Part shown: positions 1-64,000 of the stretch, piece by piece
How positions within the stretch are numbered: the stretch's first letter is position 1
Layout: each line of letters begins with the position of its first letter
Assembly: GCA_016124935.1 (NCBI GenBank)
Contig: WGMS01000017.1
Location: 58,963-122,962, forward strand
DNA length: 64,000 bases
Direction: 5' to 3'
Origin: a bacterium
GTDB lineage: Bacteria; Cyanobacteriota; Vampirovibrionia; Obscuribacterales; Obscuribacteraceae
The notes under the pieces: generated by a model
Database searches by the model: none
What the model saw: the letters and a program-made list of their open reading frames with translations, nothing else
Told to the model about the DNA's origin: nothing
Made by a program: the position numbers and the translations under genes

Positions 1-1
1 G

Positions 2-880
2 CTGGCTAAGCAATTTGCCGCCGACAAAAAAGACGACGAAGCCCTGGCCTATCTAGCCAAGCTGACCGCCATCAATAAAAATCCAAAACACTACGAGACC
101 AGCGCGGAAATCTACGAAAAATCGGACAAGCTAGAGCTAGCCATCGACCAGCTTCGCAAAGCGCTTGAGTTGAGCGCAAGCCCCAGACTGCAAACCAAGC
201 TTGCCACCTTGCTTGCCCGCCGGGGCAAAGAGATGCTCGATGCCGGTCAATCGGAGACAGGCTATGCCTACCTGCAACAAGCCCGCTCCATCGATCCATC
301 TAGCGCTCTTCCCGAAGTCACCTTGAAACGGGTTCAAATAGGCATCGACCCGAGCACCAGGATGCCGATGATCACAGGCGAAGTCTGGAACCCCGGCACA
401 AGAAGTGTCGGTCAGCTCAGCCTGAAAGTGGAGCTTTATGACAGCAAAAGCCTCCAGACCGTATTTTCGAAAGAGACCAAACTTGTGGACGAGTTTGTCC
501 GCCCTCTCAAAGCAAAAGAGTCCAAGGAATTCACTTTCATCTCAGACAGCCCGGCCCGGGCTGACGGAACCATGGAGTTCCAGGTCTACATAGATGGTTC
601 ATTGTATAAAGCCTACAAATTCGAAAAGAGAAGAGCACCGGCGGCAGTGGCAGAATCCACAGCCCACCCATCGGAAGAGAGCGAAGTTGCTCCTCAGCCG
701 GTTTTACGTCCGGCTATAAGATCGCCCAAGATGCCGCCCCTTAACTATGGCGGTGCGCCCACTCCCGGAAGCGCTCCGGTTCCCCGAGGGCAGACCACGA
801 CCACCACGCCGACTACTCAGCCGGGCGTAAGTCCATCTACGACACCGGAAGAGAAGACTCTTCAAGATCTGGATTTCTGA
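2..880 (+). CDS. TPR-containing protein, 5' truncated by window edge
   Basis: The reading frame is open from base 2 to the TGA at 878-880, so the true start lies before the window. The first ~100 residues are helical and TPR-like, with paired A/L-rich helices ending in the motif ARSIDPSS. A beta-rich stretch follows (about residues 110-210 of the visible part) with VITGEVWNPGTRSVGQL-type spacing, reminiscent of FxLYD/extracellular protein-interaction domains. The tail is Pro/Thr/Ser-rich low complexity. A TTG at 170 could be read as a start, but the coding pattern upstream of it is continuous. Function unknown; probably a scaffold or envelope-associated protein. Confidence 0.75.
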   Translation: MAKQFAADKKDDEALAYLAKLTAINKNPKHYETSAEIYEKSDKLELAIDQLRKALELSASPRLQTKLATLLARRGKEMLDAGQSETGYAYLQQARSIDPSSALPEVTLKRVQIGIDPSTRMPMITGEVWNPGTRSVGQLSLKVELYDSKSLQTVFSKETKLVDEFVRPLKAKESKEFTFISDSPARADGTMEFQVYIDGSLYKAYKFEKRRAPAAVAESTAHPSEESEVAPQPVLRPAIRSPKMPPLNYGGAPTPGSAPVPRGQTTTTTPTTQPGVSPSTTPEEKTLQDLDF

Positions 881-925
881 TATCTAAGCGTTAAGCCGAG
901 CAGCACCGGCAGCGATATCAACCGA

Positions 926-946
926 CACCCGTCACCCGTCACCCGT
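926..946. repeat. Three tandem copies of a 7-bp unit (CACCCGT)
   Basis: Three perfect head-to-tail copies of CACCCGT lie in the 65-bp gap between the convergent genes, and the last one touches the TGA stop of the GGDEF gene at 946-948. Likely a small slipped-strand repeat; no function is visible. Confidence 0.6.
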
Positions 947-1620
947 CAACCGTTATAAACTCGGTCTCCGCCCTCGGCTTTAGCAACATCGAGAAACTCG
1001 ATAGCTTTGTTCATCAAATCCAACTCGTCTCTGGCATGGGTGGGGAAAGAGACCACGCCCACCGAGCAAGTTACTCTAAGGCTCTTGAGCTCATCGCTGA
1101 TAGGCATCGACTTGAGCCTTTCTCTAATACGCTCACCGACCACCACAGCTCTCGATGAATAGGTCTCGGGAAAAATCACCGCCAGACGGTTGTCCTTGCA
1201 GCGTCCGGGGATATCCACATCCCGAATCGCCTTTTTAATTATCTTGGCGGTGGTGCGCAGCATGTCCTCGACAATCATTGAGCCATACTGCCTGCCATAG
1301 GTCTCGACGTCATCGACTTCGACAATCAAAATCGAAACCGGGCGCTTATAACGCTTGGCACGCTTCAGTTCGTATTCCAGCTTGCGGATATAGGTCTTGA
1401 AATTGAAAAGTCCGGTGGACTTATCCAGTAAACTGACTTTCTCGTATTCTTCGAGGGTCTCGTCGGAGATATTGTCTCGGCTGCGATTGAGATCGCGCTG
1501 TTGCTTCTCTGTATTGAACTTCTGACGTTCGTCCTTGGTCTTCTCGACCATCTGGGTGAATTTATTCTCCCGGGTGTAGGACCACCCCTCACGCTCGTCC
1601 CGCTCGCCTCTCTCGCTCAT
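946..1620 (-). CDS. GGDEF-fold protein with degenerate active site
   Basis: 224 residues. Residues 1-60 are a charged Arg/Glu/Lys-rich helical leader. Residues ~62-224 align with a GGDEF domain: the STGLFNFKTY start, the ELKRAKRYKRPVSILIVEVDD core and the SVGVVSFP and AKAEGGDRVY ends are all recognisable. The signature loop normally reading GGDEF is KDNRL (residues 142-146) and the metal-binding Asp region reads EVDDVE, so diguanylate cyclase activity is unlikely. It could be a c-di-GMP or GTP sensor or a purely structural domain. No transmembrane helix. An AGG sits 8-9 nt before the ATG. Convergent to the truncated TPR gene. Confidence 0.85.
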   Translation of the reverse strand: MSERGERDEREGWSYTRENKFTQMVEKTKDERQKFNTEKQQRDLNRSRDNISDETLEEYEKVSLLDKSTGLFNFKTYIRKLEYELKRAKRYKRPVSILIVEVDDVETYGRQYGSMIVEDMLRTTAKIIKKAIRDVDIPGRCKDNRLAVIFPETYSSRAVVVGERIRERLKSMPISDELKSLRVTCSVGVVSFPTHARDELDLMNKAIEFLDVAKAEGGDRVYNG

Positions 1621-1834
1621 TCCGAATACCTGCCCATATAAACATATAACTCTATTGTAGCTTTACCACGATCTAAATAGAGCTAAAACTTAAAAAATCT
1701 CCGACTCCTGCGCCTATACAGCGATTTATCCGAAGCGTCGAGAACAAAATGCCGGGGAAAGCCTCTGACTATGAGCCGCTGAGGCGATTCTTCTTGTATA
1801 TTAGAAAAGATGAAGCCTGGACATACCAGCGGCA

Positions 1835-3022
1835 TTACTTTCCACCGTGGAAGCGTCCGCCCCACATACGGCTCGAATTCACCTCGCCGAATATGTATGT
1901 ATCCCCATTCCTGGACTTGATAGAAACCTGCTTGCCGTCCCAGGTTGTACGGTCACCGTTGGGATAGTCTATTGTTCTTTTTGCCGAATCATGGAGATTG
2001 TATTTCAAAATTGTGCCATCGGATCTGGTGGTCTTCACATTGCCGGCAGGATCTATTATCGTGTTCTCTCCCCTTGCCAGATCGAGCCTGTGAACATACT
2101 TTCCTGGTGACACAACTTGCTTTCCGGTGAGGGTCTCTATCTCTACCCGACCATCAACACTGTGTTTCTCCCGGGCGCCGTCCCGTTGAATCCACTTCTC
2201 ACCATTTCCCAGATCCAGCTCTTCATAGTCTCTGGTCTTGGTCAACTTGCCCCCGTTGGGATATTCGGTCACCCGCCTGCCGTCGCGAAAAGTGGTGGTG
2301 CTGATATCGGTATCGAGCTCAGTCACTACTCTTCGTCCATCTCCGTAAGCCTTTACTTCTAGCGGTTCATAGTTGCCGGAGCGCAAAATCTTAGAGCCAT
2401 CCGGTGCTTTTACCCAGTCTTTGCCCAGCATATTGAACTCGATCCGGGCTTTCAATGGAGACTGTCGTAGATAAGATACTGCGGCAGGGGTACAGCGCCC
2501 CGCCGCAGCGGCGCCAACGCCGGCCAGCAATCCGGTTGCGGTCTCCAGCTCATCAGGACCTACCGCCTGCTTGAACTGGGCAAGACTCTGCTCGTAAGCA
2601 TAGGGACTTTCATGGTTCTGCCAGACCCGGTCCATGGCTTGCTTCACCATTGTGTTTCGCTCTATGTTACTGGGATTATTCAAGTCGACCTTGCTCCAGA
2701 GCCACTGGGCGCCCATTAAGGTAGCGCCGCCCACACAGGCTGCTCCAATTAAAGGAGCCTCGGCCGCCATCACCCCGATGCCGACTCCGATAGCCGCCCC
2801 GGATGCCAGGGCAAGACCGGCATCACAAGCCGCTTTACCAGGATCTCGATTGAACTCGTCTACGATACCGCCGACAGCGCCTTCACCCACCAACTTCAAC
2901 TCTGTGATGGCTTTTTGAGAATCCGCCATCAGATCGACCAGGTTGAAACGATCACCTGCGCCCGCATCTGTCCTGGTTGTAGCGTCACTGCCTATCGAGT
3001 TGTATTGCGACTCTAGATTCAT
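1835..3022 (-). CDS. YD/RHS-like repeat protein with hydrophobic Gly/Ala segment
   Basis: 395 residues with a strong ribosome binding site (AAGGAGG, 10 nt before ATG). Residues ~60-115 and ~165-180 are Gly/Ala-rich hydrophobic stretches able to insert in a membrane. From ~205 to the end the protein is a run of degenerate beta units of the type DGRRVTEYPNGGKLT, DGTILKYNLHDSAKRTIDYPNG and GKQVSIKSRNGDTYIF, the pattern of YD/RHS repeats. No nuclease or other toxin domain follows, so a polymorphic toxin is not supported. It lies downstream of rpsB but is probably transcribed separately. It is convergent to nothing and is followed by a 214-bp gap. Function unknown; likely surface or envelope. Confidence 0.7.
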   Translation of the reverse strand: MNLESQYNSIGSDATTRTDAGAGDRFNLVDLMADSQKAITELKLVGEGAVGGIVDEFNRDPGKAACDAGLALASGAAIGVGIGVMAAEAPLIGAACVGGATLMGAQWLWSKVDLNNPSNIERNTMVKQAMDRVWQNHESPYAYEQSLAQFKQAVGPDELETATGLLAGVGAAAAGRCTPAAVSYLRQSPLKARIEFNMLGKDWVKAPDGSKILRSGNYEPLEVKAYGDGRRVVTELDTDISTTTFRDGRRVTEYPNGGKLTKTRDYEELDLGNGEKWIQRDGAREKHSVDGRVEIETLTGKQVVSPGKYVHRLDLARGENTIIDPAGNVKTTRSDGTILKYNLHDSAKRTIDYPNGDRTTWDGKQVSIKSRNGDTYIFGEVNSSRMWGGRFHGGK

Positions 3023-3114
3023 TGTCCCTTAACCTCCTTCGGTCGGTCACTAAATTAAACGACGAAGGGACAAGGTTTACACTGTGCAAATCCACAGAGA
3101 TTGACAAGGTCAAA

Positions 3115-3156
3115 AACCGAAGGGGAGCCGGTGCCAATCTCCCGCCACAGGAAAGA
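3115..3156 (-). terminator. Possible weak terminator downstream of rpsB
   Basis: On the minus strand GGGAG and CTCCC can pair across an 11-nt loop and are followed by CTTCGGTTTTT; an overlapping ACCG/CGGT pairing also ends in the T run. The stems are short, so this is a tentative call. Confidence 0.3.
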
Positions 3157-3243
3157 TTAGAAGGAACATGGTAAATAGTATGAAGCCGCACTTAAGAAGG
3201 GGCTGAAGGATCACAGCACGGATCGAATGAAAGTGAACGGAGA

Positions 3244-4074
3244 CTAAGCTTCGCTACCTACACTACTTTCGTCCGCTTCGGCTTCGCTTTCTTGAATCTG
3301 GGTCTGCTCGGCAGGCGCGGGAGAGACGAACTCAGAAGCGGCAGGCGCCGGCTGCTGGGTCTGGGCCGGAGCCTGTCCCCCAGAATCTTTGCTCTCGGGA
3401 GCGCCACGCAGGATGGCATCAGCCAGGGAACCTAGCAACAACCGCACTGAGCTTACCGAGTCATCGTTAGCCGGGACCACATAGTCGAGACCATCGGGGT
3501 CGCCATCCGTATCGAGCAGGACCACGGTAGTGATACCAAGCTTCTTGGCTTCCAGTAAAGCTGTGTTCTCTCTTTTTTGGTCGACTACGACGATGACGTC
3601 AGGACGACCACGCATATTTTTCAATCCACCCAGAAACTTGCTGAGTTTCTCATACTCACGCATTTTCACCGCTTGCTCTTTCTTGGGCATGCGATAGAAA
3701 TCACCGTTGGTTCTGGAGTCTTCCAGATCTCTCAGGCGATTAATCCGGGCTCTAATAGTCTCGAAGTTGGTGAGCATACCACCGAGCCAGCGGCGGTTTA
3801 CATAATAGGCGCCGCATCTGGTCGCCTGGCTCTCCACCATCTCCGCCGCCTGTTTCTTTGTGCCGACAAAGACGATGTTTTTCTTCTGTTTTGCCATGTT
3901 CTCGAGGAACTGGCAGGCTCTGTCCAGGGCGACTCTGGTCTGGGCGAGATCGATGATATGGCGGCCGCTGCGCTCGCCATAGATATAGGGTCTCATTTTG
4001 GGATTCCAGCGGCTGGATCTATGGCCGAAATGCACCCCGGCGTCGATTAGCTGTTTCATAGATACGTCTGCCAA
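3244..4074 (-). CDS. rpsB: 30S ribosomal protein S2
   Basis: The S2 signature block AGVHFGHRSSRWNPKMRPYI is near the N-terminus, followed by the conserved NIVFVGTKKQAAE and VNRRWLGGMLTNFET regions and the DTDGDPDGLDYVVPANDD block. I place the start at TTG 4074 (giving M-A-D-V-S-M-K-Q-L, the usual S2 N-terminus) with GAGGGG upstream; ATG 4059 is the alternative. The frame stays open to 4215, but that extension is not S2-like. Residues after ~230 form a Pro/Ala/Gln/Glu-rich acidic tail absent from most S2 proteins. tsf, usually the next gene, is not here: the next gene in this direction is the YD-repeat protein. Confidence 0.97.
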   Translation of the reverse strand: MADVSMKQLIDAGVHFGHRSSRWNPKMRPYIYGERSGRHIIDLAQTRVALDRACQFLENMAKQKKNIVFVGTKKQAAEMVESQATRCGAYYVNRRWLGGMLTNFETIRARINRLRDLEDSRTNGDFYRMPKKEQAVKMREYEKLSKFLGGLKNMRGRPDVIVVVDQKRENTALLEAKKLGITTVVLLDTDGDPDGLDYVVPANDDSVSSVRLLLGSLADAILRGAPESKDSGGQAPAQTQQPAPAASEFVSPAPAEQTQIQESEAEADESSVGSEA

Positions 4075-4298
4075 TTTCCTTGATAACCCCTCTTGAGACT
4101 TGACGTGTAGAAGAATAGCATGAGGACCCGCGCTTTGAAACCTTATGTAGGTGACTGTAGCGTTATTTAGCTTAAAAAAAGCCCGACACGATATAGCCCA
4201 GGGGCAGATAATCACCGAGTACGATCTTCAACCACGCTAGCTTTTCGGCTCCAAGGGTATCTTATTCAGAGAGTTGTCTTAATAAGAAGAAAAGCGAT

Positions 4299-6836
4299 TT
4301 GAAGAGAACTTCCCGCAGCCTGATCCTTGCAATCTCTACAATCTTAGCCCTGGTTGCGTCTATGAGCTCCGCCCTGGCCTGGGAGACTTATACTTATGCC
4401 CCGGTCAGGGTAGGCGGCGGAGCCGCATTTCTAGTCACCGACGCAGACAATGCCTCGGCTTCCGACCGGGCAGAAGCGATCACCAGTCAAATTGACGAGA
4501 TTCTAAAAAACCCGGAGTTGAAACCGGAGGATGTTGCCGTCGGTCAGGACCCGGAAGGGCACTACTGCATTCGCCTGGGCACAAGAACACTTGCCACGGT
4601 AACGGACGCGGATGTGAAGGTCTTCGGCACCCCTGCCAAGGTCCTGGCCGCCCGCTGGGCTTCCAACATAAAGACCAAAGCCTCTCGACTGGAGCCGATT
4701 TTTAGAAACAAAAGCACAGAGAAAGGCGAGATCAAGATGCTGGGCGAACACCAGGTTTTGCTACTGCTTTTGCAAGTGGCCATTCTTTTGCTGGGCGCTT
4801 TCATCTGCGGTGAAATCATCTCTTCTATGGGTCAGCCGGCGGTCATAGGTCAGATGCTGGCAGGCATAATACTGGGCAAATCAGTTTTCGGAACGTTCTT
4901 TCCTGATCTTGCCGGGATAATTTTTCCGGTGCAGGCAAGCCAGGCCAATCTGCTGGAGGTTGTCTCCTGGATAGGGGTGATCTTCCTCCTTATGCTGACT
5001 GGTCTCGAAACAGACTTAGAGTTGATCAAAAAACAGGGGCGCTCCGCCCTCGGTGCCTCTATCCTTGGTATCATCATCCCCTATTCCACCGGTTTCGGTT
5101 TCGCTTATCTCATTCCTGACGACCTGCTTCTCAACCCGGAGCACAGGCTGATAGTGGCGCTTTTCATAGGCACCGTATTTTCTGTCTCTTCGGTGCCGGT
5201 TATCGCCAAGATCCTCATGGACATGCAGCTTCTGCGACGCAATGTGGCCCAGGTCATACTTGCCACCGCCCTGGTCCATGATACCGTCGGTTGTATCATC
5301 CTCGCCCTGGTGGCGGCACTAGCCAGCGCCCATTCTTTCGGTCCGGAGTTGTTCAAAGCGCCGGTGGGCACCGTTGTATTCGTGGCCGTTGCCATATTAG
5401 GCAGAAAGTATTTCTTCAACCTGCTCAGATATATCAACGACCATATCCAGAGAGACGAAGCCCTGGTGACCGCGGTCACGGTCATGCTTCTGCTCAGCGC
5501 CGCTTTCACCCAGTATGTCGGGGTGCACGTAGTTCTCGGCGCCTTCATAGTAGGTTTTCTCCTGTCCCAGACTCCCATAATCAGGAGCCGGGTGATTCAC
5601 TCTTTCGAGGTGATTACCATGGGTATTTTCGCGCCGATTTTCTTCGCCGGCGCCGGACTGCATGTCAACCTCGGACTGCTTGCCGATCCCAAGCTGTTTT
5701 TCCTGACCATAGGCATGGCTCTACTTGCATGCGCCAGCAAGGTAGGCGCCAACTTCGTCGGCGGTCGCTGGGGAGGTCTTTCGAAGTGGGAAGCTCTCTG
5801 TCTGGGTTTCGGAGCCAACGCGCCTGGAGCCATGGGTCTTATCGTGGGTATATTGGGCTATTCGATGGGGATCATCAATGTCGAGCTCTTATCGGTGATC
5901 ATCGTCATGTCCCTGGTGACTACGGCGATAACGCCACCACTTATGAAGTGGTCTCTCAAACATGTCCAGGTCGGCGACGCAGAGCAAGAGCGTCTTGAAA
6001 AAGAAGAGATCAAATCCAAGACTCATATAGGACATCTGAAGAGAATTCTGCTCCCCACCGGTGGTGGCACCTACGGCAATCTCAGCGCCCATATTCTCAA
6101 AGCCATCTCTGCCGACCATAAAATAGAAGCGACGCTGTTCACCTCGGCAAAAACCAGGGATGCGGCCCCGCAGCACGAATATATCGACCATATCAGAGGA
6201 ATAATCTATGACGGCAACGTCACCATGGTGGACAGATTCGCGGAATCAGAAGACAGAGTAGAAGATATACTGACCGAGTCGGAAAAAGGTTATGACCTTA
6301 TTCTGGTAGGAGCGGCCAATACCTCGAAAGAGGAGAATCAAGATTCTTTGTTCGGAAAACAGATAGACAGCCTTATAGAAAAAAGCGGAAAGCCCCTCTT
6401 TGTGTTGCACTGGCCTGGGGAAAGTCATACAAAACCGGTCAAGAAAATCCTCATCCCCAGCTCCGGTTCGGAATCATCTGTAAGAGCGCTGGAGTTGGGT
6501 CTGGTTATCGCCCGGGGCACCGGCGCCGAAGTCACCTGTCTTTCGGTGGTGGAAGAGCCCCGCACGAGCAAAGACTCAGAAGAATCGAAGAAACACGCCC
6601 AGGACATCGCCCGCAGCTCTTCCAGTCTGGCGACGGCTTACGAACTGGAAGTCCAGACTCTTGTAAGGGAGGCCGAAACCGCCGGCGAAGAGATATTGAA
6701 AGTGGCAGAAGAGATTGGAGCCGACGCGATAATTCTGGGTGGAGAGAAAAGACCTACAGATAACCTTTTCCTCGGCCAAATCGTGCAAAAGGTGGTGCAT
6801 GGCTCTCACTGCGGAGTCGGTGTCTACATCAGCTAA
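4299..6836 (+). CDS. CPA2-type cation/proton antiporter with N-terminal secreted domain and two C-terminal USP domains
   Basis: 845 residues from a TTG start. Residues 1-27 form a Sec signal peptide (cleavage after SSALA). Residues ~28-145 are a soluble, presumably periplasmic domain with VRVGGGAAFLVTDAD and GTRTLATVTDADV motifs. Residues ~150-560 contain about a dozen membrane helices of the KefB/NapA (CPA2) sodium-hydrogen exchanger fold, including LMLTGLETDLELI and FGANAPGAMGLIVGIL. Residues ~575-700 and ~705-845 are two universal-stress-protein-like domains (RILLPTGGGTYGN, KILIPSSGSESS; the second ends in a GxVVHGSHCGVGVYI-like strand). The N-terminal domain resembles the secreted head seen on some cyanobacterial MscS-type channels; that is from memory and not checked. 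The 3' end overlaps the convergent oxygenase gene by 8 bp. Confidence 0.88.
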   Translation: MKRTSRSLILAISTILALVASMSSALAWETYTYAPVRVGGGAAFLVTDADNASASDRAEAITSQIDEILKNPELKPEDVAVGQDPEGHYCIRLGTRTLATVTDADVKVFGTPAKVLAARWASNIKTKASRLEPIFRNKSTEKGEIKMLGEHQVLLLLLQVAILLLGAFICGEIISSMGQPAVIGQMLAGIILGKSVFGTFFPDLAGIIFPVQASQANLLEVVSWIGVIFLLMLTGLETDLELIKKQGRSALGASILGIIIPYSTGFGFAYLIPDDLLLNPEHRLIVALFIGTVFSVSSVPVIAKILMDMQLLRRNVAQVILATALVHDTVGCIILALVAALASAHSFGPELFKAPVGTVVFVAVAILGRKYFFNLLRYINDHIQRDEALVTAVTVMLLLSAAFTQYVGVHVVLGAFIVGFLLSQTPIIRSRVIHSFEVITMGIFAPIFFAGAGLHVNLGLLADPKLFFLTIGMALLACASKVGANFVGGRWGGLSKWEALCLGFGANAPGAMGLIVGILGYSMGIINVELLSVIIVMSLVTTAITPPLMKWSLKHVQVGDAEQERLEKEEIKSKTHIGHLKRILLPTGGGTYGNLSAHILKAISADHKIEATLFTSAKTRDAAPQHEYIDHIRGIIYDGNVTMVDRFAESEDRVEDILTESEKGYDLILVGAANTSKEENQDSLFGKQIDSLIEKSGKPLFVLHWPGESHTKPVKKILIPSSGSESSVRALELGLVIARGTGAEVTCLSVVEEPRTSKDSEESKKHAQDIARSSSSLATAYELEVQTLVREAETAGEEILKVAEEIGADAIILGGEKRPTDNLFLGQIVQKVVHGSHCGVGVYIS

Positions 6837-7803
6837 GACAGCAAGCAGGGTTATAACACCAGCGATTATGAAGTTTACGAAAACGCTCGGTAGAAAGGAA
6901 CGAGATCTCGCCTTCGACCTCTTCCGGCCGGAAGACTCGATGAATATGTTCACTTTCCCGACCTTGCCTCTGTGATTGACAGGAAATTGAAACCGGAGCA
7001 AGCAGGCTGGTCAGAAGCGGCGTATAGAAAAACGGTGCCGAGATTCTCTCCTCCACAATATCCGGCACAACCACTCTATGAGATGCCGGTCGAATCGCTT
7101 CTCTAGTGGCGAGAGACAAAAGCTCCCCGGCAAGCACAAGAAGATCCCCTGGCTCCGTAACCAGGTCTTGCCAGTAACCATCCGAAGTATACAACTGAAG
7201 CCCTTCAACAGGATCTTGTGAAACAATGGTTATCCAGCTCCAATCGGCATGGGCCGGAGTGCCGGTGACCGAAGAGCTATCCGAACCGGTGGCGGTGCCG
7301 CAGTATTTAATTAGTTTGAGCAGACAGTAAGAAGAATCGTAAGCGTTCTGCGGAAAAACCGGCCCGTTATAAGTGGATGATAGAAAAGCGGCAAGACTAT
7401 GCATCTCTTCGAAATAAGCAGCCAATCTCTTTTGCCCGTAAGGACTGAGTTGCTCCGGTAATTTATTGGGAGCCCTGAGATCGCCAGGCTTCATTTCTCC
7501 TCCGGCATAGATATGAAATTGCTCCCGGTCATCTCTTTGACTCTTCAAATTTGAATAACCGGTGTATCTCCCTTCTTTCTTAAGGAGGCTAAAGTTCTCT
7601 TTAACCTGCCGAGAGAGGGCGAATAGTTCTCTGGCTACCGAGAGTATCGAGGCGGCATACTCTCGACTGTGCTTCGAGGTAAGAAGGAAGGCACTATATT
7701 TAGTGAATGCGTCATTTACATCTACATGAAAAGAATCTGCGCAGCCATTCGGATAAGACTCTGGAAGCTCAAGCCGGGGAAGAGTAAGAGCGTGCCGCTG
7801 CAT
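6829..7803 (-). CDS. Isopenicillin N synthase-like 2-oxoglutarate/Fe(II) dioxygenase
   Basis: 324 residues. The double-stranded beta-helix residues are present: H185 and D187 (HADWSWIT), distal H242 (ASHRVVVP) and R253-x-S255 (RISAPFFYTP), the 2-oxoglutarate/Fe(II) set of the IPNS/flavonoid-oxygenase family. The N-terminal half matches the DIOX_N region only loosely. The substrate cannot be predicted. It is the last gene of the unit that begins with the M16 protease; its ATG lies 11 nt after the stop of the deoxyribosyltransferase-like gene, with GGAG well placed before it. It could also be a peptide, amino acid or nucleobase hydroxylase. Confidence 0.87.
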   Translation of the reverse strand: MQRHALTLPRLELPESYPNGCADSFHVDVNDAFTKYSAFLLTSKHSREYAASILSVARELFALSRQVKENFSLLKKEGRYTGYSNLKSQRDDREQFHIYAGGEMKPGDLRAPNKLPEQLSPYGQKRLAAYFEEMHSLAAFLSSTYNGPVFPQNAYDSSYCLLKLIKYCGTATGSDSSSVTGTPAHADWSWITIVSQDPVEGLQLYTSDGYWQDLVTEPGDLLVLAGELLSLATREAIRPASHRVVVPDIVEERISAPFFYTPLLTSLLAPVSISCQSQRQGRESEHIHRVFRPEEVEGEISFLSTERFRKLHNRWCYNPACCLS

Positions 7804-7814
7804 TGGCTTTTCTC

Positions 7815-8642
7815 CTAGCTTCTTTTGAGGGCTTTCTCTTTCCGTTCTTGACAGAGCGCCACCAGTTCATCCACCTTGAAATGGGGTCCGAAAATCCTGT
7901 GGCCCTGGTATTTGAAATGCTCTCTAGCTTCGTGCTCTTGCCAGGTCATCACCGCCTTGAATATGGTCTGAATCACCTCACTCTTTTTGAGTTCTCTGGC
8001 GATGAACCACTTACGTCCATGTTGAACGGTATCGACATCGGTATAGGCGCACTTCTCTTCGGTGGAGATCCACAGCAAAAAGCCCGAGCGGGTCTCCTCT
8101 ATATTGAAAGCGAGATCCTTGCACTCCAGATCATCTACTATCGCCCTGACATCATCCAACTTGAGACAGCCTCTTTGGCGGCGGACCAGCTGTACAGCGT
8201 ACTCTGTGCACTTCTCTACGGTATCGAATATGGGGACACCATGCTTTTCTGCCATGGACTTGAGAAAGACACGTCCGCGATTGAGATCATCGGCTTCGTA
8301 CTGATCCAGTGTCTTGCCTTCTATAACGGTACCGGCTTCCATAAACTGCAAACAGAGCGCTGTCGGTACATCGGCACCGATTAAATATGCAGCCTCTGCC
8401 ACAGCGGCTACACCACGGGTCTCTCGGCTTACCACGAACATAAGCACTTCGGCTTCGTCTTTGGTAAGCATCTCGCCTTTTTCGTCATCGACGGTCCACT
8501 CGCCCACTCCCATCTGGGGGTTGTGATAGCTTACCTTCTCTCTTTCCAGGATGGGGATGGCTATGTCCTTGCGCCAGGTGGTCCTGCCGCAGGCTCCCCC
8601 CAGAAAGACTTCCATCGTGCTCTTTCTTTGGCTTCCTGTCAT
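7815..8642 (-). CDS. Nucleoside 2-deoxyribosyltransferase-like protein (DRHyd fold)
   Basis: 275 residues. Residues 10-115 match the Nuc_deoxyrib_tr2 type: MEVFLGGACGRTTWRKD, a central YHNPQMGVGEW, the strand VLMFVVSRETRG and the catalytic-Glu helix VAAVAEAAYLIG. Residues ~115-275 form a second mixed alpha/beta region (LWISTEEKCAYTD and RKWFIARELKKSEVI segments) that I do not recognise. The ATG at 8642 overlaps the TGA of the WG/TPR gene as ATGA, which supports this start over the internal Met10 and implies translational coupling. Members cleave or transfer N-glycosidic bonds of nucleosides or nucleotides; the actual substrate here is unknown. Confidence 0.82.
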   Translation of the reverse strand: MTGSQRKSTMEVFLGGACGRTTWRKDIAIPILEREKVSYHNPQMGVGEWTVDDEKGEMLTKDEAEVLMFVVSRETRGVAAVAEAAYLIGADVPTALCLQFMEAGTVIEGKTLDQYEADDLNRGRVFLKSMAEKHGVPIFDTVEKCTEYAVQLVRRQRGCLKLDDVRAIVDDLECKDLAFNIEETRSGFLLWISTEEKCAYTDVDTVQHGRKWFIARELKKSEVIQTIFKAVMTWQEHEAREHFKYQGHRIFGPHFKVDELVALCQERKEKALKRS

Positions 8643-11600
8643 TTTTCCTGACCTGATCCTTTTTTGATACTGTCTTTGACGAACCTGGCCATCTGATTGT
8701 CCGGATCTATCTTGAGAGCCCGTTCAATGGCGGCGATAGCGCGGCCGGTTCTGCCACGTTCTTGATTGATTCTTGCCATTTCTATTAGAGCCTCGACACT
8801 CTTCTTATTGATGGCAAGGGCCTTCTTGGCGCTTTTTTCGGCTTTGGTGAGATCGCCGTATTCTCGATAAACCCTGGCGAGAGCCACCTGGGGCAAGAAG
8901 AATTTATTGTTTCGCGCGGCGAGCTCGCTATAGATTTTCTCGGCCGAGATGAAGTCACCGGCGACCTCGGCGGTGCGACCGGTGAGATAGGCTTTTGAAT
9001 CGGCCAGATCAACTTTCTCTTGAGGAAGATAGATTTCGACAAAGCTCTCGGCCTGCGCCTTCAGATCTTTGTCCGTGGTCTTTTTAGCAGCCTCTTCCAT
9101 ATACTGTCGCGACATCTCGATCAGACCCATACTTCTGCACTGTTCACCCATCTCGAAATACTGCCTGGCGTCGGTCTTAGCATCAGCCAGGGGTGGGCTT
9201 GGAAGAAAGGCCAGCTTGGTGCCTATCAGAAGCTCTTTATTGGCCTCCTCCAGCATATTCTGAGCCTCTTCATCCCTGTCGGTCTTGATGAGCAGTATCG
9301 CATAGATACTGTGGGTCTGACCCCGAATGATCTTCATCAGGGTCATGCGGTTATCATGGGAGAGTTTAAGCGAGTCTTTGAGAGACTTCTCGGCCTCGCT
9401 GTATTTCTTCTGCCTGATAGAAAGCCTGGCGGAATCATTTAGATAGTCAGCCTCTTTCATTACCGAGCCTATCTCCCTCGATAGAGCAAGGGCTTCTTCC
9501 GTGTATTTTTCTGCGCTTTCGTAGTCATCCGATTTCGCGTGCCAGCTAGCCAGCTGAGCGACCGAATTGGCAAGATCATTCTTGAGCCGGATCTGCGGCG
9601 CGATTTTAGAATTGGCACCGGCCAATTCTACCGCCTCTTTTCTCAAATCGTAAGAGCGCTTCAGCAAGGGCATCAGCTCCAGAACTTTCTCTTGTCTGAA
9701 CTTGAGCCGTCTGAGGGTATCGACAGAATCGGCCAGCTCGCTGAGAGCAAGGACTCGCTTCTCTTTACCCAGACTGCCTTTGTCCCTGGATGCTTCAGCC
9801 AGAGCCTTCTCTTTTGCTTTCAAGTCGGCAAGAAGATCCTGCTCGGTTTCGGCCCAGGTAGGCCAGGGATTGACGTCGATGCTCGGTCGAGCCCGCCAGC
9901 TCTCGAAAAGCCAGCGGCGTTCATCTCCGATTTTTTTGAATATGCCGGCCAGGAGCCCATGATAATAGGGCTGATTGTTGAGCCGCAGAGCCAGAGCGAC
10001 ATCGATGAGGGCATTCTTATCCTTGCCCAAGCCTAAGAAAGCCTGACAGCGGGCGCCAAAAAGACTGTCGTCGGCTTTATTGAGTTTAATCGCCTCGGAA
10101 AAATCTTTAGCGGCCTTTTCGTAGTCTTTGAGCTGCAGATAAGCATGACCCCGCCAGTAATATCCCTCGGTCGACACCGGACAAATTCTTATGACCTCGG
10201 AGAAGTCTCTTATAGATTTCCGAAACTCTTTCAAGGAGCACAACAGATAACCTCTATCTCTATATGCCTGGGCGTTATCCGGGTCGAGTTTGATCACCTC
10301 GGTGGCGACTTCTATATCCTTGCGAATCAGCTCAGGATCCCGCACTTTGCTGGGCACCGTATGCTTGAGAAGATTCTCGGCTCTGCGGGTTTTGTCCGAG
10401 GTGACTTCACCGTGCTTGACCATGCCCAAACCATCAGAGAAAGAAGCGGTCGCTTTGTAACGGGGCTTGATCACGATGTTTCCGATATTGTCCATGTAAC
10501 CATAGCCGCCATCAGACTCCACCGTTCGCAAACCATCGCTGAGGTCGCCTATTTCGCCATACTGAAATGGTGCGATGGTGGCGCCGTCTTTGCCGATCAG
10601 ACCGAATCTATAATCCGGATAAGAAAAATAGCCGGGGCTCAAAGGAGTGGTCGCCATGTCGAAATCGACACTTTCACCGGAGCGACGGGCTATCACATAG
10701 CCGGAATTGAATTTGGTGACGGTGCCGAAGGAATGTTTAATAGGCGAGATATCCCGCGCACAGACTGCGGTGCCGCTCTTGAAGCCGCTCCAGACAGAGC
10801 TGAACTGTGGCTTTATCTGCCACTTGCCGCGCTTGTCGATGAAACCCCACTCTTCCCCCTGCTTAGCCGCGGCCATCTCTCCATGAAAGCTCTGCACATC
10901 ATCGAATGAAGGCTTGATCACGACCTTGCCCAGGGTATCGATGAAGCCCCATTTCTCGCCTTCTTTAATGGCGGCAAGACCTTCTGAAAAAGACTTGGCG
11001 CTCTTAGCCGACGGCGATAGCTTGACCTTGCCTTCCTTATCGACATATAGGTACTTGTCATCCTCTTTGACCAGGGCAAGCCCATCTTCAAAAGGAGCAG
11101 CATAGGTGTATTGCGGCTTGATCAAAAACTTGCCGGATCTATCTATGAAGCCTGCCCGACGAGAACGCACGATAGCCATCAAGGCTTCGTTATTTCCAAG
11201 CGCTGCCTTCTCTTTTTCCTTGGCTTTTGTATTCAAAATTTTGTTGGCGTCTTCTTGAACTTTCTTCGGAAAGTCTTTCGAGCCCTGACGCACATAGACG
11301 ACAGCAAGACCGGCGCTAAAATCGCCGGCCGACTCGAAGCGAGGTTTGATCACGACCTTACCGGTGGTGTCGCAATAGCCCCAGTCGTTTTTTATTTTGA
11401 CCGCGGCCAGACCTTCATGAAAGTCCCTGGCTAGTTTGAAATTCGCGCCAATTTTTACGGTACCTTCCCGGTCGATATAACCCCACTCTTCGCCTATCAA
11501 TACCGGTGCCAGTCCTTCGGAAAAGGGCCTTGCCAGATGGAAGAGATAAGGAATCGCCCGCTCTCCCTTTTTGTTGATGAACTCATAGGTAGGTGGCGGC

Positions 11601-11737
11601 TGTACCCGAACCCGATGACTGGACAAAGCCCATGCCGGCGATAAAAGACAAAAGAAAGATTGAGCGACCAGAAGAGCGGCAAGGCTGCCTGTCCCTGCTT
11701 TCATCCAGCCAGATCTGCGGTTGCCTGTAAGGTTCAT
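8639..11737 (-). CDS. Secreted WG-repeat and TPR protein
   Basis: 1032 residues with a signal peptide (hydrophobic 17-37, cleavage near PAWALSS). Residues ~50-430 hold about nine WG (KWG) beta repeats of the pattern WGFIDKRGKWQIKPQFSSV. Residues ~455-1025 are TPR helices, e.g. PDNAQAYRDRGYLLCSLKEF, GYYWRGHAYLQLKDYEKAAK and PQVALARVYREYGDLTKAEK. Both domain types are protein-interaction scaffolds, so this is probably a periplasmic or outer-envelope assembly platform. The start ATG shares its A with the TAA stop of the M16 gene (TAATG), and the stop overlaps the next start (ATGA): three consecutive genes are translationally coupled. Confidence 0.9.
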   Translation of the reverse strand: MNLTGNRRSGWMKAGTGSLAALLVAQSFFCLLSPAWALSSHRVRVQPPPTYEFINKKGERAIPYLFHLARPFSEGLAPVLIGEEWGYIDREGTVKIGANFKLARDFHEGLAAVKIKNDWGYCDTTGKVVIKPRFESAGDFSAGLAVVYVRQGSKDFPKKVQEDANKILNTKAKEKEKAALGNNEALMAIVRSRRAGFIDRSGKFLIKPQYTYAAPFEDGLALVKEDDKYLYVDKEGKVKLSPSAKSAKSFSEGLAAIKEGEKWGFIDTLGKVVIKPSFDDVQSFHGEMAAAKQGEEWGFIDKRGKWQIKPQFSSVWSGFKSGTAVCARDISPIKHSFGTVTKFNSGYVIARRSGESVDFDMATTPLSPGYFSYPDYRFGLIGKDGATIAPFQYGEIGDLSDGLRTVESDGGYGYMDNIGNIVIKPRYKATASFSDGLGMVKHGEVTSDKTRRAENLLKHTVPSKVRDPELIRKDIEVATEVIKLDPDNAQAYRDRGYLLCSLKEFRKSIRDFSEVIRICPVSTEGYYWRGHAYLQLKDYEKAAKDFSEAIKLNKADDSLFGARCQAFLGLGKDKNALIDVALALRLNNQPYYHGLLAGIFKKIGDERRWLFESWRARPSIDVNPWPTWAETEQDLLADLKAKEKALAEASRDKGSLGKEKRVLALSELADSVDTLRRLKFRQEKVLELMPLLKRSYDLRKEAVELAGANSKIAPQIRLKNDLANSVAQLASWHAKSDDYESAEKYTEEALALSREIGSVMKEADYLNDSARLSIRQKKYSEAEKSLKDSLKLSHDNRMTLMKIIRGQTHSIYAILLIKTDRDEEAQNMLEEANKELLIGTKLAFLPSPPLADAKTDARQYFEMGEQCRSMGLIEMSRQYMEEAAKKTTDKDLKAQAESFVEIYLPQEKVDLADSKAYLTGRTAEVAGDFISAEKIYSELAARNNKFFLPQVALARVYREYGDLTKAEKSAKKALAINKKSVEALIEMARINQERGRTGRAIAAIERALKIDPDNQMARFVKDSIKKGSGQEK

Positions 11738-14607
11738 TACTTGTCCTTCTTGTTGTCTTTGTTTTGCTCTTCGCCGCTTTTCAGCGTTCCGGACATTGCC
11801 GTCACGGACTCTTTCGAGATATCGAAATAAGCCTTTATCGCTTTGTTTACCTGGTCTTTTGTCACCTTGGAAATATTGGAAGCGTAGTTGTCGATGTAGG
11901 AGAGATCGACACCGGCGGCCTCATAAAGAGAGAGACGTTCGGCGATTTTAGAAGGAGAGCGCAGATAGACTTCATAGGTCCCGCTCAGATGCGACTTCTC
12001 CGTGGTCAGCTCCTCGTCGGTTATACCATCCTTTACATAATCCGCCACAATCTCCTGGACTATTTTCCTGGCTTTCTCCAGGTTGTTGGGATTTACCGAA
12101 TACTTTATATACCAGGGGCTGTACTTCTGGGTGGGGTCATCGATAACCGAATAGATGCCGTAGGTCAGTCCGTACTTGTCTCTGACCGGAGCAAGTCTGC
12201 AGGCGAAGCTGTCGTAGCCGAGGGCGGCGTTCGCCACCACCGTGGCAAAATAATCCGAAGAAGAGAAACTGACCGGCAGATGTTTGCCTACCCGCACATC
12301 GACATTGGCTTTATCGGGGATGGATCTGGATGTTACCTTGTTGCCCTCCTCGAGCTTGACCAGATCATCTTCGGATGATTGCCAGCCTTTGCCGTCGCCA
12401 CGGGCCCAGCTACCGAACTGCTTCTTGCAAAGTTCTACTATACTGCCATGCTCCACTGCTCCGACAAAAGCGATAACAGTATTGCCAGCGGTGAAATTTT
12501 TTCGATGATAGTCTTTCAAATCGGAAATCTTGATTTTATCCAGCTCTTTGAGCTGATCTTTGAAGGACTTCTGATAGAAAGGACTGCCTTCCCGATAGAG
12601 CGCCCGGGTCATGAGATTCCACGAGACTTCATTTGTATCGGCCAGACTCTCTTTGAGCGACGTCTCCCGGAGCTTGGTCTCCAGCTTGAGCTCTTTGCCC
12701 GAGAACAAGGGCTCCTGAATAACATTGGCCAGCACCTCCACAAAATGAGACAGGTCCTCTTTGACCACATGCGAGTCGAATTCGGTCCAGAAAGTATCCG
12801 GATCAAAGTCGATATCAGCCCCCATAAGCTCGAGCTCATCGGCTAGAGCCTCTTTAGAATAGCGGGAAGACCCTGAAGTCATAAGGGTTGAGACCATGAC
12901 AGGAATTTGATAAAAATCAGACGGACCGTTCTTGATCTTGCCGGAGACCGCCACCGTGGTGGCATCGGGTATAGCCAGCGTGAGCAAGGTCAGACCGTTA
13001 TCGAGGGTCGAGCGCTTTACTTTGGAAGCGATCTCGACTTTGCCTTTACCTGCTTCTGCTTCGATTATCTCTTCCTTGACGACGGCAGAGGTACTCGCCT
13101 CCTTCTTCTCTTGCTTCTTATCTTTGTCTTTCTTTTCACCGGCAAGATCTATCGGAGGTGGAGGCGCTTTGCCTCCGTCCTGACGAGGATAATAGTATCC
13201 GACCGTTTTATTGTCATCGAGGAAGTATTTCTTAGCCACAGCCATGACATCGTCGGCGGTGACCTTCTCTATCTTCTCGGGATAATCCAACCACCAGCGC
13301 CAATCGGCTACGGCAATGGCTTCGGTCAGATACATAGAAAAGCCCAGAGGGTCGGCTATGCTCAGTCGAATACTCTTTGTGATGGCGCTCTTGGCTTTTT
13401 TCAATTCTTCTTCGGAAATAGGCTTCTCGGTAAGCCGACGCGCTTGTTTCGCCAGAGCCTCTTCCAGACGCTCAAGCTTATTTGCCCCTGCGGTCTGGGC
13501 AGAGAGCACGAACAAGCCCGGATCGCGCAGAGAATAATTGGAGGCATCCACAAAGGACGCCAGACCTGTGCCGATTAACTTCTTATACAGTCGACTGGAT
13601 TTGCGGCCGCTGTCACCAAGAACATTCTCCAGGACATCGAGGGCATAGGTGTCCTCACTGAGACAGCGCGGAATATGATAGCCGATGACAAGACGGGGCA
13701 CATCGGTGCCGCGACGGACGGTAAATCGTCTTTCTCCTTCCTGGGGCGGCTCTTCTGTATAGACCTGAGGGAAAGGAGCAGGAGATTTCGGGATGGAAGA
13801 GAAGCGCTCATCAATCATCTTCACAGCCTCTTTCGATTCGAAATCGCCGGAAACTATCAAAGTGGCGTTATCAGGCCAGTAGAAATCATCATAAAACTGC
13901 CTCAAGCGGGCCAAAGGCACCCCTTCCACATCTGAGCGCCAGCCTATGGTAGGGTGATGATAAGGGTGTTCCCGGAAGGCGATGGCGAAAAGATTGGTCT
14001 CGAGCAGTTCATCGGGATCATCTTCACCCCGCTCCAACTCGTTGCGCACCACAGTCATCTCGGCCTCTCTATCCTCTGCCCGCAAGAGCAGATTGCGAAG
14101 ACGATCGGACTCGATGTCGAGACAGAGGGACAGATATCTCGCCGGCACCACTTCGAAATAATTTGTGCGGTCGAACCAGGTGGTTGCGTTATTGATACCA
14201 CCAACTCTTTTGAGCAGGTCGTCTATTCCATTCTTCTGTTTGGGATCGAAGCGGCTGGTCCCTTTGAACATCATGTGTTCTAAAAAGTGGGTGGCGCCGG
14301 TATAACCGACTGCCTCGTTCCTGGAGCCGACATGGTAGACGATGGTGGTCGCCACCACGGGTGCTGCGTGATTCTCTATCAAAAGAACCTTCATGCCGTT
14401 GCTTTTCAAGCGATATTCGGAAATCCCTTTTACAGGCTTATCCGTAATTCGCTCCAGACCACTGGTACGCGCTTCCAAATTAGAACCCTCTTGGGCGGTG
14501 TTAATCTCATTAGATACCGCAAATGCGGTGGTCGGAAAAACCACCGCATGCAGCATCAATATTGCGGACAATGCGTATAAGATACGCATGGGAATCGATC
14601 TGTTCAT
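11737..14607 (-). CDS. M16 family (pitrilysin/insulinase) zinc metalloprotease, two-domain
   Basis: About 956 residues with a Sec signal peptide (cleavage around FAVSN). The inverted zinc motif HFLEH lies near residue 107, with the downstream Glu in EMTVVRNELERGE. The first active half ends near residue 460, a Lys/Glu-rich linker (GEKKDKDKKQEKKE) follows, and the second half (from ~535) is the non-catalytic M16 homologue without HxxEH. This is the one-chain arrangement of secreted M16 peptidases. ATG 14607 is preferred to the TTG one codon earlier; GGGG lies upstream. First gene of the four-gene unit extending to 6829. It likely degrades peptides in the periplasm. Confidence 0.93.
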   Translation of the reverse strand: MNRSIPMRILYALSAILMLHAVVFPTTAFAVSNEINTAQEGSNLEARTSGLERITDKPVKGISEYRLKSNGMKVLLIENHAAPVVATTIVYHVGSRNEAVGYTGATHFLEHMMFKGTSRFDPKQKNGIDDLLKRVGGINNATTWFDRTNYFEVVPARYLSLCLDIESDRLRNLLLRAEDREAEMTVVRNELERGEDDPDELLETNLFAIAFREHPYHHPTIGWRSDVEGVPLARLRQFYDDFYWPDNATLIVSGDFESKEAVKMIDERFSSIPKSPAPFPQVYTEEPPQEGERRFTVRRGTDVPRLVIGYHIPRCLSEDTYALDVLENVLGDSGRKSSRLYKKLIGTGLASFVDASNYSLRDPGLFVLSAQTAGANKLERLEEALAKQARRLTEKPISEEELKKAKSAITKSIRLSIADPLGFSMYLTEAIAVADWRWWLDYPEKIEKVTADDVMAVAKKYFLDDNKTVGYYYPRQDGGKAPPPPIDLAGEKKDKDKKQEKKEASTSAVVKEEIIEAEAGKGKVEIASKVKRSTLDNGLTLLTLAIPDATTVAVSGKIKNGPSDFYQIPVMVSTLMTSGSSRYSKEALADELELMGADIDFDPDTFWTEFDSHVVKEDLSHFVEVLANVIQEPLFSGKELKLETKLRETSLKESLADTNEVSWNLMTRALYREGSPFYQKSFKDQLKELDKIKISDLKDYHRKNFTAGNTVIAFVGAVEHGSIVELCKKQFGSWARGDGKGWQSSEDDLVKLEEGNKVTSRSIPDKANVDVRVGKHLPVSFSSSDYFATVVANAALGYDSFACRLAPVRDKYGLTYGIYSVIDDPTQKYSPWYIKYSVNPNNLEKARKIVQEIVADYVKDGITDEELTTEKSHLSGTYEVYLRSPSKIAERLSLYEAAGVDLSYIDNYASNISKVTKDQVNKAIKAYFDISKESVTAMSGTLKSGEEQNKDNKKDK

Positions 14608-14663
14608 CAAAGCCCCGGAATTGACCTCGAATACTCTGGCAAATTCAACCTCCGTTAATCGCC

Positions 14664-15242
14664 TTACTCGGCGGCATTTCCGCCGGTGACAACCTCTTTA
14701 GTCGTGTTAAGAGTACCTTTGCCGGCCTCTTTCACCGAATCTACGGCACCTTTGCCTATCTCTTCGGCTCCTTTCAATGTACCCTTGCCCGAGGCTTCGG
14801 TGGTGCCGATGGCGCCTTTACCGACAGCCTTCACCGAGTCGACGGTGCCTTTACCATAATCCTTGGCAGCTCCCTTGAAATCACCCTTGGCGGTTTTCTT
14901 GGCGCTGTTGGCCGTGCCGCGTCCCAGGGATTCCACACCCTTCAGGGTACCGTGACCGGCAGCCTTGGTAGCATTAACCGCTCCTCTGCCTATCGCTTCG
15001 GCCCCTTTGACCGTGCCTTTGCCGGCAGCCTTGGTGGCTTTGAAAGCGCCTTTGCCCGCGGCTTCTGTGCCCTTGACCGTGCCTTTTGCGGCTCCCTTGA
15101 CGACCGACTCGGTGCCCTTGGCGAATTTCTCGGCTCCTTTCTTGAACACGTTACCGGAGCTCCCGCCCTCTTCGGCCATGGCCGCGGTACATGTCGTGGC
15201 TGCTACAATCGCAATCAAAGTTGAAACGGCGCGATTTTTCAT
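14664..15242 (-). CDS. Secreted 11-residue-repeat Lys/Gly/Ala-rich protein
   Basis: 192 residues: signal peptide (cleavage after AAMA), then about twelve tandem 11-residue units of the type AGKGTVKGAEA / IGRGAVNATKA / AGHGTLKGVES, with one 12-residue slip (near KDYGKGT). The 11-mer period and lack of hydrophobic core resemble LEA-type desiccation proteins or surface-binding amphipathic helices, although a Gly in nearly every unit is unusual for LEA. Strong RBS (GAGGAGGAAATC-ATG). Probably cationic and intrinsically disordered. A near-consensus -35 TTGACA lies upstream on this strand, with a weak -10. No known family assigned. Confidence 0.72.
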   Translation of the reverse strand: MKNRAVSTLIAIVAATTCTAAMAEEGGSSGNVFKKGAEKFAKGTESVVKGAAKGTVKGTEAAGKGAFKATKAAGKGTVKGAEAIGRGAVNATKAAGHGTLKGVESLGRGTANSAKKTAKGDFKGAAKDYGKGTVDSVKAVGKGAIGTTEASGKGTLKGAEEIGKGAVDSVKEAGKGTLNTTKEVVTGGNAAE

Positions 15243-15426
15243 GATTTCCTCCTCTTCAATCTTTTAAAAGTCTAAACGTCATTGTGTCAAATTTGGTCGA
15301 TTCCCGCCACTTGACATGGTTTCAACCTCAATCTCTTTCAACAATATAGCTGATGCTATCTTCTTGTATTTTGAAATCTCAATGGATATAGTGGTTTCTT
15401 CGTTGTGAACGGGAAAGGATACTTCA

Positions 15427-16842
15427 ATGAGCAGACTAGCCAGAGCTTTTACCTTGCTGCTTGTCTCAGGCGGGCTGATATCGATGTCGCCAGCCTGTGC
15501 CGAAGAGAAACTGAAATTCGAAGAGTATCAGGACAGGGCGGTAACGGTGCTATGCGACTATCTGAAAATCGATACCACGGTACCACCGGGCAACGAAGCG
15601 AGGGGAGCCGAATATCTAAAAGGTATTCTCGAAAAGAACGGCATCGAAGCGGAGCTTTTCGAAACAGCCCCGGACCGTGCCGTGGTCTACGCCAGACTGA
15701 AAGGCAACGGCAAAAAGAAAGCGGTGATTCTGCTCAATCACATCGATGTGGTTCCCGCCGAAGCCAAAGACTGGAAGTATCCCCCCTTTGGCGGGGAGAT
15801 TCATGACGGAGAGATCTGGGGCAGAGGTGCCCTTGACATGAAGGGTATGGGCGTGATCGAACTGATGGCGATGATCATGCTCAAAAATTCCGGTATAGAA
15901 CTAGACCGCGACATCATTTATCTGGGCACGCCCGACGAAGAGGTTGGTGGCGAATTCGGTGCCGGCTGGCTGCAAAAGCACAAGCCTGAGATTATTAAAT
16001 CGGCAGAGTTTCTGTTGAACGAAGGTTTTCCGATTGAATCGGATGAAAAAGGAAAAGCAAAATACTGGGGAGTGGACTATGCCGAGAAGTCTGTTCTCTG
16101 GCTGGAGTTGACCACCGAAGGAGCAGCCGGCCATGCCTCTATGCCTATCCCGGGAGCGGCCACCTATCGTCTGGTGAGAGCCCTCAAAAAAATCGATGAT
16201 GCCGGTCCGAACTTTCGACTTTTGCCGGAAGTAGAAGAGTATTTCAAGAAGATAGCGCCCACCGAAGATGAGACGATGAAAGAGCTCTATGCCAGCATAG
16301 ACTCTTCGATCAAGAAGAAAGAACACAGCCACGCGCTGCTTTCCGATCTGCTCAAATCCTCGATGCTCAGAAACACCATCTCTTTGACGGTGATGAAAGC
16401 CGGCTATAAAACCAATGTCATTCCGGCGAGCGCCTCGGCGCAATTAGATTGCCGCCTGCTGCCCGATGTCAAAAAAGATGATTTCATAACCTGGATAAAA
16501 GGCATTGTCGATGACCCGACCGTTAAGCTATCGGTACTGGAATGGAATCAGAGCGATCCTTCCAGCATGGAAACAGAGATGGTAGCGGCAATTAAAAAAG
16601 TCGCCGCCGCCGAAGACGCTAAAGTTCCGGTGGTACCGGTAATAGTACCATGGTTCACCGACTCGCACTGGTTCAGAGAGCTAGGCGTGCAGGCTTACGG
16701 CTTCCAGCCCTGTGAAGTCGACAAAGAACACTTCGCCACCATGCACGGCAAAGACGAGCGTATAACAATTGACGCTTTCAAAAAAGGGGTGGTCAGAATG
16801 TACAAAATCCTCAAAGAAGTGGCGGCGTCGGAGGCGAAATAA
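15427..16842 (+). CDS. Secreted M20 family metallopeptidase (ArgE/DapE/CPG2-like)
   Basis: 471 residues with a signal peptide (cleavage after PACA). Zinc ligands and catalytic residues are in the family order: LLNHIDVVP, GRGALDMKG, the GTPDEEVGG Glu-Glu pair, and a C-terminal MHGKDERI His. The lid/dimerisation domain sits between with GHASMPIPGAATYRL. AAAGGA precedes the ATG. The family includes carboxypeptidase G2 and amino-acid deacylases; secretion and length favour a periplasmic carboxypeptidase or aminoacylase over DapE. Divergent from the 11-mer repeat gene across a 184-bp region that probably holds both promoters. Confidence 0.92.
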   Translation: MSRLARAFTLLLVSGGLISMSPACAEEKLKFEEYQDRAVTVLCDYLKIDTTVPPGNEARGAEYLKGILEKNGIEAELFETAPDRAVVYARLKGNGKKKAVILLNHIDVVPAEAKDWKYPPFGGEIHDGEIWGRGALDMKGMGVIELMAMIMLKNSGIELDRDIIYLGTPDEEVGGEFGAGWLQKHKPEIIKSAEFLLNEGFPIESDEKGKAKYWGVDYAEKSVLWLELTTEGAAGHASMPIPGAATYRLVRALKKIDDAGPNFRLLPEVEEYFKKIAPTEDETMKELYASIDSSIKKKEHSHALLSDLLKSSMLRNTISLTVMKAGYKTNVIPASASAQLDCRLLPDVKKDDFITWIKGIVDDPTVKLSVLEWNQSDPSSMETEMVAAIKKVAAAEDAKVPVVPVIVPWFTDSHWFRELGVQAYGFQPCEVDKEHFATMHGKDERITIDAFKKGVVRMYKILKEVAASEAK

Positions 16843-16894
16843 AGTAACGACGAGGTTGAAGAAAAGAGATAGTGGATAAACATGGTGGATAAAG

Positions 16895-17464
16895 ATGGCT
16901 GAGGTAGAGACAAATCAGAACCCCTGGCAGATAGTAAGCACCCGGGAAATCTATGACAATGCCTGGATAAACGTGCGCGAAGACGAAGTGATCAGACCCG
17001 ACGGTGAGCCCGGTATCTACGGAGTGCTCCACTTCAAGAACATGGCCATCGGCGTTCTGCCCATAGATAAAGACGGTGGAATTTATCTTGTCGGTCAGCA
17101 TCGCTATCCCCTCGATCAATATTCCTGGGAGATTCCGGAGGGCGGGTGCCCGGAGAATGAAGATCCTTTCATAGCCGCCCAGAGGGAGCTATTGGAAGAG
17201 ACCGGTTTAAGTGCCGGAAACTGGGAGTATCTTGGCACCGCCCACCTCTCTAACTCGGTATCGGATGAAGTGGCACACTGGTATATCGCCACCGATCTGG
17301 TTCAAGGAGAAGCCGAGCCCGAAGGTTGCGAAGATCTGACCGTAAGAAAAGTCCCCTTCAAAGAGGCGCTGGCAATGGTCATATCCGGAGAGATAACCGA
17401 TTCGGTTTCGGTGATGGCGATACAAAGCTACGCTATAAAAGCACTGACCTCGATGAAAAGCTAG
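16895..17464 (+). CDS. NUDIX hydrolase, ADP-ribose pyrophosphatase-like
   Basis: 189 residues. A perfect Nudix box starts at the GG of IPEGGCPENEDPF and continues through AQRELLEETGL. The upstream WEIPEGG and R-x-P features and the loop after the box (LGTAHLSNSVSDEVAHWYIA) are those of ADP-ribose/sugar-nucleotide pyrophosphatases. Its stop TAG is built on the palindrome CTAG (17461-17464), which also supplies the TAG of the convergent membrane protein. It is likely cytosolic nucleotide housekeeping; it may share a transcript with the M20 gene 52 bp upstream. Confidence 0.9.
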   Translation: MAEVETNQNPWQIVSTREIYDNAWINVREDEVIRPDGEPGIYGVLHFKNMAIGVLPIDKDGGIYLVGQHRYPLDQYSWEIPEGGCPENEDPFIAAQRELLEETGLSAGNWEYLGTAHLSNSVSDEVAHWYIATDLVQGEAEPEGCEDLTVRKVPFKEALAMVISGEITDSVSVMAIQSYAIKALTSMKS

Positions 17465-17838
17465 GCAAGAAAGAGCGCCTTGACGCCGGGCTTTCTAAGG
17501 GTGACCAGGGTGGTCAAGGAGATGGGAATGCCCACCACCGAAAATAGATTGCATACCGATGCGATTACGGCAACCAGGGCGAACTTTCTCGATTTTAGCA
17601 GGAAGGCAGTCAGTGGATTGATGACGGTCAACACACCAAGATAGCCAAGCAGAGAGGTTATATAGACCGGCGGTAAAGCCCTGCCGGGCTGACCCAATTG
17701 CAATTCGATCATGAAAGCAAAGTCGCCAGGCGAAACCAGCGCGTATATCAAAAGAGCGCCAGTGAACATGGCAAAAACCGCATGCATCAAGACAAGCAAG
17801 GTCAGCTCCTTTTCTGCTGTGTTCTCCTTTTTCGCCAA
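17461..17838 (-). CDS. Small integral membrane protein, three predicted TM helices
   Basis: 125 residues from a TTG start with GGAG 8 nt upstream. Hydrophobic segments at ~14-36, ~58-80 and ~86-112 suggest three membrane helices; the N-terminus is Lys/Glu-rich and cytoplasmic. No enzyme motif and no family recognised. Lies 19 bp downstream of the lipoprotein gene on the same strand, so the two are probably cotranscribed. Confidence 0.7.
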   Translation of the reverse strand: MAKKENTAEKELTLLVLMHAVFAMFTGALLIYALVSPGDFAFMIELQLGQPGRALPPVYITSLLGYLGVLTVINPLTAFLLKSRKFALVAVIASVCNLFSVVGIPISLTTLVTLRKPGVKALFLA

Positions 17839-17857
17839 ATCAACTACTCCTCTTGCT

Positions 17858-18925
17858 TCAGAACTTTTCAGCGTCCAGGCTCTTGAGCTTAACCTCCGAA
17901 CCCTTTAGATGCACCACGAATTTGTATTCATCGCTTTTGACAATCGGAGCGTCTTTGAACTGACCAACAGCCTGGACCGCTTCTACCATAGCTTTGACTG
18001 CTTGCTTGTTCTCTTCTGTGGGCACCCTGGTTTTGTCGGCAAGACTACGAAGCTTGCCTTCACTGTCGATACCAACCACCAAGGAAGTCTCCTTCCAGGC
18101 TTTATCTTTGCCTTCGGCACTCTTGTACTTCTTGTTCGCTTTGTTAACAAGATCCGGCAGGGAGAGATTCTCGTTGATGGCCGCAGCGGCACCCTCTAAA
18201 AACTTATCGATATCCTCTGAGGATGTAAGCTCCTTTTCAGGCTCTTCGGTCTTAACCACCTCTTCTTCTTTCTCGACTTTCTTCTCTTTCTCCTTTATCA
18301 GAGTGTCGATGATGAATAGAACATGACGGTGATTAAAAGCGGTGGCAGGGTCATAGGACCGGGCAATCACAAGGATGGATTTACCCTCGACGGCGGATGG
18401 AAAACCGGCGACCATCTCCCGAAAGACATCCCCGTTCTTTAGCGAGAGCGGATATTGAGAAAGGATCCACTTCATCTTGTCCCCGGAGCGCAGGGTCTCT
18501 TCTCCGTTATCGTCCTCGATTCGGTTGATGCCATCGTAGACATTGGTATAGGGCGGTTTACCGGCGAACTGAGGAAGCATCTCGGTGGCGGTGTTATCGT
18601 CGAAGACTATAAACAGAGCCTGCAGATTAGAGGTTTTCGAAAAGATACCGAAAGACTTGCTGGGGTCGGTGGTCTTCTTGGTATCGGCGTACCAGAAGCC
18701 CTCGGGGGTCTTCTTGGCAAAACCGGCGTACTCCACCGCAATAGCAGAAGCGATGGGGTCGTCCCTACCTTCCTGAGAATCACTCAATACAGGCTGCTGT
18801 ATGGCTTCGACTTTTTTGGCATCGGTGGGCGTCCCGCCGCCACCACAGCCGGAGAGGACAAGCAGAGATACCAGGGTTGTCCCCAGGGACAACGAAAGGC
18901 GTCTAAAAGAATTTGCCGACATCAT
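17858..18925 (-). CDS. Lipoprotein of unknown function
   Basis: 355 residues (Met-Met start). A lipobox, LVLSGC, ends a short signal peptide, so Cys27 should be lipidated and the protein anchored in a membrane. The middle (~60-190) looks like a globular domain with VFDDNTATEMLPQFAGKPPY. A Glu/Lys-rich charged linker follows (~205-230). The C-terminus (~240-355) contains SLVVGIDSEGKLRSL and VVHLKGSEVKL strands, the repeated beta-alpha pattern of small TonB/energy-coupling-like or secretin-associated domains, but I cannot name it. AAGGA lies upstream of the start. Confidence 0.75.
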   Translation of the reverse strand: MMSANSFRRLSLSLGTTLVSLLVLSGCGGGGTPTDAKKVEAIQQPVLSDSQEGRDDPIASAIAVEYAGFAKKTPEGFWYADTKKTTDPSKSFGIFSKTSNLQALFIVFDDNTATEMLPQFAGKPPYTNVYDGINRIEDDNGEETLRSGDKMKWILSQYPLSLKNGDVFREMVAGFPSAVEGKSILVIARSYDPATAFNHRHVLFIIDTLIKEKEKKVEKEEEVVKTEEPEKELTSSEDIDKFLEGAAAAINENLSLPDLVNKANKKYKSAEGKDKAWKETSLVVGIDSEGKLRSLADKTRVPTEENKQAVKAMVEAVQAVGQFKDAPIVKSDEYKFVVHLKGSEVKLKSLDAEKF

Positions 18926-19048
18926 CTTATTTCTGAGTATCCTTCTAACTGAAGCTGGTTGGTTTGCTATTCATCTCTTCCCGGATCTCTTTACAAGCCG
19001 GGGCTCACAAAGCGATCTCTATTATAGCCGTCTTTCAATAAATAGCTT

Positions 19049-19475
19049 TCAAAGCCCCTGGGTCAATTCGGCCAGGGTCCAGCCTCCGGTTATACGCAGC
19101 AGGCCCAGCAGCCTGATCCGGCTGAATGATTCTTTCAAAATCAAAAGCGCGAATATATACATGACGAGAGGATAGCACCCGGTTATGACAATGACATAAG
19201 AGGCGGTCGCTTTTTGAAAGGGCGAAAAGATAGGTGATACCGCCCACATAAAGACAAAAGGCTGATACCAGAGCCGGTGCCCAGAGTCCAGGCTTTTTCA
19301 AAGGGGCGAAAAAACTTTCTCTGTCGAGTTGTCCGGAAGAAGCATTAAAAAGAGTGCCGAAGTTGCCCAGGATAAAAGCCCTTCCTCGCTCGCTTTTAGT
19401 GCGAACGGTAAAAACCACAAAGGCTAAGACAAGGGTTGAGAAGACGGCGGCATTGAGAATAAAGACTTCGCTCAA
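19049..19475 (-). pseudogene. EamA-family transporter domain split by a one-base frameshift
   Basis: From a TTG start at 19475 the first frame gives an N-terminal helix, then VSAFCLYVGGITYLFALSK, after which it turns to non-membrane sequence. A second frame (from before 19215 to the stop at 19049) continues exactly with ATASYVIVITGCYPLVMYIF and ILKESFSRIRLLGLLRI, the standard C-terminal half of an EamA (DMT) helix bundle. Removing one A from the run of five (T5 on the plus strand, 19211-19215) joins the two into one 141-residue EamA domain. Either a homopolymer sequencing/assembly error or a recent pseudogene. At this length it would be a single-domain (4-5 TM) EmrE/EamA half transporter. Confidence 0.7.
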
Positions 19476-19505
19476 AAAATTCGTTCAGCTCAATAGAGAA
19501 ATAGA

Positions 19506-19539
19506 AGGAGAGACCGAATAATAAAATTCGGTCTCTCCT
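19506..19539 (-). terminator. Perfect 13-bp hairpin terminator after the copper-storage-like gene
   Basis: AGGAGAGACCGAA (19506-19518) pairs perfectly with TTCGGTCTCTCCT (19527-19539) across an 8-nt loop. On the minus strand it is followed by the pyrimidine-rich TCTATTTCTCT, consistent with a terminator 19 bp after the stop codon at 19558. Confidence 0.75.
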
Positions 19540-19557
19540 ATTCTAGCTTCAAATTAT

Positions 19558-19977
19558 CTATCTAGAAGCTTTCTCGCAGGCATCGGCGCAGGTGTTGCAC
19601 TGCTCCACGCAATTGTCGAGCTTCTTGTCATTCAGACTCTTGCAAGACTCGGCACATTTCCTGCATGCCTCGGCACAGATGGCATGGACCTTTGCAGCCA
19701 GGGCGCTCTTGCGACCGGCAAGGTCGGAGCTGGCGCGACAGAGGGCTATGCAATCTTTTAGAGTATCGAGATGCTCTTTCTTGGCATGTTCACCGCCTTT
19801 TTTCTTGCAATAGACAAGGGCGTCTTGGCAGACTTTCAGACATTTGGAACAGGTCGTCGAGCAACAGCTTGTCTCGCAAGCGGTCTTCTCGGCGGCTTTG
19901 TCACCGTCTGCTGCAAAAGCAGGAACAAAAGCCATAAGCGTGAGCAAGCTCACCATCGATATAAGTGTACGTAACAT
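19558..19977 (-). CDS. Csp-like (DUF326) exported copper-storage protein
   Basis: 139 residues: signal peptide (cleavage after PAFA) then ~115 residues with 17 Cys arranged along helices in CxxxC and CxxC spacings (e.g. SCCSTTCSKCLKVC, CRKCAESC, NCVEQCNTCADAC). This is the four-helix-bundle pattern of Csp1, which holds many Cu(I) ions on inward-facing thiolates. The start is the ATG at 19977 with AAGGAG 9 nt upstream; the open frame runs further to 20034 but has no ribosome site there. Export and cysteine count suggest periplasmic Cu(I) storage or buffering. It follows another Cys-rich secreted protein. Confidence 0.85.
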   Translation of the reverse strand: MLRTLISMVSLLTLMAFVPAFAADGDKAAEKTACETSCCSTTCSKCLKVCQDALVYCKKKGGEHAKKEHLDTLKDCIALCRASSDLAGRKSALAAKVHAICAEACRKCAESCKSLNDKKLDNCVEQCNTCADACEKASR

Positions 19978-20062
19978 GGGCGTATCTCCTTTATAAGGTA
20001 GTTGAAAATAGATTGAAATAGAATTCCAATTCAATCGAATCAGAACGAATCAGATCTATCTG

Positions 20063-20443
20063 TCAACAGAGGTAAGCCTCCTTGAAAATAAATAGTTTTA
20101 CCGGCGGTGGCGCAGCTTTTGCCAGACCCGAAGTCCGACCGACCATATCGAAGACCAGAAGCCGAACAAGACTGGGACGAATAGAGTCCGTCCGGGGACA
20201 ATAAGAATCCTGCACCGGTGCGTTGAACGAGAAATTAAGTCCGACAGGATCTTCCACCGGAGCTTGCTGCGTTTTCTCCACACAACAGCAGCCTTCATTT
20301 GCCTGCTCATCCTGACCGATGCAGCACGAGCTTTCGATACAATGCTCTGAAGCGGCATAGACCGGTAGATAGTAAGCGAACATGGAAGAGAGCAGCATCA
20401 AAAATGCCGCCATCGAATTCAATACTCTTGCTGTCACTTTCAT
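20063..20443 (-). CDS. Small secreted Cys-rich protein, possibly metal-binding
   Basis: 126 residues: signal peptide (hydrophobic 10-30), then a cysteine cluster HCIESSCCIGQ and GCCCVEK, and a C-terminal PPPVKLFIFKEAYLC tail. The clustered cysteines and the position 85 bp upstream of the Csp-like gene on the same strand suggest a role in copper handling or delivery, but this is inferred from context. AGG precedes the ATG at a short distance. No known family assigned. Confidence 0.65.
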   Translation of the reverse strand: MKVTARVLNSMAAFLMLLSSMFAYYLPVYAASEHCIESSCCIGQDEQANEGCCCVEKTQQAPVEDPVGLNFSFNAPVQDSYCPRTDSIRPSLVRLLVFDMVGRTSGLAKAAPPPVKLFIFKEAYLC

Positions 20444-20501
20444 AATCGACCTGCGACGCCCCTCAAAATAAAATGTTCCCGATCAGGGCGATTTTTCCTG
20501 C

Positions 20502-20753
20502 TCAGCAATTGGCGCAAGAAGTGGCGCAACAGGATCCGCATCCCCCTTTGGATTTGGAGCGCGAGGAGCCGCCTTTTGTCGTGCCCTGGCCAAGATCCGG
20601 GGTCACTCCGGAGGCACGAATGAACATGTTCCATATACGAGAGACATCCTCGCTACCGCAGTGCTCACAGCTACACTCCGAGCTTTCGTTCATAGAACGC
20701 TCTACCGTAAAGACTTTCCGACATTCCTGACAACGATAGTCATATTGGGGCAT
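20502..20753 (-). CDS. FmdB-type zinc-ribbon regulatory protein
   Basis: 83 residues. The N-terminus MPQYDYRCQECRKVF with CxxC pairs at C8/C11 and a second ECSCEHCGS pair is the FmdB/CxxC zinc ribbon. The C-terminus is a Gly/Ser/Lys linker ending in a cysteine-rich tail (GCGSCCATSCANC). It starts 6 nt after the rseP stop codon, so the two form an operon. Members are small zinc proteins of uncertain regulatory function. Confidence 0.85.
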   Translation of the reverse strand: MPQYDYRCQECRKVFTVERSMNESSECSCEHCGSEDVSRIWNMFIRASGVTPDLGQGTTKGGSSRSKSKGGCGSCCATSCANC

Positions 20754-20759
20754 GGTTTT

Positions 20760-22100
20760 CTATTTGACCTCTTGGCTCTCATCAGAAGGAGCCTTACGCT
20801 CGAGAATCTTTTTGAGACTCTCTTCCCGGGCTTTCTCGCCTTTCTTGCGAGCCTCGGCCTCTATCTTCTTGATATCGAGCTTACCCTGCACCAGGGCGGT
20901 AATATCATTGACCATAATCACGGCCATCAATACCAGTAAGCTGACAAAGCCCCATTTCACTATTTCGCCCTGGGCCCTTTCGCCCATCGGACGACCTCTA
21001 ATAGCCTCGAACAGCATAAAGGCGAGATGCCCGCCATCGAGAGCCGGCCAGGGCAGAAGGTTGATGATGGCAAGATCTATACTGATCATGATGGTGAAGA
21101 AAAAGAGCTTGCTCCAGTCCTGACGGGCTATATCCGAACCGATTTTAATAACCGCCAGAACGCCATGCACGTCCCCGGGCCCCACACTGACCTCACCGGG
21201 GACCTTTTTGACCTGGCCGGTGACGTTCATGTAGATGCCCCGGACCATCTGGCCAAGACCGTTGATCATGCCTTCGGTGACATCATAGAGCCTGGTCCCG
21301 GCTACAGATAAAGTCTCGACGAAGCTTCTATCGACCTTCTCATACTTTGTCGGTCCGGCCTCGGACTCCAGCACCATGCCCACGGTGCCCTGGGGGCTGG
21401 TGGTGAGCTTTATATCCACCGGTTTCTCTTCCCGGAGCATATGCAAGGTCACCTCGGTCTTCTTGCGAGCGGTCAGATACTTGACCGCCGACTCCGGGCT
21501 TGTGATCTTCGTTTCGTCGATGGAGACCAGGATATCTTTAGAGAGCACCCCGGCCTCTTTGGCAATGGGGTTGGAAGGAACCACCGCTCGCACTGTGGTC
21601 CGGCTAGTAGGATCCCCCATGGCAAGCAGCATCACCACCATGATGATATAGGCGAAGATGACGTTGAAAGTCACCCCGGCCACCGCCACCAGGGCTCTTT
21701 GCCAGATAGGGAACTTTCGAAAAGGCTTCAGAGGAACGCCAAATGCGTTGGCGCCTTCCATAGGATTCTCTTCAGAGGCTTCGGAGCTCTGCGAGGCATC
21801 GCCTTCCGAATCCTCTGTATTTGCCACCGGAGCGCCGTAGGCAGCCTCCATCTGGGTCTCATCTCCCAGTTCGGGAATGGCGACGAAGCCACCAAGCAGA
21901 AAGGCATAGATTCGAAACTCGGTATCCCAGCGCTTACCCAGGGTGATGTGGGGACCGAAGGGCAGACCGATACCGAAGACCGGTGTCTGGAAGCCGAAAA
22001 AGCGGGCTACCAGAAAGTGGCCGCATTCGTGCACGACGATGAGAATGCTCAGGATTCCGAGCATTACGAAGACGGCAAAAACTTGAATAATGAAGTCCAT
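20760..22100 (-). CDS. rseP: Site-2 zinc metalloprotease RseP (M50) with PDZ domain
   Basis: 446 residues. The HExxH motif is HECGH (24-28) in the first membrane helix, and the third ligand motif NLLPWPALDGGH is near the C-terminal side. A PDZ domain spans roughly 170-255 (SKDILVSIDETKI), and a Ser/Glu-rich insertion follows the second helix. This intramembrane protease clips membrane-anchored regulators or leftover signal peptides. The start has no Shine-Dalgarno but a TATACT -10 box lies 9 nt upstream, so the mRNA may be nearly leaderless. Followed by fmdB. Confidence 0.95.
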   Translation of the reverse strand: MDFIIQVFAVFVMLGILSILIVVHECGHFLVARFFGFQTPVFGIGLPFGPHITLGKRWDTEFRIYAFLLGGFVAIPELGDETQMEAAYGAPVANTEDSEGDASQSSEASEENPMEGANAFGVPLKPFRKFPIWQRALVAVAGVTFNVIFAYIIMVVMLLAMGDPTSRTTVRAVVPSNPIAKEAGVLSKDILVSIDETKITSPESAVKYLTARKKTEVTLHMLREEKPVDIKLTTSPQGTVGMVLESEAGPTKYEKVDRSFVETLSVAGTRLYDVTEGMINGLGQMVRGIYMNVTGQVKKVPGEVSVGPGDVHGVLAVIKIGSDIARQDWSKLFFFTIMISIDLAIINLLPWPALDGGHLAFMLFEAIRGRPMGERAQGEIVKWGFVSLLVLMAVIMVNDITALVQGKLDIKKIEAEARKKGEKAREESLKKILERKAPSDESQEVK

Positions 22101-22109
22101 AGGTTAAAA

Positions 22110-22115
22110 AGTATA
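22110..22115 (-). promoter_or_regulatory. -10 box TATACT of rseP, 9 nt before ATG
   Basis: TATACT (5/6 to TATAAT) on the minus strand ends 9 nt before the rseP ATG. No purine-rich ribosome site lies between them and no convincing -35 is visible. Predicted transcript start is within ~3 nt of the ATG. Confidence 0.45.
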
Positions 22116-22140
22116 GTCAAAGTCGGCTGACAGGGGACGT

Positions 22141-23748
22141 TTATAGATGGGTCCGCTCGAAAATTTGACCAAAGGTTACGTCTCTATAGTAGTACTTTAA
22201 AATCTGATCCGCATTATATCCATGTTCAGCCAGGGTGAGCGCCCCCCACTGAGACATACCCAGTCCGTGCCCGAAGCCCTGACCCTCTAAGACATAGGCG
22301 GATCCTTCATAGGAGATATTAAAATTCGTGCCGGGCAGATTCAGCAGGCTCCGTACCGAACTTCCCTTGAGAATGGTCGAGCCCCGCTCGCCCACCACAA
22401 GCAGACTCTTCACCCTCTTGGAAGGGCTTCTTTCTATGACCATTAGTGCCTGGAGTGGGCCTACATCGGCTTTGAGCCGGCTCTCCAGATCCGAAGGGCT
22501 GAACTTTCTCTGCCAGCTCAGATGCGGAGAGCGGTTATCGAAATCTTTCACCGACTTCAGATAAGGCAGGGCTTTGCTCCAGACATGCTCGGAAACCTCC
22601 GTATAGCCGCCCCCGGAGCTATGGAAAAAAGCCGGAACAATCTTGTCATCATGCTTGAGAACAACACCCCGGGTCTGGGCGACAGCCAGGTTGGAGCTCT
22701 CCTTCTCTTGTTCGATACCCCGATAAGCCTGGTCGGCCACGGTCGCTCTGACATCGTAGCCCGAGGATGAATTCTTGCCCAGATTAGCCATCACATAGGA
22801 TCTGGCAGCGATGGCCTGGGCCTTGAGCGCTTCAAGCGGCCAGCCCGAAGGCATCTCGGAAGGCAAAACCGAAAGCAGGTAATCTTCCACATCGACCACA
22901 TTGATGGCGTTCAAAACAGTCTTCGATGCGCCACGCTCGCCCGAAACTGTCCGGGGCGAGATCAGAAGAGCACCTCGGTAGGCTCTGCCGTTCAGGCAGA
23001 AAGCCGCCTGAGAATTGCCTTTCAAATAATCCCGGGGGGTAATCAATACCCCTCCAAGAGTAGAGAGATCCGGACTGGATCTGCCACCCAGAAACTCCGC
23101 CGGCAGGGCGCCGACCTTTACAGGCACGGATAATGCCGGAGGTTCTTTCGAGTTTGTGGCAGCTTTCACCGCATTCGAAACCATGGGCAACCTGGCCGCC
23201 GCTGGAGCAAAAGCGGCTGGTTTAACGGCGTTCAGGTCCGAGCCGGTGGCTATCAGACTTCTGTCTATGACGGTGGCAGGAGTGAAGGCGATTTTGTTCT
23301 CGCCCCGGTCCCTGACAGCGCTTACAATAAACTTGCCTTCGGGCTTCACTTCGGCCACTAGAGCGCCGGTGGCGAGATCGAAAACCTGGGCACCGTCGAA
23401 AGTGTCGAAAGAGAGCTTGCTTACTCCCAGCGCCAGTCCCACCCTGATGTGGACAGCGCTGGCGTTCTCCTGGGCCTGGGCACCTGCCTGGTGAAAGAGA
23501 AAGAGTAGCGCCGCACTCAAAACAGTCCGCCAGAGAGAGCCCCTGACCACGGATCTGGAATATGTCCCGGTTCCTTCTAAAAGGGCAGTCCGACCCCAGT
23601 CGCTCGTATATTTATCAGATATATTTTTACCCGCATCCTTGCCGTCTTGAATATATGCAAATACGGCAGCGATTGCGCAAGCCTTGACCAGCTCGTCGTC
23701 TTCGCGAGCCGCCTCGGTGTTGAGCGGTTTTAGAGTGCAATCGGCCAT
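22141..23748 (-). CDS. SpoIID/LytB domain protein, probable membrane-anchored cell-wall lytic factor
   Basis: 535 residues. Residues ~260-530 are SpoIID/LytB: DYLLSVLPSEMPSGWPLEAL, KAQAIAARSYV, DQAYRGIEQE, FFHSSGGGYTEVSE and GFGHGLGMSQWGA. The domain is related to peptidoglycan transglycosylases acting on denuded glycans. A membrane anchor spans ~68-92. The unusual part is residues 1-65, a predicted cytosolic head with DDELVKACAIAAVFAYI and SDWGRTALLEG, loosely like the small cytosolic tails of sodium-pump gamma or acyl-CoA carboxylase accessory subunits. A strong promoter abuts the start codon (23756-23783). Confidence 0.9.
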   Translation of the reverse strand: MADCTLKPLNTEAAREDDELVKACAIAAVFAYIQDGKDAGKNISDKYTSDWGRTALLEGTGTYSRSVVRGSLWRTVLSAALLFLFHQAGAQAQENASAVHIRVGLALGVSKLSFDTFDGAQVFDLATGALVAEVKPEGKFIVSAVRDRGENKIAFTPATVIDRSLIATGSDLNAVKPAAFAPAAARLPMVSNAVKAATNSKEPPALSVPVKVGALPAEFLGGRSSPDLSTLGGVLITPRDYLKGNSQAAFCLNGRAYRGALLISPRTVSGERGASKTVLNAINVVDVEDYLLSVLPSEMPSGWPLEALKAQAIAARSYVMANLGKNSSSGYDVRATVADQAYRGIEQEKESSNLAVAQTRGVVLKHDDKIVPAFFHSSGGGYTEVSEHVWSKALPYLKSVKDFDNRSPHLSWQRKFSPSDLESRLKADVGPLQALMVIERSPSKRVKSLLVVGERGSTILKGSSVRSLLNLPGTNFNISYEGSAYVLEGQGFGHGLGMSQWGALTLAEHGYNADQILKYYYRDVTFGQIFERTHL

Positions 23749-23755
23749 GATGGCA

Positions 23756-23783
23756 ATTATAGCCCGGCAAAAATCGTTGACAA
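23756..23783 (-). promoter_or_regulatory. Sigma-70-type promoter TTGTCA-N16-TATAAT upstream of the SpoIID gene
   Basis: On the minus strand TTGTCA (5/6) and a perfect TATAAT are separated by 16 nt. The -10 ends 7 nt before the ATG at 23748, so the start codon would be at or within a couple of bases of the transcript start: a predicted leaderless mRNA, unless translation starts internally. Confidence 0.65.
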
Positions 23784-23805
23784 TACTACTGTCAGATATA
23801 CCAGA

Positions 23806-24687
23806 TTACTTGTTCAAAGCCTCGGCTCCGCCGACAATTTCCAGCAGTTCCTGGGTGATGCTCGCCTGACGGGCTTTATTATATTCCAGAGTGAGTGCCT
23901 GAATTAACTCTTTTGCATTATTAGAAGCGTTGGACATGGCGTTCATTCTGGCAGCCAGTTCCGAAGCAGAAGCTTCGAGCAGAGCCTGGTACAGAACGTT
24001 TTCGACATACTTCGGCAAAAGCTCCTCTTCCATGAGCTCCATCAAAGTGGGCTCGAAGATGGTCTCGGAGCTGAGCGGATAATGGTCGACCCCTTCGGGT
24101 AGATCCACAGGCAGATATTTGGTATGGACCACATCCTGACGGATCATGTTGACGAAGTCGGTACCGATTATCTCGACGGAATCTACCTCTTTCTTCTCAT
24201 AAAGTTCGCTGGCATGCTCGGCGATGAGCTTGGCTTCCTGAATGGAGGGCACTGCCGGTAGTAGCGTGAAAGTCTTGAACTTATCTACCTTGATACGCTT
24301 GAAGAAAGAAGCGGCTTTGAGCCCGACGGTAATCAAACCGACCTCTTTGCCTTCATCTCTAATCGCCTGGATTCTGCGAGCCGCCGCCTTGAGCACGTTG
24401 GTGTTGTACGAACCACAAAGACCGCGGTCGGAGGTGAGGACTATGAGGGCGACTTTCTTGACTTCCCGCCGCTCTAATAACGGCAAGCCCTGTAAGTCGA
24501 TAGAGGCGACCTCTTCGCAGACTTGCTGAAGCAGTCTTACTATGCGACCGGTAAAGGGTCTTGCCGCCAGGGTGCGCATCTGGGCGCGACGCACTTTGGC
24601 TGCCGCCACCAGACGCATGGCACGGGTGATCTTCTGGGTGTTCTGTACACTGCGGATTCTCTGACGAATCGCCTTCAGGTTTGCCAT
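23806..24687 (-). CDS. atpG: ATP synthase gamma subunit
   Basis: 293 residues with the usual ends: MANLKAIRQRIRSVQNTQKI and the C-terminal ARQASITQELLEIVGGAEAL. The conserved LTSDRGLCGSYNTNVLK block is present. It forms the rotary stalk of F1. Last gene of the operon, 12 bp after atpA. The ~35-residue redox/epsilon-control insertion of cyanobacterial and chloroplast gamma is not apparent: length is that of ordinary bacteria. Confidence 0.98.
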   Translation of the reverse strand: MANLKAIRQRIRSVQNTQKITRAMRLVAAAKVRRAQMRTLAARPFTGRIVRLLQQVCEEVASIDLQGLPLLERREVKKVALIVLTSDRGLCGSYNTNVLKAAARRIQAIRDEGKEVGLITVGLKAASFFKRIKVDKFKTFTLLPAVPSIQEAKLIAEHASELYEKKEVDSVEIIGTDFVNMIRQDVVHTKYLPVDLPEGVDHYPLSSETIFEPTLMELMEEELLPKYVENVLYQALLEASASELAARMNAMSNASNNAKELIQALTLEYNKARQASITQELLEIVGGAEALNK

Positions 24688-24699
24688 AGCCCTTGGTTC

Positions 24700-26223
24700 C
24701 TATGCTTTGAAGAAGTTGTTCTTGAACTTTTCGAGATGCTCTCTGAGATCTTTCTCCACATCTCCTTCCACCTTGCCGCCTTCCATCAGCGTCGCTTTCA
24801 GGTCTTTGGCCTGGGCGGAGAGATATTTGAACCACTCTTCTTTGAACTTGGAGATGCTGTTGTTGTCGATATCATCCAAAATTCCGTTGTTGGCGGCGAA
24901 GATGATAGAGACCTGCTCGGCAACGAGAAGTGGCTGATACTGAGGCTGCTTCAACACTTCCATCAGCTTCTGACCACGGCGGATCTGATCTTGAGTAGCT
25001 TTGTCCAGGTCGGAGGCGAACTGGGCGAAAGCTTCCAGTTCACGGAACTGAGCAAGGTCGAGACGCAGCTTACCTGCCACCTGTTTCATCCCTTTGGTCT
25101 GAGCGGCACCACCGACCCGGCTTACCGAGATACCGGCGTTGATAGCAGGTCTGATACCGGCATAGAAAAGGTCTGTCTCGAGGAAGATCTGACCGTCGGT
25201 GATAGAGATTACGTTGGTGGGGATGTAGGCAGAGACGTCACCGGCCTGGGTTTCGATAATAGGCAGGGCGGTGAGGGAGCCGGCGCCGAGCTCATCGTTG
25301 AGCTTGGCGGCTCTCTCCAGCAATCTGGAGTGCAGATAGAATACGTCGCCGGGATAAGCTTCACGACCCGGCGGTCTTCTGAGCAGCAAACTCATGGCAC
25401 GGTAGGCTTGAGCATGCTTGGAAAGGTCATCGTAGATACAGAGCGCGTGCTCTCCTTTCCACATGAAGTACTCGCCCATGGCGCAACCGGCGTAAGGAGC
25501 GAGGAACTGCAGAGCCGGAGCGGCGGTGGCAGGAGCGCTTACGATGATGGTGTATTCGAGGGCACCGTTCTCTTCGAGGATGTCTCTGATCCGACCGACG
25601 TTACTGGCTTTCTGACCAATCGCTACATAGATGCAGACCGGACGGTTGGGCTGGTTCTTCTGGTTGATGATGGCGTCGATACCGATGGCGGTTTTACCGG
25701 TCTGACGGTCACCGATGATAAGTTCCCGCTGCCCACGACCGATAGGAATCATGGCGTCGATGGCGGTAAGACCGGTCATCAGAGGCTCGTGCACCGACTT
25801 ACGGGTGACGATACCGGGGGCGACGATTTCAATCGGTTTGAATTCGTCCGATTGAATCGGTCCTTTGCCGTCGAGGGGCTGACCGAGCGGGTTGACGATA
25901 CGACCGAGCAAACCGGTGCCGACAGGCACCGAAGCGATACGGCCGGTGGTCTTGACCTGCATGCCTTCCGAAATCTTTCTGCCTTCACCGAGAACAACAA
26001 CACCGACGTTGTCTTCTTCAAGGTTGAGGACCATTCCCATGGTCTTCTCTTCGTCGTCGAACTCGACGAGCTCCATCGACATGGCTTTCTCCATGCCGTA
26101 CACACGAGCAATACCGTCTCCGACCTGAAGGACACTACCGACATTAGTGACGTTGAGTTCAGATTTGTACTGTTCTAATTGTGCTTTCAAAACCGATGTG
26201 ATTTCGTCGGGTCTGATTGCCAT
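24700..26223 (-). CDS. atpA: ATP synthase alpha subunit
   Basis: 507 residues. P-loop [11 protein letters not shown], the arginine-finger block [20 protein letters not shown], and the N-terminal [20 protein letters not shown] are all standard. GAGGA lies well placed before the ATG. Catalytic-core component of F1, non-catalytic nucleotide sites. A long antisense open frame over this gene (24523-26178) is a codon-usage shadow. Confidence 0.99.
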
Positions 26224-26272
26224 GGTGTTTTCCTCTATGTTGTTCTGGTGGGGTAACTGACTATCTAATTGA

Positions 26273-26839
26273 CTAAACGGACATCAAACTTTTTTCGACG
26301 ACTTGCAATTTGCCTTTGAGGCTGCCGTCGATGACCTGGTCTCCCAGGCGCAGGATCATCCCGCCGATTAAGGAAGGATCAACTTCGACATCGAGCTCCA
26401 GCTTCTTGCCGAGGTGCTCGGTGAGTCTGGCTTTGATGTCTTGAATCTGGCTGTCGCTCAATTTCTGAGCGCAGGTGAGAACGGCGCCGACCACGTTCAA
26501 TCTCTCTCTGAGGATGGTCTTGAACGGACCTTCGAGATAAGGCAGCACCTCGAGACGGCGGCGCTCAGCCAGGAGCTTGAGCAATCTCAGGGTAACCGGG
26601 TCGACTCTGCCTTCGAAGGTTTTGAGAAGCAGATTCTTTTTATCTTCGAGCGAGAGGTTGGGGTGATTGAGCACCAGAGAGAAATCTTGGTTGCTATCGA
26701 AAATCTCGGCGATTACCTTCAAATCACCGTGCACTCGCTCCAGGGCTTTGATTGCATCAGGGCCTTTGTGAGACTCCTCGATGATTTCAATAACCGCTTC
26801 GGCATATTGAGAAGCTACTTGGGAAAGGTCACCGGACAT
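26273..26839 (-). CDS. atpH: ATP synthase delta subunit
   Basis: 188 residues: [11 protein letters not shown] start, [20 protein letters not shown] middle, and the diagnostic C-terminal [21 protein letters not shown]. Joins F1 to the b/b' stator. AGGAGGAG lies about 8 nt before the ATG. Confidence 0.97.
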
Positions 26840-26862
26840 CTAATAAACTCCTCCTGGCGGCT

Positions 26863-27441
26863 CTAGCGGGTCGAGCCGGTGCTGACTCTGCCCTGGCCGG
26901 GCACCATCGATTTGTCACCGCCGCCGAGCTGATCTAACTGTTCGATGAACTGATTCATGAGCACTTTCTTTTCGCCATCGGAGATATTGCTTCTCAGATA
27001 GCTCTCGGAAAGTTGCATGGCAGCTCGGACTGCAGCCTTGCGGGTCTCGGTAATCACCACCTGTCTTTCGTTGGCGATGGCCGCATCGAACTTCTGTTTC
27101 AGACTTTCGATGTCTTTTTCCGTCTGGCTCTGCATCTCTTTCTTCATCTGCTCCGCCACCACTTTGGCTTCGTCGATGATTTTGGCGGCTTCGGCCTCGG
27201 CGTTCTCTACCCGGGCTTTCTGGGCGGCGAGAAACTCCTCGGCTTCGGCTCTGGCTTTTTCAGCAGCGTCAATCGCTTCGTTGATGCGCCTGGCGCGCTT
27301 CTCGACCACGGCAGGAATGATTTTGTTCCAGCCCCAGACTATCAGTCCGGCGAGCACCAGCCAGTTCACCAGGTTGCTCTGAAAGTTGGTCACAGCATCC
27401 ATGATGTTGCCGGAGTGATGTACTTCAGCAAAGAAAAACAT
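26863..27441 (-). CDS. atpF: ATP synthase b subunit
   Basis: 192 residues: a single membrane helix (~19-38) followed by a long Ala/Glu/Lys coiled coil (RINEAIDAAEKARAEAEEFL...), with VITETRKAAVRAAMQLSESY near the end. Its ATG overlaps the TAA stop of b' (TAATG), so b and b' are translationally coupled for hetero-dimer assembly. Having distinct b and b' genes is typical of photosynthetic bacteria and their relatives. Confidence 0.95.
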   Translation of the reverse strand: MFFFAEVHHSGNIMDAVTNFQSNLVNWLVLAGLIVWGWNKIIPAVVEKRARRINEAIDAAEKARAEAEEFLAAQKARVENAEAEAAKIIDEAKVVAEQMKKEMQSQTEKDIESLKQKFDAAIANERQVVITETRKAAVRAAMQLSESYLRSNISDGEKKVLMNQFIEQLDQLGGGDKSMVPGQGRVSTGSTR

Positions 27442-27917
27442 TAACAGGCTTCCTCCAGGGCTCGATGAACCGCAGCCGGCTCGATAGTGACCGCGGCACT
27501 GGTTCCCAGAAGCTTAGAGACTATTTCGGAGACCAATACGGTCTCTTCTTGGACCAGGTCTTTGACCAGGCTCTCTTTCTCTTTCAGGAAGCTCGCTTTG
27601 GCATCATCGAATTTTTTACGGCCTTCATTTTCTACGGCAGCAAGCTTTTCGGAACGAATTTTTTGTGCCTCACCAGTCGACTGGTTGATGATACTTTGAG
27701 CCTCTTCCCGAATCTCGGCAAGCTTCTTCTCGTACTTCTCGACCACGGCGCTGGCATCGTCACGCAGCTCCTGAGCCTTCTTGCCATCCCCGGTGATTTT
27801 CTTCTCTCGACTTTCAATCGCCTCACCGACAGGGGTGAGGAAAAGATTGTCGAGCATCACCATAAATAGGAGAAAGCTCAAAATAAAGATGACGATGGTG
27901 GCGTTTAGCTCAAACAT
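27441..27917 (-). CDS. atpF': ATP synthase b' subunit
   Basis: 158 residues: N-terminal membrane helix FELNATIVIFILSFLLFMVM, then LDNLFLTPVGEAIESREKKI and a coiled coil. This is the b'-type start (hydrophobic helix then P-V-x-x-x-I-x-x-R). Called b' by its position between c and b, the cyanobacterial order. Symbol atpG is also used for this gene in cyanobacteria. Confidence 0.93.
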   Translation of the reverse strand: MFELNATIVIFILSFLLFMVMLDNLFLTPVGEAIESREKKITGDGKKAQELRDDASAVVEKYEKKLAEIREEAQSIINQSTGEAQKIRSEKLAAVENEGRKKFDDAKASFLKEKESLVKDLVQEETVLVSEIVSKLLGTSAAVTIEPAAVHRALEEAC

Positions 27918-27986
27918 TGATTCTCAAATTTCCGTCTTTGAATTAACTTGCTGCCCGTTGCAAACTGAACGTCTCTTGGCGATTAA

Positions 27987-28301
27987 TTAACCGCCAAGAC
28001 CCAGCGGGAACATGTAGAGAAGGATAGCTACAACGAAAGCGAAGAGACCGAGCGCTTCCATAAGAGCGGCGAAGATGATGCCGTTGTTACGGAGGCTGGC
28101 TTCCATTTCGGGTTGACGAGCCATGCCTTCAAGAGCTTTGGAAGCGGCGACGCCGATACCGATACCAGGGCCGAATACACCCACGGCGGCGATACCTGCA
28201 CCGATTCTGGACATTGCTTTGATGAAGGTTTCAGGGTCCATGCCGGCGGCTCCTGCTGCTCCAGCTTGTGCTCCGGCTTCGGCGATTAGTTGGTGATCCA
28301 C
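27987..28301 (-). CDS. atpE: ATP synthase c subunit (rotor ring)
   Basis: 104 residues from a GTG with AGGAG 9 nt upstream. Two membrane helices; the Gly repeat GPGIGIGVAASKALEGMARQPE is the loop and first-helix signature, and the ion-carrying Glu is E82 in ALMEALGLFAFVVA. No Ser/Thr/Gln sodium-binding set follows that Glu, so protons are the likely coupling ion. The first ~24 residues (AGAQAGAAGAAGMD) are an Ala/Gly-rich extension not seen in most c subunits; an internal Met21 is the alternative start. Confidence 0.97.
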   Translation of the reverse strand: MDHQLIAEAGAQAGAAGAAGMDPETFIKAMSRIGAGIAAVGVFGPGIGIGVAASKALEGMARQPEMEASLRNNGIIFAALMEALGLFAFVVAILLYMFPLGLGG

Positions 28302-28336
28302 TTTCTTTATCTCCTGTTTTTATCTGATAACGGCTG

Positions 28337-29110
28337 TTAGTGATGATCGGCTACAGCCATGCCGATATAAATCCCCGTAAGTAGGGCAAAAACAAATGCC
28401 TGAATTAAGGCGATAAAAATTTCGAAGGACATAACCGCCACCGGGGCGATTATGAACGGTACCAGCTTCAATGCCACCATCCTGGTGATCTCATCGGCGG
28501 TTATGACCAGAAGAAGTCGAAGAGCCAGGGTGGAAGGGCGGATGATCAAGTCCAGCCATTCGACCGGGTTGAAGGCGAGCTCTTTGGCGTAGGCGGCGCC
28601 GTGCTTGAAGAAGCCGGCACCCAAGTAAACCACCAGCGAGATCAAAGCCAGACCGAAGGTGACGTTGAAATCAGTAGTAGGGGAGGCAATCTCCCAGGGT
28701 TCCAAATGGGCACCATGACCGAGGTGGGGCCAGCCCGGGAAGATGTACTCGCAGGCAGCCCAGGGGCCGATGCCTATAAGGTTGCCAGCCAGTACGAAAA
28801 GAAAGATACCGGCGATAAGCGGGAAGAAGGGTCGGTAGTCTTTGCCTATTTGACCCTGGGCGAGATCCTTGACGAAAGAGTAGACCCCTTCGGCAATCGC
28901 CTGACCGGCGCCGCCGGGACCATCTTTGACCAGGGCGGGCTTGACTGAAGCCGCTAATAAAAGAATGCCCCCCATGCAGATCCAGGAGAGGGCAAGCGTG
29001 TCGATATGAATAGCGCCTACAGTACCGAGGCCGGGTATCTGTTGTGTGGCGGCATCGCCAATATAGCTTTCAAAGACCGGATTTTCGAGGGTTAGATGTT
29101 TTCCAAGCAT
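28337..29110 (-). CDS. atpB: ATP synthase a subunit
   Basis: 257 residues with about five membrane helices. The essential stator arginine is R198 in ALRLLLVITADE. The usual motif around it is L-R-L-F-G-N; here G-N is replaced by L-V. The FxPLIAGIFLFVLAGNLIG helix and the C-terminal FEIFIALIQAFVFALLTGIY block are conserved. Forms the proton half-channels. Confidence 0.95.
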   Translation of the reverse strand: MLGKHLTLENPVFESYIGDAATQQIPGLGTVGAIHIDTLALSWICMGGILLLAASVKPALVKDGPGGAGQAIAEGVYSFVKDLAQGQIGKDYRPFFPLIAGIFLFVLAGNLIGIGPWAACEYIFPGWPHLGHGAHLEPWEIASPTTDFNVTFGLALISLVVYLGAGFFKHGAAYAKELAFNPVEWLDLIIRPSTLALRLLLVITADEITRMVALKLVPFIIAPVAVMSFEIFIALIQAFVFALLTGIYIGMAVADHH

Positions 29111-29311
29111 TGAATTTTATTTTCCAGACTGAACCCAGAACCGACAGACTCGAAACGGGTCGGTTCTCACTAACGCATGCAAATGATAGCAGATGCCTGA
29201 TCTACTCTGATTCTTAGCGATTTCTGAGAAATGGCCGACAATGCGGTTCAAGCGGGGTTGTCAAATCGGTTTATGAAATCGATTTAGCACACAGTTTCTT
29301 AAGCTGATTTG

Positions 29312-29596
29312 TCACTTTTCGTCAGATTCGTCAGATTCGTCAAATTTATCCGCAGGCCCGCTATGCTTGAATTTTTCAGCGGCTTTGACCATTCGCCAGA
29401 CTCCGGCGCCAAATCCGAGCATTATCCCCAATAGAGTCAGAAAGAAAGACAGAGCTTTGTTTTGTAGCTTTTCGCCTATCCAGAAGCCAAGATAGCCGAA
29501 AAAACATGTCAGGACCACCAGATTCATGCCCCACTGACTGGCGAGAACCCAGCCGGGAGGTGAGCTAGATTTCAGTTCTTCGTCGCTATTGGTCAT
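29312..29596 (-). CDS. atpI: AtpI/AtpZ-like F1F0 accessory protein
   Basis: 94 residues: two membrane helices (~22-45 and ~50-68) with a Gly-rich GIMLGFGAGVWRMVK hairpin, the AtpZ/AtpI pattern. The acidic C-terminus (DESDESDEK) is encoded by a small trinucleotide-like repeat. Lies first in the operon, 201 bp upstream of atpB, as in cyanobacteria. Thought to aid c-ring assembly or ion transport. Confidence 0.85.
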   Translation of the reverse strand: MTNSDEELKSSSPPGWVLASQWGMNLVVLTCFFGYLGFWIGEKLQNKALSFFLTLLGIMLGFGAGVWRMVKAAEKFKHSGPADKFDESDESDEK

Positions 29597-29941
29597 GGAT
29601 CGATTTAAGTGTTTGTTAAGACCTAGTGTAAAGCTCGTTTACCATAATACCTCTTCAATACCTCTACCAATACCCGGCCGCAGCCGAAATAATCCACTGG
29701 CGACACGGGATTCAATGTCTCACACTGCCGGGCAACCGTCTCATAAAGAGTCTTGCCAAGCGAGACAGGCTAAATTTCTTCAAGCGGCAGTTCCTATATC
29801 TATTGATTCCTCTCCCATCCCGACGGCAAGAAAAGAGCGCCATCTAAATATTGGCATGAAAAGACGGGACAACTGGGAATAAAACCAATGGGTTTTGCTA
29901 GACTAAATAACCTGACATAAAGATAAAGGAGTTGTCGAGTA
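29597..29941. other. Divergent intergenic region between atpI and pspA
   Basis: 345 bp, no open frame I can support. It must carry promoters for the ATP synthase operon (minus) and for pspA (plus; AAAGGAG lies before its ATG). It holds three AATACC direct repeats at 29646, 29657 and 29669 (11-12 bp apart) and a small AAACC/GGTTT hairpin near 29882-29895. Confidence 0.6.
29646..29674. promoter_or_regulatory. Three AATACC direct repeats at helical spacing (possible operator)
   Basis: AATACC occurs at 29646-29651, 29657-29662 and 29669-29674, that is 11 and 12 bp apart. Head-to-tail sites one helix turn apart are typical of OmpR/PhoB-type regulators. They are 50-80 bp upstream of atpI and ~270 bp upstream of pspA, so the atp operon is the nearer target. 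No regulator is identified. Confidence 0.35.
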
Positions 29942-30703
29942 ATGTTCCAGCGCATAGCTACGCTGTTCAAGGCCATGGTCAATAACATTCTGGGCAAGAT
30001 GGAAGATCCCCAGATGCTGCTCGAACAGACTTATCAAGATCTGCAGCAAAACTTGATTCAAGTGAGACAGGCAGTGGCCCAGGCAATCGCCACCGAAAAG
30101 CAGATCGAGCAACAGCTCCAGAAGAATAAAGACCAGGCAGCCACCTGGCAGAATCGCGCCGCCATGGCGGTTCAGCAAGGCAACGACGATCTTGCCAGAC
30201 AGGCACTCCAGAGAAAACAACAGTATTCCCAGGCTGCCACCGACTTCGAAACCCAGCTCAAAGCACAAAAAGAAGTCACCGTCAGCCTGCGTCAGAGACT
30301 GACCGAATTGGAGAACGAAGTTCAGAAGTACAACACCAAGAAGCAAGTGCTGATCGCCCGGGACAAAGCCGCCCAGGCTACTTCTAAAGCCAACGAGATT
30401 CTCTCTAAGACATCCACATCCGGTGCCCTGTCCATTATGGACCGCATGGAAGAGAAGGTCGGGGAGAAAGAGGCACGGGCCGCAGCTCTTGCCGAACTGG
30501 GCACCGACTCCCTGGAAGACAAGTTCAAAGACTTCGAAGGCGATGCCAGTATCGAGATGGAGCTTCTAGCCCTCAAAGGCGGCGGGGTTCCACCAGGTGG
30601 CGACCACAATCTGCTCACCCAGGACAAGCCCGGGATGCCGGAAGGCGAGCTGCTTCTAGAAATCAAAGAAGACGCCGAAGAAGCTCAAGAAGTCAAAGAT
30701 TAA
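29942..30703 (+). CDS. PspA/IM30 (Vipp1-like) membrane-stress protein
   Basis: 253 residues, almost all coiled coil. The N-terminal MFQRIATLFKAMVNNILGKM amphipathic helix, the EDPQMLLEQTYQDLQ block and the conserved QKYNTKKQVLIARDKAAQA all fit PspA/IM30. A ~40-residue Gly/Pro/Glu-rich tail follows helix 6. Family members form rings and rods that stabilise stressed membranes; here it would serve the inner membrane. RBS AAAGGAG. Its stop shares the palindrome TTAA (30700-30703) with the convergent tgt. Confidence 0.95.
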   Translation: MFQRIATLFKAMVNNILGKMEDPQMLLEQTYQDLQQNLIQVRQAVAQAIATEKQIEQQLQKNKDQAATWQNRAAMAVQQGNDDLARQALQRKQQYSQAATDFETQLKAQKEVTVSLRQRLTELENEVQKYNTKKQVLIARDKAAQATSKANEILSKTSTSGALSIMDRMEEKVGEKEARAAALAELGTDSLEDKFKDFEGDASIEMELLALKGGGVPPGGDHNLLTQDKPGMPEGELLLEIKEDAEEAQEVKD

Positions 30704-31842
30704 GACTGAGTTCCCAGCTCTTTGCCCATATTGGAAGCGAAATCAAGGAAGTATTCTTTGAAACGTCCTTCTATGATCGCCTGGCGGCAGAGCTGAGCCT
30801 GGCGGATCAAAAATCGTACATTATGTATAGATATAAGAGTCGCCCCGGACATTTCTTTGGCTCGAATCAAGTGACACAAATAAGCGCGGCTGTATTTGGC
30901 ACAGGTGAAGCAGTCGCAGTCTGGATCGAGAGGGCGGAAGTCTTCTCTATAGTCGGCATTTTTGATGGCGATCCGACCGAACGAGGTGAAGGCGGCACCA
31001 TGGCGCGCCAGCCTCGTGGGAGAGACACAATCGAACATATCTATTCCGCAACGAACCGAAAAAACAGTATCCCAGGGTGTGCCCACCCCCATCAGATAGC
31101 GTGGCTTTTCCCGGGGCAGTAAAGGACCGGCGAATAGCACGATTCTTTCTATAGTATCGCGGTCCTCACCAACGGCAACACCACCTATTGCATAGCCGGG
31201 CAGGTCGAAAGAGGTCACCTGTTTAACCGACTCGGCTCTCAGATCTTCATAGATGCTGCCCTGGACGATACCAAACAGTGCCTGGTCACTGGCTCTGCTG
31301 TGCGATTCCACACAACGCGCCAGCCACCTATGAGTGCGGTCCATAGCAGCCCTGGCTTCATCCATGGTGGCAGGATTTTTGACACAGTCGTCGAAAGCCA
31401 TGATGATATCGGCGCCCAGGGCATTCTGAATCTCCATCGATTTCTCCGGCCCGATAAAGTGCCTGGCGCCGCCTTTGTGATCCTGAAAGTGGACGCCATC
31501 ATCGGTAATGCGCCTGAGACTATCCAGACTGAAAACTTGAAACCCACCCGAATCCGTCAGAATAGGCTTTTGCCAGTTCATAAAGCCATGCAGACCGCCC
31601 GCTTTCTTAACCAGTTCATGACCCGGTCTGAGATACAGGTGATAGGCATTGGAGAGCACGATCTCGGCCCCACAGCGCTCCACATCGTCGAAGGTCATGG
31701 CCCGCATTGCGGCATTGGTGCCCACGGGCATGAAAACAGGTGTCTCTATGCGACCATGGGGAGTGGTGATTACCGCGGCCCTCGCCCCGGACCAGGGACA
31801 TTCGGCAACGAGTTCATATTTGATCGAACTGACGGTATTCAA
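30700..31842 (-). CDS. tgt: Queuine tRNA-ribosyltransferase
   Basis: 380 residues. Active-site region LTDSGGFQVFSL with the catalytic Asp, the GGVAVGE loop, the second catalytic Asp in DMFDCVSPTRLARHG, and the zinc site C-D-C-F-T-C plus the downstream His (ATLISIHN). It exchanges the wobble guanine of GUN-anticodon tRNAs for a 7-deazaguanine. TTG start at 31842 with only a distant GGAG. Convergent with pspA; the two stops are built on the same TTAA. Confidence 0.98.
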   Translation of the reverse strand: MNTVSSIKYELVAECPWSGARAAVITTPHGRIETPVFMPVGTNAAMRAMTFDDVERCGAEIVLSNAYHLYLRPGHELVKKAGGLHGFMNWQKPILTDSGGFQVFSLDSLRRITDDGVHFQDHKGGARHFIGPEKSMEIQNALGADIIMAFDDCVKNPATMDEARAAMDRTHRWLARCVESHSRASDQALFGIVQGSIYEDLRAESVKQVTSFDLPGYAIGGVAVGEDRDTIERIVLFAGPLLPREKPRYLMGVGTPWDTVFSVRCGIDMFDCVSPTRLARHGAAFTSFGRIAIKNADYREDFRPLDPDCDCFTCAKYSRAYLCHLIRAKEMSGATLISIHNVRFLIRQAQLCRQAIIEGRFKEYFLDFASNMGKELGTQS

Positions 31843-31935
31843 AACGATTTACTGAAACTCCGGACACAGTAGATAGAAGAGTGTAGCAAAAGATATGGAG
31901 CAAGTAGAGAAAATGATTTTCCCGACCGGTCCTTA

Positions 31936-31941
31936 TATAAT
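31936..31941 (+). promoter_or_regulatory. Perfect TATAAT -10 box, 10 nt before an ATG
   Basis: TATAAT ends 10 nt before the ATG of the TPR protein at 31952, with no ribosome binding site between. The -35 region is weak. Predicted transcript start is within ~4 nt of the ATG. Confidence 0.5.
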
Positions 31942-31951
31942 TGACTAGAAA

Positions 31952-33565
31952 ATGACTGGTAAGAGAATCAAAATTCTAACTGTTTTTTTCATGGCTGTCG
32001 CCCCGGCGATGGCACAATCGGCTGCCTTCGCGGCGGCACCGGAAGATGGCCCTGAAAAGAAATTAGTGGGCAGCATCAGCTCGATTCGACAGCGGGTGGA
32101 AAAGGACCATCGCGTCAGACTGGTGGAGGATAAACACAAAGGTCAATCGAGAATCCACTGTTATCTGGTCACCGCCAATCAGACTCTACCTTATGTAATA
32201 AGCCTCGGTTGGCTGCGCACCACCGATTCTGTCCTCAAGAGTAGTGAGCCGAAGAAGAAGAAACACCTAATTCCCCGGGTCAAGCTGCACCTGCCCGGAA
32301 GGCCGAAAGAAACCGAACCGGTTGATATCAATCTCAAAAGCAAGAACCTGCTGGACAGCGCCAGACAGAGTGCTCCATCACTGAATGCGGTGGACGAAAA
32401 CAACTTTATCATTCCCTCTTTGACCGAGTCACCGCTCGATTCATCGAGAAAAGTCGACATTCAATACCTGGCCGCTTTTGATGCCATCGTCGAAAAGAAG
32501 ATGGATAAAGCGGAGAAGCTGCTCGCGTCGGTTCTAGATCAATGTCCGGAAGACGCCAAATTTCAGAACAGCTATGCGGTGGTGCTGGCGCTCAGAGGAG
32601 AATACAAAGAAGCCGGCAAGCATATCGACAAAGCCATCGCCTTGAACGGCAGCTATAGCTTTGCCATCACCAACAGGGCACTCCTGGATCTGGCAAGGGG
32701 CAGACCCAAAGAAGCACTGAAGGCTGCAGATCAGGCCCTGGCGCTGAAGCCGGATTTTCTTCCGACGAAACTGGCAAAGGCAAGAGCCCTTTTAGACACC
32801 GGTCAAAAAGAAGAAGCCCTGACCATGGCAAGAGAGCTGAAGCAACTATATAGTGCCGATTGGCAGACCATGCTGCTTCTGGCCGACGCCGAACTGGCCA
32901 CCAAAAACTTCAAAGAGGCTCGCGAGATCCTTTCGCGCCTTACTGTATTGAGCCCCAATAATTCCGACCTGCTCCTGAAATTGGCCCATGCCGAAAATCA
33001 GTTAGGCGATCTCGACTCGGCCATGAAAAACGCCCGCAAATCTACCCAGGCAGGCGCCCAGGATCCAAGAACTCATATAGCTCTGGGCGACTATCTGAAA
33101 GACAACCGGGACGAAAAAGCGGCATTGCTTCAATATGAAAGGGCTCTTGATTTAAGACCCGAAAGAGCCTTCAAAAAACGAGCGATGTTATCGATCCTTT
33201 CTATATATGTAGGGCAGAACAAACTGGAAGAAGCCTATGAATTATCCGGGCAATGGGTGGACAAGAACCAGGATGAAGCCTTCTGTCACTTCAACCGTGC
33301 CTGGATCGCATCGCAGCTGGATGGCACCGAATATAGAGACACAGCCATAGAAGAATATAAAACAGCCATCAAACTGGACCAGGGTCTGGCCTCTGCCAGA
33401 TACAACCTCGCCCTTTTGCTTTTAAAAGGGGGACAGAACAAAGAGGCGCTTTCACAACTCCAGGCTTTCGTGAAGGACTCGCCGGAAGACAAAGATGTAC
33501 CCCACGCAAGGGAGTTGCTCGGCAAGTTGACCGCGGCGTCGAAAGCAGCAGAGAGCGAACCCTAG
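31952..33565 (+). CDS. Secreted TPR-repeat protein
   Basis: 537 residues: Sec signal peptide (cleavage after AFAAA), a ~170-residue N-terminal region without repeats, then about ten TPR motifs from ~175 to 530 (e.g. AFDAIVEKKMDKAEKLLASV, YSFAITNRALLDLARGRPKE, ARYNLALLLLKGGQNKEALS). Probably a periplasmic or outer-membrane-associated scaffold. The start has no Shine-Dalgarno but a perfect -10 immediately upstream. Its TAG stop overlaps that of the next, convergent gene on CTAG (33562-33565). Confidence 0.88.
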   Translation: MTGKRIKILTVFFMAVAPAMAQSAAFAAAPEDGPEKKLVGSISSIRQRVEKDHRVRLVEDKHKGQSRIHCYLVTANQTLPYVISLGWLRTTDSVLKSSEPKKKKHLIPRVKLHLPGRPKETEPVDINLKSKNLLDSARQSAPSLNAVDENNFIIPSLTESPLDSSRKVDIQYLAAFDAIVEKKMDKAEKLLASVLDQCPEDAKFQNSYAVVLALRGEYKEAGKHIDKAIALNGSYSFAITNRALLDLARGRPKEALKAADQALALKPDFLPTKLAKARALLDTGQKEEALTMARELKQLYSADWQTMLLLADAELATKNFKEAREILSRLTVLSPNNSDLLLKLAHAENQLGDLDSAMKNARKSTQAGAQDPRTHIALGDYLKDNRDEKAALLQYERALDLRPERAFKKRAMLSILSIYVGQNKLEEAYELSGQWVDKNQDEAFCHFNRAWIASQLDGTEYRDTAIEEYKTAIKLDQGLASARYNLALLLLKGGQNKEALSQLQAFVKDSPEDKDVPHARELLGKLTAASKAAESEP

Positions 33566-34764
33566 CGCTGAAGCCAGCCTATCTCACGAAGCACATCCTC
33601 GAGTTCGCCACCGGACCAGAGCCACATATGTACGGCGAATATAGATTGTTCGAGGGTGAGCACCCCGCCTTCGAGCAGAACCCGGCACTTCTTCGCCGCC
33701 TCCAGACGGGAAGTAGAAATAAGCTTGTGCTCTACTAAATACTGCTCAGCGCTCATACCGGAACCTTTCAACTGACCGACTATCTTTTTGAAATCGCTGT
33801 CCGACAAAAAAGAAAGCCCGTGCACCAGCTCTAATAAGCGGGCATCTTCTCGGGGCAGTTCATTCCCGGCTGGGATTTCGGCGACGAAGCTCTCCAGCTC
33901 TTCAACCACCGAATTGCCGGTCTCATCACAGCGCCGCAAGAGATCGACAGCCTTATTCGGACAGATTTTGTTGGCTCTGATCAGATCTTGCAAATCTAAA
34001 GCGGCCTCCACCACATTCTCTCCCACAAGACCGCTCTCCACCAGAATCTGCCCTATCGGCTTGGCTTCCGCCAGGCCGGTCTCGACGGCAGAAAGCAGAT
34101 CCAGCTCGCTGACAAGTTCAGCCAGGACGAAAAACTCTCCCAGACGTAAAATATGATCAGGTCTTATCTTTCGAAGACCACCGAACTCCAGATAATCCTC
34201 CAGAGAATCGCCATGCATCTTGGTAAGCCGGAGGGCACCGACGGCTTGATCCCGGGCGATCTTCTCGTCCCTCAATAAAGTCTGGGCGGTGAGGGCGGCA
34301 TAGGCGACAAACTCGGAGAGCGCTCCTTGCAGAACCAGCACCCGCGCCAATGGCAATCCGGAGCGCTGACTGGCGCTCAAGCCCTTCTCGAGCTTTTCGG
34401 CATCGAGGGTCCCCGAATCTATTAAAAGGTCGCCGAGACTGCGGGTGAACCTATAATACTCGGACTTCCAGCCAAGCTCATCGAGGGCCTGATCCAGGCT
34501 GTATTTTTTGGTCCGCACATAAGAGAGCGCTTGAATTCCCTTGCCTTCCGGCAGAAGGCGCTCCCGAATCAGCGCCTGGACTCTCAAACCGGCATTGAGC
34601 TCCTCTTCGGTGACAAAGCCGTTTATAGACAGAACCTGACCGATAGGCGACTCACTCTGGGAGGCAATATTGAGACAATTGGTCAGACCGCGACGGGTGA
34701 TCAAATCGGCCCGCACCAGCAGATCTCCTATCAAGGCCTGCTTTTTATCTTTGTTTTGTTTCAC
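33562..34764 (-). CDS. Four-copy MshEN-like ~90-residue module protein
   Basis: 400 residues from a GTG. It consists of four consecutive ~90-residue modules (about 11-100, 108-197, 208-294, 309-399). Each begins with a LxxLLVxAxLI-type helix, continues with a PIGQVLSINGFVTEEEL/GQILVESGLVGENV pair, then LQALI / AI / AL helices, and ends in SLDQALDELGW (copies 1 and 4 end in LGW or IGW). The first ~60 residues of each module look like the T2SS/MshE N-terminal (MshEN) nucleotide-binding fold; the last ~35 residues are an added helical part. The same module sits at the end of the Ser/Thr kinase at 49711-51423. No catalytic domain. Possibly a nucleotide- or c-di-GMP-sensing adaptor. Confidence 0.75.
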   Translation of the reverse strand: MKQNKDKKQALIGDLLVRADLITRRGLTNCLNIASQSESPIGQVLSINGFVTEEELNAGLRVQALIRERLLPEGKGIQALSYVRTKKYSLDQALDELGWKSEYYRFTRSLGDLLIDSGTLDAEKLEKGLSASQRSGLPLARVLVLQGALSEFVAYAALTAQTLLRDEKIARDQAVGALRLTKMHGDSLEDYLEFGGLRKIRPDHILRLGEFFVLAELVSELDLLSAVETGLAEAKPIGQILVESGLVGENVVEAALDLQDLIRANKICPNKAVDLLRRCDETGNSVVEELESFVAEIPAGNELPREDARLLELVHGLSFLSDSDFKKIVGQLKGSGMSAEQYLVEHKLISTSRLEAAKKCRVLLEGGVLTLEQSIFAVHMWLWSGGELEDVLREIGWLQR

Positions 34765-35161
34765 TATTTTTAAATTCCAGGAAGAGAAAGAGCCGGAAGC
34801 ATATCGAAAGAGATTATCACGGCGCTCGTTTATATTACAAGCGGCTAATAAGTTTACATATAAACAGCTCGGATTCGCGAAAACGCTTATCGGATCTAAA
34901 AAAAGGAGAAGCTGTATAATTCTAGCGATCTCTGGAATTCCTGATTATACGTTGCTTTAGAGGGGGTTCCGAGGATCACTTTCCGATATAAACGTAGAGC
35001 AGCAAGTACCATAAACGGTGACAGATTTTCTCTGGGGGAAAAGCGGCGAGTATTAGCAAAGAGTTAGCAAAGTGAGTGCTGATGAACGTTTTCGACATTG
35101 ATCGCATATACACTTTATTGTAATCAGGCAAGACATCGCACCGGTTTTAGAACCACAACAC
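34765..35161. other. Intergenic region upstream of smc
   Basis: About 400 bp without a supportable gene. It contains a TATAAT at 34915-34920 lacking a clear -35, and ends in the smc promoter. I see no hairpin terminator or riboswitch pattern. Confidence 0.5.
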
Positions 35162-35190
35162 TTGACACTAAATGGAGTGTGTAGTCTAAT
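35162..35190 (+). promoter_or_regulatory. Near-consensus sigma-70 promoter of smc (TTGACA-N17-TCTAAT)
   Basis: Perfect -35 TTGACA (35162-35167), 17-nt spacer, -10 TCTAAT (35185-35190, 5/6). Transcript start is predicted near 35197. This puts GTG 35203 only ~6 nt into the mRNA, whereas TTG 35221 would have GGGGA as its ribosome site. Confidence 0.75.
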
Positions 35191-35202
35191 GCGGCAGAGG
35201 CA

Positions 35203-38200
35203 GTGGGGAAAAATACAGATTTGCGAATCAAAGAAATAGAGCTGGACAATTTCAAATCCTTCGGCAAGGCCACTACAATTCCTCTTCTAGACGGCTTTAC
35301 GACTATCTCAGGACCGAACGGCTCCGGTAAGTCAAACATCATCGATAGTCTGCTTTTCGCACTGGGTCTGTCTTCGACTCGCTCAATGCGAGCCGAGCGC
35401 CTGCCTGATCTCTTGAACAATTTGAGCGGCAAAAAAGAAGCGAAGGTACGTGTGCGCTTCGTCAGCAAAGATGATGAAGAGCTGGAAGTCACCCGTAGAA
35501 TAAGAGTAAAAGAGAATAGTTATACCAGCACATATTTCCTCGACGGCAAGATCTCTACCCTTTCAGAGATACATGATCGGCTCATGCAATATAACGTCAG
35601 CCCCACCGGCTTCAACGTGATTATGCAGGGAGACGTCACCGGAATCGTCACCATGAGCGCTTCTGAAAGGCGCAAAATCATCGACGAGTTGGCCGGTGTG
35701 GCGGATTTTGATCGCAAAATCGATCTGGCCACCAACGAACTGAATTCGGTCGACGAAAAAATCGAGCACCAGAAAATCGTGCTGACCGAGATCATCGCCC
35801 GTCTGGAAATTCTGCGGACCGACCGCGATCAAGCCCTTAAATACCTGGAACTCAAAAACAAGAAAGAAGAGATTGAACGCGATCTAGTATTCGTTCGCGC
35901 CCAGGAGCTCGAAGAAAAAGCTCGCAAAGAACTCGAGATAATCAAATCCCTCGACAAAAAAGAAGAAGAGATAGGCGACAAGCTTCGTAAAACCGAAGTC
36001 AATCTTCTCTCTTTGCGATCTGAAATGGGCCGCATAGAAGAAGAGATTCGGGAGAAGGGCGGCAACGAGCAGCTCTTGCTCCGTCAGGAACTGGAGAACA
36101 AACGCGGTGAATTGACCCGGGAAGAGAACAAGCTCTCCAACCTCGATGGAGTTATCGGCGAAAAACTAAACTCCTTAACCCAGCTCGACAAACAAATCGA
36201 AGCGATAGAAAAGCATATAAGAAAGATCGGCAGGGACAAAAAGCAGCACATCGAAGATCAAAACGCTGTGGAAGTGGTGCTCAAAGAGAAGCAAGCCGCC
36301 TATAACGAAGTCATGCAAAAAATCCATGCGCTTCGCCAGGAAAAAGACAAGTCTTCCGAAAAGATGGCCAGTCTGCACGAAGACCTGCAAAAACTGAGAG
36401 ATGAAAGACATTCTCTAGAGGTTAGAAAAACCGAGCTTCAAACAAGACGCCAGTCTCTCGATAAAGATCTGGAGGACTTGAGAAATCAAGCCACCCAAAA
36501 GATAAGCAAATCAGCCGAACTAAAAGCGGAAGCAGGACGTCTGAAGAATAAATTCGAAGATCAAAAAGCGCTTGTTCTAGGCATAGACCGCACCATCCAG
36601 CAATATGAAGACGAGCTTGCCTCTACCCAGGAAGAGATTGAAGCTAAAAATGAAGCCCTGGAGCGAGTCAAAACCAGAATCATCGAACTGGAGACCGCCA
36701 AAGAGGTGTCCGGAGAATCCGGCTATGGCCGTGCGGTAGAAGCGATAATCCAGGCAGGCATCGACGGTGTCCACGGCACCATCGGTCAACTGGGCTCGGT
36801 TCAGGATGAATATGCCACGGCGCTCGAGACCTGTATCGGACCGAGATTGGGTCATATCGTCGTAGACAACGAGCAGATTGCCCAGGCTTGCATAGAATAC
36901 CTGAAAGCAAACAAGGCCGGCCGCGCCACTTTCGTGCCTCTCAATAAAATTCAGGCCAATCCGCCAGGATTGCTGCCCAATCGCCCCGGTGTGATCGACT
37001 TTGCCTATAACCTGGTCGATTTCGATCCTGCTTTCACCAAAGCATTTCAGTATGCCTGCGGTCAGACCGTGGTCATGGACAGCATGGACAATGCCAGAAA
37101 GCTCATTAACCAGGCCCGTATGGTTACCCTGGAAGGGGAACTTTTCGATAAGTCCGGTAGTATTACCGGTGGTAACAACCAGAATTCTCGCCTGCACTTC
37201 TCTAAAAAAGGCGAGACCGATCTGGCTGTGCTCAAGCAGACTTCGAAGAGCGTAAGCGAGCAGATCAAATGGCTCAAAGATTCTGTCAAAGAGCTCAATT
37301 CAAGCTTACAGGAAGAAAGAGAGAAGGCTAACAAAGCCAAAGCCGAGCTGGCTCAACGCGAAGCCGAACTGAATGGTTACCAGAAACAATCTGAAGAGCT
37401 CGATAACGCGATTGAGTCGATCAAACCTAAACTGCGAGAAAAAGGCGACGAAATAGACAGTATCGACAAAGAGATCTCGGAGATAGTCAATCTAGTCGAG
37501 GATCTGGCCAAACGCATAGACAAATTGGCGCAGACCCTGGATGGTGCCAGAGACAAAGGCAAACAGTCCGAACTGGAAAAACTGATTCTCGAATCGGAAG
37601 AGGTCCGGGTCGATGTCGAAGCGGTGGAGAGCGAATACAAAGAGATTCAGAGATTGCTCGACAAACTCGATACCGAAGCGAAAGTCGAAGAGAATAACAG
37701 AAATATCCTTGTGGAACAAAAAACCACCCTCTCCGGCGAAGTGGAGAATCTCCAGAATCAGCAGCCTGTATTGAAAGATCTGATCAAACAATACAAAGAC
37801 AATATCATCGAGATGGAGAAAAAGGTAGCCGATATCTCGAAAGAGCTGGATTCTCTGCGGGAGAAAAAAGACAAGATTCACAATCAGGTCACCGAGGACG
37901 AGATAGAAAGAACCAAACTCGACCAGGAAGTGAAACGCATAAACGAGCAGCGTAAAGAGCACAAGCTCATTCACTTCGAACTGGAGCGTGATCTGAATCA
38001 TGTCCGGGAGCAGATCAAAGAGGTTCTCGAAACCAATCCCGATTACGAGCCGCCCAGCCAGAGCACCGTCGACGACCTCAAGAAACAGGTAGAGCGCCTG
38101 GAGCGTCGTATGCGCTCAATGGAGCCGGTCAATATGAAAGCGCTCGATGAGTTCAATCATACTGAACAGCGAAAAATGGAACTCGATGAAAACCTCGAGA

Positions 38201-38757
38201 CCCTGGCTGTCGAGAAAGAAGAGATCATCCAGCGGATAAGCGGATACGATCAGCTCAAGAAAGAGACTTTTCTAGAAGCCTTCAACGCCGTCAACGAAAA
38301 CTTCCAGGCTATCTTCCAGGAGCTCAGCCACGGTCACGGCAAGCTCGAGCTGGAGAATCCGGAGAGTCCCTTCGAAGGCGGCTTGATCATCCGGGCTCAA
38401 CCACGGGACAAGAAGATGCAGAGGATAGAAGCGCTCTCCGGAGGCGAGAAATCCCTCACCGCTCTATCTTTCGTGTTCGCCTTCCAGAGATACGCGCCTG
38501 CTCCGTTCTATGCCTTCGATGAGGTCGATATGATGCTGGACGGCTCCAACGCCGAGCGTCTTGCCCGCATGGTCAAGCGTCAATCCCAAGAAGCTCAATT
38601 CGTGGTCGTCAGCCTGCGTCGACCGATGATCGAAAACGCCAGCCACGCCATCGGTGTGTCGCTCAGAGCGGACGGATTCTCGAGAGTGGTCGGACTGAAA
38701 GAGCTGAAGCTCTCGGAAGGACACGAGAAACACGAGCCGGCGGCGATAGGAGCTTAA
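35203..38757 (+). CDS. smc: Chromosome segregation protein SMC
   Basis: 1184 residues. Walker A GPNGSGKSN near residue 34, long coiled coil, a hinge at about 500-670 (ESGYGRAVEAIIQAGIDGVHG, TCIGPRLGHIVVDN, NKAGRATFVPLNKI), second coiled coil, then signature ALSGGEKSLTALSF and Walker B PFYAFDEVDMMLD. Condensin ATPase that organises and segregates the nucleoid with ScpA and ScpB, which follow directly. The start is GTG 35203 or TTG 35221 (M-R-I-K-E-I-E-L, the common SMC N-terminus, with GGGGA upstream); the promoter position slightly favours the latter. Confidence 0.98.
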   Translation: MGKNTDLRIKEIELDNFKSFGKATTIPLLDGFTTISGPNGSGKSNIIDSLLFALGLSSTRSMRAERLPDLLNNLSGKKEAKVRVRFVSKDDEELEVTRRIRVKENSYTSTYFLDGKISTLSEIHDRLMQYNVSPTGFNVIMQGDVTGIVTMSASERRKIIDELAGVADFDRKIDLATNELNSVDEKIEHQKIVLTEIIARLEILRTDRDQALKYLELKNKKEEIERDLVFVRAQELEEKARKELEIIKSLDKKEEEIGDKLRKTEVNLLSLRSEMGRIEEEIREKGGNEQLLLRQELENKRGELTREENKLSNLDGVIGEKLNSLTQLDKQIEAIEKHIRKIGRDKKQHIEDQNAVEVVLKEKQAAYNEVMQKIHALRQEKDKSSEKMASLHEDLQKLRDERHSLEVRKTELQTRRQSLDKDLEDLRNQATQKISKSAELKAEAGRLKNKFEDQKALVLGIDRTIQQYEDELASTQEEIEAKNEALERVKTRIIELETAKEVSGESGYGRAVEAIIQAGIDGVHGTIGQLGSVQDEYATALETCIGPRLGHIVVDNEQIAQACIEYLKANKAGRATFVPLNKIQANPPGLLPNRPGVIDFAYNLVDFDPAFTKAFQYACGQTVVMDSMDNARKLINQARMVTLEGELFDKSGSITGGNNQNSRLHFSKKGETDLAVLKQTSKSVSEQIKWLKDSVKELNSSLQEEREKANKAKAELAQREAELNGYQKQSEELDNAIESIKPKLREKGDEIDSIDKEISEIVNLVEDLAKRIDKLAQTLDGARDKGKQSELEKLILESEEVRVDVEAVESEYKEIQRLLDKLDTEAKVEENNRNILVEQKTTLSGEVENLQNQQPVLKDLIKQYKDNIIEMEKKVADISKELDSLREKKDKIHNQVTEDEIERTKLDQEVKRINEQRKEHKLIHFELERDLNHVREQIKEVLETNPDYEPPSQSTVDDLKKQVERLERRMRSMEPVNMKALDEFNHTEQRKMELDENLETLAVEKEEIIQRISGYDQLKKETFLEAFNAVNENFQAIFQELSHGHGKLELENPESPFEGGLIIRAQPRDKKMQRIEALSGGEKSLTALSFVFAFQRYAPAPFYAFDEVDMMLDGSNAERLARMVKRQSQEAQFVVVSLRRPMIENASHAIGVSLRADGFSRVVGLKELKLSEGHEKHEPAAIGA

Positions 38758-38761
38758 TCTC

Positions 38762-39616
38762 TTGGAACTGGAAGGTATCGATCTATCAAGCACAATCGGT
38801 AATGGCGCCATTGCCGGTGCTGGTGCCGATAAAGAAATCGATGCCAAACCATCCAGTCCCGACGCCATCGAGATCCTGGTGCAAATGGCTAAAAACGGCG
38901 AGATAGACGCCAAAGCCGTGGATATCATCGATGTCACCGATAAGTTCTTGAAAGCGATTGCGGCAGCCCCGAAAGAGAACCTGCGCCAGAGCGGCAAAGT
39001 CCTCTTCCACGCCTGCGTGCTTCTGCGCATGAAAGCCGACGCCCTTCTGGCACCGCCCATGGAGGAGGAGGTCTTCGGCGACGACTACATGGAATTCGAC
39101 GAGAACGGTCTTCCGATTGAATACAATCCCCAGATCAAAGAGCCGCGCCAGATTACGATTCAGGATCTGGAAAAAGCCATCGTCCGCACTTCCAATCGCA
39201 AGAAAGTACGCAAACGCCAGGTTACCCTCGATGAGCTCATCGCCGCCCTGAGAGAAGCAGAAAAGATAGAGAAGATAAGAGCGGAGAGAATACCGAAAGC
39301 TCGCATCGATCTGGCCGGTCATCTGGAAGTAAATGATGTAGATGACATATTGGATCTTGCTCATGATGAAGATATCGAAATGACCATAGGCAAGGTGGAA
39401 ATCTTGCTATCGAAGATATTGAAAATCGGAGAAAACATAGAACTTTTCGCCCTGGTTACCTTGCTGGATGACAAAAGTGACTGGGTCGATGCCTTCCTCG
39501 CCTCTCTATTTTTGTCGAATGCAGGTAAAATAGACCTTGAACAAGAAGAGTTTTACGGTCCTCTATACCTTGCCCTCTGTGGTGGAGAGGCAGTTTCCAA
39601 TTCGGTGGTATCGTGA
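38762..39616 (+). CDS. scpA: Segregation and condensation protein A
   Basis: 284 residues from a TTG with AGGAG 8-9 nt before. The ScpA fold is visible in DKFLKAIAAAPKENLRQSGK, CVLLRMKADALLAPP, the LDELIAALREAEKIEKIRAE helix and the C-terminal winged-helix (VTLLDDKSDWVDAFLASLFL, GKIDLEQEEFYGPLYL). The usual N-terminal F-x-G-P-L-D-L-L-L block is replaced by a divergent Gly/Ala-rich stretch. Kleisin partner of SMC. Four-nt gap after smc; its TGA overlaps the scpB GTG. Confidence 0.93.
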   Translation: MELEGIDLSSTIGNGAIAGAGADKEIDAKPSSPDAIEILVQMAKNGEIDAKAVDIIDVTDKFLKAIAAAPKENLRQSGKVLFHACVLLRMKADALLAPPMEEEVFGDDYMEFDENGLPIEYNPQIKEPRQITIQDLEKAIVRTSNRKKVRKRQVTLDELIAALREAEKIEKIRAERIPKARIDLAGHLEVNDVDDILDLAHDEDIEMTIGKVEILLSKILKIGENIELFALVTLLDDKSDWVDAFLASLFLSNAGKIDLEQEEFYGPLYLALCGGEAVSNSVVS

Positions 39617-40416
39617 CTATGGAAAACAACCTGAAAGCAAAAGTTGAAGCCGCCCTGTTTCTGACGGAAAAGCCGGTGAAGGCATCCGCGGTGGCAAAAA
39701 TTGTCGGGGAAGATCTCGATAAAGTCCGGCAGACGATTCTCGAGCTGATAAGAGACTACGAAGAAAGAGATCTCGGTCTCGAAATCGCGGATGACAACGG
39801 CTATATCATTCAAGTAAAGGATGAATACGCCACCCTCATAGACGAGTTCGTTCCCCTCGAAATTCCCACATCTTTGATAAGAACCCTCTCGGCCATCGCC
39901 ATCAAGCAACCGGTGATGCAGTCCGAAATCATTAAAATCAGGGGGGCTGGAGCCTACGAGCATATCAAAGAATTGATGGAACGCGATCTGGTGAACAAGA
40001 AAGAGGAAGGCAGATCTCCTACCCTGACGACCACAAAACGCTTCCAAGAGTATTTCCGACTTTCCAAAGACGGAAAGTCGCTGAGACAGATTCTCATCCG
40101 CCAGGATAAAGAGGCGGAAGCAGAACTGGAAGGAGATAACGAAAACAATAGTTTCGACGCCAGTCCCGACCAGACCGTTCAACAAACCCTCAAATTCGGT
40201 CTAGAAGCAGGAAACGAAGACAATGACACTTCAAAAGAACAATCGGCGATTGCAGGTCCTGCTTCAGGGACTCAAGCAGAGTCGCAATCTGAACCCGCTC
40301 AAGAACAGGAAGAAGGAAGCGGGAATATTGCGTCTTTTGACCCACCTGTGGCAAGTGAAAACCAGCCAGAATCACTGATGGCGGCACCACCGCCGGCGAC
40401 CGAAGGCGTTCTCTAG
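39613..40416 (+). CDS. scpB: Segregation and condensation protein B
   Basis: 267 residues. Winged-helix ScpB pattern: KVEAALFLTEKPVKASAVAKI, LIEIADDNGYIIQVKDEYATLI, LSAIAIKQPVMQSEIIKIRG and LTTTKRFQEYFRLS. GTG at 39613 overlaps the scpA TGA (GTGA); ATG 39619 is a possible second start. Residues ~175-267 are a Gln/Glu/Pro/Ser-rich low-complexity tail not needed in other ScpB proteins. Binds ScpA as a dimer. Confidence 0.95.
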   Translation: MTMENNLKAKVEAALFLTEKPVKASAVAKIVGEDLDKVRQTILELIRDYEERDLGLEIADDNGYIIQVKDEYATLIDEFVPLEIPTSLIRTLSAIAIKQPVMQSEIIKIRGAGAYEHIKELMERDLVNKKEEGRSPTLTTTKRFQEYFRLSKDGKSLRQILIRQDKEAEAELEGDNENNSFDASPDQTVQQTLKFGLEAGNEDNDTSKEQSAIAGPASGTQAESQSEPAQEQEEGSGNIASFDPPVASENQPESLMAAPPPATEGVL

Positions 40417-40424
40417 CCAGGACG

Positions 40425-41180
40425 ATGAAAGACATAGCTCTCATTCTGGCGGCAGCCGGCGAAGGCAGCCGATTCTCCAGCTCGGCCGCAGCGCCGAAAC
40501 AGTGCCTGGACTTACTGGGCATGCCTGTTTATCTTTGGTCGGTGGTAGCTTTCGGCTTAAATCCTCAAATCAATCGACTGGTGGTGGTGACCCGTGGCGA
40601 TTTGCTCGCCCAATTCGATGCCACTATCCAGAATTTCACCTTCGAAAATGGCCTTACCGAGATCTACGAAAGGGTAAGCCTGGTCGAAGGTGGAGCCACC
40701 AGGCAGGAATCCGTCTATCTGGGGCTCAAAAGTATGGAATCGCAACCGCCGGATTACGTTCTGGTGCATGATGCCGCGAGACCGTATATATCTCAGGACC
40801 TGATAGACAGAGTGATCTCAGCCGCCATCGAATATGGAGCCGCACTACCGGCGGCACCGGTAACCGATACCATAAAAGAAGTAGAGAATGGATTTGTAAA
40901 AAACACCCTTAAATTAGATCGCTCCAGGCTATACAGGGCCCAGACCCCCCAGGCCGCTGCCTATACAATGCTTCTCAGAGGGCACCAGGAAGCCCGCAGC
41001 GGCAAGATAGAAGTCACCGATGATGCCGCCGTCATCGAGATGCTGAACGAGCCGGTGCGCCTTGTGGAAGCCGGGGCCTCGAATGTCAAAATCACGGTCC
41101 CGGAAGACCTGGTTAATTCGCGCGTTCTCGCCGAAGAGACCCTCGGTCAGATAAATGCTTTCATCGCTTCAAAAAAATAA
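40425..41180 (+). CDS. ispD: 2-C-methyl-D-erythritol 4-phosphate cytidylyltransferase
   Basis: 251 residues. The nucleotide-binding N-terminus LILAAAGEGSRF with the downstream Lys (APKQ), the VEGGATRQESVYLGL block, HDAARPYISQ and the TPQAAAYTMLLRGH segment identify IspD. Third step of the MEP isoprenoid pathway. Eight bp after scpB, so likely on the smc transcript. Confidence 0.97.
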   Translation: MKDIALILAAAGEGSRFSSSAAAPKQCLDLLGMPVYLWSVVAFGLNPQINRLVVVTRGDLLAQFDATIQNFTFENGLTEIYERVSLVEGGATRQESVYLGLKSMESQPPDYVLVHDAARPYISQDLIDRVISAAIEYGAALPAAPVTDTIKEVENGFVKNTLKLDRSRLYRAQTPQAAAYTMLLRGHQEARSGKIEVTDDAAVIEMLNEPVRLVEAGASNVKITVPEDLVNSRVLAEETLGQINAFIASKK

Positions 41181-41418
41181 TCTAACTAATTCAATTTGCC
41201 CCGGGTTGACAAGCGCCGCAAAACAGGGCACCGTTTGTCTCTGACACCAAACCTAATATCATGGACATAGATCAGGCTACTTGCTTATTGCGCCGAATTG
41301 AATAGAATGAATAACTGACTAGCACCGCCTGAGATGCCCAAATCCATAAAATACGACATATGCTTGTATTGGTGCCTGCTGAATATCCCAAATATAAATA
41401 AGATGGGTGAGGAATACC

Positions 41419-41925
41419 ATGAGTGACAATATCCCGGATAGTGCCACCAGCAATTCGAGAGTCGCAAACACTTCTTCGAATGGCAGACAAATAGTAGATC
41501 TTTTTCCTGCCCTCAGTGACAAGAGAATGCTAACCATGTCTTCAATGAGACCGGCTCCGACGCCGTCAGTAAACACACAGATTTCGATTTTCAGCCCGGT
41601 CTCTTTCGACGAGGCCATAGAAATTGTGGAATGCCTGCGCTGCAGAGCTGCCACCACAATCTCCCTGGAAAATATGAAAAAGCTCGACGCCAAGCGATTG
41701 GTTGACTTCGTAGCTGGTGCCTCCGCCGCGCTGGACGGAGATTTTCACAAGCTGAGCGAGCAAGTCTACATATTCTGTCCGAGCAATATAAAAATCACCG
41801 CAGATCTGGAAAAAGACGTAGCTCATGAAAGCGAAATCCCTGATGACATCGGGGCTCTAGACTTTCTCTATCCGACAGCCGGCAAAGCGGAAAGTGGCGC
41901 AGGGACTTCACCCTGGCTCCAGTAG
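41419..41925 (+). CDS. sepF: Cell-division protein SepF
   Basis: About 168 residues. The DUF552 core (residues ~55-135) reads SIFSPVSFDEAIEIVECLRC, RAATTISLENM, KRLVDFVAGASAALDGDFHKL and VYIFCPSNI, the SepF beta-alpha fold that polymerises and tethers FtsZ. The N-terminus is Ser/Asn-rich, and the C-terminus has an extra acidic stretch. ATG 41419 is chosen because GAGGA lies 6 nt before it; the GTG four codons upstream has no ribosome site. Typical of Gram-positives, cyanobacteria and relatives. Confidence 0.93.
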   Translation: MSDNIPDSATSNSRVANTSSNGRQIVDLFPALSDKRMLTMSSMRPAPTPSVNTQISIFSPVSFDEAIEIVECLRCRAATTISLENMKKLDAKRLVDFVAGASAALDGDFHKLSEQVYIFCPSNIKITADLEKDVAHESEIPDDIGALDFLYPTAGKAESGAGTSPWLQ

Positions 41926-42138
41926 TAGTGCCCTGACCTCGGCTATTAAGGATTTTTTAGAATCCACTGATTGGTCATTCTATGTGATTGACACTTCAAA
42001 CTTTTTTACAGCCGATAGATGTCAGCACTGTTATCATTGAGAGAACATGGGACGAGAGACAAGCGCTTTTGTCCGTGTTTCCTCCGTACCTGATCAATAC
42101 CTGATTCCTAATCCACCACAGGCAAAGACACAGGTAAG

Positions 42139-42172
42139 ACAGCTCCCCGAATTATCGGGGGGCTGTTTTTTT
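42139..42172 (+). terminator. Rho-independent terminator downstream of sepF
   Basis: ACAGCTCCCCGA (42139-42150), loop ATTA, TCGGGGGGCTGT (42155-42166), with one G-U type mismatch, then seven Ts. The mnmH stop codon (TAA, minus) sits in the loop, so the hairpin also encodes the last residues of MnmH. Confidence 0.85.
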
Positions 42173-43264
42173 GTCCTGTTCTATCGAAGCAGAAAGACCC
42201 GATCGGGCGTTATCCAGGCACCACTCTTTTATTGCAGCGGCCGCGGCAAGAGGATCATCCGAGCAAACCGTCAGATCATATTCGGCCCTGCGCCGAATAT
42301 GCCTTGAATAAAGCGGATCGTAATAGTCACGGAGCATAGACTCGATGAAATCATCACCACGATCTTCTTCTAGTGCGTCCGATAATTCTCTAAGCTTTTC
42401 ATGACCGAGCCGCTCTTTGAAAATCCGCACTCTACCGAGAAGATCCAAGAGCGCTTCTTTGTGATCGAGAATATGATAGTCACGAGAAATTCTCTCTACC
42501 CGGCAAGATAAATTCGACTCCAGCAATATTCTGGTACCGTATTTAATTCTCTCCATCAAAAACTCCGGCAATCTGACCGAGCCAATTTTTCGACTCTCCG
42601 CCTCCAGAAAGACGCAATCGTTGGAAAATGTCCTCAGGCGCTCCCAGAGAAAGCCGTCGAAATCCTTCTGAGTCGGCTGTTGCCCAAGACCGATTCCACC
42701 AAAAATAGATCCCCGGTGATTGGCTATCGCTTCGAGATCCAGAACATCCAGACCAATGGCCTCGAGAGCTTTGAGGACCTCGGTCTTGCCGACCCCGGTG
42801 AGCCCATCGAGCACCACCACCTTAAAAGGATAAGTATCCGCTTCGAAATCATCCATGACACAACGGCGCCAGGCCTTGTAACCACCGGTCAAGCGCCAGC
42901 AGTCGATACCCATCAAACTCAAGAAACTGACAACGGCCTCGGAACGCATACCGCCCCGCCAGCAGTGCACCACCAGAGTATGATTCTCTTTTTTAGAAGC
43001 GCTTATTCTATCGACTATCTCTGGAATACGAGGAGCGACCAGGCCAAGGGCCAGTCTTCGAGCCCTGAACTCGCCCTTCTCTTTATAGACCTTACCTACC
43101 TCTGCTCTCTCTTCATCGGAGAGCAAAGGAATATTTATCGCCCCGGGGATAGATTCACTGACAAACTCACAGGGAGAGCGAACATCGACTATGACCTTTG
43201 CCTTGATAGAATTGAATTTCTCTGCCGACAATTCTCTCCAGGTCATTTTATCAGGCCTCGTCAC
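42152..43264 (-). CDS. mnmH: tRNA 2-selenouridine/geranyl-2-thiouridine synthase
   Basis: 370 residues. Residues ~10-130 are a rhodanese domain with the active-site loop HCWRGGMRS (catalytic Cys), and residues ~145-370 begin with the P-loop LTGVGKTEVL followed by the conserved RGSIFGGIGLGQQPTQKDF. It exchanges S for Se at the wobble base of a few tRNAs, via a geranylated intermediate. It requires selenophosphate from SelD, which is not in this window. Start overlaps the rnj 3' end by 14 bp, so it belongs to the dut-dapB-asd-dapA-rnj unit. Confidence 0.95.
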   Translation of the reverse strand: MTRPDKMTWRELSAEKFNSIKAKVIVDVRSPCEFVSESIPGAINIPLLSDEERAEVGKVYKEKGEFRARRLALGLVAPRIPEIVDRISASKKENHTLVVHCWRGGMRSEAVVSFLSLMGIDCWRLTGGYKAWRRCVMDDFEADTYPFKVVVLDGLTGVGKTEVLKALEAIGLDVLDLEAIANHRGSIFGGIGLGQQPTQKDFDGFLWERLRTFSNDCVFLEAESRKIGSVRLPEFLMERIKYGTRILLESNLSCRVERISRDYHILDHKEALLDLLGRVRIFKERLGHEKLRELSDALEEDRGDDFIESMLRDYYDPLYSRHIRRRAEYDLTVCSDDPLAAAAAIKEWCLDNARSGLSASIEQDKKTAPR

Positions 43265-45023
43265 CTTTCAAAGTAGATCGCTTACCCGAAGCCGTCTTTT
43301 TAGAACTCTGGCTCTGGCTATTATCTATACTGAGTCGATGTAGTTTGACCAGTACCAGCGGTCTGGTTCTCATCTCCTTTTCGAAATACGCAATCAAATG
43401 ACTCTGAAGCAGACTGCTTTCGGCGGACTCTTGTCCGCCTTTGAGCCGCCTGAAGTAGTCACGAATTTCACTTTCTATCTGGATCACAAACTCTTCTGCA
43501 GGAAGATCCTGAGGCAGGATGATACCGCGAATGGAGACATCCGGTCCTGCTGCCACCAGTCCATCAGAATCCAGCGCCACCACCACGGAAACCAGACCGT
43601 CTTCAGAAAGTTGGCGCCTCTCTTCGACTATCTCTTGATCAATCATCCATTCTCGGTTGGAATCTACCAAACGAATGCCAGACTCGACTTTGCCGACTAT
43701 GGCTCCGGTCTCGGAAACACCATCAATCTCCAACACATCGCCATTGTCGAGCACAAAGACTTTGTCTCTCTCCACGCCGCAATCCACCGCAAGCTCGGCA
43801 TGGCCGACCAGCATTCTGTACTCTCCATGAATAGGCATGAACATCTTAGGATTGCAGATATTGAGCATCAGCTTCTGTTCTTCGCGACAGGCATGACCCG
43901 ATACATGCACCCCTTCGTTACGTCCGTAGATGACCTCGGCACCGGATAGAAAGAGTTTGTTGATGGTGTTGGAGACCAGCCGCTCATTGCCCGGAATAGG
44001 TGTCGCGGAGAGAATGACGGTATCACCGGGTTCTATCTTGATTAGCTTGTGCTCGTCATTGGCAATTCTGGTAAGGGCACTGAGGGGCTCCCCCTGGCTG
44101 CCGGTGGTCAGGATCACGACTTGATCCGGTGGATAGTCGCGGACCTGTTCAACCGGAATGAGCAGGTCGTCGGGATAACTTGCATAGCCCAGCTCCCGAG
44201 CCAACTCAGCAAATTTGTGCATCGACCTTCCCAAGATGGCAACCTTACGACCATAAGCCATGGCCGCATTCAAAACCTGTTTGACCCGATGCACGTTGCT
44301 TGCGAAGGTGGTGACGATAATGCGCTGCCCGGCATTGGCAAAGACTTCGTTGAGCTTCTTCCAGACAGTCTTCTCCGAAGGAGTGAACCCCTCTCTTTCG
44401 GTATTGGTGCTGTCGCTTAGAAGAAGCACCACTCCCTCCTCGCCGGCTCTGGCCAGGCTGGCAAAATCATAGAGTTCGCCATCGACAGGGGTGAAATCGA
44501 ATTTGAAATCGCCGGTATGGACCACGACCCCCACGGGTGTGCGAATAATCAGACTAAAAGAGTCGGCAATAGAATGGGTACAGCGTATGAACTCCACCTC
44601 GAAACAGCCTAGCTTTACTCTCTGCCTGGGTTTGACCAGCTGCAAATCGGTGGTCTCCGAAAGACCCGCCTCTTTCAATTTGGATTCTATTAAGCCGAGC
44701 GCCAACGCTGGTCCATAAATTTTTGGAATCGGCATCTCTTTCAATAAATATGGAATACCGCCGATATGATCCTCGTGACCATGGGTTATGGCAAGTCCTT
44801 TGAGCTTCTTTCTGTGTTTGACCAGAAATTCTATATTGGGCAGAACCAGATCGACTCCGATCATCTCGTCGGTAGGAAAAGCGAGTCCCGCGTCTACCAG
44901 CATCATATCGTCACCATAGACGATGGCCATGGTGTTCTTGCCGATCTCACCCAATCCGCCGATAGGGACAATCTTTAGAGTATCGGGCCGGGCTTTATCC
45001 AGATCGTAATAGCTGACGCTCAA
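43251..45023 (-). CDS. rnj: Ribonuclease J
   Basis: 590 residues. Metallo-beta-lactamase motif HGHEDHIGG, beta-CASP segments (LLSDSTNTEREGFTPSE, VHVSGHACREEQKLM, MFMPIHGEYRML) and a C-terminal domain. Major 5'-3' exo/endoribonuclease of bacteria without (or in addition to) RNase E. Placed 10 bp after dapA, the arrangement seen in cyanobacteria. The C-terminus is Lys/Ser-rich. Confidence 0.97.
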   Translation of the reverse strand: MSVSYYDLDKARPDTLKIVPIGGLGEIGKNTMAIVYGDDMMLVDAGLAFPTDEMIGVDLVLPNIEFLVKHRKKLKGLAITHGHEDHIGGIPYLLKEMPIPKIYGPALALGLIESKLKEAGLSETTDLQLVKPRQRVKLGCFEVEFIRCTHSIADSFSLIIRTPVGVVVHTGDFKFDFTPVDGELYDFASLARAGEEGVVLLLSDSTNTEREGFTPSEKTVWKKLNEVFANAGQRIIVTTFASNVHRVKQVLNAAMAYGRKVAILGRSMHKFAELARELGYASYPDDLLIPVEQVRDYPPDQVVILTTGSQGEPLSALTRIANDEHKLIKIEPGDTVILSATPIPGNERLVSNTINKLFLSGAEVIYGRNEGVHVSGHACREEQKLMLNICNPKMFMPIHGEYRMLVGHAELAVDCGVERDKVFVLDNGDVLEIDGVSETGAIVGKVESGIRLVDSNREWMIDQEIVEERRQLSEDGLVSVVVALDSDGLVAAGPDVSIRGIILPQDLPAEEFVIQIESEIRDYFRRLKGGQESAESSLLQSHLIAYFEKEMRTRPLVLVKLHRLSIDNSQSQSSKKTASGKRSTLKGDEA

Positions 45024-45033
45024 AAGAAATGCC

Positions 45034-45990
45034 TCAAATAGACGAACCGGAAAGAAGTCCGCTTGCTTCCATCAGAGAATCCATCTCTTTCTTGCGCTCA
45101 TCGCTTAGTGGAACGAGCGGCAGTCTCAAACTAGCCGAGCAGATGCCCATGGCAGACAGAATATACTTTAGACAGGTCGGATTGGGTTCGACGAAAAGAC
45201 CCTTGAAGAGCGGCAGATAGCGATAATGCAGCCCGCGAGCCCGATCAAGATCACCGTCCATGGCGGCATCGATCATCTCTTTCAGCTGTCTGCCTACCAG
45301 ATGAGAGGCGACACTGACCACACCACAGGCGCCCACAGAGAGCATCTGCAGGGTAAGGTAATCGTCACCGCTGTAAATGCGAAAGTCCGAGTCGGATTTC
45401 GAGCCGGAACCGGACAAGAGGCTTGCCAGCTGAGCGGTCTGATCGACATTGCCGGCAGAATCCTTTATGGCCCTTACACCGGGACATTCCCTGGCAAGCC
45501 TGACCATGGTAGCCGGCTCTATGTTGATACCGCAGCGCCCTGGTATGTTATAGACCAGAATCGGCAGATCAACCGCGTCGGCCACCGCCTTTACATGGGC
45601 GAATACGCCTTCTTGATTGGGTTTGTTGTAATAGGGCGCGACAATTAGAAGACCTTCGGCACCGGCTTCCCGGGCCGCTCTGGCGCTCTCGACCGAGGAC
45701 TTTGTGTTGTTCGAGCCTGCGCCGAATATCACCTTGGCTCGACCGGCAGAAATTTCAATGACCTTCTTTAGAAGGGCGATTTTCTCGTCACCACTCAGTG
45801 TGGGACTTTCACCGGTGGTCCCGGCTACAAGTATGGTCTCGGTCGCGTTCGCGATCAGATGTTCGACCAGTTTTTCCAGGCTGCCATAGTCTATAGACTC
45901 GCCTTTTTCGTCGAAAGGCGTAACCATGGCGGTTACTACCCGGCCGAATAAAGTGTCGTCGTTATTGATGATCTCGGGCAAAACAACCAA
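45034..45990 (-). CDS. dapA: 4-hydroxy-tetrahydrodipicolinate synthase
   Basis: 318 residues. TAMVTPF start, GTTGESPTLS, the Schiff-base Lys in AIKDSAGN, and Tyr in VYNIPGRCG are present. Condenses pyruvate with aspartate semialdehyde in the lysine/meso-DAP pathway. TTG start at 45990; a second TTG three codons in (with AGG upstream) is an equally good start. 9 bp after asd. Confidence 0.97.
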   Translation of the reverse strand: MVVLPEIINNDDTLFGRVVTAMVTPFDEKGESIDYGSLEKLVEHLIANATETILVAGTTGESPTLSGDEKIALLKKVIEISAGRAKVIFGAGSNNTKSSVESARAAREAGAEGLLIVAPYYNKPNQEGVFAHVKAVADAVDLPILVYNIPGRCGINIEPATMVRLARECPGVRAIKDSAGNVDQTAQLASLLSGSGSKSDSDFRIYSGDDYLTLQMLSVGACGVVSVASHLVGRQLKEMIDAAMDGDLDRARGLHYRYLPLFKGLFVEPNPTCLKYILSAMGICSASLRLPLVPLSDERKKEMDSLMEASGLLSGSSI

Positions 45991-45999
45991 CCTCAGAAA

Positions 46000-47070
46000 T
46001 TAAGTGCTCAACGGGATTCCATCTTTCTTGCTTTTGCTCTTAGCCTCGATCAGATCATGATCCAGCAGATACTCGGCGATACGCACCGCATTCAGTGCCG
46101 CACCGATACGAAGATTGTCCGCCACCACCCACATATTGATACCGTTTTCAGAAGAGCTGTCTTTGCGAATCCGCCCGACATAGACGGGATCTAATCCGGC
46201 ACAATCGATGGGAGTAGGATAACGACCCTCTGCCGGCTGGTCCCAGATCTCGATAATCGGACTATCAGAAAGGCTCTCTCTAACCTGAGCGGGGCTCACC
46301 GGCCGCTCGAGATCGCAGGTGACCGCTTCGCTATGACCAATTAAAACCGGCACTCTCACCGCAGTACAAGTAACCTTCAAATCCGGCAACTCCAGAATTT
46401 TTCTGGTCTCTTCTATGACTTTGGCTTCTTCTTTCGTATAGCCATCTTCCAAAAACACGTCGATTTGAGGAATCAGATTAAAAGCTATTTGACGAGGCAT
46501 GACCTCGGTTTTTACCTCCGAGCCATTTAACAACGCCTTCGACTGCTGCTCCAGCTCTTCCATCGCCTCTTTGCCGGCACCGCTGACAGATTGATAGGTA
46601 GAGACTATCACTCGCTTCAATCCGGCCAGCTCATGAAGAATTTTGAGCACGACCACAAGCTGCGAGGTTGAACAATTGGGGTTGGCGATAATACCCTTAT
46701 GTCCTTTCAGGGCATGACCGTTTACCTCGGGCACCACCAATGGTACTGTCGGGTCCATTCTGAAAGCGCTGGAGTTATCGATGATGACCGCACCGCACTC
46801 GACAATCTTATCTACCCAGTGCTTGCTAACAGAGGCTCCTGCAGAAGCGAGAACCAGGTCCACATCCTTGAAGATCTCTTCACTCGGTTCGGTAACCGGA
46901 TAATCTTTGTCGAGAAAACGAACGGTCTGGTTTGCGGAACGGGCGGACGCCAGGGGATAGAATTTACCCACCGGAAACTTTCTCGATTCGAGAACGGCGA
47001 TCAATTCCTGACCGACTCGTCCGGTGGCCCCCAAAATGGCGACATTTAACTGATCTTGCGGGTTTTGCAT
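46000..47070 (-). CDS. asd: Aspartate-semialdehyde dehydrogenase
   Basis: 356 residues. GATGRVGQELI NADP-binding start, IANPNCSTSQ with the catalytic Cys, STYQSVSGAGKEAM, and the substrate-binding VRVPVLIGHSEAV. Strong RBS GGAGGGA before the ATG. Makes the branch-point aldehyde for lysine/DAP, Thr and Met. Separated from dapB by 70 bp, so a promoter may lie between. Confidence 0.98.
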   Translation of the reverse strand: MQNPQDQLNVAILGATGRVGQELIAVLESRKFPVGKFYPLASARSANQTVRFLDKDYPVTEPSEEIFKDVDLVLASAGASVSKHWVDKIVECGAVIIDNSSAFRMDPTVPLVVPEVNGHALKGHKGIIANPNCSTSQLVVVLKILHELAGLKRVIVSTYQSVSGAGKEAMEELEQQSKALLNGSEVKTEVMPRQIAFNLIPQIDVFLEDGYTKEEAKVIEETRKILELPDLKVTCTAVRVPVLIGHSEAVTCDLERPVSPAQVRESLSDSPIIEIWDQPAEGRYPTPIDCAGLDPVYVGRIRKDSSSENGINMWVVADNLRIGAALNAVRIAEYLLDHDLIEAKSKSKKDGIPLST

Positions 47071-47140
47071 GGCTGAGATTCCCTCCAGTGTGCAAATTTA
47101 GCACGAACAGCGCTCCAACTGAAGCACTATCACCAGTTGT

Positions 47141-47968
47141 TTACAAGAGATTTTCCAGGCCTAACGTGAACCGATCCCGCTCCATCAGCGATCTCACGCT
47201 CAAAACTATGCCTTTGACGAAGCAATCGGTATTGAAGCTGTTGTGGCGCAAGGTCAGCATCTCACCGGGCGCGCCGAATATAACATCCTGATGCGAGATA
47301 AGACCAGGCAGCCTCAAAGAATGAATTCTGACCCCTGCTTCCGTTCTACCGCCCCGGGCTCCTTTCAACAACTCTCGCTCTTCTGTATCGGGCGGCAACT
47401 CGGAAGGGTTGTACTGATCCTGCACTTCAGCCAGCTTGGCGGCAGTATAGGTAGCGGTTCCCGAAGGAGCATCCAGCTTTTTCACACCGTGCATCTCGAC
47501 GATTTCGACATTGTGGAAATGCTTGCCCGCCATCCTGGCAAACTCCATCATCAAGACAGCCCCCACCGAAAAGTTGGGAATAACCATGGACCCGACCCCT
47601 GCCGCTGCCGAAAGAGAGGCAAGCTCGTCAAAATCAGCCTGACTCAAGCCGGAAGTGCCGATAAGCGGTCGTATTCCATTAGCCAGAGCCTGCCTGGCAT
47701 GCTCCATACAGGACTCCGCCCGGGTGAACTCGAGCAGAATATCCGGGCTGGTATCGGCCAGACAGGAGAATAGATCCTCTGAGACCTTCACCCCTGTATC
47801 GGCGGACCCGCCGCCCAGGGACGAAAGATCCTTTCCTACATAAGCAGCACCGGCGCGACCGAACGCCCCTACCACTTCTATATCATCCAGTCCGGTCAAA
47901 GCTCCAAGCGAAGCCCGGCCCATCTTGCCATTGACTCCGGCGATGACTACTTTTATCTTGCTGCCCAC
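47141..47968 (-). CDS. dapB: 4-hydroxy-tetrahydrodipicolinate reductase
   Basis: 275 residues. VVIAGVNGKMG dinucleotide loop; the active-site motif reads EMHGVKKLDAPSGTA, in which the first conserved His and the Lys are kept but the second His is Gly. SFNTDCFVKGIVLSVRSL closes the protein. Reduces the DapA product. Five bp after dut. Confidence 0.96.
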   Translation of the reverse strand: MGSKIKVVIAGVNGKMGRASLGALTGLDDIEVVGAFGRAGAAYVGKDLSSLGGGSADTGVKVSEDLFSCLADTSPDILLEFTRAESCMEHARQALANGIRPLIGTSGLSQADFDELASLSAAAGVGSMVIPNFSVGAVLMMEFARMAGKHFHNVEIVEMHGVKKLDAPSGTATYTAAKLAEVQDQYNPSELPPDTEERELLKGARGGRTEAGVRIHSLRLPGLISHQDVIFGAPGEMLTLRHNSFNTDCFVKGIVLSVRSLMERDRFTLGLENLL

Positions 47969-47973
47969 CGAAA

Positions 47974-48444
47974 CTATTTTGCCTCGCCGGCCACAAGCCT
48001 GGATTTACCGGTGGAGCCGAAACCGCCTTCACCGCGCTCGGTCTCATCCACCGACTCCACTTCGATGACCTCTACTTCCGGCACCGGAGTGATGAGCATC
48101 TGAGCGATACGCTCGCCAGGCTGAAAAGTGTAGGCTTCTTTGCCGTGGTTAATAACAAGAACTTTGACCTCGCCACGATAGTCGGAGTCGACTGTGCCGA
48201 CACAGTTGGTCAAAGAGATACCGGCTTTGTCAGCCAGGCCTGAGCGCGGTCTTATCTGGCCTTCATAGCCTGAGGGAATCTCCACTTTGATTCCGGTGGG
48301 GAGCTTGGTCCTCTCGCCGGCTGAGAGCATAAGCGGCTCTTCGGCGGCAAAACAGAGATCCATACCGGCAGCTCCACCGGTGGCATACTCGGGCAGCGCT
48401 TTGCAATGCGCCAGTCTTTCTACTCTTAATTTGACTTTGCTCAT
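47974..48444 (-). CDS. dut: dUTP diphosphatase (dUTPase)
   Basis: 156 residues. All five trimeric dUTPase motifs are visible: GAAGMDLCFA, RPRSGLADK, GTVDSDYRGE, PGERIAQMLI and GEGGFGSTG. Start is ATG 48444 with GGAG 7 nt upstream. The frame remains open to 48630 but that stretch overlaps the candidate RNA and is not dUTPase-like. Hydrolyses dUTP to dUMP. Confidence 0.97.
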   Translation of the reverse strand: MSKVKLRVERLAHCKALPEYATGGAAGMDLCFAAEEPLMLSAGERTKLPTGIKVEIPSGYEGQIRPRSGLADKAGISLTNCVGTVDSDYRGEVKVLVINHGKEAYTFQPGERIAQMLITPVPEVEVIEVESVDETERGEGGFGSTGKSRLVAGEAK

Positions 48445-48520
48445 CAGACAACTCCAGGTCCGGGTCATATAAATGAATAGACACAGACTAAAGAGTTTTG
48501 CTCCGAATTTCAATTTAAAT

Positions 48521-48561
48521 GAAAATACAAAAACACCATCCGACTTGCGCCGCGATGGTGT
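48521..48561 (-). terminator. Terminator of the candidate ncRNA
   Basis: On the minus strand ACACCATC pairs with GATGGTGT (8 bp, 13-nt GC-rich loop) and is followed by TTTTTGTATTTTC. It is ~77 bp upstream of the dut ATG, so it either ends a separate RNA or acts as an attenuator for dut. Confidence 0.75.
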
Positions 48562-48735
48562 CTTTGCTACTACCTGGCTGCCTGCTGCGAACAGGCTCAG
48601 TATTTCAGTACGCTTCAGCCAGTCCTTCACATACTGCGGGCTTCATGCTGCTGTATCCGGTTTGGTACCAACCTGGTGTTTCCGCACAGCCCCTCGGCTC
48701 GAAGTGGTCTCATTCAGACCGCTCACCGTCTTTAC
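48530..48735 (-). ncRNA. Candidate structured non-coding RNA, ~200 nt, family not identified
   Basis: A promoter (48742-48770) and an intrinsic terminator (48521-48561) on the minus strand bracket ~205 nt with no supportable protein. The sequence has many complementary segments: GGTCT/AGACC with a 5-nt loop, AGCC/GGCT, a self-complementary TTGGTACCAA, CTGGCTG/CAGCCAG (7 bp) enclosing CTG-TTCG-CAG, CAGTAT/ATACTG that would form a pseudoknot with that helix, and a GACGGTG/CACCATC end pairing. Signatures of tmRNA, RNase P, SRP RNA and lysine riboswitch are absent. 6S RNA is possible by size but I cannot confirm it. Could be a free small RNA or a dut leader. Confidence 0.6.
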
Positions 48736-48741
48736 TCTTTT

Positions 48742-48770
48742 ATAATACCAACCAGGATCGAGGATGGGAA
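48742..48770 (-). promoter_or_regulatory. Promoter of the candidate ncRNA (TTCCCA-N17-TATTAT)
   Basis: Minus-strand -35 TTCCCA (4/6) and -10 TATTAT (5/6) with a 17-nt spacer. Predicted transcript start near 48735. Confidence 0.45.
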
Positions 48771-49048
48771 GTACCCCGAATTACATTTAAGAAAACTTTT
48801 TCCAACTGGCACATAACCGTTTTTCATGAGCTTCTTCATAGGCAAGAAAAAGATCCAAACGCTCGGCCCATACGCCAGCTTTTAGTTTCTGGCGACGCAA
48901 AACAATCTTGCCCAAAATCCGCAAACCCATACGCACAAACGGTTTCGGGCGCCGACTTCACAGAAGAAGGGCACCGCCGAAGCCACCATTTTCAACCCAT
49001 GAAAACCGGCAACTTGAATCTATTCAATTGACAGGTGAATGACCCGCC

Positions 49049-49207
49049 TTACAGCGAGCTGGTTTTCACCAAGATCGAGCCCTCGACTGGAGCATCATAT
49101 GCGCCACCACCATCATCATACGGTTTAAAAATCAGGGCGATCACCTCTTCGTCATCTTCATCTTCGTCATCACTGACACATGATGAAGACGGCGGGGAAG
49201 AGATCAT
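49049..49207 (-). CDS. Possible small acidic protein (52 residues)
   Basis: Minus-strand frame from ATG 49207 to TAA 49049: a Ser/Pro-rich start, an Asp/Glu run (DDEDEDDEEV), then a plausible folded end with IALIFKPYDDGGGAYDA and GSILVKTSSL. No ribosome site and no homologue recognised. The Asp/Glu run could be just a translated trinucleotide repeat, hence low confidence. Confidence 0.25.
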   Translation of the reverse strand: MISSPPSSSCVSDDEDEDDEEVIALIFKPYDDGGGAYDAPVEGSILVKTSSL

Positions 49208-49484
49208 GGTGAGAAATACTGACTTCGTCTCAGCGATCGTTCACCGTTTTGAGCCCGACTCTCACCGATTAGAAGGCAAGTCGTGGGTTTCTCTTATGTT
49301 TCACAAAGGTTTGGGCGCTTTCAATCGGAACTCCGACAGGTTACACCGACCTCTGATTTACTTATTAGTATTATACCCCCAATAACTCAGAAATTGCATG
49401 GTCTCTATCGAAGTTCCTCGACCAGAAACATAGCGCCTGGATATACTCGAAGCGGAAAAAGTCGTAAAAACTGGTAATGCCAAG

Positions 49485-49513
49485 AAGACAGGGAGCGAGC
49501 CGGAGCCTATAAT
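49485..49513 (+). promoter_or_regulatory. Promoter of tRNA-Thr (AAGACA-N17-TATAAT)
   Basis: -35 AAGACA (4/6), 17-nt spacer, perfect -10 TATAAT ending 10 nt before the first base of the tRNA. Confidence 0.7.
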
Positions 49514-49523
49514 AAAAATCTGT

Positions 49524-49599
<76 letters not shown>

Positions 49600-49710
49600 T
49601 TTTTTCACGGTCCGGACTCGATTCGAGCCTTCCTGCAACCGGACAGTATTGATCTTGCTTCTCAGTGGGTAAGACCTCATTAGAGATGATCTCTTTTGGC
49701 GGAGTGACAG

Positions 49711-51423
49711 ATGACCAGTGAAGGTCGCAAGAAAGAATCAGTCAGCGCTAACGAGAGCGCTGTCCCGGACGCACAAATTCTTGCCAGCCCTCCGTCCAGA
49801 ACGCAGCTGGCAGCGATCATGTCCGAAGCAGAAGATTCTGCCCCTATCGCCCAGGAGATAAAATTCGCCCTGGCCGACGGTCAGAAGTATCTTCTGCGCA
49901 TCAATTACCAGAGCAAAGATGCCAACGAGCCCAGCTGGGTGCTGAGCACCCTTGACGAAGTGCCGCCCACGGTATTCTGGAACATCTCCACCGAAAACCC
50001 CGAACAGATCTACAACCTGATTCTAAAGCGGGTGCGCAACACCAAAACCACCCCGCAAGCAAAACCAGCAGAGAACAAGGTCGAAACCAAGCCCCAGAGC
50101 AGATCTTCCCAGGAAGACACCGGACCGATAGGAGAATCGGAAGCCACCTATCGCAATATCCCGGACGCCCAGCCTATCGGCTCTTTTTTCAATGATCGTT
50201 ATGTTGTCCTGGGCGAGATAGGCTCCGGCGGCATGAGCCGGGTCTACAAAGCAAAAGATAAACGAAACGGTAAGACAGTGGCGGTCAAAGTGTTGCATCC
50301 CCACCTGCTCAAACAGGGACTAGCCACCAATAATGACCCTAGAAAGCGCTTCGAACAAGAATTCAAAGCGACCATGGCTCTCGGCCATGACAACATCGTC
50401 AGCGTCACGGACCATGGCTTCACCGATGAGGGCTTGCCTTTCATGGTGATGGAGTATATCAACGGACACAGCTTAGAGCAGCTACTGAGAGCCCAGAATC
50501 GCCTCAAACTGAGTCAATTCTTCACCACCTTCTACCAGACTCTCTCGGCGCTCATACATGCCCACGAACGCGGCGTGGTCCACCGGGACGTCAAGCCGAG
50601 CAATATAATGATGATCAAGACAGAGCAGAACGTCAACATCGTCAAGCTGCTCGATTTCGGAATCGCCAAAGTATTCAGAGAGAATACCGGCAGCAAGAAC
50701 GATCAGAATATCACCCAGACCGGAGACATCTTCGGCAGCCCTTTCTATATGAGCCCCGAGCAATGCAAAGGCGAGAACCTCGACGCCCGCTCGGATATCT
50801 ATTCTCTGGGCTGTGTCATGTACCAGGCCCTCACCGGCAAACGTCCCTTCGAGGGAGAAAACGCTTATAAAACAATCTATCTCCATGTCAATATCATGCC
50901 GCCTTCCTTCGGCATGGTCAGACCTGACCTGAGCCTGCCCAAGAAGCTGGAGGCAATAGTAATGAAATGCCTGGAGAAAAAGCCTCAGAATCGATATCAG
51001 GAAGCCCGGGAGCTTCGTCTGGAGTTAGAGAGGCTTGCCCAGGAAAATAACGAAGAGAGCGAAGGCTGGGTAACCAAACAGACCAAATCGGGCACTTTCT
51101 ACGCCGTCCACCCGACATCGGGCAAAGAAGAGTCGGCAGTGGTTATTTCTGTTTTAAAACTCTTGCTCCATGCAGGAATCATCGACAATGACGCCTATGC
51201 CAGAGCCTCTCACCTGGATGACACAAGCACCGCCGGCACAAGCAAATGGCTTGTGCAATCAGGATTTCTAGACAATAAAACCCTCCACGCCGCGATCAAA
51301 TGCCAGGCTTTAATAGAACGCAAGGATCTGAAGCTCGAAAAAGCGGTGATTGCCCTGAATTATTGCCAGCGTATGCGAGTCGGGCTCGATGAAGCCCTGG
51401 AAGAGCTTGGCTGGAAAATCTAG
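49711..51423 (+). CDS. Soluble Ser/Thr protein kinase with C-terminal MshEN-like module
   Basis: 570 residues. Residues ~45-110 are a small N-terminal domain (VFWNISTENPEQIYNLILKR), ~115-150 a linker, and ~162-440 a complete Hanks kinase: G-loop GEIGSGGMSRVY, AVKVL (K193), HRDVKPSN (291-298), DFGIAK (315-320), GSPFYMSPEQ. All catalytic residues are present, so it should be active. No membrane helix, unlike most bacterial Hanks kinases. Residues ~478-569 form one copy of the ~90-residue module that the 400-residue protein at 33562-34764 carries four times, ending in the same GLDEALEELGWK. RBS GGAG. Stop shares CTAG (51420-51423) with the convergent giant gene. Confidence 0.93.
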   Translation: MTSEGRKKESVSANESAVPDAQILASPPSRTQLAAIMSEAEDSAPIAQEIKFALADGQKYLLRINYQSKDANEPSWVLSTLDEVPPTVFWNISTENPEQIYNLILKRVRNTKTTPQAKPAENKVETKPQSRSSQEDTGPIGESEATYRNIPDAQPIGSFFNDRYVVLGEIGSGGMSRVYKAKDKRNGKTVAVKVLHPHLLKQGLATNNDPRKRFEQEFKATMALGHDNIVSVTDHGFTDEGLPFMVMEYINGHSLEQLLRAQNRLKLSQFFTTFYQTLSALIHAHERGVVHRDVKPSNIMMIKTEQNVNIVKLLDFGIAKVFRENTGSKNDQNITQTGDIFGSPFYMSPEQCKGENLDARSDIYSLGCVMYQALTGKRPFEGENAYKTIYLHVNIMPPSFGMVRPDLSLPKKLEAIVMKCLEKKPQNRYQEARELRLELERLAQENNEESEGWVTKQTKSGTFYAVHPTSGKEESAVVISVLKLLLHAGIIDNDAYARASHLDDTSTAGTSKWLVQSGFLDNKTLHAAIKCQALIERKDLKLEKAVIALNYCQRMRVGLDEALEELGWKI

Positions 51424-54400
51424 ATATCAGTATCTTCGGAAATATCATCGGTCCTTTCGGGGTTTTGAGAATCTTCTTCGAAGCACTTTGTCAGGGCAGA
51501 CCTCGCCCCGGGATGAACTGGCTCGAGAAATTCAGCCAGGTCGAGAAAGCCGCTTTTCAGTCGGGATCTGCGAGCAGGGTCGAGAGAGTCTATATTCTTA
51601 TCGCAGAAAGAAATTATTTTTGCGGCAAATTTAGAATCCAGTTCGTAGCGTTTGATGAAATCCTCTACCTCTTTCAGGAGCTGCTTCATGTATCGCGTCG
51701 AAGGCACGTCGGTGGTCAGAATCCTGGCTAGTTTTTCCATAATCAGATCCTGTTCCACAAGCTGTATCTGAATCGACAACTCGATACCGGCCGCTTCGTA
51801 TATGGCTATGACCTCGTCGCAATCCGGTCCGCGAACATGGCGCCTGGCAAGCTTGCGCAAAAGATGACGACCATCCTCGGACTGACTCCCCAACTCCTTC
51901 AACTTTGTCGCTGCCTGGTCGTGCTGGCGAACAGCATCGAGACAATCTATCACCGCAAGGGCTCTATCGTCATTGGAGGCGCCGAATATGACCAGCGCCG
52001 CCTCGTAGATAGAAGAGGCATGGACGCCATGCTGCAGCGATTCATGATCTTCTGCTTCCATATATAAGTGATCTGCCAGCCTCAAAGCCAGATCCGATTC
52101 CAACTCGATGGTCTCGTTTATCAATGCCGCTCCCACCCTGTAGATATCCTTTCTCTGGGCGGAAGGATCTATCAATGTCCGGATCTTCCCTTTGCTCAGG
52201 TCCTTGCCCAAAGCAAACTGAGCCAGACATACAGAAGCACGATAATAACTTTCGACCCTGCCCTGGTTGGAAGAAAGAGCTGAGCGAGACTCCGCCACCG
52301 CTTTGCTGAAACAGGACTTAGCCATTCTTGTGTTAGAGAGCAAGTACTGGCAATAACCGAGCGCGATCTCGGCATCCACAAAGAATCGTCTTCCTCTATC
52401 CATGTTCTCGAACTCGGTAAGAGCCTTTACCGCCTCTCCATAGCGCTCTCTGTCGACCAGAAAGAGCGCTCTATGAAGCGCTTTCCATAGCTTCTCTTCC
52501 TTGGTAGAGCGAAACCTTGTCTTGACGACCGCCGGAGCAGGGGCATTCTTGAAACTTCCATCCACCCCAATCAAAATTTCGCCACCATTATCAGTGCTTT
52601 CATCCGCTTCCAAAGCATCCTGATCGTCAGCCCAGGGACGCTTCAGACCTGACTTCAGCTTAGCCGAGGGCACACACTTGCCGAGCCTGACCCTGACCTC
52701 TTCGAACTCATCAGGCATATCTTCGAAGATTTCAGAGAGAATGCTCAGATGATTCTCCATCCCCTCCGGGCTGGAGCGACCGATCAACTCTACCACTCGC
52801 ATGGCGAAGTCAGGACTCAATCCATCCCGCTCTTTGAGAGTGGAAATTATCTCGATGGCGCAACCGAGTGCGTAACCATCCACCAGGGCAAGCCCGGTTC
52901 GATCGCGGTTTTCCAGAGCGATGGTGAAATAGCGCATGGACCACAGCTCATAGGCCTGGACCACGTTGCCACCGGCCTTGCCTTCGTGTTTCTCGAAGAT
53001 ATTTATAGCCCTTCCGAACTTACCCTGATCGACAAGATTATGCGCCAGGGTAATCTCGCGCCGATTTCTCCAGGTCTCCACTTTCTCTTCCATCAGTGTG
53101 AGGCGTATGTCATCCTCCTCCGCACACCATGAAAGTAGAGAAAGAGTCATCTTGAGCTCATCGTCGCTGACATGTTCATAGGATCTGGCCATTTGTAGAT
53201 CCAGGACCTTGACCAGGATCTGAAAGATAAGATCAAGCTCAAAATGATTGGCGCGCATGGTGGCACCGACGATGGCCCTGACGGTACGCTCCAGATCCGG
53301 TGAATCGAGCAATAAACCGGCGGCGGTATCGAGGTCGTCATTAACCAGCAAACACTCGATCACCCGATGGGCATCGGCATCCACCAGGCCAGCTCGCTGA
53401 AAGATCCTGAAGCTGGTGGCATATATCTCCTGGGCGTCTCGTCCACGCCCTACAGAAGTAAGATCCCTGGCACAATCAGCCAGCAAAACCGCCAGATTTT
53501 TGGATCGATTCAAGCGACACTTGTCTAAATAAGCCAGAGATAGAGCGAGACTCTCACCGGTAGGAGCAATCTCGCTCAGATAGTTGAGACAGCGGTTGCG
53601 TCTTTTGTAACCGCCTGAGTCGGTAATCACCACGGCAAAGAAGACAGCGAAATGAAATTCATAAATAGACTCCAGTTTATTCAAAAGGTCGATAGAATGA
53701 GCCTGCCCTTCTTCGAAGGAGTCCATCATGATGGCGGCGGCTTCGGGCGTCTTGCCGATAGCGAGCAGACAGTCGGCGATATAGACACTAAACTCGCCGG
53801 AGCCGCCCGGGAGCTTTCGAAACAGCTCCAGAGCCTTCTGATAGGCTATCTTAGAATATTTATACTGCCTCTCCAGATAATAGCGCTCCGCCACCTCTCG
53901 CAAGAAGATCGCATAACGACTGGTTGTTAACAGCCTGGAATGCGCGTTCTCGGCCTCTAGAAGAGTGGTCAGCCCGACCGGGTTTCGTATATTGTCCCGA
54001 AACAACTCAATCACTCTATCTCCATCATTCTCGAATCGAGCCACGGATATAGCCGTAATCGCCCTCAGCACCAGGAGCTTGACCTCGTTGGCGGACCGTT
54101 CGTCGGTAGTTTCAATACGCTGGCAAAATTCTATCAACGCTTCAAAAGAGGCGATGGCGCTCTCCATCTCGTCTCTCGACAAATAGAGATGACCAACATC
54201 CAGCAATAGATTGGGAATGGTCAATTTATTACCGAAAGCGCCGTCTTTCTCCTGCCGAATCACAGAAAGGAATGCTCTCGACTTCTTCAAAGATTTGATC
54301 ACCAGATCATAAGAACGATCCAGTTGATCCGATTCATAATAAGTCGCCGCCAGAAGCAGGGTAGCCCGCATGGAAGACTGGCTGGAGCCGAGCACCGAGG

Positions 54401-55727
54401 CATAGCGCTGGGCCTCACGGAAGTAATGCGAGGCGGTGCCAATCTGGTTCGTCTTGATATAGCAATAGCCCAGGCGAACATTGGCTTCATAAGACCAGTG
54501 ATAATAGTAACTGCGGTCCGCAATCAGCTCCGGCACCGGCTTCAGCCTCTGAATCGCCTCGGAATAATTGCCCAAGTCATAGGCACTGATGCCTCTGGTA
54601 ATGCAGGTCTCAGCCCATATATCGGTAGCCAGCGAGGATGCCACCCGCATATGCATGTCCTCTTTGATTTTAGCTACTCTGCCAAGCAAAGATCGCGGTA
54701 TTTTCAACCGGGGATGGCGCCTTGCCCGCCGGGGACGTTTCGCTAGATCATTGAGGTCACCTGGCTCCATGCCGAGGTCGGAAATCAAATTGATCTCGGA
54801 TCTATCACAGATATAATTCTCTTCGTCGGCAAAAATCTCCTCCATCTCCTCAAAAGAGGCAGAAAGATCTGGTATCGCTTCCGGTTTCACTTTGAGCAAT
54901 CGCTTCATTTGAGCGCCATGTCGCCTGACCTCCTCGCTTTCATGGCTGGAAAGCTCGGCAAAGAGGGCCGAATTCTCCGGACTTCTCAAATCGCGATGGC
55001 GGAAAAGAAGACAATCGTCACCACATTCGAAGCGGCTCCAGAGATCAGGGTCCTCTTTCAAGATAGATAGAGAGGTATCTATCAAATGGGCCGAAAAGTT
55101 ATCGAGGTCACCACTGAATAGAGAGCTGTTTCTTCGAGGATGTTGAAAGTTGCGATGACCGAGTTCGACACTCTCGGAACCCGACAGGCGAGGGACATAC
55201 ATGCCGTCATAGTCCACCAGGACCATGCGCTCGTCTTCTATCAAGATATTGCCGTGCTGAAGATCACCATGGGCAATGCGGCGTTCATACAAACGTTTCA
55301 TCAGAAGCCGGAACTGGCTCTGTATAGAGTCGAGTCTGGAATGATCGCCCACGACCTTGTTTAGATACTGATCTAAAGGAAGCCCTTCGCACCAGTCCAT
55401 CTTCAAAATCGGGTACCAGCGCCCCGACACTTTTATGCCCCTGCTAATAAAGCGAAATCTGACGAAATCCTCGAAGTCAACCGCCGCAAGGGACTCTTCG
55501 ATGATTGCATAGCGGGCAAGCAGACCGGCCCGGTCCTCCAGGAAGCAGCGAACCGCATGCACACTTTTGCCACTGCGCAATTTGTATACACTGGCAAAAG
55601 AACCGGTTATGGATCTGGGCAGACCGAGCGGATTGAGAGAAACTGTGGCAAGCTTGAGCTCTGGATCTTCAAAACAAAGATCCGGTCTTTGAATGGCTTC
55701 GTTAAATTCCTGGGGAGTGGGCCACAT
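51420..55727 (-). CDS. Protein-kinase-like/TPR giant protein
   Basis: 1435 residues. Residues 1-~330 are an atypical kinase-like domain: MWPTPQEFNEAIQRPDLCFE, GLPRSITGSFASVY, VHAVRCF, IAHGDLQHGNILI (153-163; HGD in place of HRD), LVDYDGMYVP (DYDG in place of DFG), GHRNFQHPRRN and GDLDNFSAHLI. This head is like the kinase found with TerY/PP2C stress systems, from memory. From ~375 on are many TPR-like helical repeats (e.g. YYHWSYEANVRLGYCYIKTN, YSKIAYQKALELFRKLPG, ALGYCQYLLSNTRMAKSCF). No partner vWA or PP2C gene nearby. Last gene of the ATP-grasp/DUF1704 unit (62-bp gap). Confidence 0.85.
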   Translation of the reverse strand: MWPTPQEFNEAIQRPDLCFEDPELKLATVSLNPLGLPRSITGSFASVYKLRSGKSVHAVRCFLEDRAGLLARYAIIEESLAAVDFEDFVRFRFISRGIKVSGRWYPILKMDWCEGLPLDQYLNKVVGDHSRLDSIQSQFRLLMKRLYERRIAHGDLQHGNILIEDERMVLVDYDGMYVPRLSGSESVELGHRNFQHPRRNSSLFSGDLDNFSAHLIDTSLSILKEDPDLWSRFECGDDCLLFRHRDLRSPENSALFAELSSHESEEVRRHGAQMKRLLKVKPEAIPDLSASFEEMEEIFADEENYICDRSEINLISDLGMEPGDLNDLAKRPRRARRHPRLKIPRSLLGRVAKIKEDMHMRVASSLATDIWAETCITRGISAYDLGNYSEAIQRLKPVPELIADRSYYYHWSYEANVRLGYCYIKTNQIGTASHYFREAQRYASVLGSSQSSMRATLLLAATYYESDQLDRSYDLVIKSLKKSRAFLSVIRQEKDGAFGNKLTIPNLLLDVGHLYLSRDEMESAIASFEALIEFCQRIETTDERSANEVKLLVLRAITAISVARFENDGDRVIELFRDNIRNPVGLTTLLEAENAHSRLLTTSRYAIFLREVAERYYLERQYKYSKIAYQKALELFRKLPGGSGEFSVYIADCLLAIGKTPEAAAIMMDSFEEGQAHSIDLLNKLESIYEFHFAVFFAVVITDSGGYKRRNRCLNYLSEIAPTGESLALSLAYLDKCRLNRSKNLAVLLADCARDLTSVGRGRDAQEIYATSFRIFQRAGLVDADAHRVIECLLVNDDLDTAAGLLLDSPDLERTVRAIVGATMRANHFELDLIFQILVKVLDLQMARSYEHVSDDELKMTLSLLSWCAEEDDIRLTLMEEKVETWRNRREITLAHNLVDQGKFGRAINIFEKHEGKAGGNVVQAYELWSMRYFTIALENRDRTGLALVDGYALGCAIEIISTLKERDGLSPDFAMRVVELIGRSSPEGMENHLSILSEIFEDMPDEFEEVRVRLGKCVPSAKLKSGLKRPWADDQDALEADESTDNGGEILIGVDGSFKNAPAPAVVKTRFRSTKEEKLWKALHRALFLVDRERYGEAVKALTEFENMDRGRRFFVDAEIALGYCQYLLSNTRMAKSCFSKAVAESRSALSSNQGRVESYYRASVCLAQFALGKDLSKGKIRTLIDPSAQRKDIYRVGAALINETIELESDLALRLADHLYMEAEDHESLQHGVHASSIYEAALVIFGASNDDRALAVIDCLDAVRQHDQAATKLKELGSQSEDGRHLLRKLARRHVRGPDCDEVIAIYEAAGIELSIQIQLVEQDLIMEKLARILTTDVPSTRYMKQLLKEVEDFIKRYELDSKFAAKIISFCDKNIDSLDPARRSRLKSGFLDLAEFLEPVHPGARSALTKCFEEDSQNPERTDDISEDTDI

Positions 55728-55789
55728 GAAACCGAGGTTTCCCCTTAGAAGAAGTAATAGCTAACTATATTAGATTCTACCCGGGAATC

Positions 55790-57748
55790 TCAGGAAAGCT
55801 TGAGAGACTTGCTGAATTCAGAAAGGGTCATCCCCTGACGTATACGCTCCAGCCTCTCTCCCGCGTCGGACTCTCTGAGATAACGAGGCACGACAGCAGG
55901 CTTCTTCAATACCCGACGCCAGAGCAGCTCTTTAACAAGAGGAAGCTGAATCTGGGGCATCTTCCCGACAAAAAGAGAGTCTAAATCGCCGTCATTCTTC
56001 AAATATTCGAGAAGCCAGATAAGCCCTCTTAAATATACGGCGTCCTTGGTAAAACCGCCGGAGCGGAAGACCCTGGTGACAAGATTGAAAGCAAGCTTAT
56101 TGTCAAAGCGATAGGTGCCGGTCAGCTCCCGAAAGACCTCCAGATAGCTCGCGCCGTTCAGCATCATCCGCACTGCCACCACCCTTGCCGCCAGCATCCG
56201 CATGCGCCTTCTGGTCAGCCCGCCGGACAGATACTCGGCCAGCACCGCCAGCCCTTCTTGCACTTCGTCGTAACCCACCAGCCCGGAAGCCATCTGCCGA
56301 AATGGCTGCAGGCGCCCGTTATAGAAAGTGACCACATGGGTGCCTATCTCATGTTGAAGAATGGCTCTTACTCTGGTCTCTGGAATGCGACTGCTTGGAT
56401 TGATCAACAGATTGCCGCTCGAGACCATCACCCCCGAGACATCCTCCCTGAGCTCCACATCGAACTGGAAATCGGGATACTTCTGTTGATAGAAGCGAAG
56501 CTCCTGTCTTGCCTCCTTCGCAAACTCTTTAGCCGACAGAGACTCTTTCAAGTTCTCATCCCGAGAGTTAACCGGCACGATATCGAGCACCTGCCGGGCA
56601 AGCTCTACATGAACTTCACTGGGCACTCCAAAGAGCTGCATGCTGCCATAGAGAAAGTTGGCGGTGCCTCTATCCGAGAGCATGGATATCTGCCGGTCGA
56701 TGCCTTTCTGCTGCTCTCTGAACAATTGCGCCAGAGCAGGGTCCTCCACCCGGTCGATACGGATTTCATATAAGCGCCGCTTCAAATCGGCAGGCTCCAC
56801 CGCCACCGGTCGGTAGGTAAAATGAGGCTCCTTCTGAAAGCCGTCCTTTTTAAATTCTTCGAAAGCAGAGTTATAGTTGGTCGGCGTCGCCGCCAATACC
56901 AGGTCGAATTGCCCGGAAATGGTCGCAAGCTGGTGGTCGATGTCGAACACTGTCTTTACTATGCTGCGCGGACCGAGCTGCTGGAAGTTGCGGGGTCTGT
57001 AGGTAGTATGTTTCTGGGTAAACTCGAAGAAACTGTGCCGCATCGCCCGGGTCAGCTCGCGGTTTATGACTTGTAGAATCAACGGGAAATCGTTCTTTGT
57101 ATTGGAGTCTCGATAGACATCCAGCACCTCTATCCCCAGGGTAAAAGCATTGAGCTGCCTGGCTTTTTTCATAGAGATCAAAGAGAGCATACCCGGCGGG
57201 CTGGTGCGGCTGCCCGGCACCACATCGACTATAGCGGGCTGCTTATGCACCCTGATGCGCTTCAGGCTGCGCTCTAATCTATTGACGGTCTCTCTGGGGA
57301 TGCGCTCCTGGGGAAGATGAATCTTAAAATGGGGCGGTCGCGCAGGCATATCTCCAGTGGCTTCCACCGCCGACACCCAGACTTCTAGTATTAAAAAAGC
57401 GCCGAACTTTTCTGATAGCGTCGACACCACTTCCGATACCAGCTTCGTCAAGGCAGAATGATGCCGCCGGGCGCCGGAAGCGGTGAGATAAGACGCCTCG
57501 CCCATGACCAGACGCTCGTCGCCGAAACTGGTGATGCCTTCCGGCTTGCGATAGACGGTTAAAAAGGGCAGCTGTCGGTCGATACTGATTTTGCCCCAGG
57601 GAGAGAGCTGCCGCCGGATGCGCTTGCTCTCCTCCAGCCGAGTCTTTATATACGGCAGAAGCTCCTTAGCCCGTCCGTCTTTCTTGGCAACGCCTTTACT
57701 ATTTATAGATGCGCTCTTGTCGCGACCTCTGCCGCCATTGTCAACCAC
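55790..57748 (-). CDS. DUF1704 (QEGLA-motif, MATCAP-like) putative zinc metallopeptidase
   Basis: 652 residues. The family hallmarks are HEIGTH (466-471, an HExxxH zinc motif) and VQEGLAVLAEYL (Glu498 as probable third ligand). The N-terminal half (~30-330) is a separate alpha/beta domain including FHFKIHLPQERIPRETVNRL-type beta strands. The DUF1704/KIAA0895 family includes the eukaryotic tubulin tyrosine carboxypeptidase MATCAP; bacterial members are annotated only as flavohemoglobin expression-modulating. GTG start at 57748; 33 bp after the ATP-grasp gene, so cotranscribed. Substrate unknown. Confidence 0.9.
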   Translation of the reverse strand: MVDNGGRGRDKSASINSKGVAKKDGRAKELLPYIKTRLEESKRIRRQLSPWGKISIDRQLPFLTVYRKPEGITSFGDERLVMGEASYLTASGARRHHSALTKLVSEVVSTLSEKFGAFLILEVWVSAVEATGDMPARPPHFKIHLPQERIPRETVNRLERSLKRIRVHKQPAIVDVVPGSRTSPPGMLSLISMKKARQLNAFTLGIEVLDVYRDSNTKNDFPLILQVINRELTRAMRHSFFEFTQKHTTYRPRNFQQLGPRSIVKTVFDIDHQLATISGQFDLVLAATPTNYNSAFEEFKKDGFQKEPHFTYRPVAVEPADLKRRLYEIRIDRVEDPALAQLFREQQKGIDRQISMLSDRGTANFLYGSMQLFGVPSEVHVELARQVLDIVPVNSRDENLKESLSAKEFAKEARQELRFYQQKYPDFQFDVELREDVSGVMVSSGNLLINPSSRIPETRVRAILQHEIGTHVVTFYNGRLQPFRQMASGLVGYDEVQEGLAVLAEYLSGGLTRRRMRMLAARVVAVRMMLNGASYLEVFRELTGTYRFDNKLAFNLVTRVFRSGGFTKDAVYLRGLIWLLEYLKNDGDLDSLFVGKMPQIQLPLVKELLWRRVLKKPAVVPRYLRESDAGERLERIRQGMTLSEFSKSLKLS

Positions 57749-57781
57749 AACTCGATCCCGACTCGATTAGAGAGATTCAGA

Positions 57782-58828
57782 TTACAAAGTGGCAAGCTCT
57801 ACATTGTCGAATTTGCGCCGGTAGTACTTCATATAATCCACTTTGTTCTCAAGGGACAATATTACCGCATGGGAGAAATTAACGCCCTCGAACTTCTGGG
57901 CGGTGATAAGACCCCCCGGAGAGAACACGTTTATCTCCATGAGCTTGTTGCCGACAATATCGAGACCGACAAGAAACATCCCGTCTTTACACAGCTTGGG
58001 CCGGACCATTTTACAGAGCATAAGCGCCTCGGCGGTAATCTCTGCAGGCTCCACCGAGCCACCGGCATGGACATTGTTGCGAATGTCCCCTTCCATGCTC
58101 ACCCTTCGAAAGGCGGCATACTTACCTTTATAACGCATCGGTCGGCCGTTCATCATAAACAGCCTGACATCCCCTTTTCGCGCTTCGGGCAGATATTCCT
58201 GGGCGATGATATAGCCATCCTTGGAAAGAGCGTCGACAATCTGATTGAGGTTGGTCATATCCTCGGGCTTGACCAGAAAGACCCCCTTGCCGCCAGAGCC
58301 TTGCAAAGGCTTCAAAACCACCCAGTTGCCTTCCTCTTTGGCGAAGCGCCGGATCTTCTCGCGACTGCGGGTAATAATCGTCCGCGGTCTGACCTCTTCT
58401 GGAAAAGTCTGGAAATACATCTTGTTCATGGCGTCAGCCAGTGCATAGGGGTCGTTGAGCACGATCACTCCATGACTGAGGGCGACCCTGCCAAAATCGA
58501 GACCCACACCCTGGGCCCAGTGCCGGGCTCCGGTGTCTTTTGCCGGGTCGCTACGCAGAAAGAGCACGTCTAGGTCATGCACCGTGATCTCTTCGATTCT
58601 CGCTTTTGGCCCCTTGAGATCGGCCAGATAAGTGGCGCCGCTCTTGTAGCTTGCCCTCGGAGCATGCCTGGCTCTAGCCTTAATAGTATTGTCCTTCTCT
58701 AAAATAAAATCGTCGGCTCCAATCACCCAGGCTTCGTGACCCCGGGCGATAGCGGCCATGGCCAACTGGTTGGTGGTATAGCCATCCCCTTCGGTCATGA
58801 CATCGTTTACGTAAAAAGCCAGCCTCAT
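57782..58828 (-). CDS. ATP-grasp ligase, glutathione-synthetase (GshB)/RimK-like
   Basis: About 348 residues from ATG 58828 (GGAG 10 nt upstream); the frame extends to a GTG at 58849. ATP-grasp motifs: VVLKPLQGSGGKGVFLV (nucleotide lid), IIAQEYLPEARKGDVRLFMM and the metal site LMEINVFSPGG. The N-terminus MRLAFYVNDVMTEGDGYTTN is GshB-like. Makes an amide/peptide bond on a carboxylate substrate. A true GshB role is not assured: no gshA in the window, and its immediate partner is the DUF1704 protease. Confidence 0.88.
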   Translation of the reverse strand: MRLAFYVNDVMTEGDGYTTNQLAMAAIARGHEAWVIGADDFILEKDNTIKARARHAPRASYKSGATYLADLKGPKARIEEITVHDLDVLFLRSDPAKDTGARHWAQGVGLDFGRVALSHGVIVLNDPYALADAMNKMYFQTFPEEVRPRTIITRSREKIRRFAKEEGNWVVLKPLQGSGGKGVFLVKPEDMTNLNQIVDALSKDGYIIAQEYLPEARKGDVRLFMMNGRPMRYKGKYAAFRRVSMEGDIRNNVHAGGSVEPAEITAEALMLCKMVRPKLCKDGMFLVGLDIVGNKLMEINVFSPGGLITAQKFEGVNFSHAVILSLENKVDYMKYYRRKFDNVELATL

Positions 58829-59121
58829 GCTTACAAAACTCCGGAGCACCTGGTAACAGGGCTCGATTCTAACTCAGATAAGAGGCTCAATGTAAATGTC
58901 GCAGCAATGATGTGAACACACTTCTCAAAGATCCTAGACCTGACAACTGCAAAAAAAATTCTTATTTGTCTATCATCATCGCTATCTACCACGACCGCGG
59001 AAGATAGCCCTTCTGGAGTCGTCCATGACAATGCTCATTCCAGGCTGAAGTAGCCCACCGAAAAGATTCAACTATGTAGAATAGAGTAGCGTAAATCTAA
59101 TCTCCATGCGGTTATTCTCTT

Positions 59122-59880
59122 TTGATCAAAATCACCAATCTCTCCAAAAGCTTTGACGGAGGCAAGACTTACTCTGTCAAAGAGCTCGATCTCGAAGTCA
59201 AAAAAGGCGAATTACTGGTGTTGCTGGGCTCCTCCGGCTGCGGCAAGAGCACCACCATGAAGATGATCAATCGTTTAATAGAGCCTACCCAAGGCACCAT
59301 CGAAATCGACGGCACAATAAACACCGAATTGAACAAAGTCGAACTTAGAAGAAACATCGGCTATGTCTTTCAAAAGATAGGTCTATTCCCCCATATGACC
59401 ATAGAAGAAAATGTCTGCATAGTGCCGAAGATGCTGAAATGGTCGAAAGAGAGAATGAAAGAGAGAGCCAGAGAACTGCTCTCTTTAGTAGAATTGCCCC
59501 TGGAACAATACGGAAACAGGCTGCCTCAGGAGCTCTCCGGAGGGCAGCAACAGCGCGTGGGCGTAGCCAGAGCCCTTGCGGTGGACCCTGACTATCTATT
59601 AATGGACGAGCCCTTTGGCGCACTAGATGCGGTGACCAGAGATTCGCTGCAAAAAGAAGTTCTACAGTTAAAAGAAGAGCTTGGCAAAACCATAATCTTT
59701 GTAACCCACGATCTTTTCGAAGCGCTGCTTCTAGGCGACAGGATAGCTGTCATGGACGGCGGCATCCTGCAACAATGCGGCGCCCCGGACGAGCTACTAA
59801 ACAGCCCCAAGACAGATTTCGTCAAAGAGCTATTCTTGAGACCGGCACGGCAACTGTCTCAATTCAAAGAAGTATTTTAA
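59122..59880 (+). CDS. Quaternary-amine (glycine betaine/choline) ABC transporter ATPase
   Basis: 252 residues. Walker A GSSGCGKST, signature LSGGQQQRVGVARALA, Walker B LLMDEPFGALD, switch His in FVTHDLFEALLL. The FQKIGLFPHMTIEENV segment is that of the OpuBA/OpuCA/ProV group, which takes up osmoprotectants. TTG start, no good ribosome site. The CBS domains of ProV are absent. 11 bp before its permease. Confidence 0.93.
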   Translation: MIKITNLSKSFDGGKTYSVKELDLEVKKGELLVLLGSSGCGKSTTMKMINRLIEPTQGTIEIDGTINTELNKVELRRNIGYVFQKIGLFPHMTIEENVCIVPKMLKWSKERMKERARELLSLVELPLEQYGNRLPQELSGGQQQRVGVARALAVDPDYLLMDEPFGALDAVTRDSLQKEVLQLKEELGKTIIFVTHDLFEALLLGDRIAVMDGGILQQCGAPDELLNSPKTDFVKELFLRPARQLSQFKEVF

Positions 59881-59891
59881 AGAGGTAACAG

Positions 59892-61574
59892 ATGAACGGG
59901 CAAAGCTGGCTGCAATTCGTAATCGAAAGACAGGATGCACTATGGTTGAGAACCGGAGAGCATCTTATGCTGGCTGGACTCTCTACGGTTATCGCCACCA
60001 TTATTGGCATCACCCTTGGAATAATCGGCTTCAAAATCCCACGATTCAAGGGCATACTGCTTGGTATAGTCGGCATTCTGCAAACCGTCCCTTCTCTGGC
60101 GCTGCTCGTATTTTTGATGGCCCTCTACCATAAAATAGGAGTCCTTCCAGCACTTACAGCATTGATACTCTATGCCCTCCTTCCAATAGTCCGCAATACC
60201 ATAACCGGGCTGGAAGGCGTGGACAAAGCCACCATGGAAGCCGCCGAAGGCATTGGCATGACCGCCACCCAGCGTCTGATTATGGTAAGGATACCTCTTG
60301 CGATTCCAGTAATCATCGCAGGCATTCGCACCGCCGCCGTGGTGGGCGTCGGCGTCGCCACCCTGGCAGCTTTTATAGGAGCCGGCGGTCTTGGAGAATT
60401 CATCAATAGAGGTCTCGCCCTCTCCAACACCAGACTGCTCTTGCTAGGTGCCGTCCCGGCAGCATTGCTTGCCCTGATTGTCGACTTCAGCCTGGCCGGC
60501 GTCGAATGGGGACTGAAACCTATAAGAACCAACGAAAAAATCGGCAACCGCCCCCTTCTAAAGACCTTGAAGCGTGCCACCATCGCGGTACCGATACTGG
60601 TCCTTGCTCTCAGCACCTATATCTATCTAGAAGGTCATCCTCTGGTCTCCTCCCACGGCAAAGTCGCCATCGGCACCAAGCACTTCTCCGAACACATAAT
60701 TCTTGGAGAGATGATGGCCCAGATAATCGAGTCTAAGACAGACTTGAAAGTGGTTCGAAGATTCGACTTCCCCGGCACCATGTTCTGCCACAAAGCGATA
60801 CTCTCCGGTGACATAGACATCTATCCGGAATACACCGGCACCGCCTACAGTGCCATCCTGGGCTACGAACCCCATTCCAAACAAAGCCCCGATGAGATCT
60901 TCAACAAAGTCCAGGCAGACTATAACAAACAGTTCGATTTAAAATGGCTGTCGCCTTTCGGCTTCAATAACACCTACGCCATGGTAGTTCGAAAGAAAGA
61001 CAAAAAAGAATATGGTTGGGAGAAAATTTCTGACCTCACCGATGTCGCCCCCAGCCTGGTCTTCGGTGTAGCTTCCGAATTTGCCGAAAGACCGGACGGA
61101 CTGAAAGGTCTGGAAAACGCCTATGGTCTCAACTTCGAGAATGTTTCCGACATGGACCTCAATCTGGTATACAACGCCCTCAAAAGCGGAGAGGTCGACT
61201 TGATATCAGCCAACTCGACCGACGGCAGAATCCCGGCTTTTGACCTGGCAGCGCTAGAAGACGACAAAAGCTTCTTCCCTCCCTACGAAGCCGCCCCGCT
61301 TATTCGCGAAGACACGCTTGCAGAACACCCGGAGCTAAAAGAAGCCCTAGAAGGCCTGGAAGATATTCTAGACGACAACGAGATGCAACGCCTCAACTAT
61401 GAAGTCGACGGCAAGAAGCGCTCACCAAAAGCGGTAGCACGGGAGTTTCTACAAGAGAAAGGCTTGATTAAGTCGCCAGAGCCGGAGCCGGAGCAAGACC
61501 CCGAAGAGACTGTCAGTTATAAATACGACTATGACCTGGGCAACACAGGCTTGTCTTTGGGCTTGAACATATAA
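59892..61574 (+). CDS. Fused OpuB-type permease and substrate-binding protein
   Basis: 560 residues. Residues 1-~215 form a BPD-type permease with five or more helices (LVFLMALYHKIGVLPALTAL, AEGIGMTATQRLIMVRIPLA coupling loop, GLGEFINRGLAL). A linker and helix (~225-245) lead to a substrate-binding domain (~253-520) with VAIGTKHFSEHIILGEMMAQ, FDFPGTMFCHKAILSGDIDI, YPEYTGTAYSAI and ANSTDGRI, the OpuAC/OsmF fold. Such fusions deliver osmolyte uptake with the ATPase upstream. The C-terminus overlaps the convergent desaturase by 46 bp. Confidence 0.93.
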   Translation: MNGQSWLQFVIERQDALWLRTGEHLMLAGLSTVIATIIGITLGIIGFKIPRFKGILLGIVGILQTVPSLALLVFLMALYHKIGVLPALTALILYALLPIVRNTITGLEGVDKATMEAAEGIGMTATQRLIMVRIPLAIPVIIAGIRTAAVVGVGVATLAAFIGAGGLGEFINRGLALSNTRLLLLGAVPAALLALIVDFSLAGVEWGLKPIRTNEKIGNRPLLKTLKRATIAVPILVLALSTYIYLEGHPLVSSHGKVAIGTKHFSEHIILGEMMAQIIESKTDLKVVRRFDFPGTMFCHKAILSGDIDIYPEYTGTAYSAILGYEPHSKQSPDEIFNKVQADYNKQFDLKWLSPFGFNNTYAMVVRKKDKKEYGWEKISDLTDVAPSLVFGVASEFAERPDGLKGLENAYGLNFENVSDMDLNLVYNALKSGEVDLISANSTDGRIPAFDLAALEDDKSFFPPYEAAPLIREDTLAEHPELKEALEGLEDILDDNEMQRLNYEVDGKKRSPKAVAREFLQEKGLIKSPEPEPEQDPEETVSYKYDYDLGNTGLSLGLNI

Positions 61575-62434
61575 CGCCGGGCCACCTCTAGATAGCCTTT
61601 AAACAGATAGCCACCATTGGCAGCCAGAACCGACTCTTTCCTCTCTCGATAATAAGCAGGCAGAGCGTACCAGGGCAAAGAGGGCTGGTCGTGATGGACC
61701 CAGTGATAGTTGTTGTTCAGAAATAGGACTCTTAAAGGCAGCGCCGCCTCTACGATAACGCTGCGCTCATTGTTATTGTCGCCGGGTTTATGCTCGGCAA
61801 ACGAGCGCAGCAGGATCAAAGCCTGCCCGGGATAAACAATGCCTAAAATATAAACCAAAGGCGGTATCGAACAAAATTTTGTAGTCCAGACAAACAAGAG
61901 GAAGCACAAAAGCGCATGCAACAGCCAGACCGCAATATAACGGTGATCGCCCTGCAAAAGCGACCTCGCCTGCTGTCGATAAAACTGGATGATACAAAGA
62001 GCAGGACCTAACAGAAGCCTACCGGCGAGAGTATTGTTAAAAAGAAAGAGGCTCCGCTTTATAGACCCCATACGATTCCAGACCTCTTCTTCAAAATAGT
62101 AAGACTCAGGGTCGGAAACCGGGTCGGTCAGAGTCTTGACCCGGTGGTGAGCCAGGTGAGAATCTCGATAAATCGGATAGGGATAGACGAGCCCCAGGGG
62201 AGGGTAGGCGAGGAGGTTATTGAGCCGGGGATTGCGGCTTGGATGACCATGAATAATCTCGTGCTGGACCGAGCCGTGCAGACAGATCAAAATCGCCCCC
62301 AGGGCACAACCCAGTGGCGCAGGCATATGATTGAACGCCAGCGTCAACGCCACCCAACCGCAATAGACCGTGCCAATCAGGAGCCATGTAGGCAGCTCCC
62401 GGTCAACTGTCAGAAATAATTCAGACCGAGCCAT
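61529..62434 (-). CDS. Membrane fatty-acid desaturase-family enzyme
   Basis: About 301 residues. Three His boxes of the di-iron membrane desaturases: HEIIHGH (~58-64), HLAHH (~93-97) and HWVHH (~244-248), with hydrophobic helices between. ATG 62434 is chosen (GGGG upstream); a TTG six codons earlier is possible. Substrate could be fatty acid, sterol or carotenoid. The 3' end overlaps the permease gene by 46 bp on the opposite strand. Confidence 0.9.
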   Translation of the reverse strand: MARSELFLTVDRELPTWLLIGTVYCGWVALTLAFNHMPAPLGCALGAILICLHGSVQHEIIHGHPSRNPRLNNLLAYPPLGLVYPYPIYRDSHLAHHRVKTLTDPVSDPESYYFEEEVWNRMGSIKRSLFLFNNTLAGRLLLGPALCIIQFYRQQARSLLQGDHRYIAVWLLHALLCFLLFVWTTKFCSIPPLVYILGIVYPGQALILLRSFAEHKPGDNNNERSVIVEAALPLRVLFLNNNYHWVHHDQPSLPWYALPAYYRERKESVLAANGGYLFKGYLEVARRYMFKPKDKPVLPRS

Positions 62435-62519
62435 TTGGAAGACCCCGAACAATATCAGCTAAAATATACCCGGACCTGGTCTATTACTAACCTGGCCAGG
62501 GATAGAGAAGATCGCGACC

Positions 62520-63374
62520 ATGACTTTGAAGCTGATTTCGAGCACCGAGGCAAAAGGGACTTATGTAATCGACGCCCGCAGTCGACAGGAATATGACCGC
62601 GGGCATATACCGGGCGCTGTGCATCTGGAATGGGAGGCTTTTGTCGAATCGCCGGACGCGAATCCGGCTCCTTTTAACCAAAAGGGCTGGTGGGGGCGTT
62701 TGCTCAGTCTGGAGAAAGACCGCGAGACCATCCAGAATATTCTGCAAGAGGCAGGGCTCGAAGATGGCATGACCGTGACCGTATATGCCGACGGCCCGGC
62801 GTCGAAAGGACGCGAAGGTCGCCTTGCCTGGACCCTGCTCTATCTGAGTGTCGAGAACCTCAATATACTGAACGGCGGCTTCAGCCAGTGGTGTAAGGAA
62901 CAGGAACAGGAACAGGGCGAAGACGCTATTGAAACAGGAGCACCACAGTCGGTTAGGAAGGAATGTAGATTCACCATAAAACCGGATGATTCAAGAAGAA
63001 TAAAAGAAGAGGCAATGGTCGAGGTTGTGCAAGAAAACTCTGCCACCATATGGGATGTCAGAACAAAAGATGAATTCGATGGGCTGCTCCATCCATATCT
63101 GCCTCGAAAGGGTCATATTCCCGGGGCTTCTCTTATGCCTTTCCCATCATTATTTGAAGAAGGCTCGACCCGGTTCATAGACAGAGACACTTATTTGAAG
63201 ATGCTAGGCGGCAAAAGAATAGAACCGATAGCCTACTGCGAGCTGGGCTTGAGAGCCGCAACTTTAGCCTTGATCCATGAAATATATACTGGCGAAAAGC
63301 TACGCATTTTCGACTCTGGCTTCATCTGGTGGAGCCTGAATTCAAACCTTCCTGTGATCGGCTCAATTTATTAG
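62520..63374 (+). CDS. Two-domain rhodanese (thiosulfate/3-mercaptopyruvate sulfurtransferase)
   Basis: 284 residues. N-terminal rhodanese ~10-130 (YVIDARSRQEYDRGHIPGAV) with a YADGPASKGREGR loop lacking Cys (inactive half). C-terminal rhodanese ~170-284 with WDVRTKDEFDG, RKGHIPGASLMPF and the active loop AYCELGLRA (Cys at ~240). The loop is CELGLRA instead of the CGSGVTA seen in many SseA enzymes. Transfers sulfane sulfur to acceptors. Convergent, 12-bp overlap with the next gene. Confidence 0.9.
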   Translation: MTLKLISSTEAKGTYVIDARSRQEYDRGHIPGAVHLEWEAFVESPDANPAPFNQKGWWGRLLSLEKDRETIQNILQEAGLEDGMTVTVYADGPASKGREGRLAWTLLYLSVENLNILNGGFSQWCKEQEQEQGEDAIETGAPQSVRKECRFTIKPDDSRRIKEEAMVEVVQENSATIWDVRTKDEFDGLLHPYLPRKGHIPGASLMPFPSLFEEGSTRFIDRDTYLKMLGGKRIEPIAYCELGLRAATLALIHEIYTGEKLRIFDSGFIWWSLNSNLPVIGSIY

Positions 63375-63809
63375 ATAAGAGATTGCAGGAAGCTCAATGC
63401 CTTCAACCCAGCCTCTAATCTCATATTTGCCTTTTGGATAACCAGAGACTATATCCCAGACTTTATAATATAGACCGCTGCTTATCGGGATCTCGTGATC
63501 TTTTCCTTCGACTCGCATTTTATGCCGCCATAAAATTTTGGGACGTTGAGTTTTGACCTTTAGTCTGTAGCCGTAACTGAAACCAAGCTTGTTTCTCTTA
63601 ACCACTTTGATCGGAATGAATTTTACCTTTTCAGCAGGAATATCACCCGGGCCGTGCCCCACCGGAAACTTGCCGAAATCAAAACTCTCAACAATAAGAT
63701 CAGGTGCAATTTCCTTTAGAGGCTTGCAAACATCTTTGGCAAGCAAGGGAGTAGCAACGAGTAACATCGCCAGAATCAATGACAGTAAATGTATCAACCT
63801 TAACTTCAT
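63363..63809 (-). CDS. Small secreted protein of unknown function
   Basis: 148 residues: Sec signal peptide (cleavage near PLLAKD), then a ~125-residue beta-rich domain (FIPIKVVKRNKLGFSYGYRL, WRHKMRVEGKDHEIPISSGL, KYEIRGWVEGIELPA). No family recognised. No ribosome site before the ATG; a TATACT -10 box is 8 nt upstream (63818-63823). Confidence 0.75.
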   Translation of the reverse strand: MKLRLIHLLSLILAMLLVATPLLAKDVCKPLKEIAPDLIVESFDFGKFPVGHGPGDIPAEKVKFIPIKVVKRNKLGFSYGYRLKVKTQRPKILWRHKMRVEGKDHEIPISSGLYYKVWDIVSGYPKGKYEIRGWVEGIELPAISYLIN

Positions 63810-63817
63810 TTGGTTCT

Positions 63818-63823
63818 AGTATA
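63818..63823 (-). promoter_or_regulatory. TATACT -10 box 8 nt before the ATG of the small secreted protein
   Basis: TATACT (5/6) ends 8 nt before ATG 63809; a TTGGCA lies 19 nt upstream of it as a poorly spaced -35. Transcript start is predicted at the ATG. Confidence 0.45.
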
Positions 63824-64000
63824 GATTGAATTTCAGGAATTTTGCCAATTAACGATCAATTGATCAGCGACAATTTAAATTGCCGCTTGGCGACAGTTTG
63901 CTTAAGTACCCCAAAATTTCCAATGGGAGCAGCGCCAGCGACAATTCGCAAAATAGCCCAAAAGTATAGCTGAATCGATATCCCTGAAGGAGCAAAGGCG

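What the first reader, a model, noticed from the sequence alone, without database searches (positions are those of the whole stretch)
51420..58828. ATP-grasp ligase paired with DUF1704/MATCAP-like metallopeptidase and a kinase-TPR giant
Three minus-strand genes (33- and 62-bp gaps) form one unit: a GshB/RimK-type ATP-grasp ligase, a DUF1704 peptidase with HEIGTH and QEGLA motifs, and a 1435-residue HGD/DYDG kinase-like TPR protein. In eukaryotes an ATP-grasp ligase (TTL) adds and a DUF1704 enzyme (MATCAP) removes the C-terminal Tyr of tubulin. A bacterial ligase/carboxypeptidase pair beside a scaffold-kinase could be a reversible amino-acid tagging system. The pairing is seen; the function is inferred.
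Basis: partly seen in the sequence, partly recalled or inferred. Interest (0 to 1): 0.75.

Follow-up and report, generated by a model that had tools for sequence, protein, structure and literature searches.

The report
Conserved peptide-building and peptide-trimming gene pair
In this relative of cyanobacteria and in 13 other bacterial phyla, a gene for an enzyme of the amino-acid-joining kind sits right beside a gene for a relative of the human enzyme that trims tubulin; the pair, which databases label as glutathione and flavohemoglobin genes, is predicted to build and trim a short peptide as salt levels change.

Summary
The window (a Candidatus Obscuribacter relative) carries a GshB-type ATP-grasp ligase, a long MATCAP/DUF1704 metallopeptidase and a kinase-TPR giant as one minus-strand unit.

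The pairing is conserved well beyond this strain. Among 79 named loci, 67 have the ligase within 400 bp downstream of the peptidase. In 246 Planctomycetota-type genomes, all 12 with the ligase over its cut-off have the peptidase next door.

The usual third partner is not the kinase. It is an N-formylglutamate-amidohydrolase (FGase)-like hydrolase, just upstream in 58 of 79 loci and on another contig here. The peptidase's own N-terminal domain looks like a degenerate copy of that hydrolase.

The ligase is probably no glutathione synthase: it misses both equivalog cut-offs, and 26 of 44 genomes tested lack both gshA families searched, this one included. It resembles GshB and then RimK more than tubulin-tyrosine ligase.

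Loci are enriched for mechanosensitive channels (17 against about 0.75 expected), and a published Photobacterium RNA-seq shows adjacent genes of these names induced 38- and 28-fold at low salt. Best reading: a ligase-hydrolase module that builds and trims a short, probably acidic peptide, like RimK-RimB and RloC-RloA. Chemistry and substrate are inferred; a tubulin-style tagging cycle is possible but unproven.

The parts
57782..58828 (-). GshB-type ATP-grasp ligase of the NF009110/PRK12458 subfamily (348 aa from ATG; a GTG start at 58849 is possible)
   Evidence: NF009110 469 bits; best solved structure match E. coli GshB, then RimK
57785..57820 (-). Conserved C-terminal tail of the ligase (RRKFDNVELATL), beyond the end of the E. 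coli GshB match and of low model confidence
   Evidence: 88 of 91 sequences (window included) end in Leu; pLDDT 58 then 41 in the last blocks; GshB match ends at residue 338
55790..57748 (-). Long-form MATCAP/DUF1704 (TIGR02421 'QEGLA') metallopeptidase, 652 aa
57005..57604 (-). N-terminal domain (residues 49-248), FGase-like fold, probably a degenerate, non-catalytic copy of the operon partner
55805..56899 (-). Catalytic MATCAP domain (residues 284-648)
56336..56353 (-). HEIGTH metal-binding motif
   Evidence: H466, E467, H471 in 84 of 84 sequences
56246..56260 (-). QEGLA motif with the second conserved glutamate E498
   Evidence: Q497 and E498 in 84 of 84 sequences
51420..55727 (-). Kinase-like plus TPR protein, 1435 aa; lineage-specific neighbour of the ligase in the Obscuribacter family
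   Evidence: full-length orthologues (32-33% identity) 1.7-7.4 kb from the ligase in G006, G023 and G033
49711..51423 (+). Ser/Thr protein kinase, convergent neighbour; relatives stand beside the kinase-TPR gene in G006, G023 and G033
59122..61574 (+). OpuA-type glycine-betaine ABC transporter (ATPase, then permease-substrate-binding fusion), divergent from the ligase
   Evidence: ABC_tran, BPD_transp_1 and OpuAC over cut-off

Best explanation
This is a conserved ligase-hydrolase gene module, likely serving salt and ion homeostasis, whose ATP-grasp enzyme likely joins amino acids into a short acidic chain that the MATCAP peptidase and an FGase-like hydrolase would take apart again. Shown: the genes, their conserved motifs and adjacency, the common FGase partner, the fold match of the peptidase's N-terminal domain to FGase, and the enrichment of mechanosensitive channels nearby. 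Inferred: the ligase activates a carboxylate as an acyl phosphate and couples an amine, as GshB and RimK do; the peptidase removes C-terminal residues, as human MATCAP/TMCP does; the degenerate FGase-like domain positions the substrate that the active FGase also uses; the balance of the activities is set by osmolarity. Where two or three distinct ligases stand in a row, each would add a different residue. In this lineage the kinase-TPR protein may add regulation.
For: Adjacency: ligase within 400 bp downstream on the same strand in 67 of 79 loci, FGase just upstream in 58 of 79, both in 54, in 13 phyla by record title (my mapping) plus the window's own. 12 of 12 Planctomycetota-type genomes and 4 of 4 among 60 genomes of the window's class co-carry ligase and peptidase. 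Two or more ligase matches at 18 of 79 loci, in 14 with at least two over 280 aa; copies of one locus mostly fall in different clades. HExxxH/Glu of the peptidase and the conserved polar residues of ligase and FGase are kept. The ligase model ranks GshB, RimK and ArgX first. MscS: 17 against 0.74-0.77 expected in 41 loci, with CorA, MgtE, CNNM and cation-chloride cotransporter types also recurrent. PMC10308900 (table rows and passages read): GshB A0J47_RS17020 38.42-fold and QEGLA A0J47_RS17025 27.51-fold up at 1% against 3% NaCl. Precedents: RimB removes Glu residues that RimK adds; mutants without the RloA proteases cannot grow at low osmolarity and loss of ATP-grasp RloC rescues them (PMC12239564, PMC11957791). 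Human TMCPs trim tubulin tails and deglutamylate (PMC10499314).
Against: No substrate, product or activity is known. The ligase misses the RimK-family cut-off (76 against 143 bits), so a Glu substrate is only analogy. The Photobacterium genes were linked to this module by name and neighbouring tags only; their sequences were not compared here. The MscS comparison was made after clusters had been picked for recurrence, with different search modes in genomes and in loci, and 6 of the 41 loci are Poribacteria; the other transporter families were not compared with a background. In the window's own lineage the FGase gene is on another contig, and three relatives have ligase and peptidase on different contigs. 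Two Planctomycetota-type genomes with ligase matches under the cut-off (G341 382 bits, G117 285 bits) have no MATCAP.
Confidence: 0.42

Rival explanations
1. A one-way biosynthetic pathway: FGase-like deacylase, peptidase and one to three ligases are successive steps that make a small peptide metabolite (an osmolyte or signal), with no build-and-trim cycle.
For: 14 of 79 loci carry at least two ligase genes over 280 aa, whose copies mostly fall in different clades, which fits stepwise assembly; the ligase is highly conserved (mean column identity 80% in the 19 sequences of A2), as for a fixed small substrate; no precursor peptide gene stood out among the 15 largest small-ORF families looked at.
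Against: Two hydrolases with kept conserved residues are odd in a purely anabolic set; the known ATP-grasp/peptidase pairs are antagonistic.
Confidence: 0.3
2. A protein C-terminal tagging cycle in the style of tubulin detyrosination or RpsF glutamylation, acting on a host protein.
For: The peptidase is a clear MATCAP relative with the HExxxH Glu and a downstream Glu, as in human TMCPs whose Glu mutants are dead (matched by motif, not by numbering); RimK, the second-best fold match of the ligase, tags RpsF (PMC12239564).
Against: No target protein was identified (small ORFs near the module were examined, the proteome was not); TTL itself is a poor match; several ligases in tandem are not needed for one tag.
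Confidence: 0.17
3. A glutathione pathway: the ligase is a GshB, and the peptidase and FGase degrade glutathione or relatives.
For: Databases name the ligase glutathione synthase; 18 of 44 genomes have a match to a gshA-type family, some of them weak; GshB is the nearest solved structure.
Against: Both glutathione-synthase equivalog models are missed (211.7 against 272 and 197 against 299 bits); 26 of 44 genomes lack GCS2 and Glu_cys_ligase, the window's own included; other gshA families were not searched.
Confidence: 0.06
4. The genes are neighbours by shared regulation (salt, stress) but act on unrelated substrates.
For: In three Obscuribacter-family relatives ligase and peptidase are on different contigs; MATCAP also occurs as a short form, mostly in genomes without the ligase over its cut-off.
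Against: Overlapping or near-overlapping genes in many phyla and 12 of 12 co-occurrence; the peptidase carries a domain that looks related to the third partner.
Confidence: 0.05

Closest known systems
RimK-RimB (poly-alpha-L-glutamate ligase and retropepsin-like peptidase of Pseudomonas)
   Same: ATP-grasp ligase co-encoded with a peptidase that reverses its product; RimK is the second-best fold match of the ligase
   Different: Here the ligase is GshB/PRK12458-type and below the RimK-family cut-off; the peptidase is a MATCAP metallopeptidase, not an aspartic one; an FGase-like hydrolase is added
RloA-RloB-RloC (Pseudomonas rlo operon, hypo-osmotic tolerance)
   Same: Cytoplasmic ATP-grasp protein plus peptidase in one operon, tied to growth at low osmolarity (PMC12239564; abstract, passages and section 8 read)
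   Different: [quoted passage not shown] neither type was seen among the recurrent neighbours here
Human MATCAP/TMCP (KIAA0895L, KIAA0895)
   Different: The bacterial long form has an extra FGase-like N-terminal domain and a ligase partner that is not TTL
E. coli glutathione synthetase GshB
   Same: Fold of the ligase and alignment of residues recalled as ATP- and Mg-binding
   Different: Misses the glutathione-synthase equivalog cut-offs; conserved extra C-terminal tail; neither gshA family searched in 26 of 44 genomes
N-formylglutamate amidohydrolase (PF05013; HutG)
   Same: Family of the third partner and fold match of the peptidase's N-terminal domain
   Different: The partner from L036 misses the HutG equivalog cut-off (16.5 against 278.75); no His of the N-terminal domain is conserved at 95%
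N-acetylglutaminylglutamine amide (NAGGN) osmolyte genes (recalled; only a search listing seen)
   Same: As recalled, an ATP-grasp ligase and a peptidase serving a peptide osmolyte
   Different: Different ligase family (TIGR03103 matches only at E 0.006) and, as recalled, high-salt rather than low-salt induction

Membership tests
MATCAP / TIGR02421 (QEGLA) metallopeptidases | Profile score over the curated cut-off | tested here: met
   PF08014 311.3 against 27; TIGR02421 348 against 338.65
MATCAP / TIGR02421 (QEGLA) metallopeptidases | HExxxH and downstream Glu | tested here: met
   H466, E467, H471, E498 in 84 of 84 sequences
MATCAP / TIGR02421 (QEGLA) metallopeptidases | Carboxypeptidase activity on a C-terminal tail | not testable with these tools
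   Seen here only for eukaryotic relatives (PMC10499314, passages)
Glutathione synthase (GshB equivalog) | Equivalog score over cut-off | tested here: not met
   NF003573 211.7 against 272; TIGR01380 197 against 299.05
Glutathione synthase (GshB equivalog) | gamma-Glu-Cys supply (gshA) in the genome | tested here: not met
   Own genome has no GCS2 or Glu_cys_ligase match; it is 89% complete and other gshA families were not searched
PRK12458/NF009110 ATP-grasp subfamily | Score over cut-off | tested here: met
   469.4 against 408
Tubulin-tyrosine ligase (TTL) | Pfam TTL over cut-off | tested here: not met
   [not shown]
RimK glutamate ligases | TIGR00768 over cut-off | tested here: not met
   76.3 against 143.4; the broader Pfam RimK domain is over its cut-off, 59.4 against 21
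RimK-RimB / RloC-RloA type ligase-peptidase pair | Peptidase of the retropepsin-like (RimB/RloA) family | tested here: not met
   The peptidase matches only PF08014 in Pfam at E 0.1
RimK-RimB / RloC-RloA type ligase-peptidase pair | Peptidase reverses the ligase's product | not testable with these tools
   Needs assays
FGase (PF05013), partner gene in the own genome | Score over cut-off | tested here: met
   83.7 against 28.9, G000:C31; 55% identical to the operon FGase of L036
FGase (PF05013), N-terminal domain of the peptidase | Homology by profile and fold | tested here: inconclusive
   [not shown]
Protein kinase (kinase-TPR protein) | Kinase profile over cut-off | tested here: not met
   Pkinase 19.4 against 31.7; ABC1 20.1 against 22.9; HGDLQHGN and DYDG kept, the position I take for the usual lysine is Arg in 10 of 11 aligned

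The most novel reading that the evidence does not exclude
Bacteria run their own C-terminal 'code': this module is the bacterial counterpart of the tubulin tail cycle, with an ATP-grasp ligase that adds residues and a MATCAP enzyme, helped by a dead and a live FGase, that removes them, tuned by osmolarity. The ligase's own conserved ...FDNVEMATL tail, ending in Leu in 88 of 91 sequences, would be one substrate, so that the trimming enzyme switches the building enzyme on or off; eukaryotic MATCAP would descend from it.
Probability: 0.13. Interest if true: 0.92.

Novelty: new variant of a known kind. Interest (0 to 1): 0.68.

Why it matters
Many bacterial genes are named 'glutathione synthase' and 'flavohemoglobin expression-modulating QEGLA motif protein' although they stand together as one conserved module, and the first name at least does not fit. 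If the module builds and trims a peptide under osmotic control, it would be a further, independent ligase-peptidase system beside RimK-RimB and Rlo, it would point to an unknown bacterial metabolite or protein tag, and it would give a bacterial setting in which the ancestry and chemistry of the tubulin-trimming MATCAP enzymes can be tested. Carriers with strain names exist (L035 and L081 Bythopirellula polymerisocia, L041 Planctomycetes bacterium Pan216, L088 Rhodocytophaga aerolata).

Tried and rejected
Glutathione synthetase: disfavoured (equivalog cut-offs; neither gshA family searched in 26 of 44 genomes). TTL-type ligase: rejected. Kinase-TPR as the universal third partner: rejected; among 60 relatives full-length matches only in the window's family, and no match in the 79 loci. 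Precursor peptide: the 15 largest families of small ORFs (25-110 aa) near the module are pieces of known genes, frames that I take for antisense, and a small protein with a likely membrane stretch in six Poribacteria loci; smaller families were not looked at. In G023 and G033 the stretch between ligase and kinase-TPR was checked for a degraded peptidase; it holds a TPR-like gene instead. Foldseek alone gave nucleoside phosphorylases for the peptidase model (best E 3.9e-4; TM to target of the six best 0.31-0.39, rmsd 8.6-10.2); the realignment put human MATCAP, then DUF885 proteins, then FGase on top. The own FGase had no believable PDB match by sequence (two rows, E 0.87 and 0.94). Not measured against a background: CorA, MgtE, CNNM and cotransporter counts. 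The phylum names are my mapping of record titles. The 19 rows each of A1 and A2 were my pick from the 120 listed hits, A1 with the window's C4 paralogue added.

Literature: searches (open-licence PMC only) showed no paper on the module in their listings; the 2009 amidoligase survey that I recall is not held. The origin of the 'flavohemoglobin' name was not traced.
Full report
What is there. A second, unlinked MATCAP with QEPLA in place of QEGLA lies at C4.

The pairing is real and widespread. These are the ones most similar to the query, not a random sample. In 67 of 79 the ligase match starts within 400 bp downstream on the same strand, often with overlapping frames. Of the other 12, three end at the contig edge (L022, L050, L053), four have no ligase in reach (L045, L061, L067, L085) and five have it nearby but not adjacent or turned round (L014, L044, L068, L076, L089). 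An even sample of 246 genomes of the phylum of a Planctomycetes isolate is a better control: 42 have MATCAP, 12 have the ligase over its cut-off, and all 12 have a MATCAP match near a ligase match on the same contig (in G274 only a MATCAP fragment at E 2.2e-4 is on that contig; hypergeometric 1.4e-10, not corrected for kinship). Two genomes with ligase matches under the cut-off (G341 382 bits, G117 285 bits) have no MATCAP; two others (G288, G164) have both on one contig. Of the 30 MATCAP genomes without a ligase over its cut-off, 23 have open frames of 407-483 aa, a short form without room for the N-terminal domain. Among 60 relatives of the window, the same 4 genomes carry both.

The ligase. 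It passes NF009110 and misses both glutathione-synthase equivalogs, the RimK-family model TIGR00768 and Pfam TTL. Structure ranks GshB 23.9, RimK 19.4, ArgX 17.8 (model pLDDT 80); GshB residues that I recall as ATP- and Mg-binding align. Of 44 genomes tested (4 Obscuribacter-family and 40 others, out of those behind the 79 loci), GCS2 occurs in 17, some weakly, and Glu_cys_ligase in one other; 26 have neither. Eighteen loci have two or more ligase matches, in 14 of them at least two over 280 aa. In the tree the copies of one locus mostly fall apart (L017, L026, L027, L037, L066, L069; L032, L038, L062, L074), though several deep nodes have low support. The ligase ends in a conserved tail: of 91 sequences reaching the C terminus (window included) 88 end in Leu and 69 have Thr before the last residue; nine further Obscuribacter-family copies, none beside MATCAP, all end in Thr-Leu, and three of these with 50-58% identity, one of them an interrupted gene, keep little more than the final ATL. 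The tail lies outside the E. coli match and is of low confidence in the model. It may be a docking motif, part of an oligomer, or a peptidase substrate.

Setting. Members of six recurrent neighbour families in 41 loci with long flanks were scanned (51 proteins): 17 match the MscS beta domain, 10 MgtE_N, 8 amino-acid permease/cation-chloride cotransporter type, 6 CorA, 6 CNNM. The 40 genomes behind them hold 214 MscS matches in 203.5 Mb, so 0.74-0.77 are expected in 0.70 Mb. This test was chosen after seeing the clusters, and the loci are not independent (6 of 41 Poribacteria). In the window itself a glycine-betaine transporter diverges from the ligase. In Photobacterium damselae, genes with adjacent tags annotated GshB and QEGLA rise 38.4- and 27.5-fold at 1% against 3% NaCl (PMC10308900, passages read); the authors treat the first as glutathione synthetase, and I did not see the sequences. 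In Vibrio vulnificus, VV2_1203 (COG3930) and VV2_1204 (glutathione synthetase), adjacent by tag, are listed as clade-2-specific (PMC3091676, passages).

How it likely works. Known ATP-grasp/peptidase pairs act against each other: RimK adds Glu to RpsF and makes free poly-Glu, and RimB removes Glu from RpsF, though it also stimulates poly-Glu synthesis by RimK (PMC11957791, abstract and outline; PMC12239564, passages); mutants without RloA proteases cannot grow at low osmolarity and are rescued by loss of ATP-grasp RloC (PMC12239564). Human TMCPs cut C-terminal Tyr and Glu (PMC10499314, passages). I therefore favour a build-and-trim module for a short, probably acidic peptide under osmotic control. 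Whether the chain is free or on a protein is open; tandem ligases favour a free peptide, MATCAP kinship favours a tail.

The kinase-TPR protein. Full-length orthologues (32-33% identity) lie 1.7-7.4 kb from the ligase on the same strand, with Ser/Thr kinase genes, in the three other family genomes that have the ligase over its cut-off and MATCAP; other genes stand between, and the peptidase is on another contig. It is a lineage-specific neighbour from a family with many copies per genome, and its kinase activity is uncertain.

Noticed in passing
L011:9038-10999 (G000:C4): Second MATCAP in the window's genome with QEPLA instead of QEGLA and no ligase or FGase beside it; G006, G023 and G033 also carry a MATCAP without them, in largely shared gene order.
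   Followed up: partly
window 57785-57820 and relatives: Ligase C-terminal tail ...FDNVEMATL is conserved to the last residue (Leu in 88 of 91 sequences) although predicted with low confidence.
   Followed up: partly
G023:C9 (L127:8822-9865): An extra ligase copy is interrupted by a stop, so it looks like a decaying paralogue or a sequencing fault.
   Followed up: no
L044:3828-8227: A gene of the cluster that contains MgtE-type transporters sits between peptidase and ligase.
   Followed up: no
Obscuribacter-family genomes: The kinase-like N-terminal domain of the giant belongs to a family with nine scored matches (the cap) in several genomes, on frames of different lengths; the position of the usual lysine is arginine in 10 of 11 aligned.
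   Followed up: partly
Planctomycetota-type genomes: A short MATCAP form (open frames of 407-483 aa in 23 of 30 genomes without the ligase over its cut-off) occurs; its partners were not examined.
   Followed up: no
PMC10308900 table: A gene annotated RimK is up 52-fold in the same low-salt comparison as the ligase and peptidase, so two ATP-grasp ligases respond together.
   Followed up: no
L121:7029-14442 (G006): Three tandem kinase-containing proteins of 812-817 aa stand between ligase and kinase-TPR gene, where the window has the peptidase.
   Followed up: no
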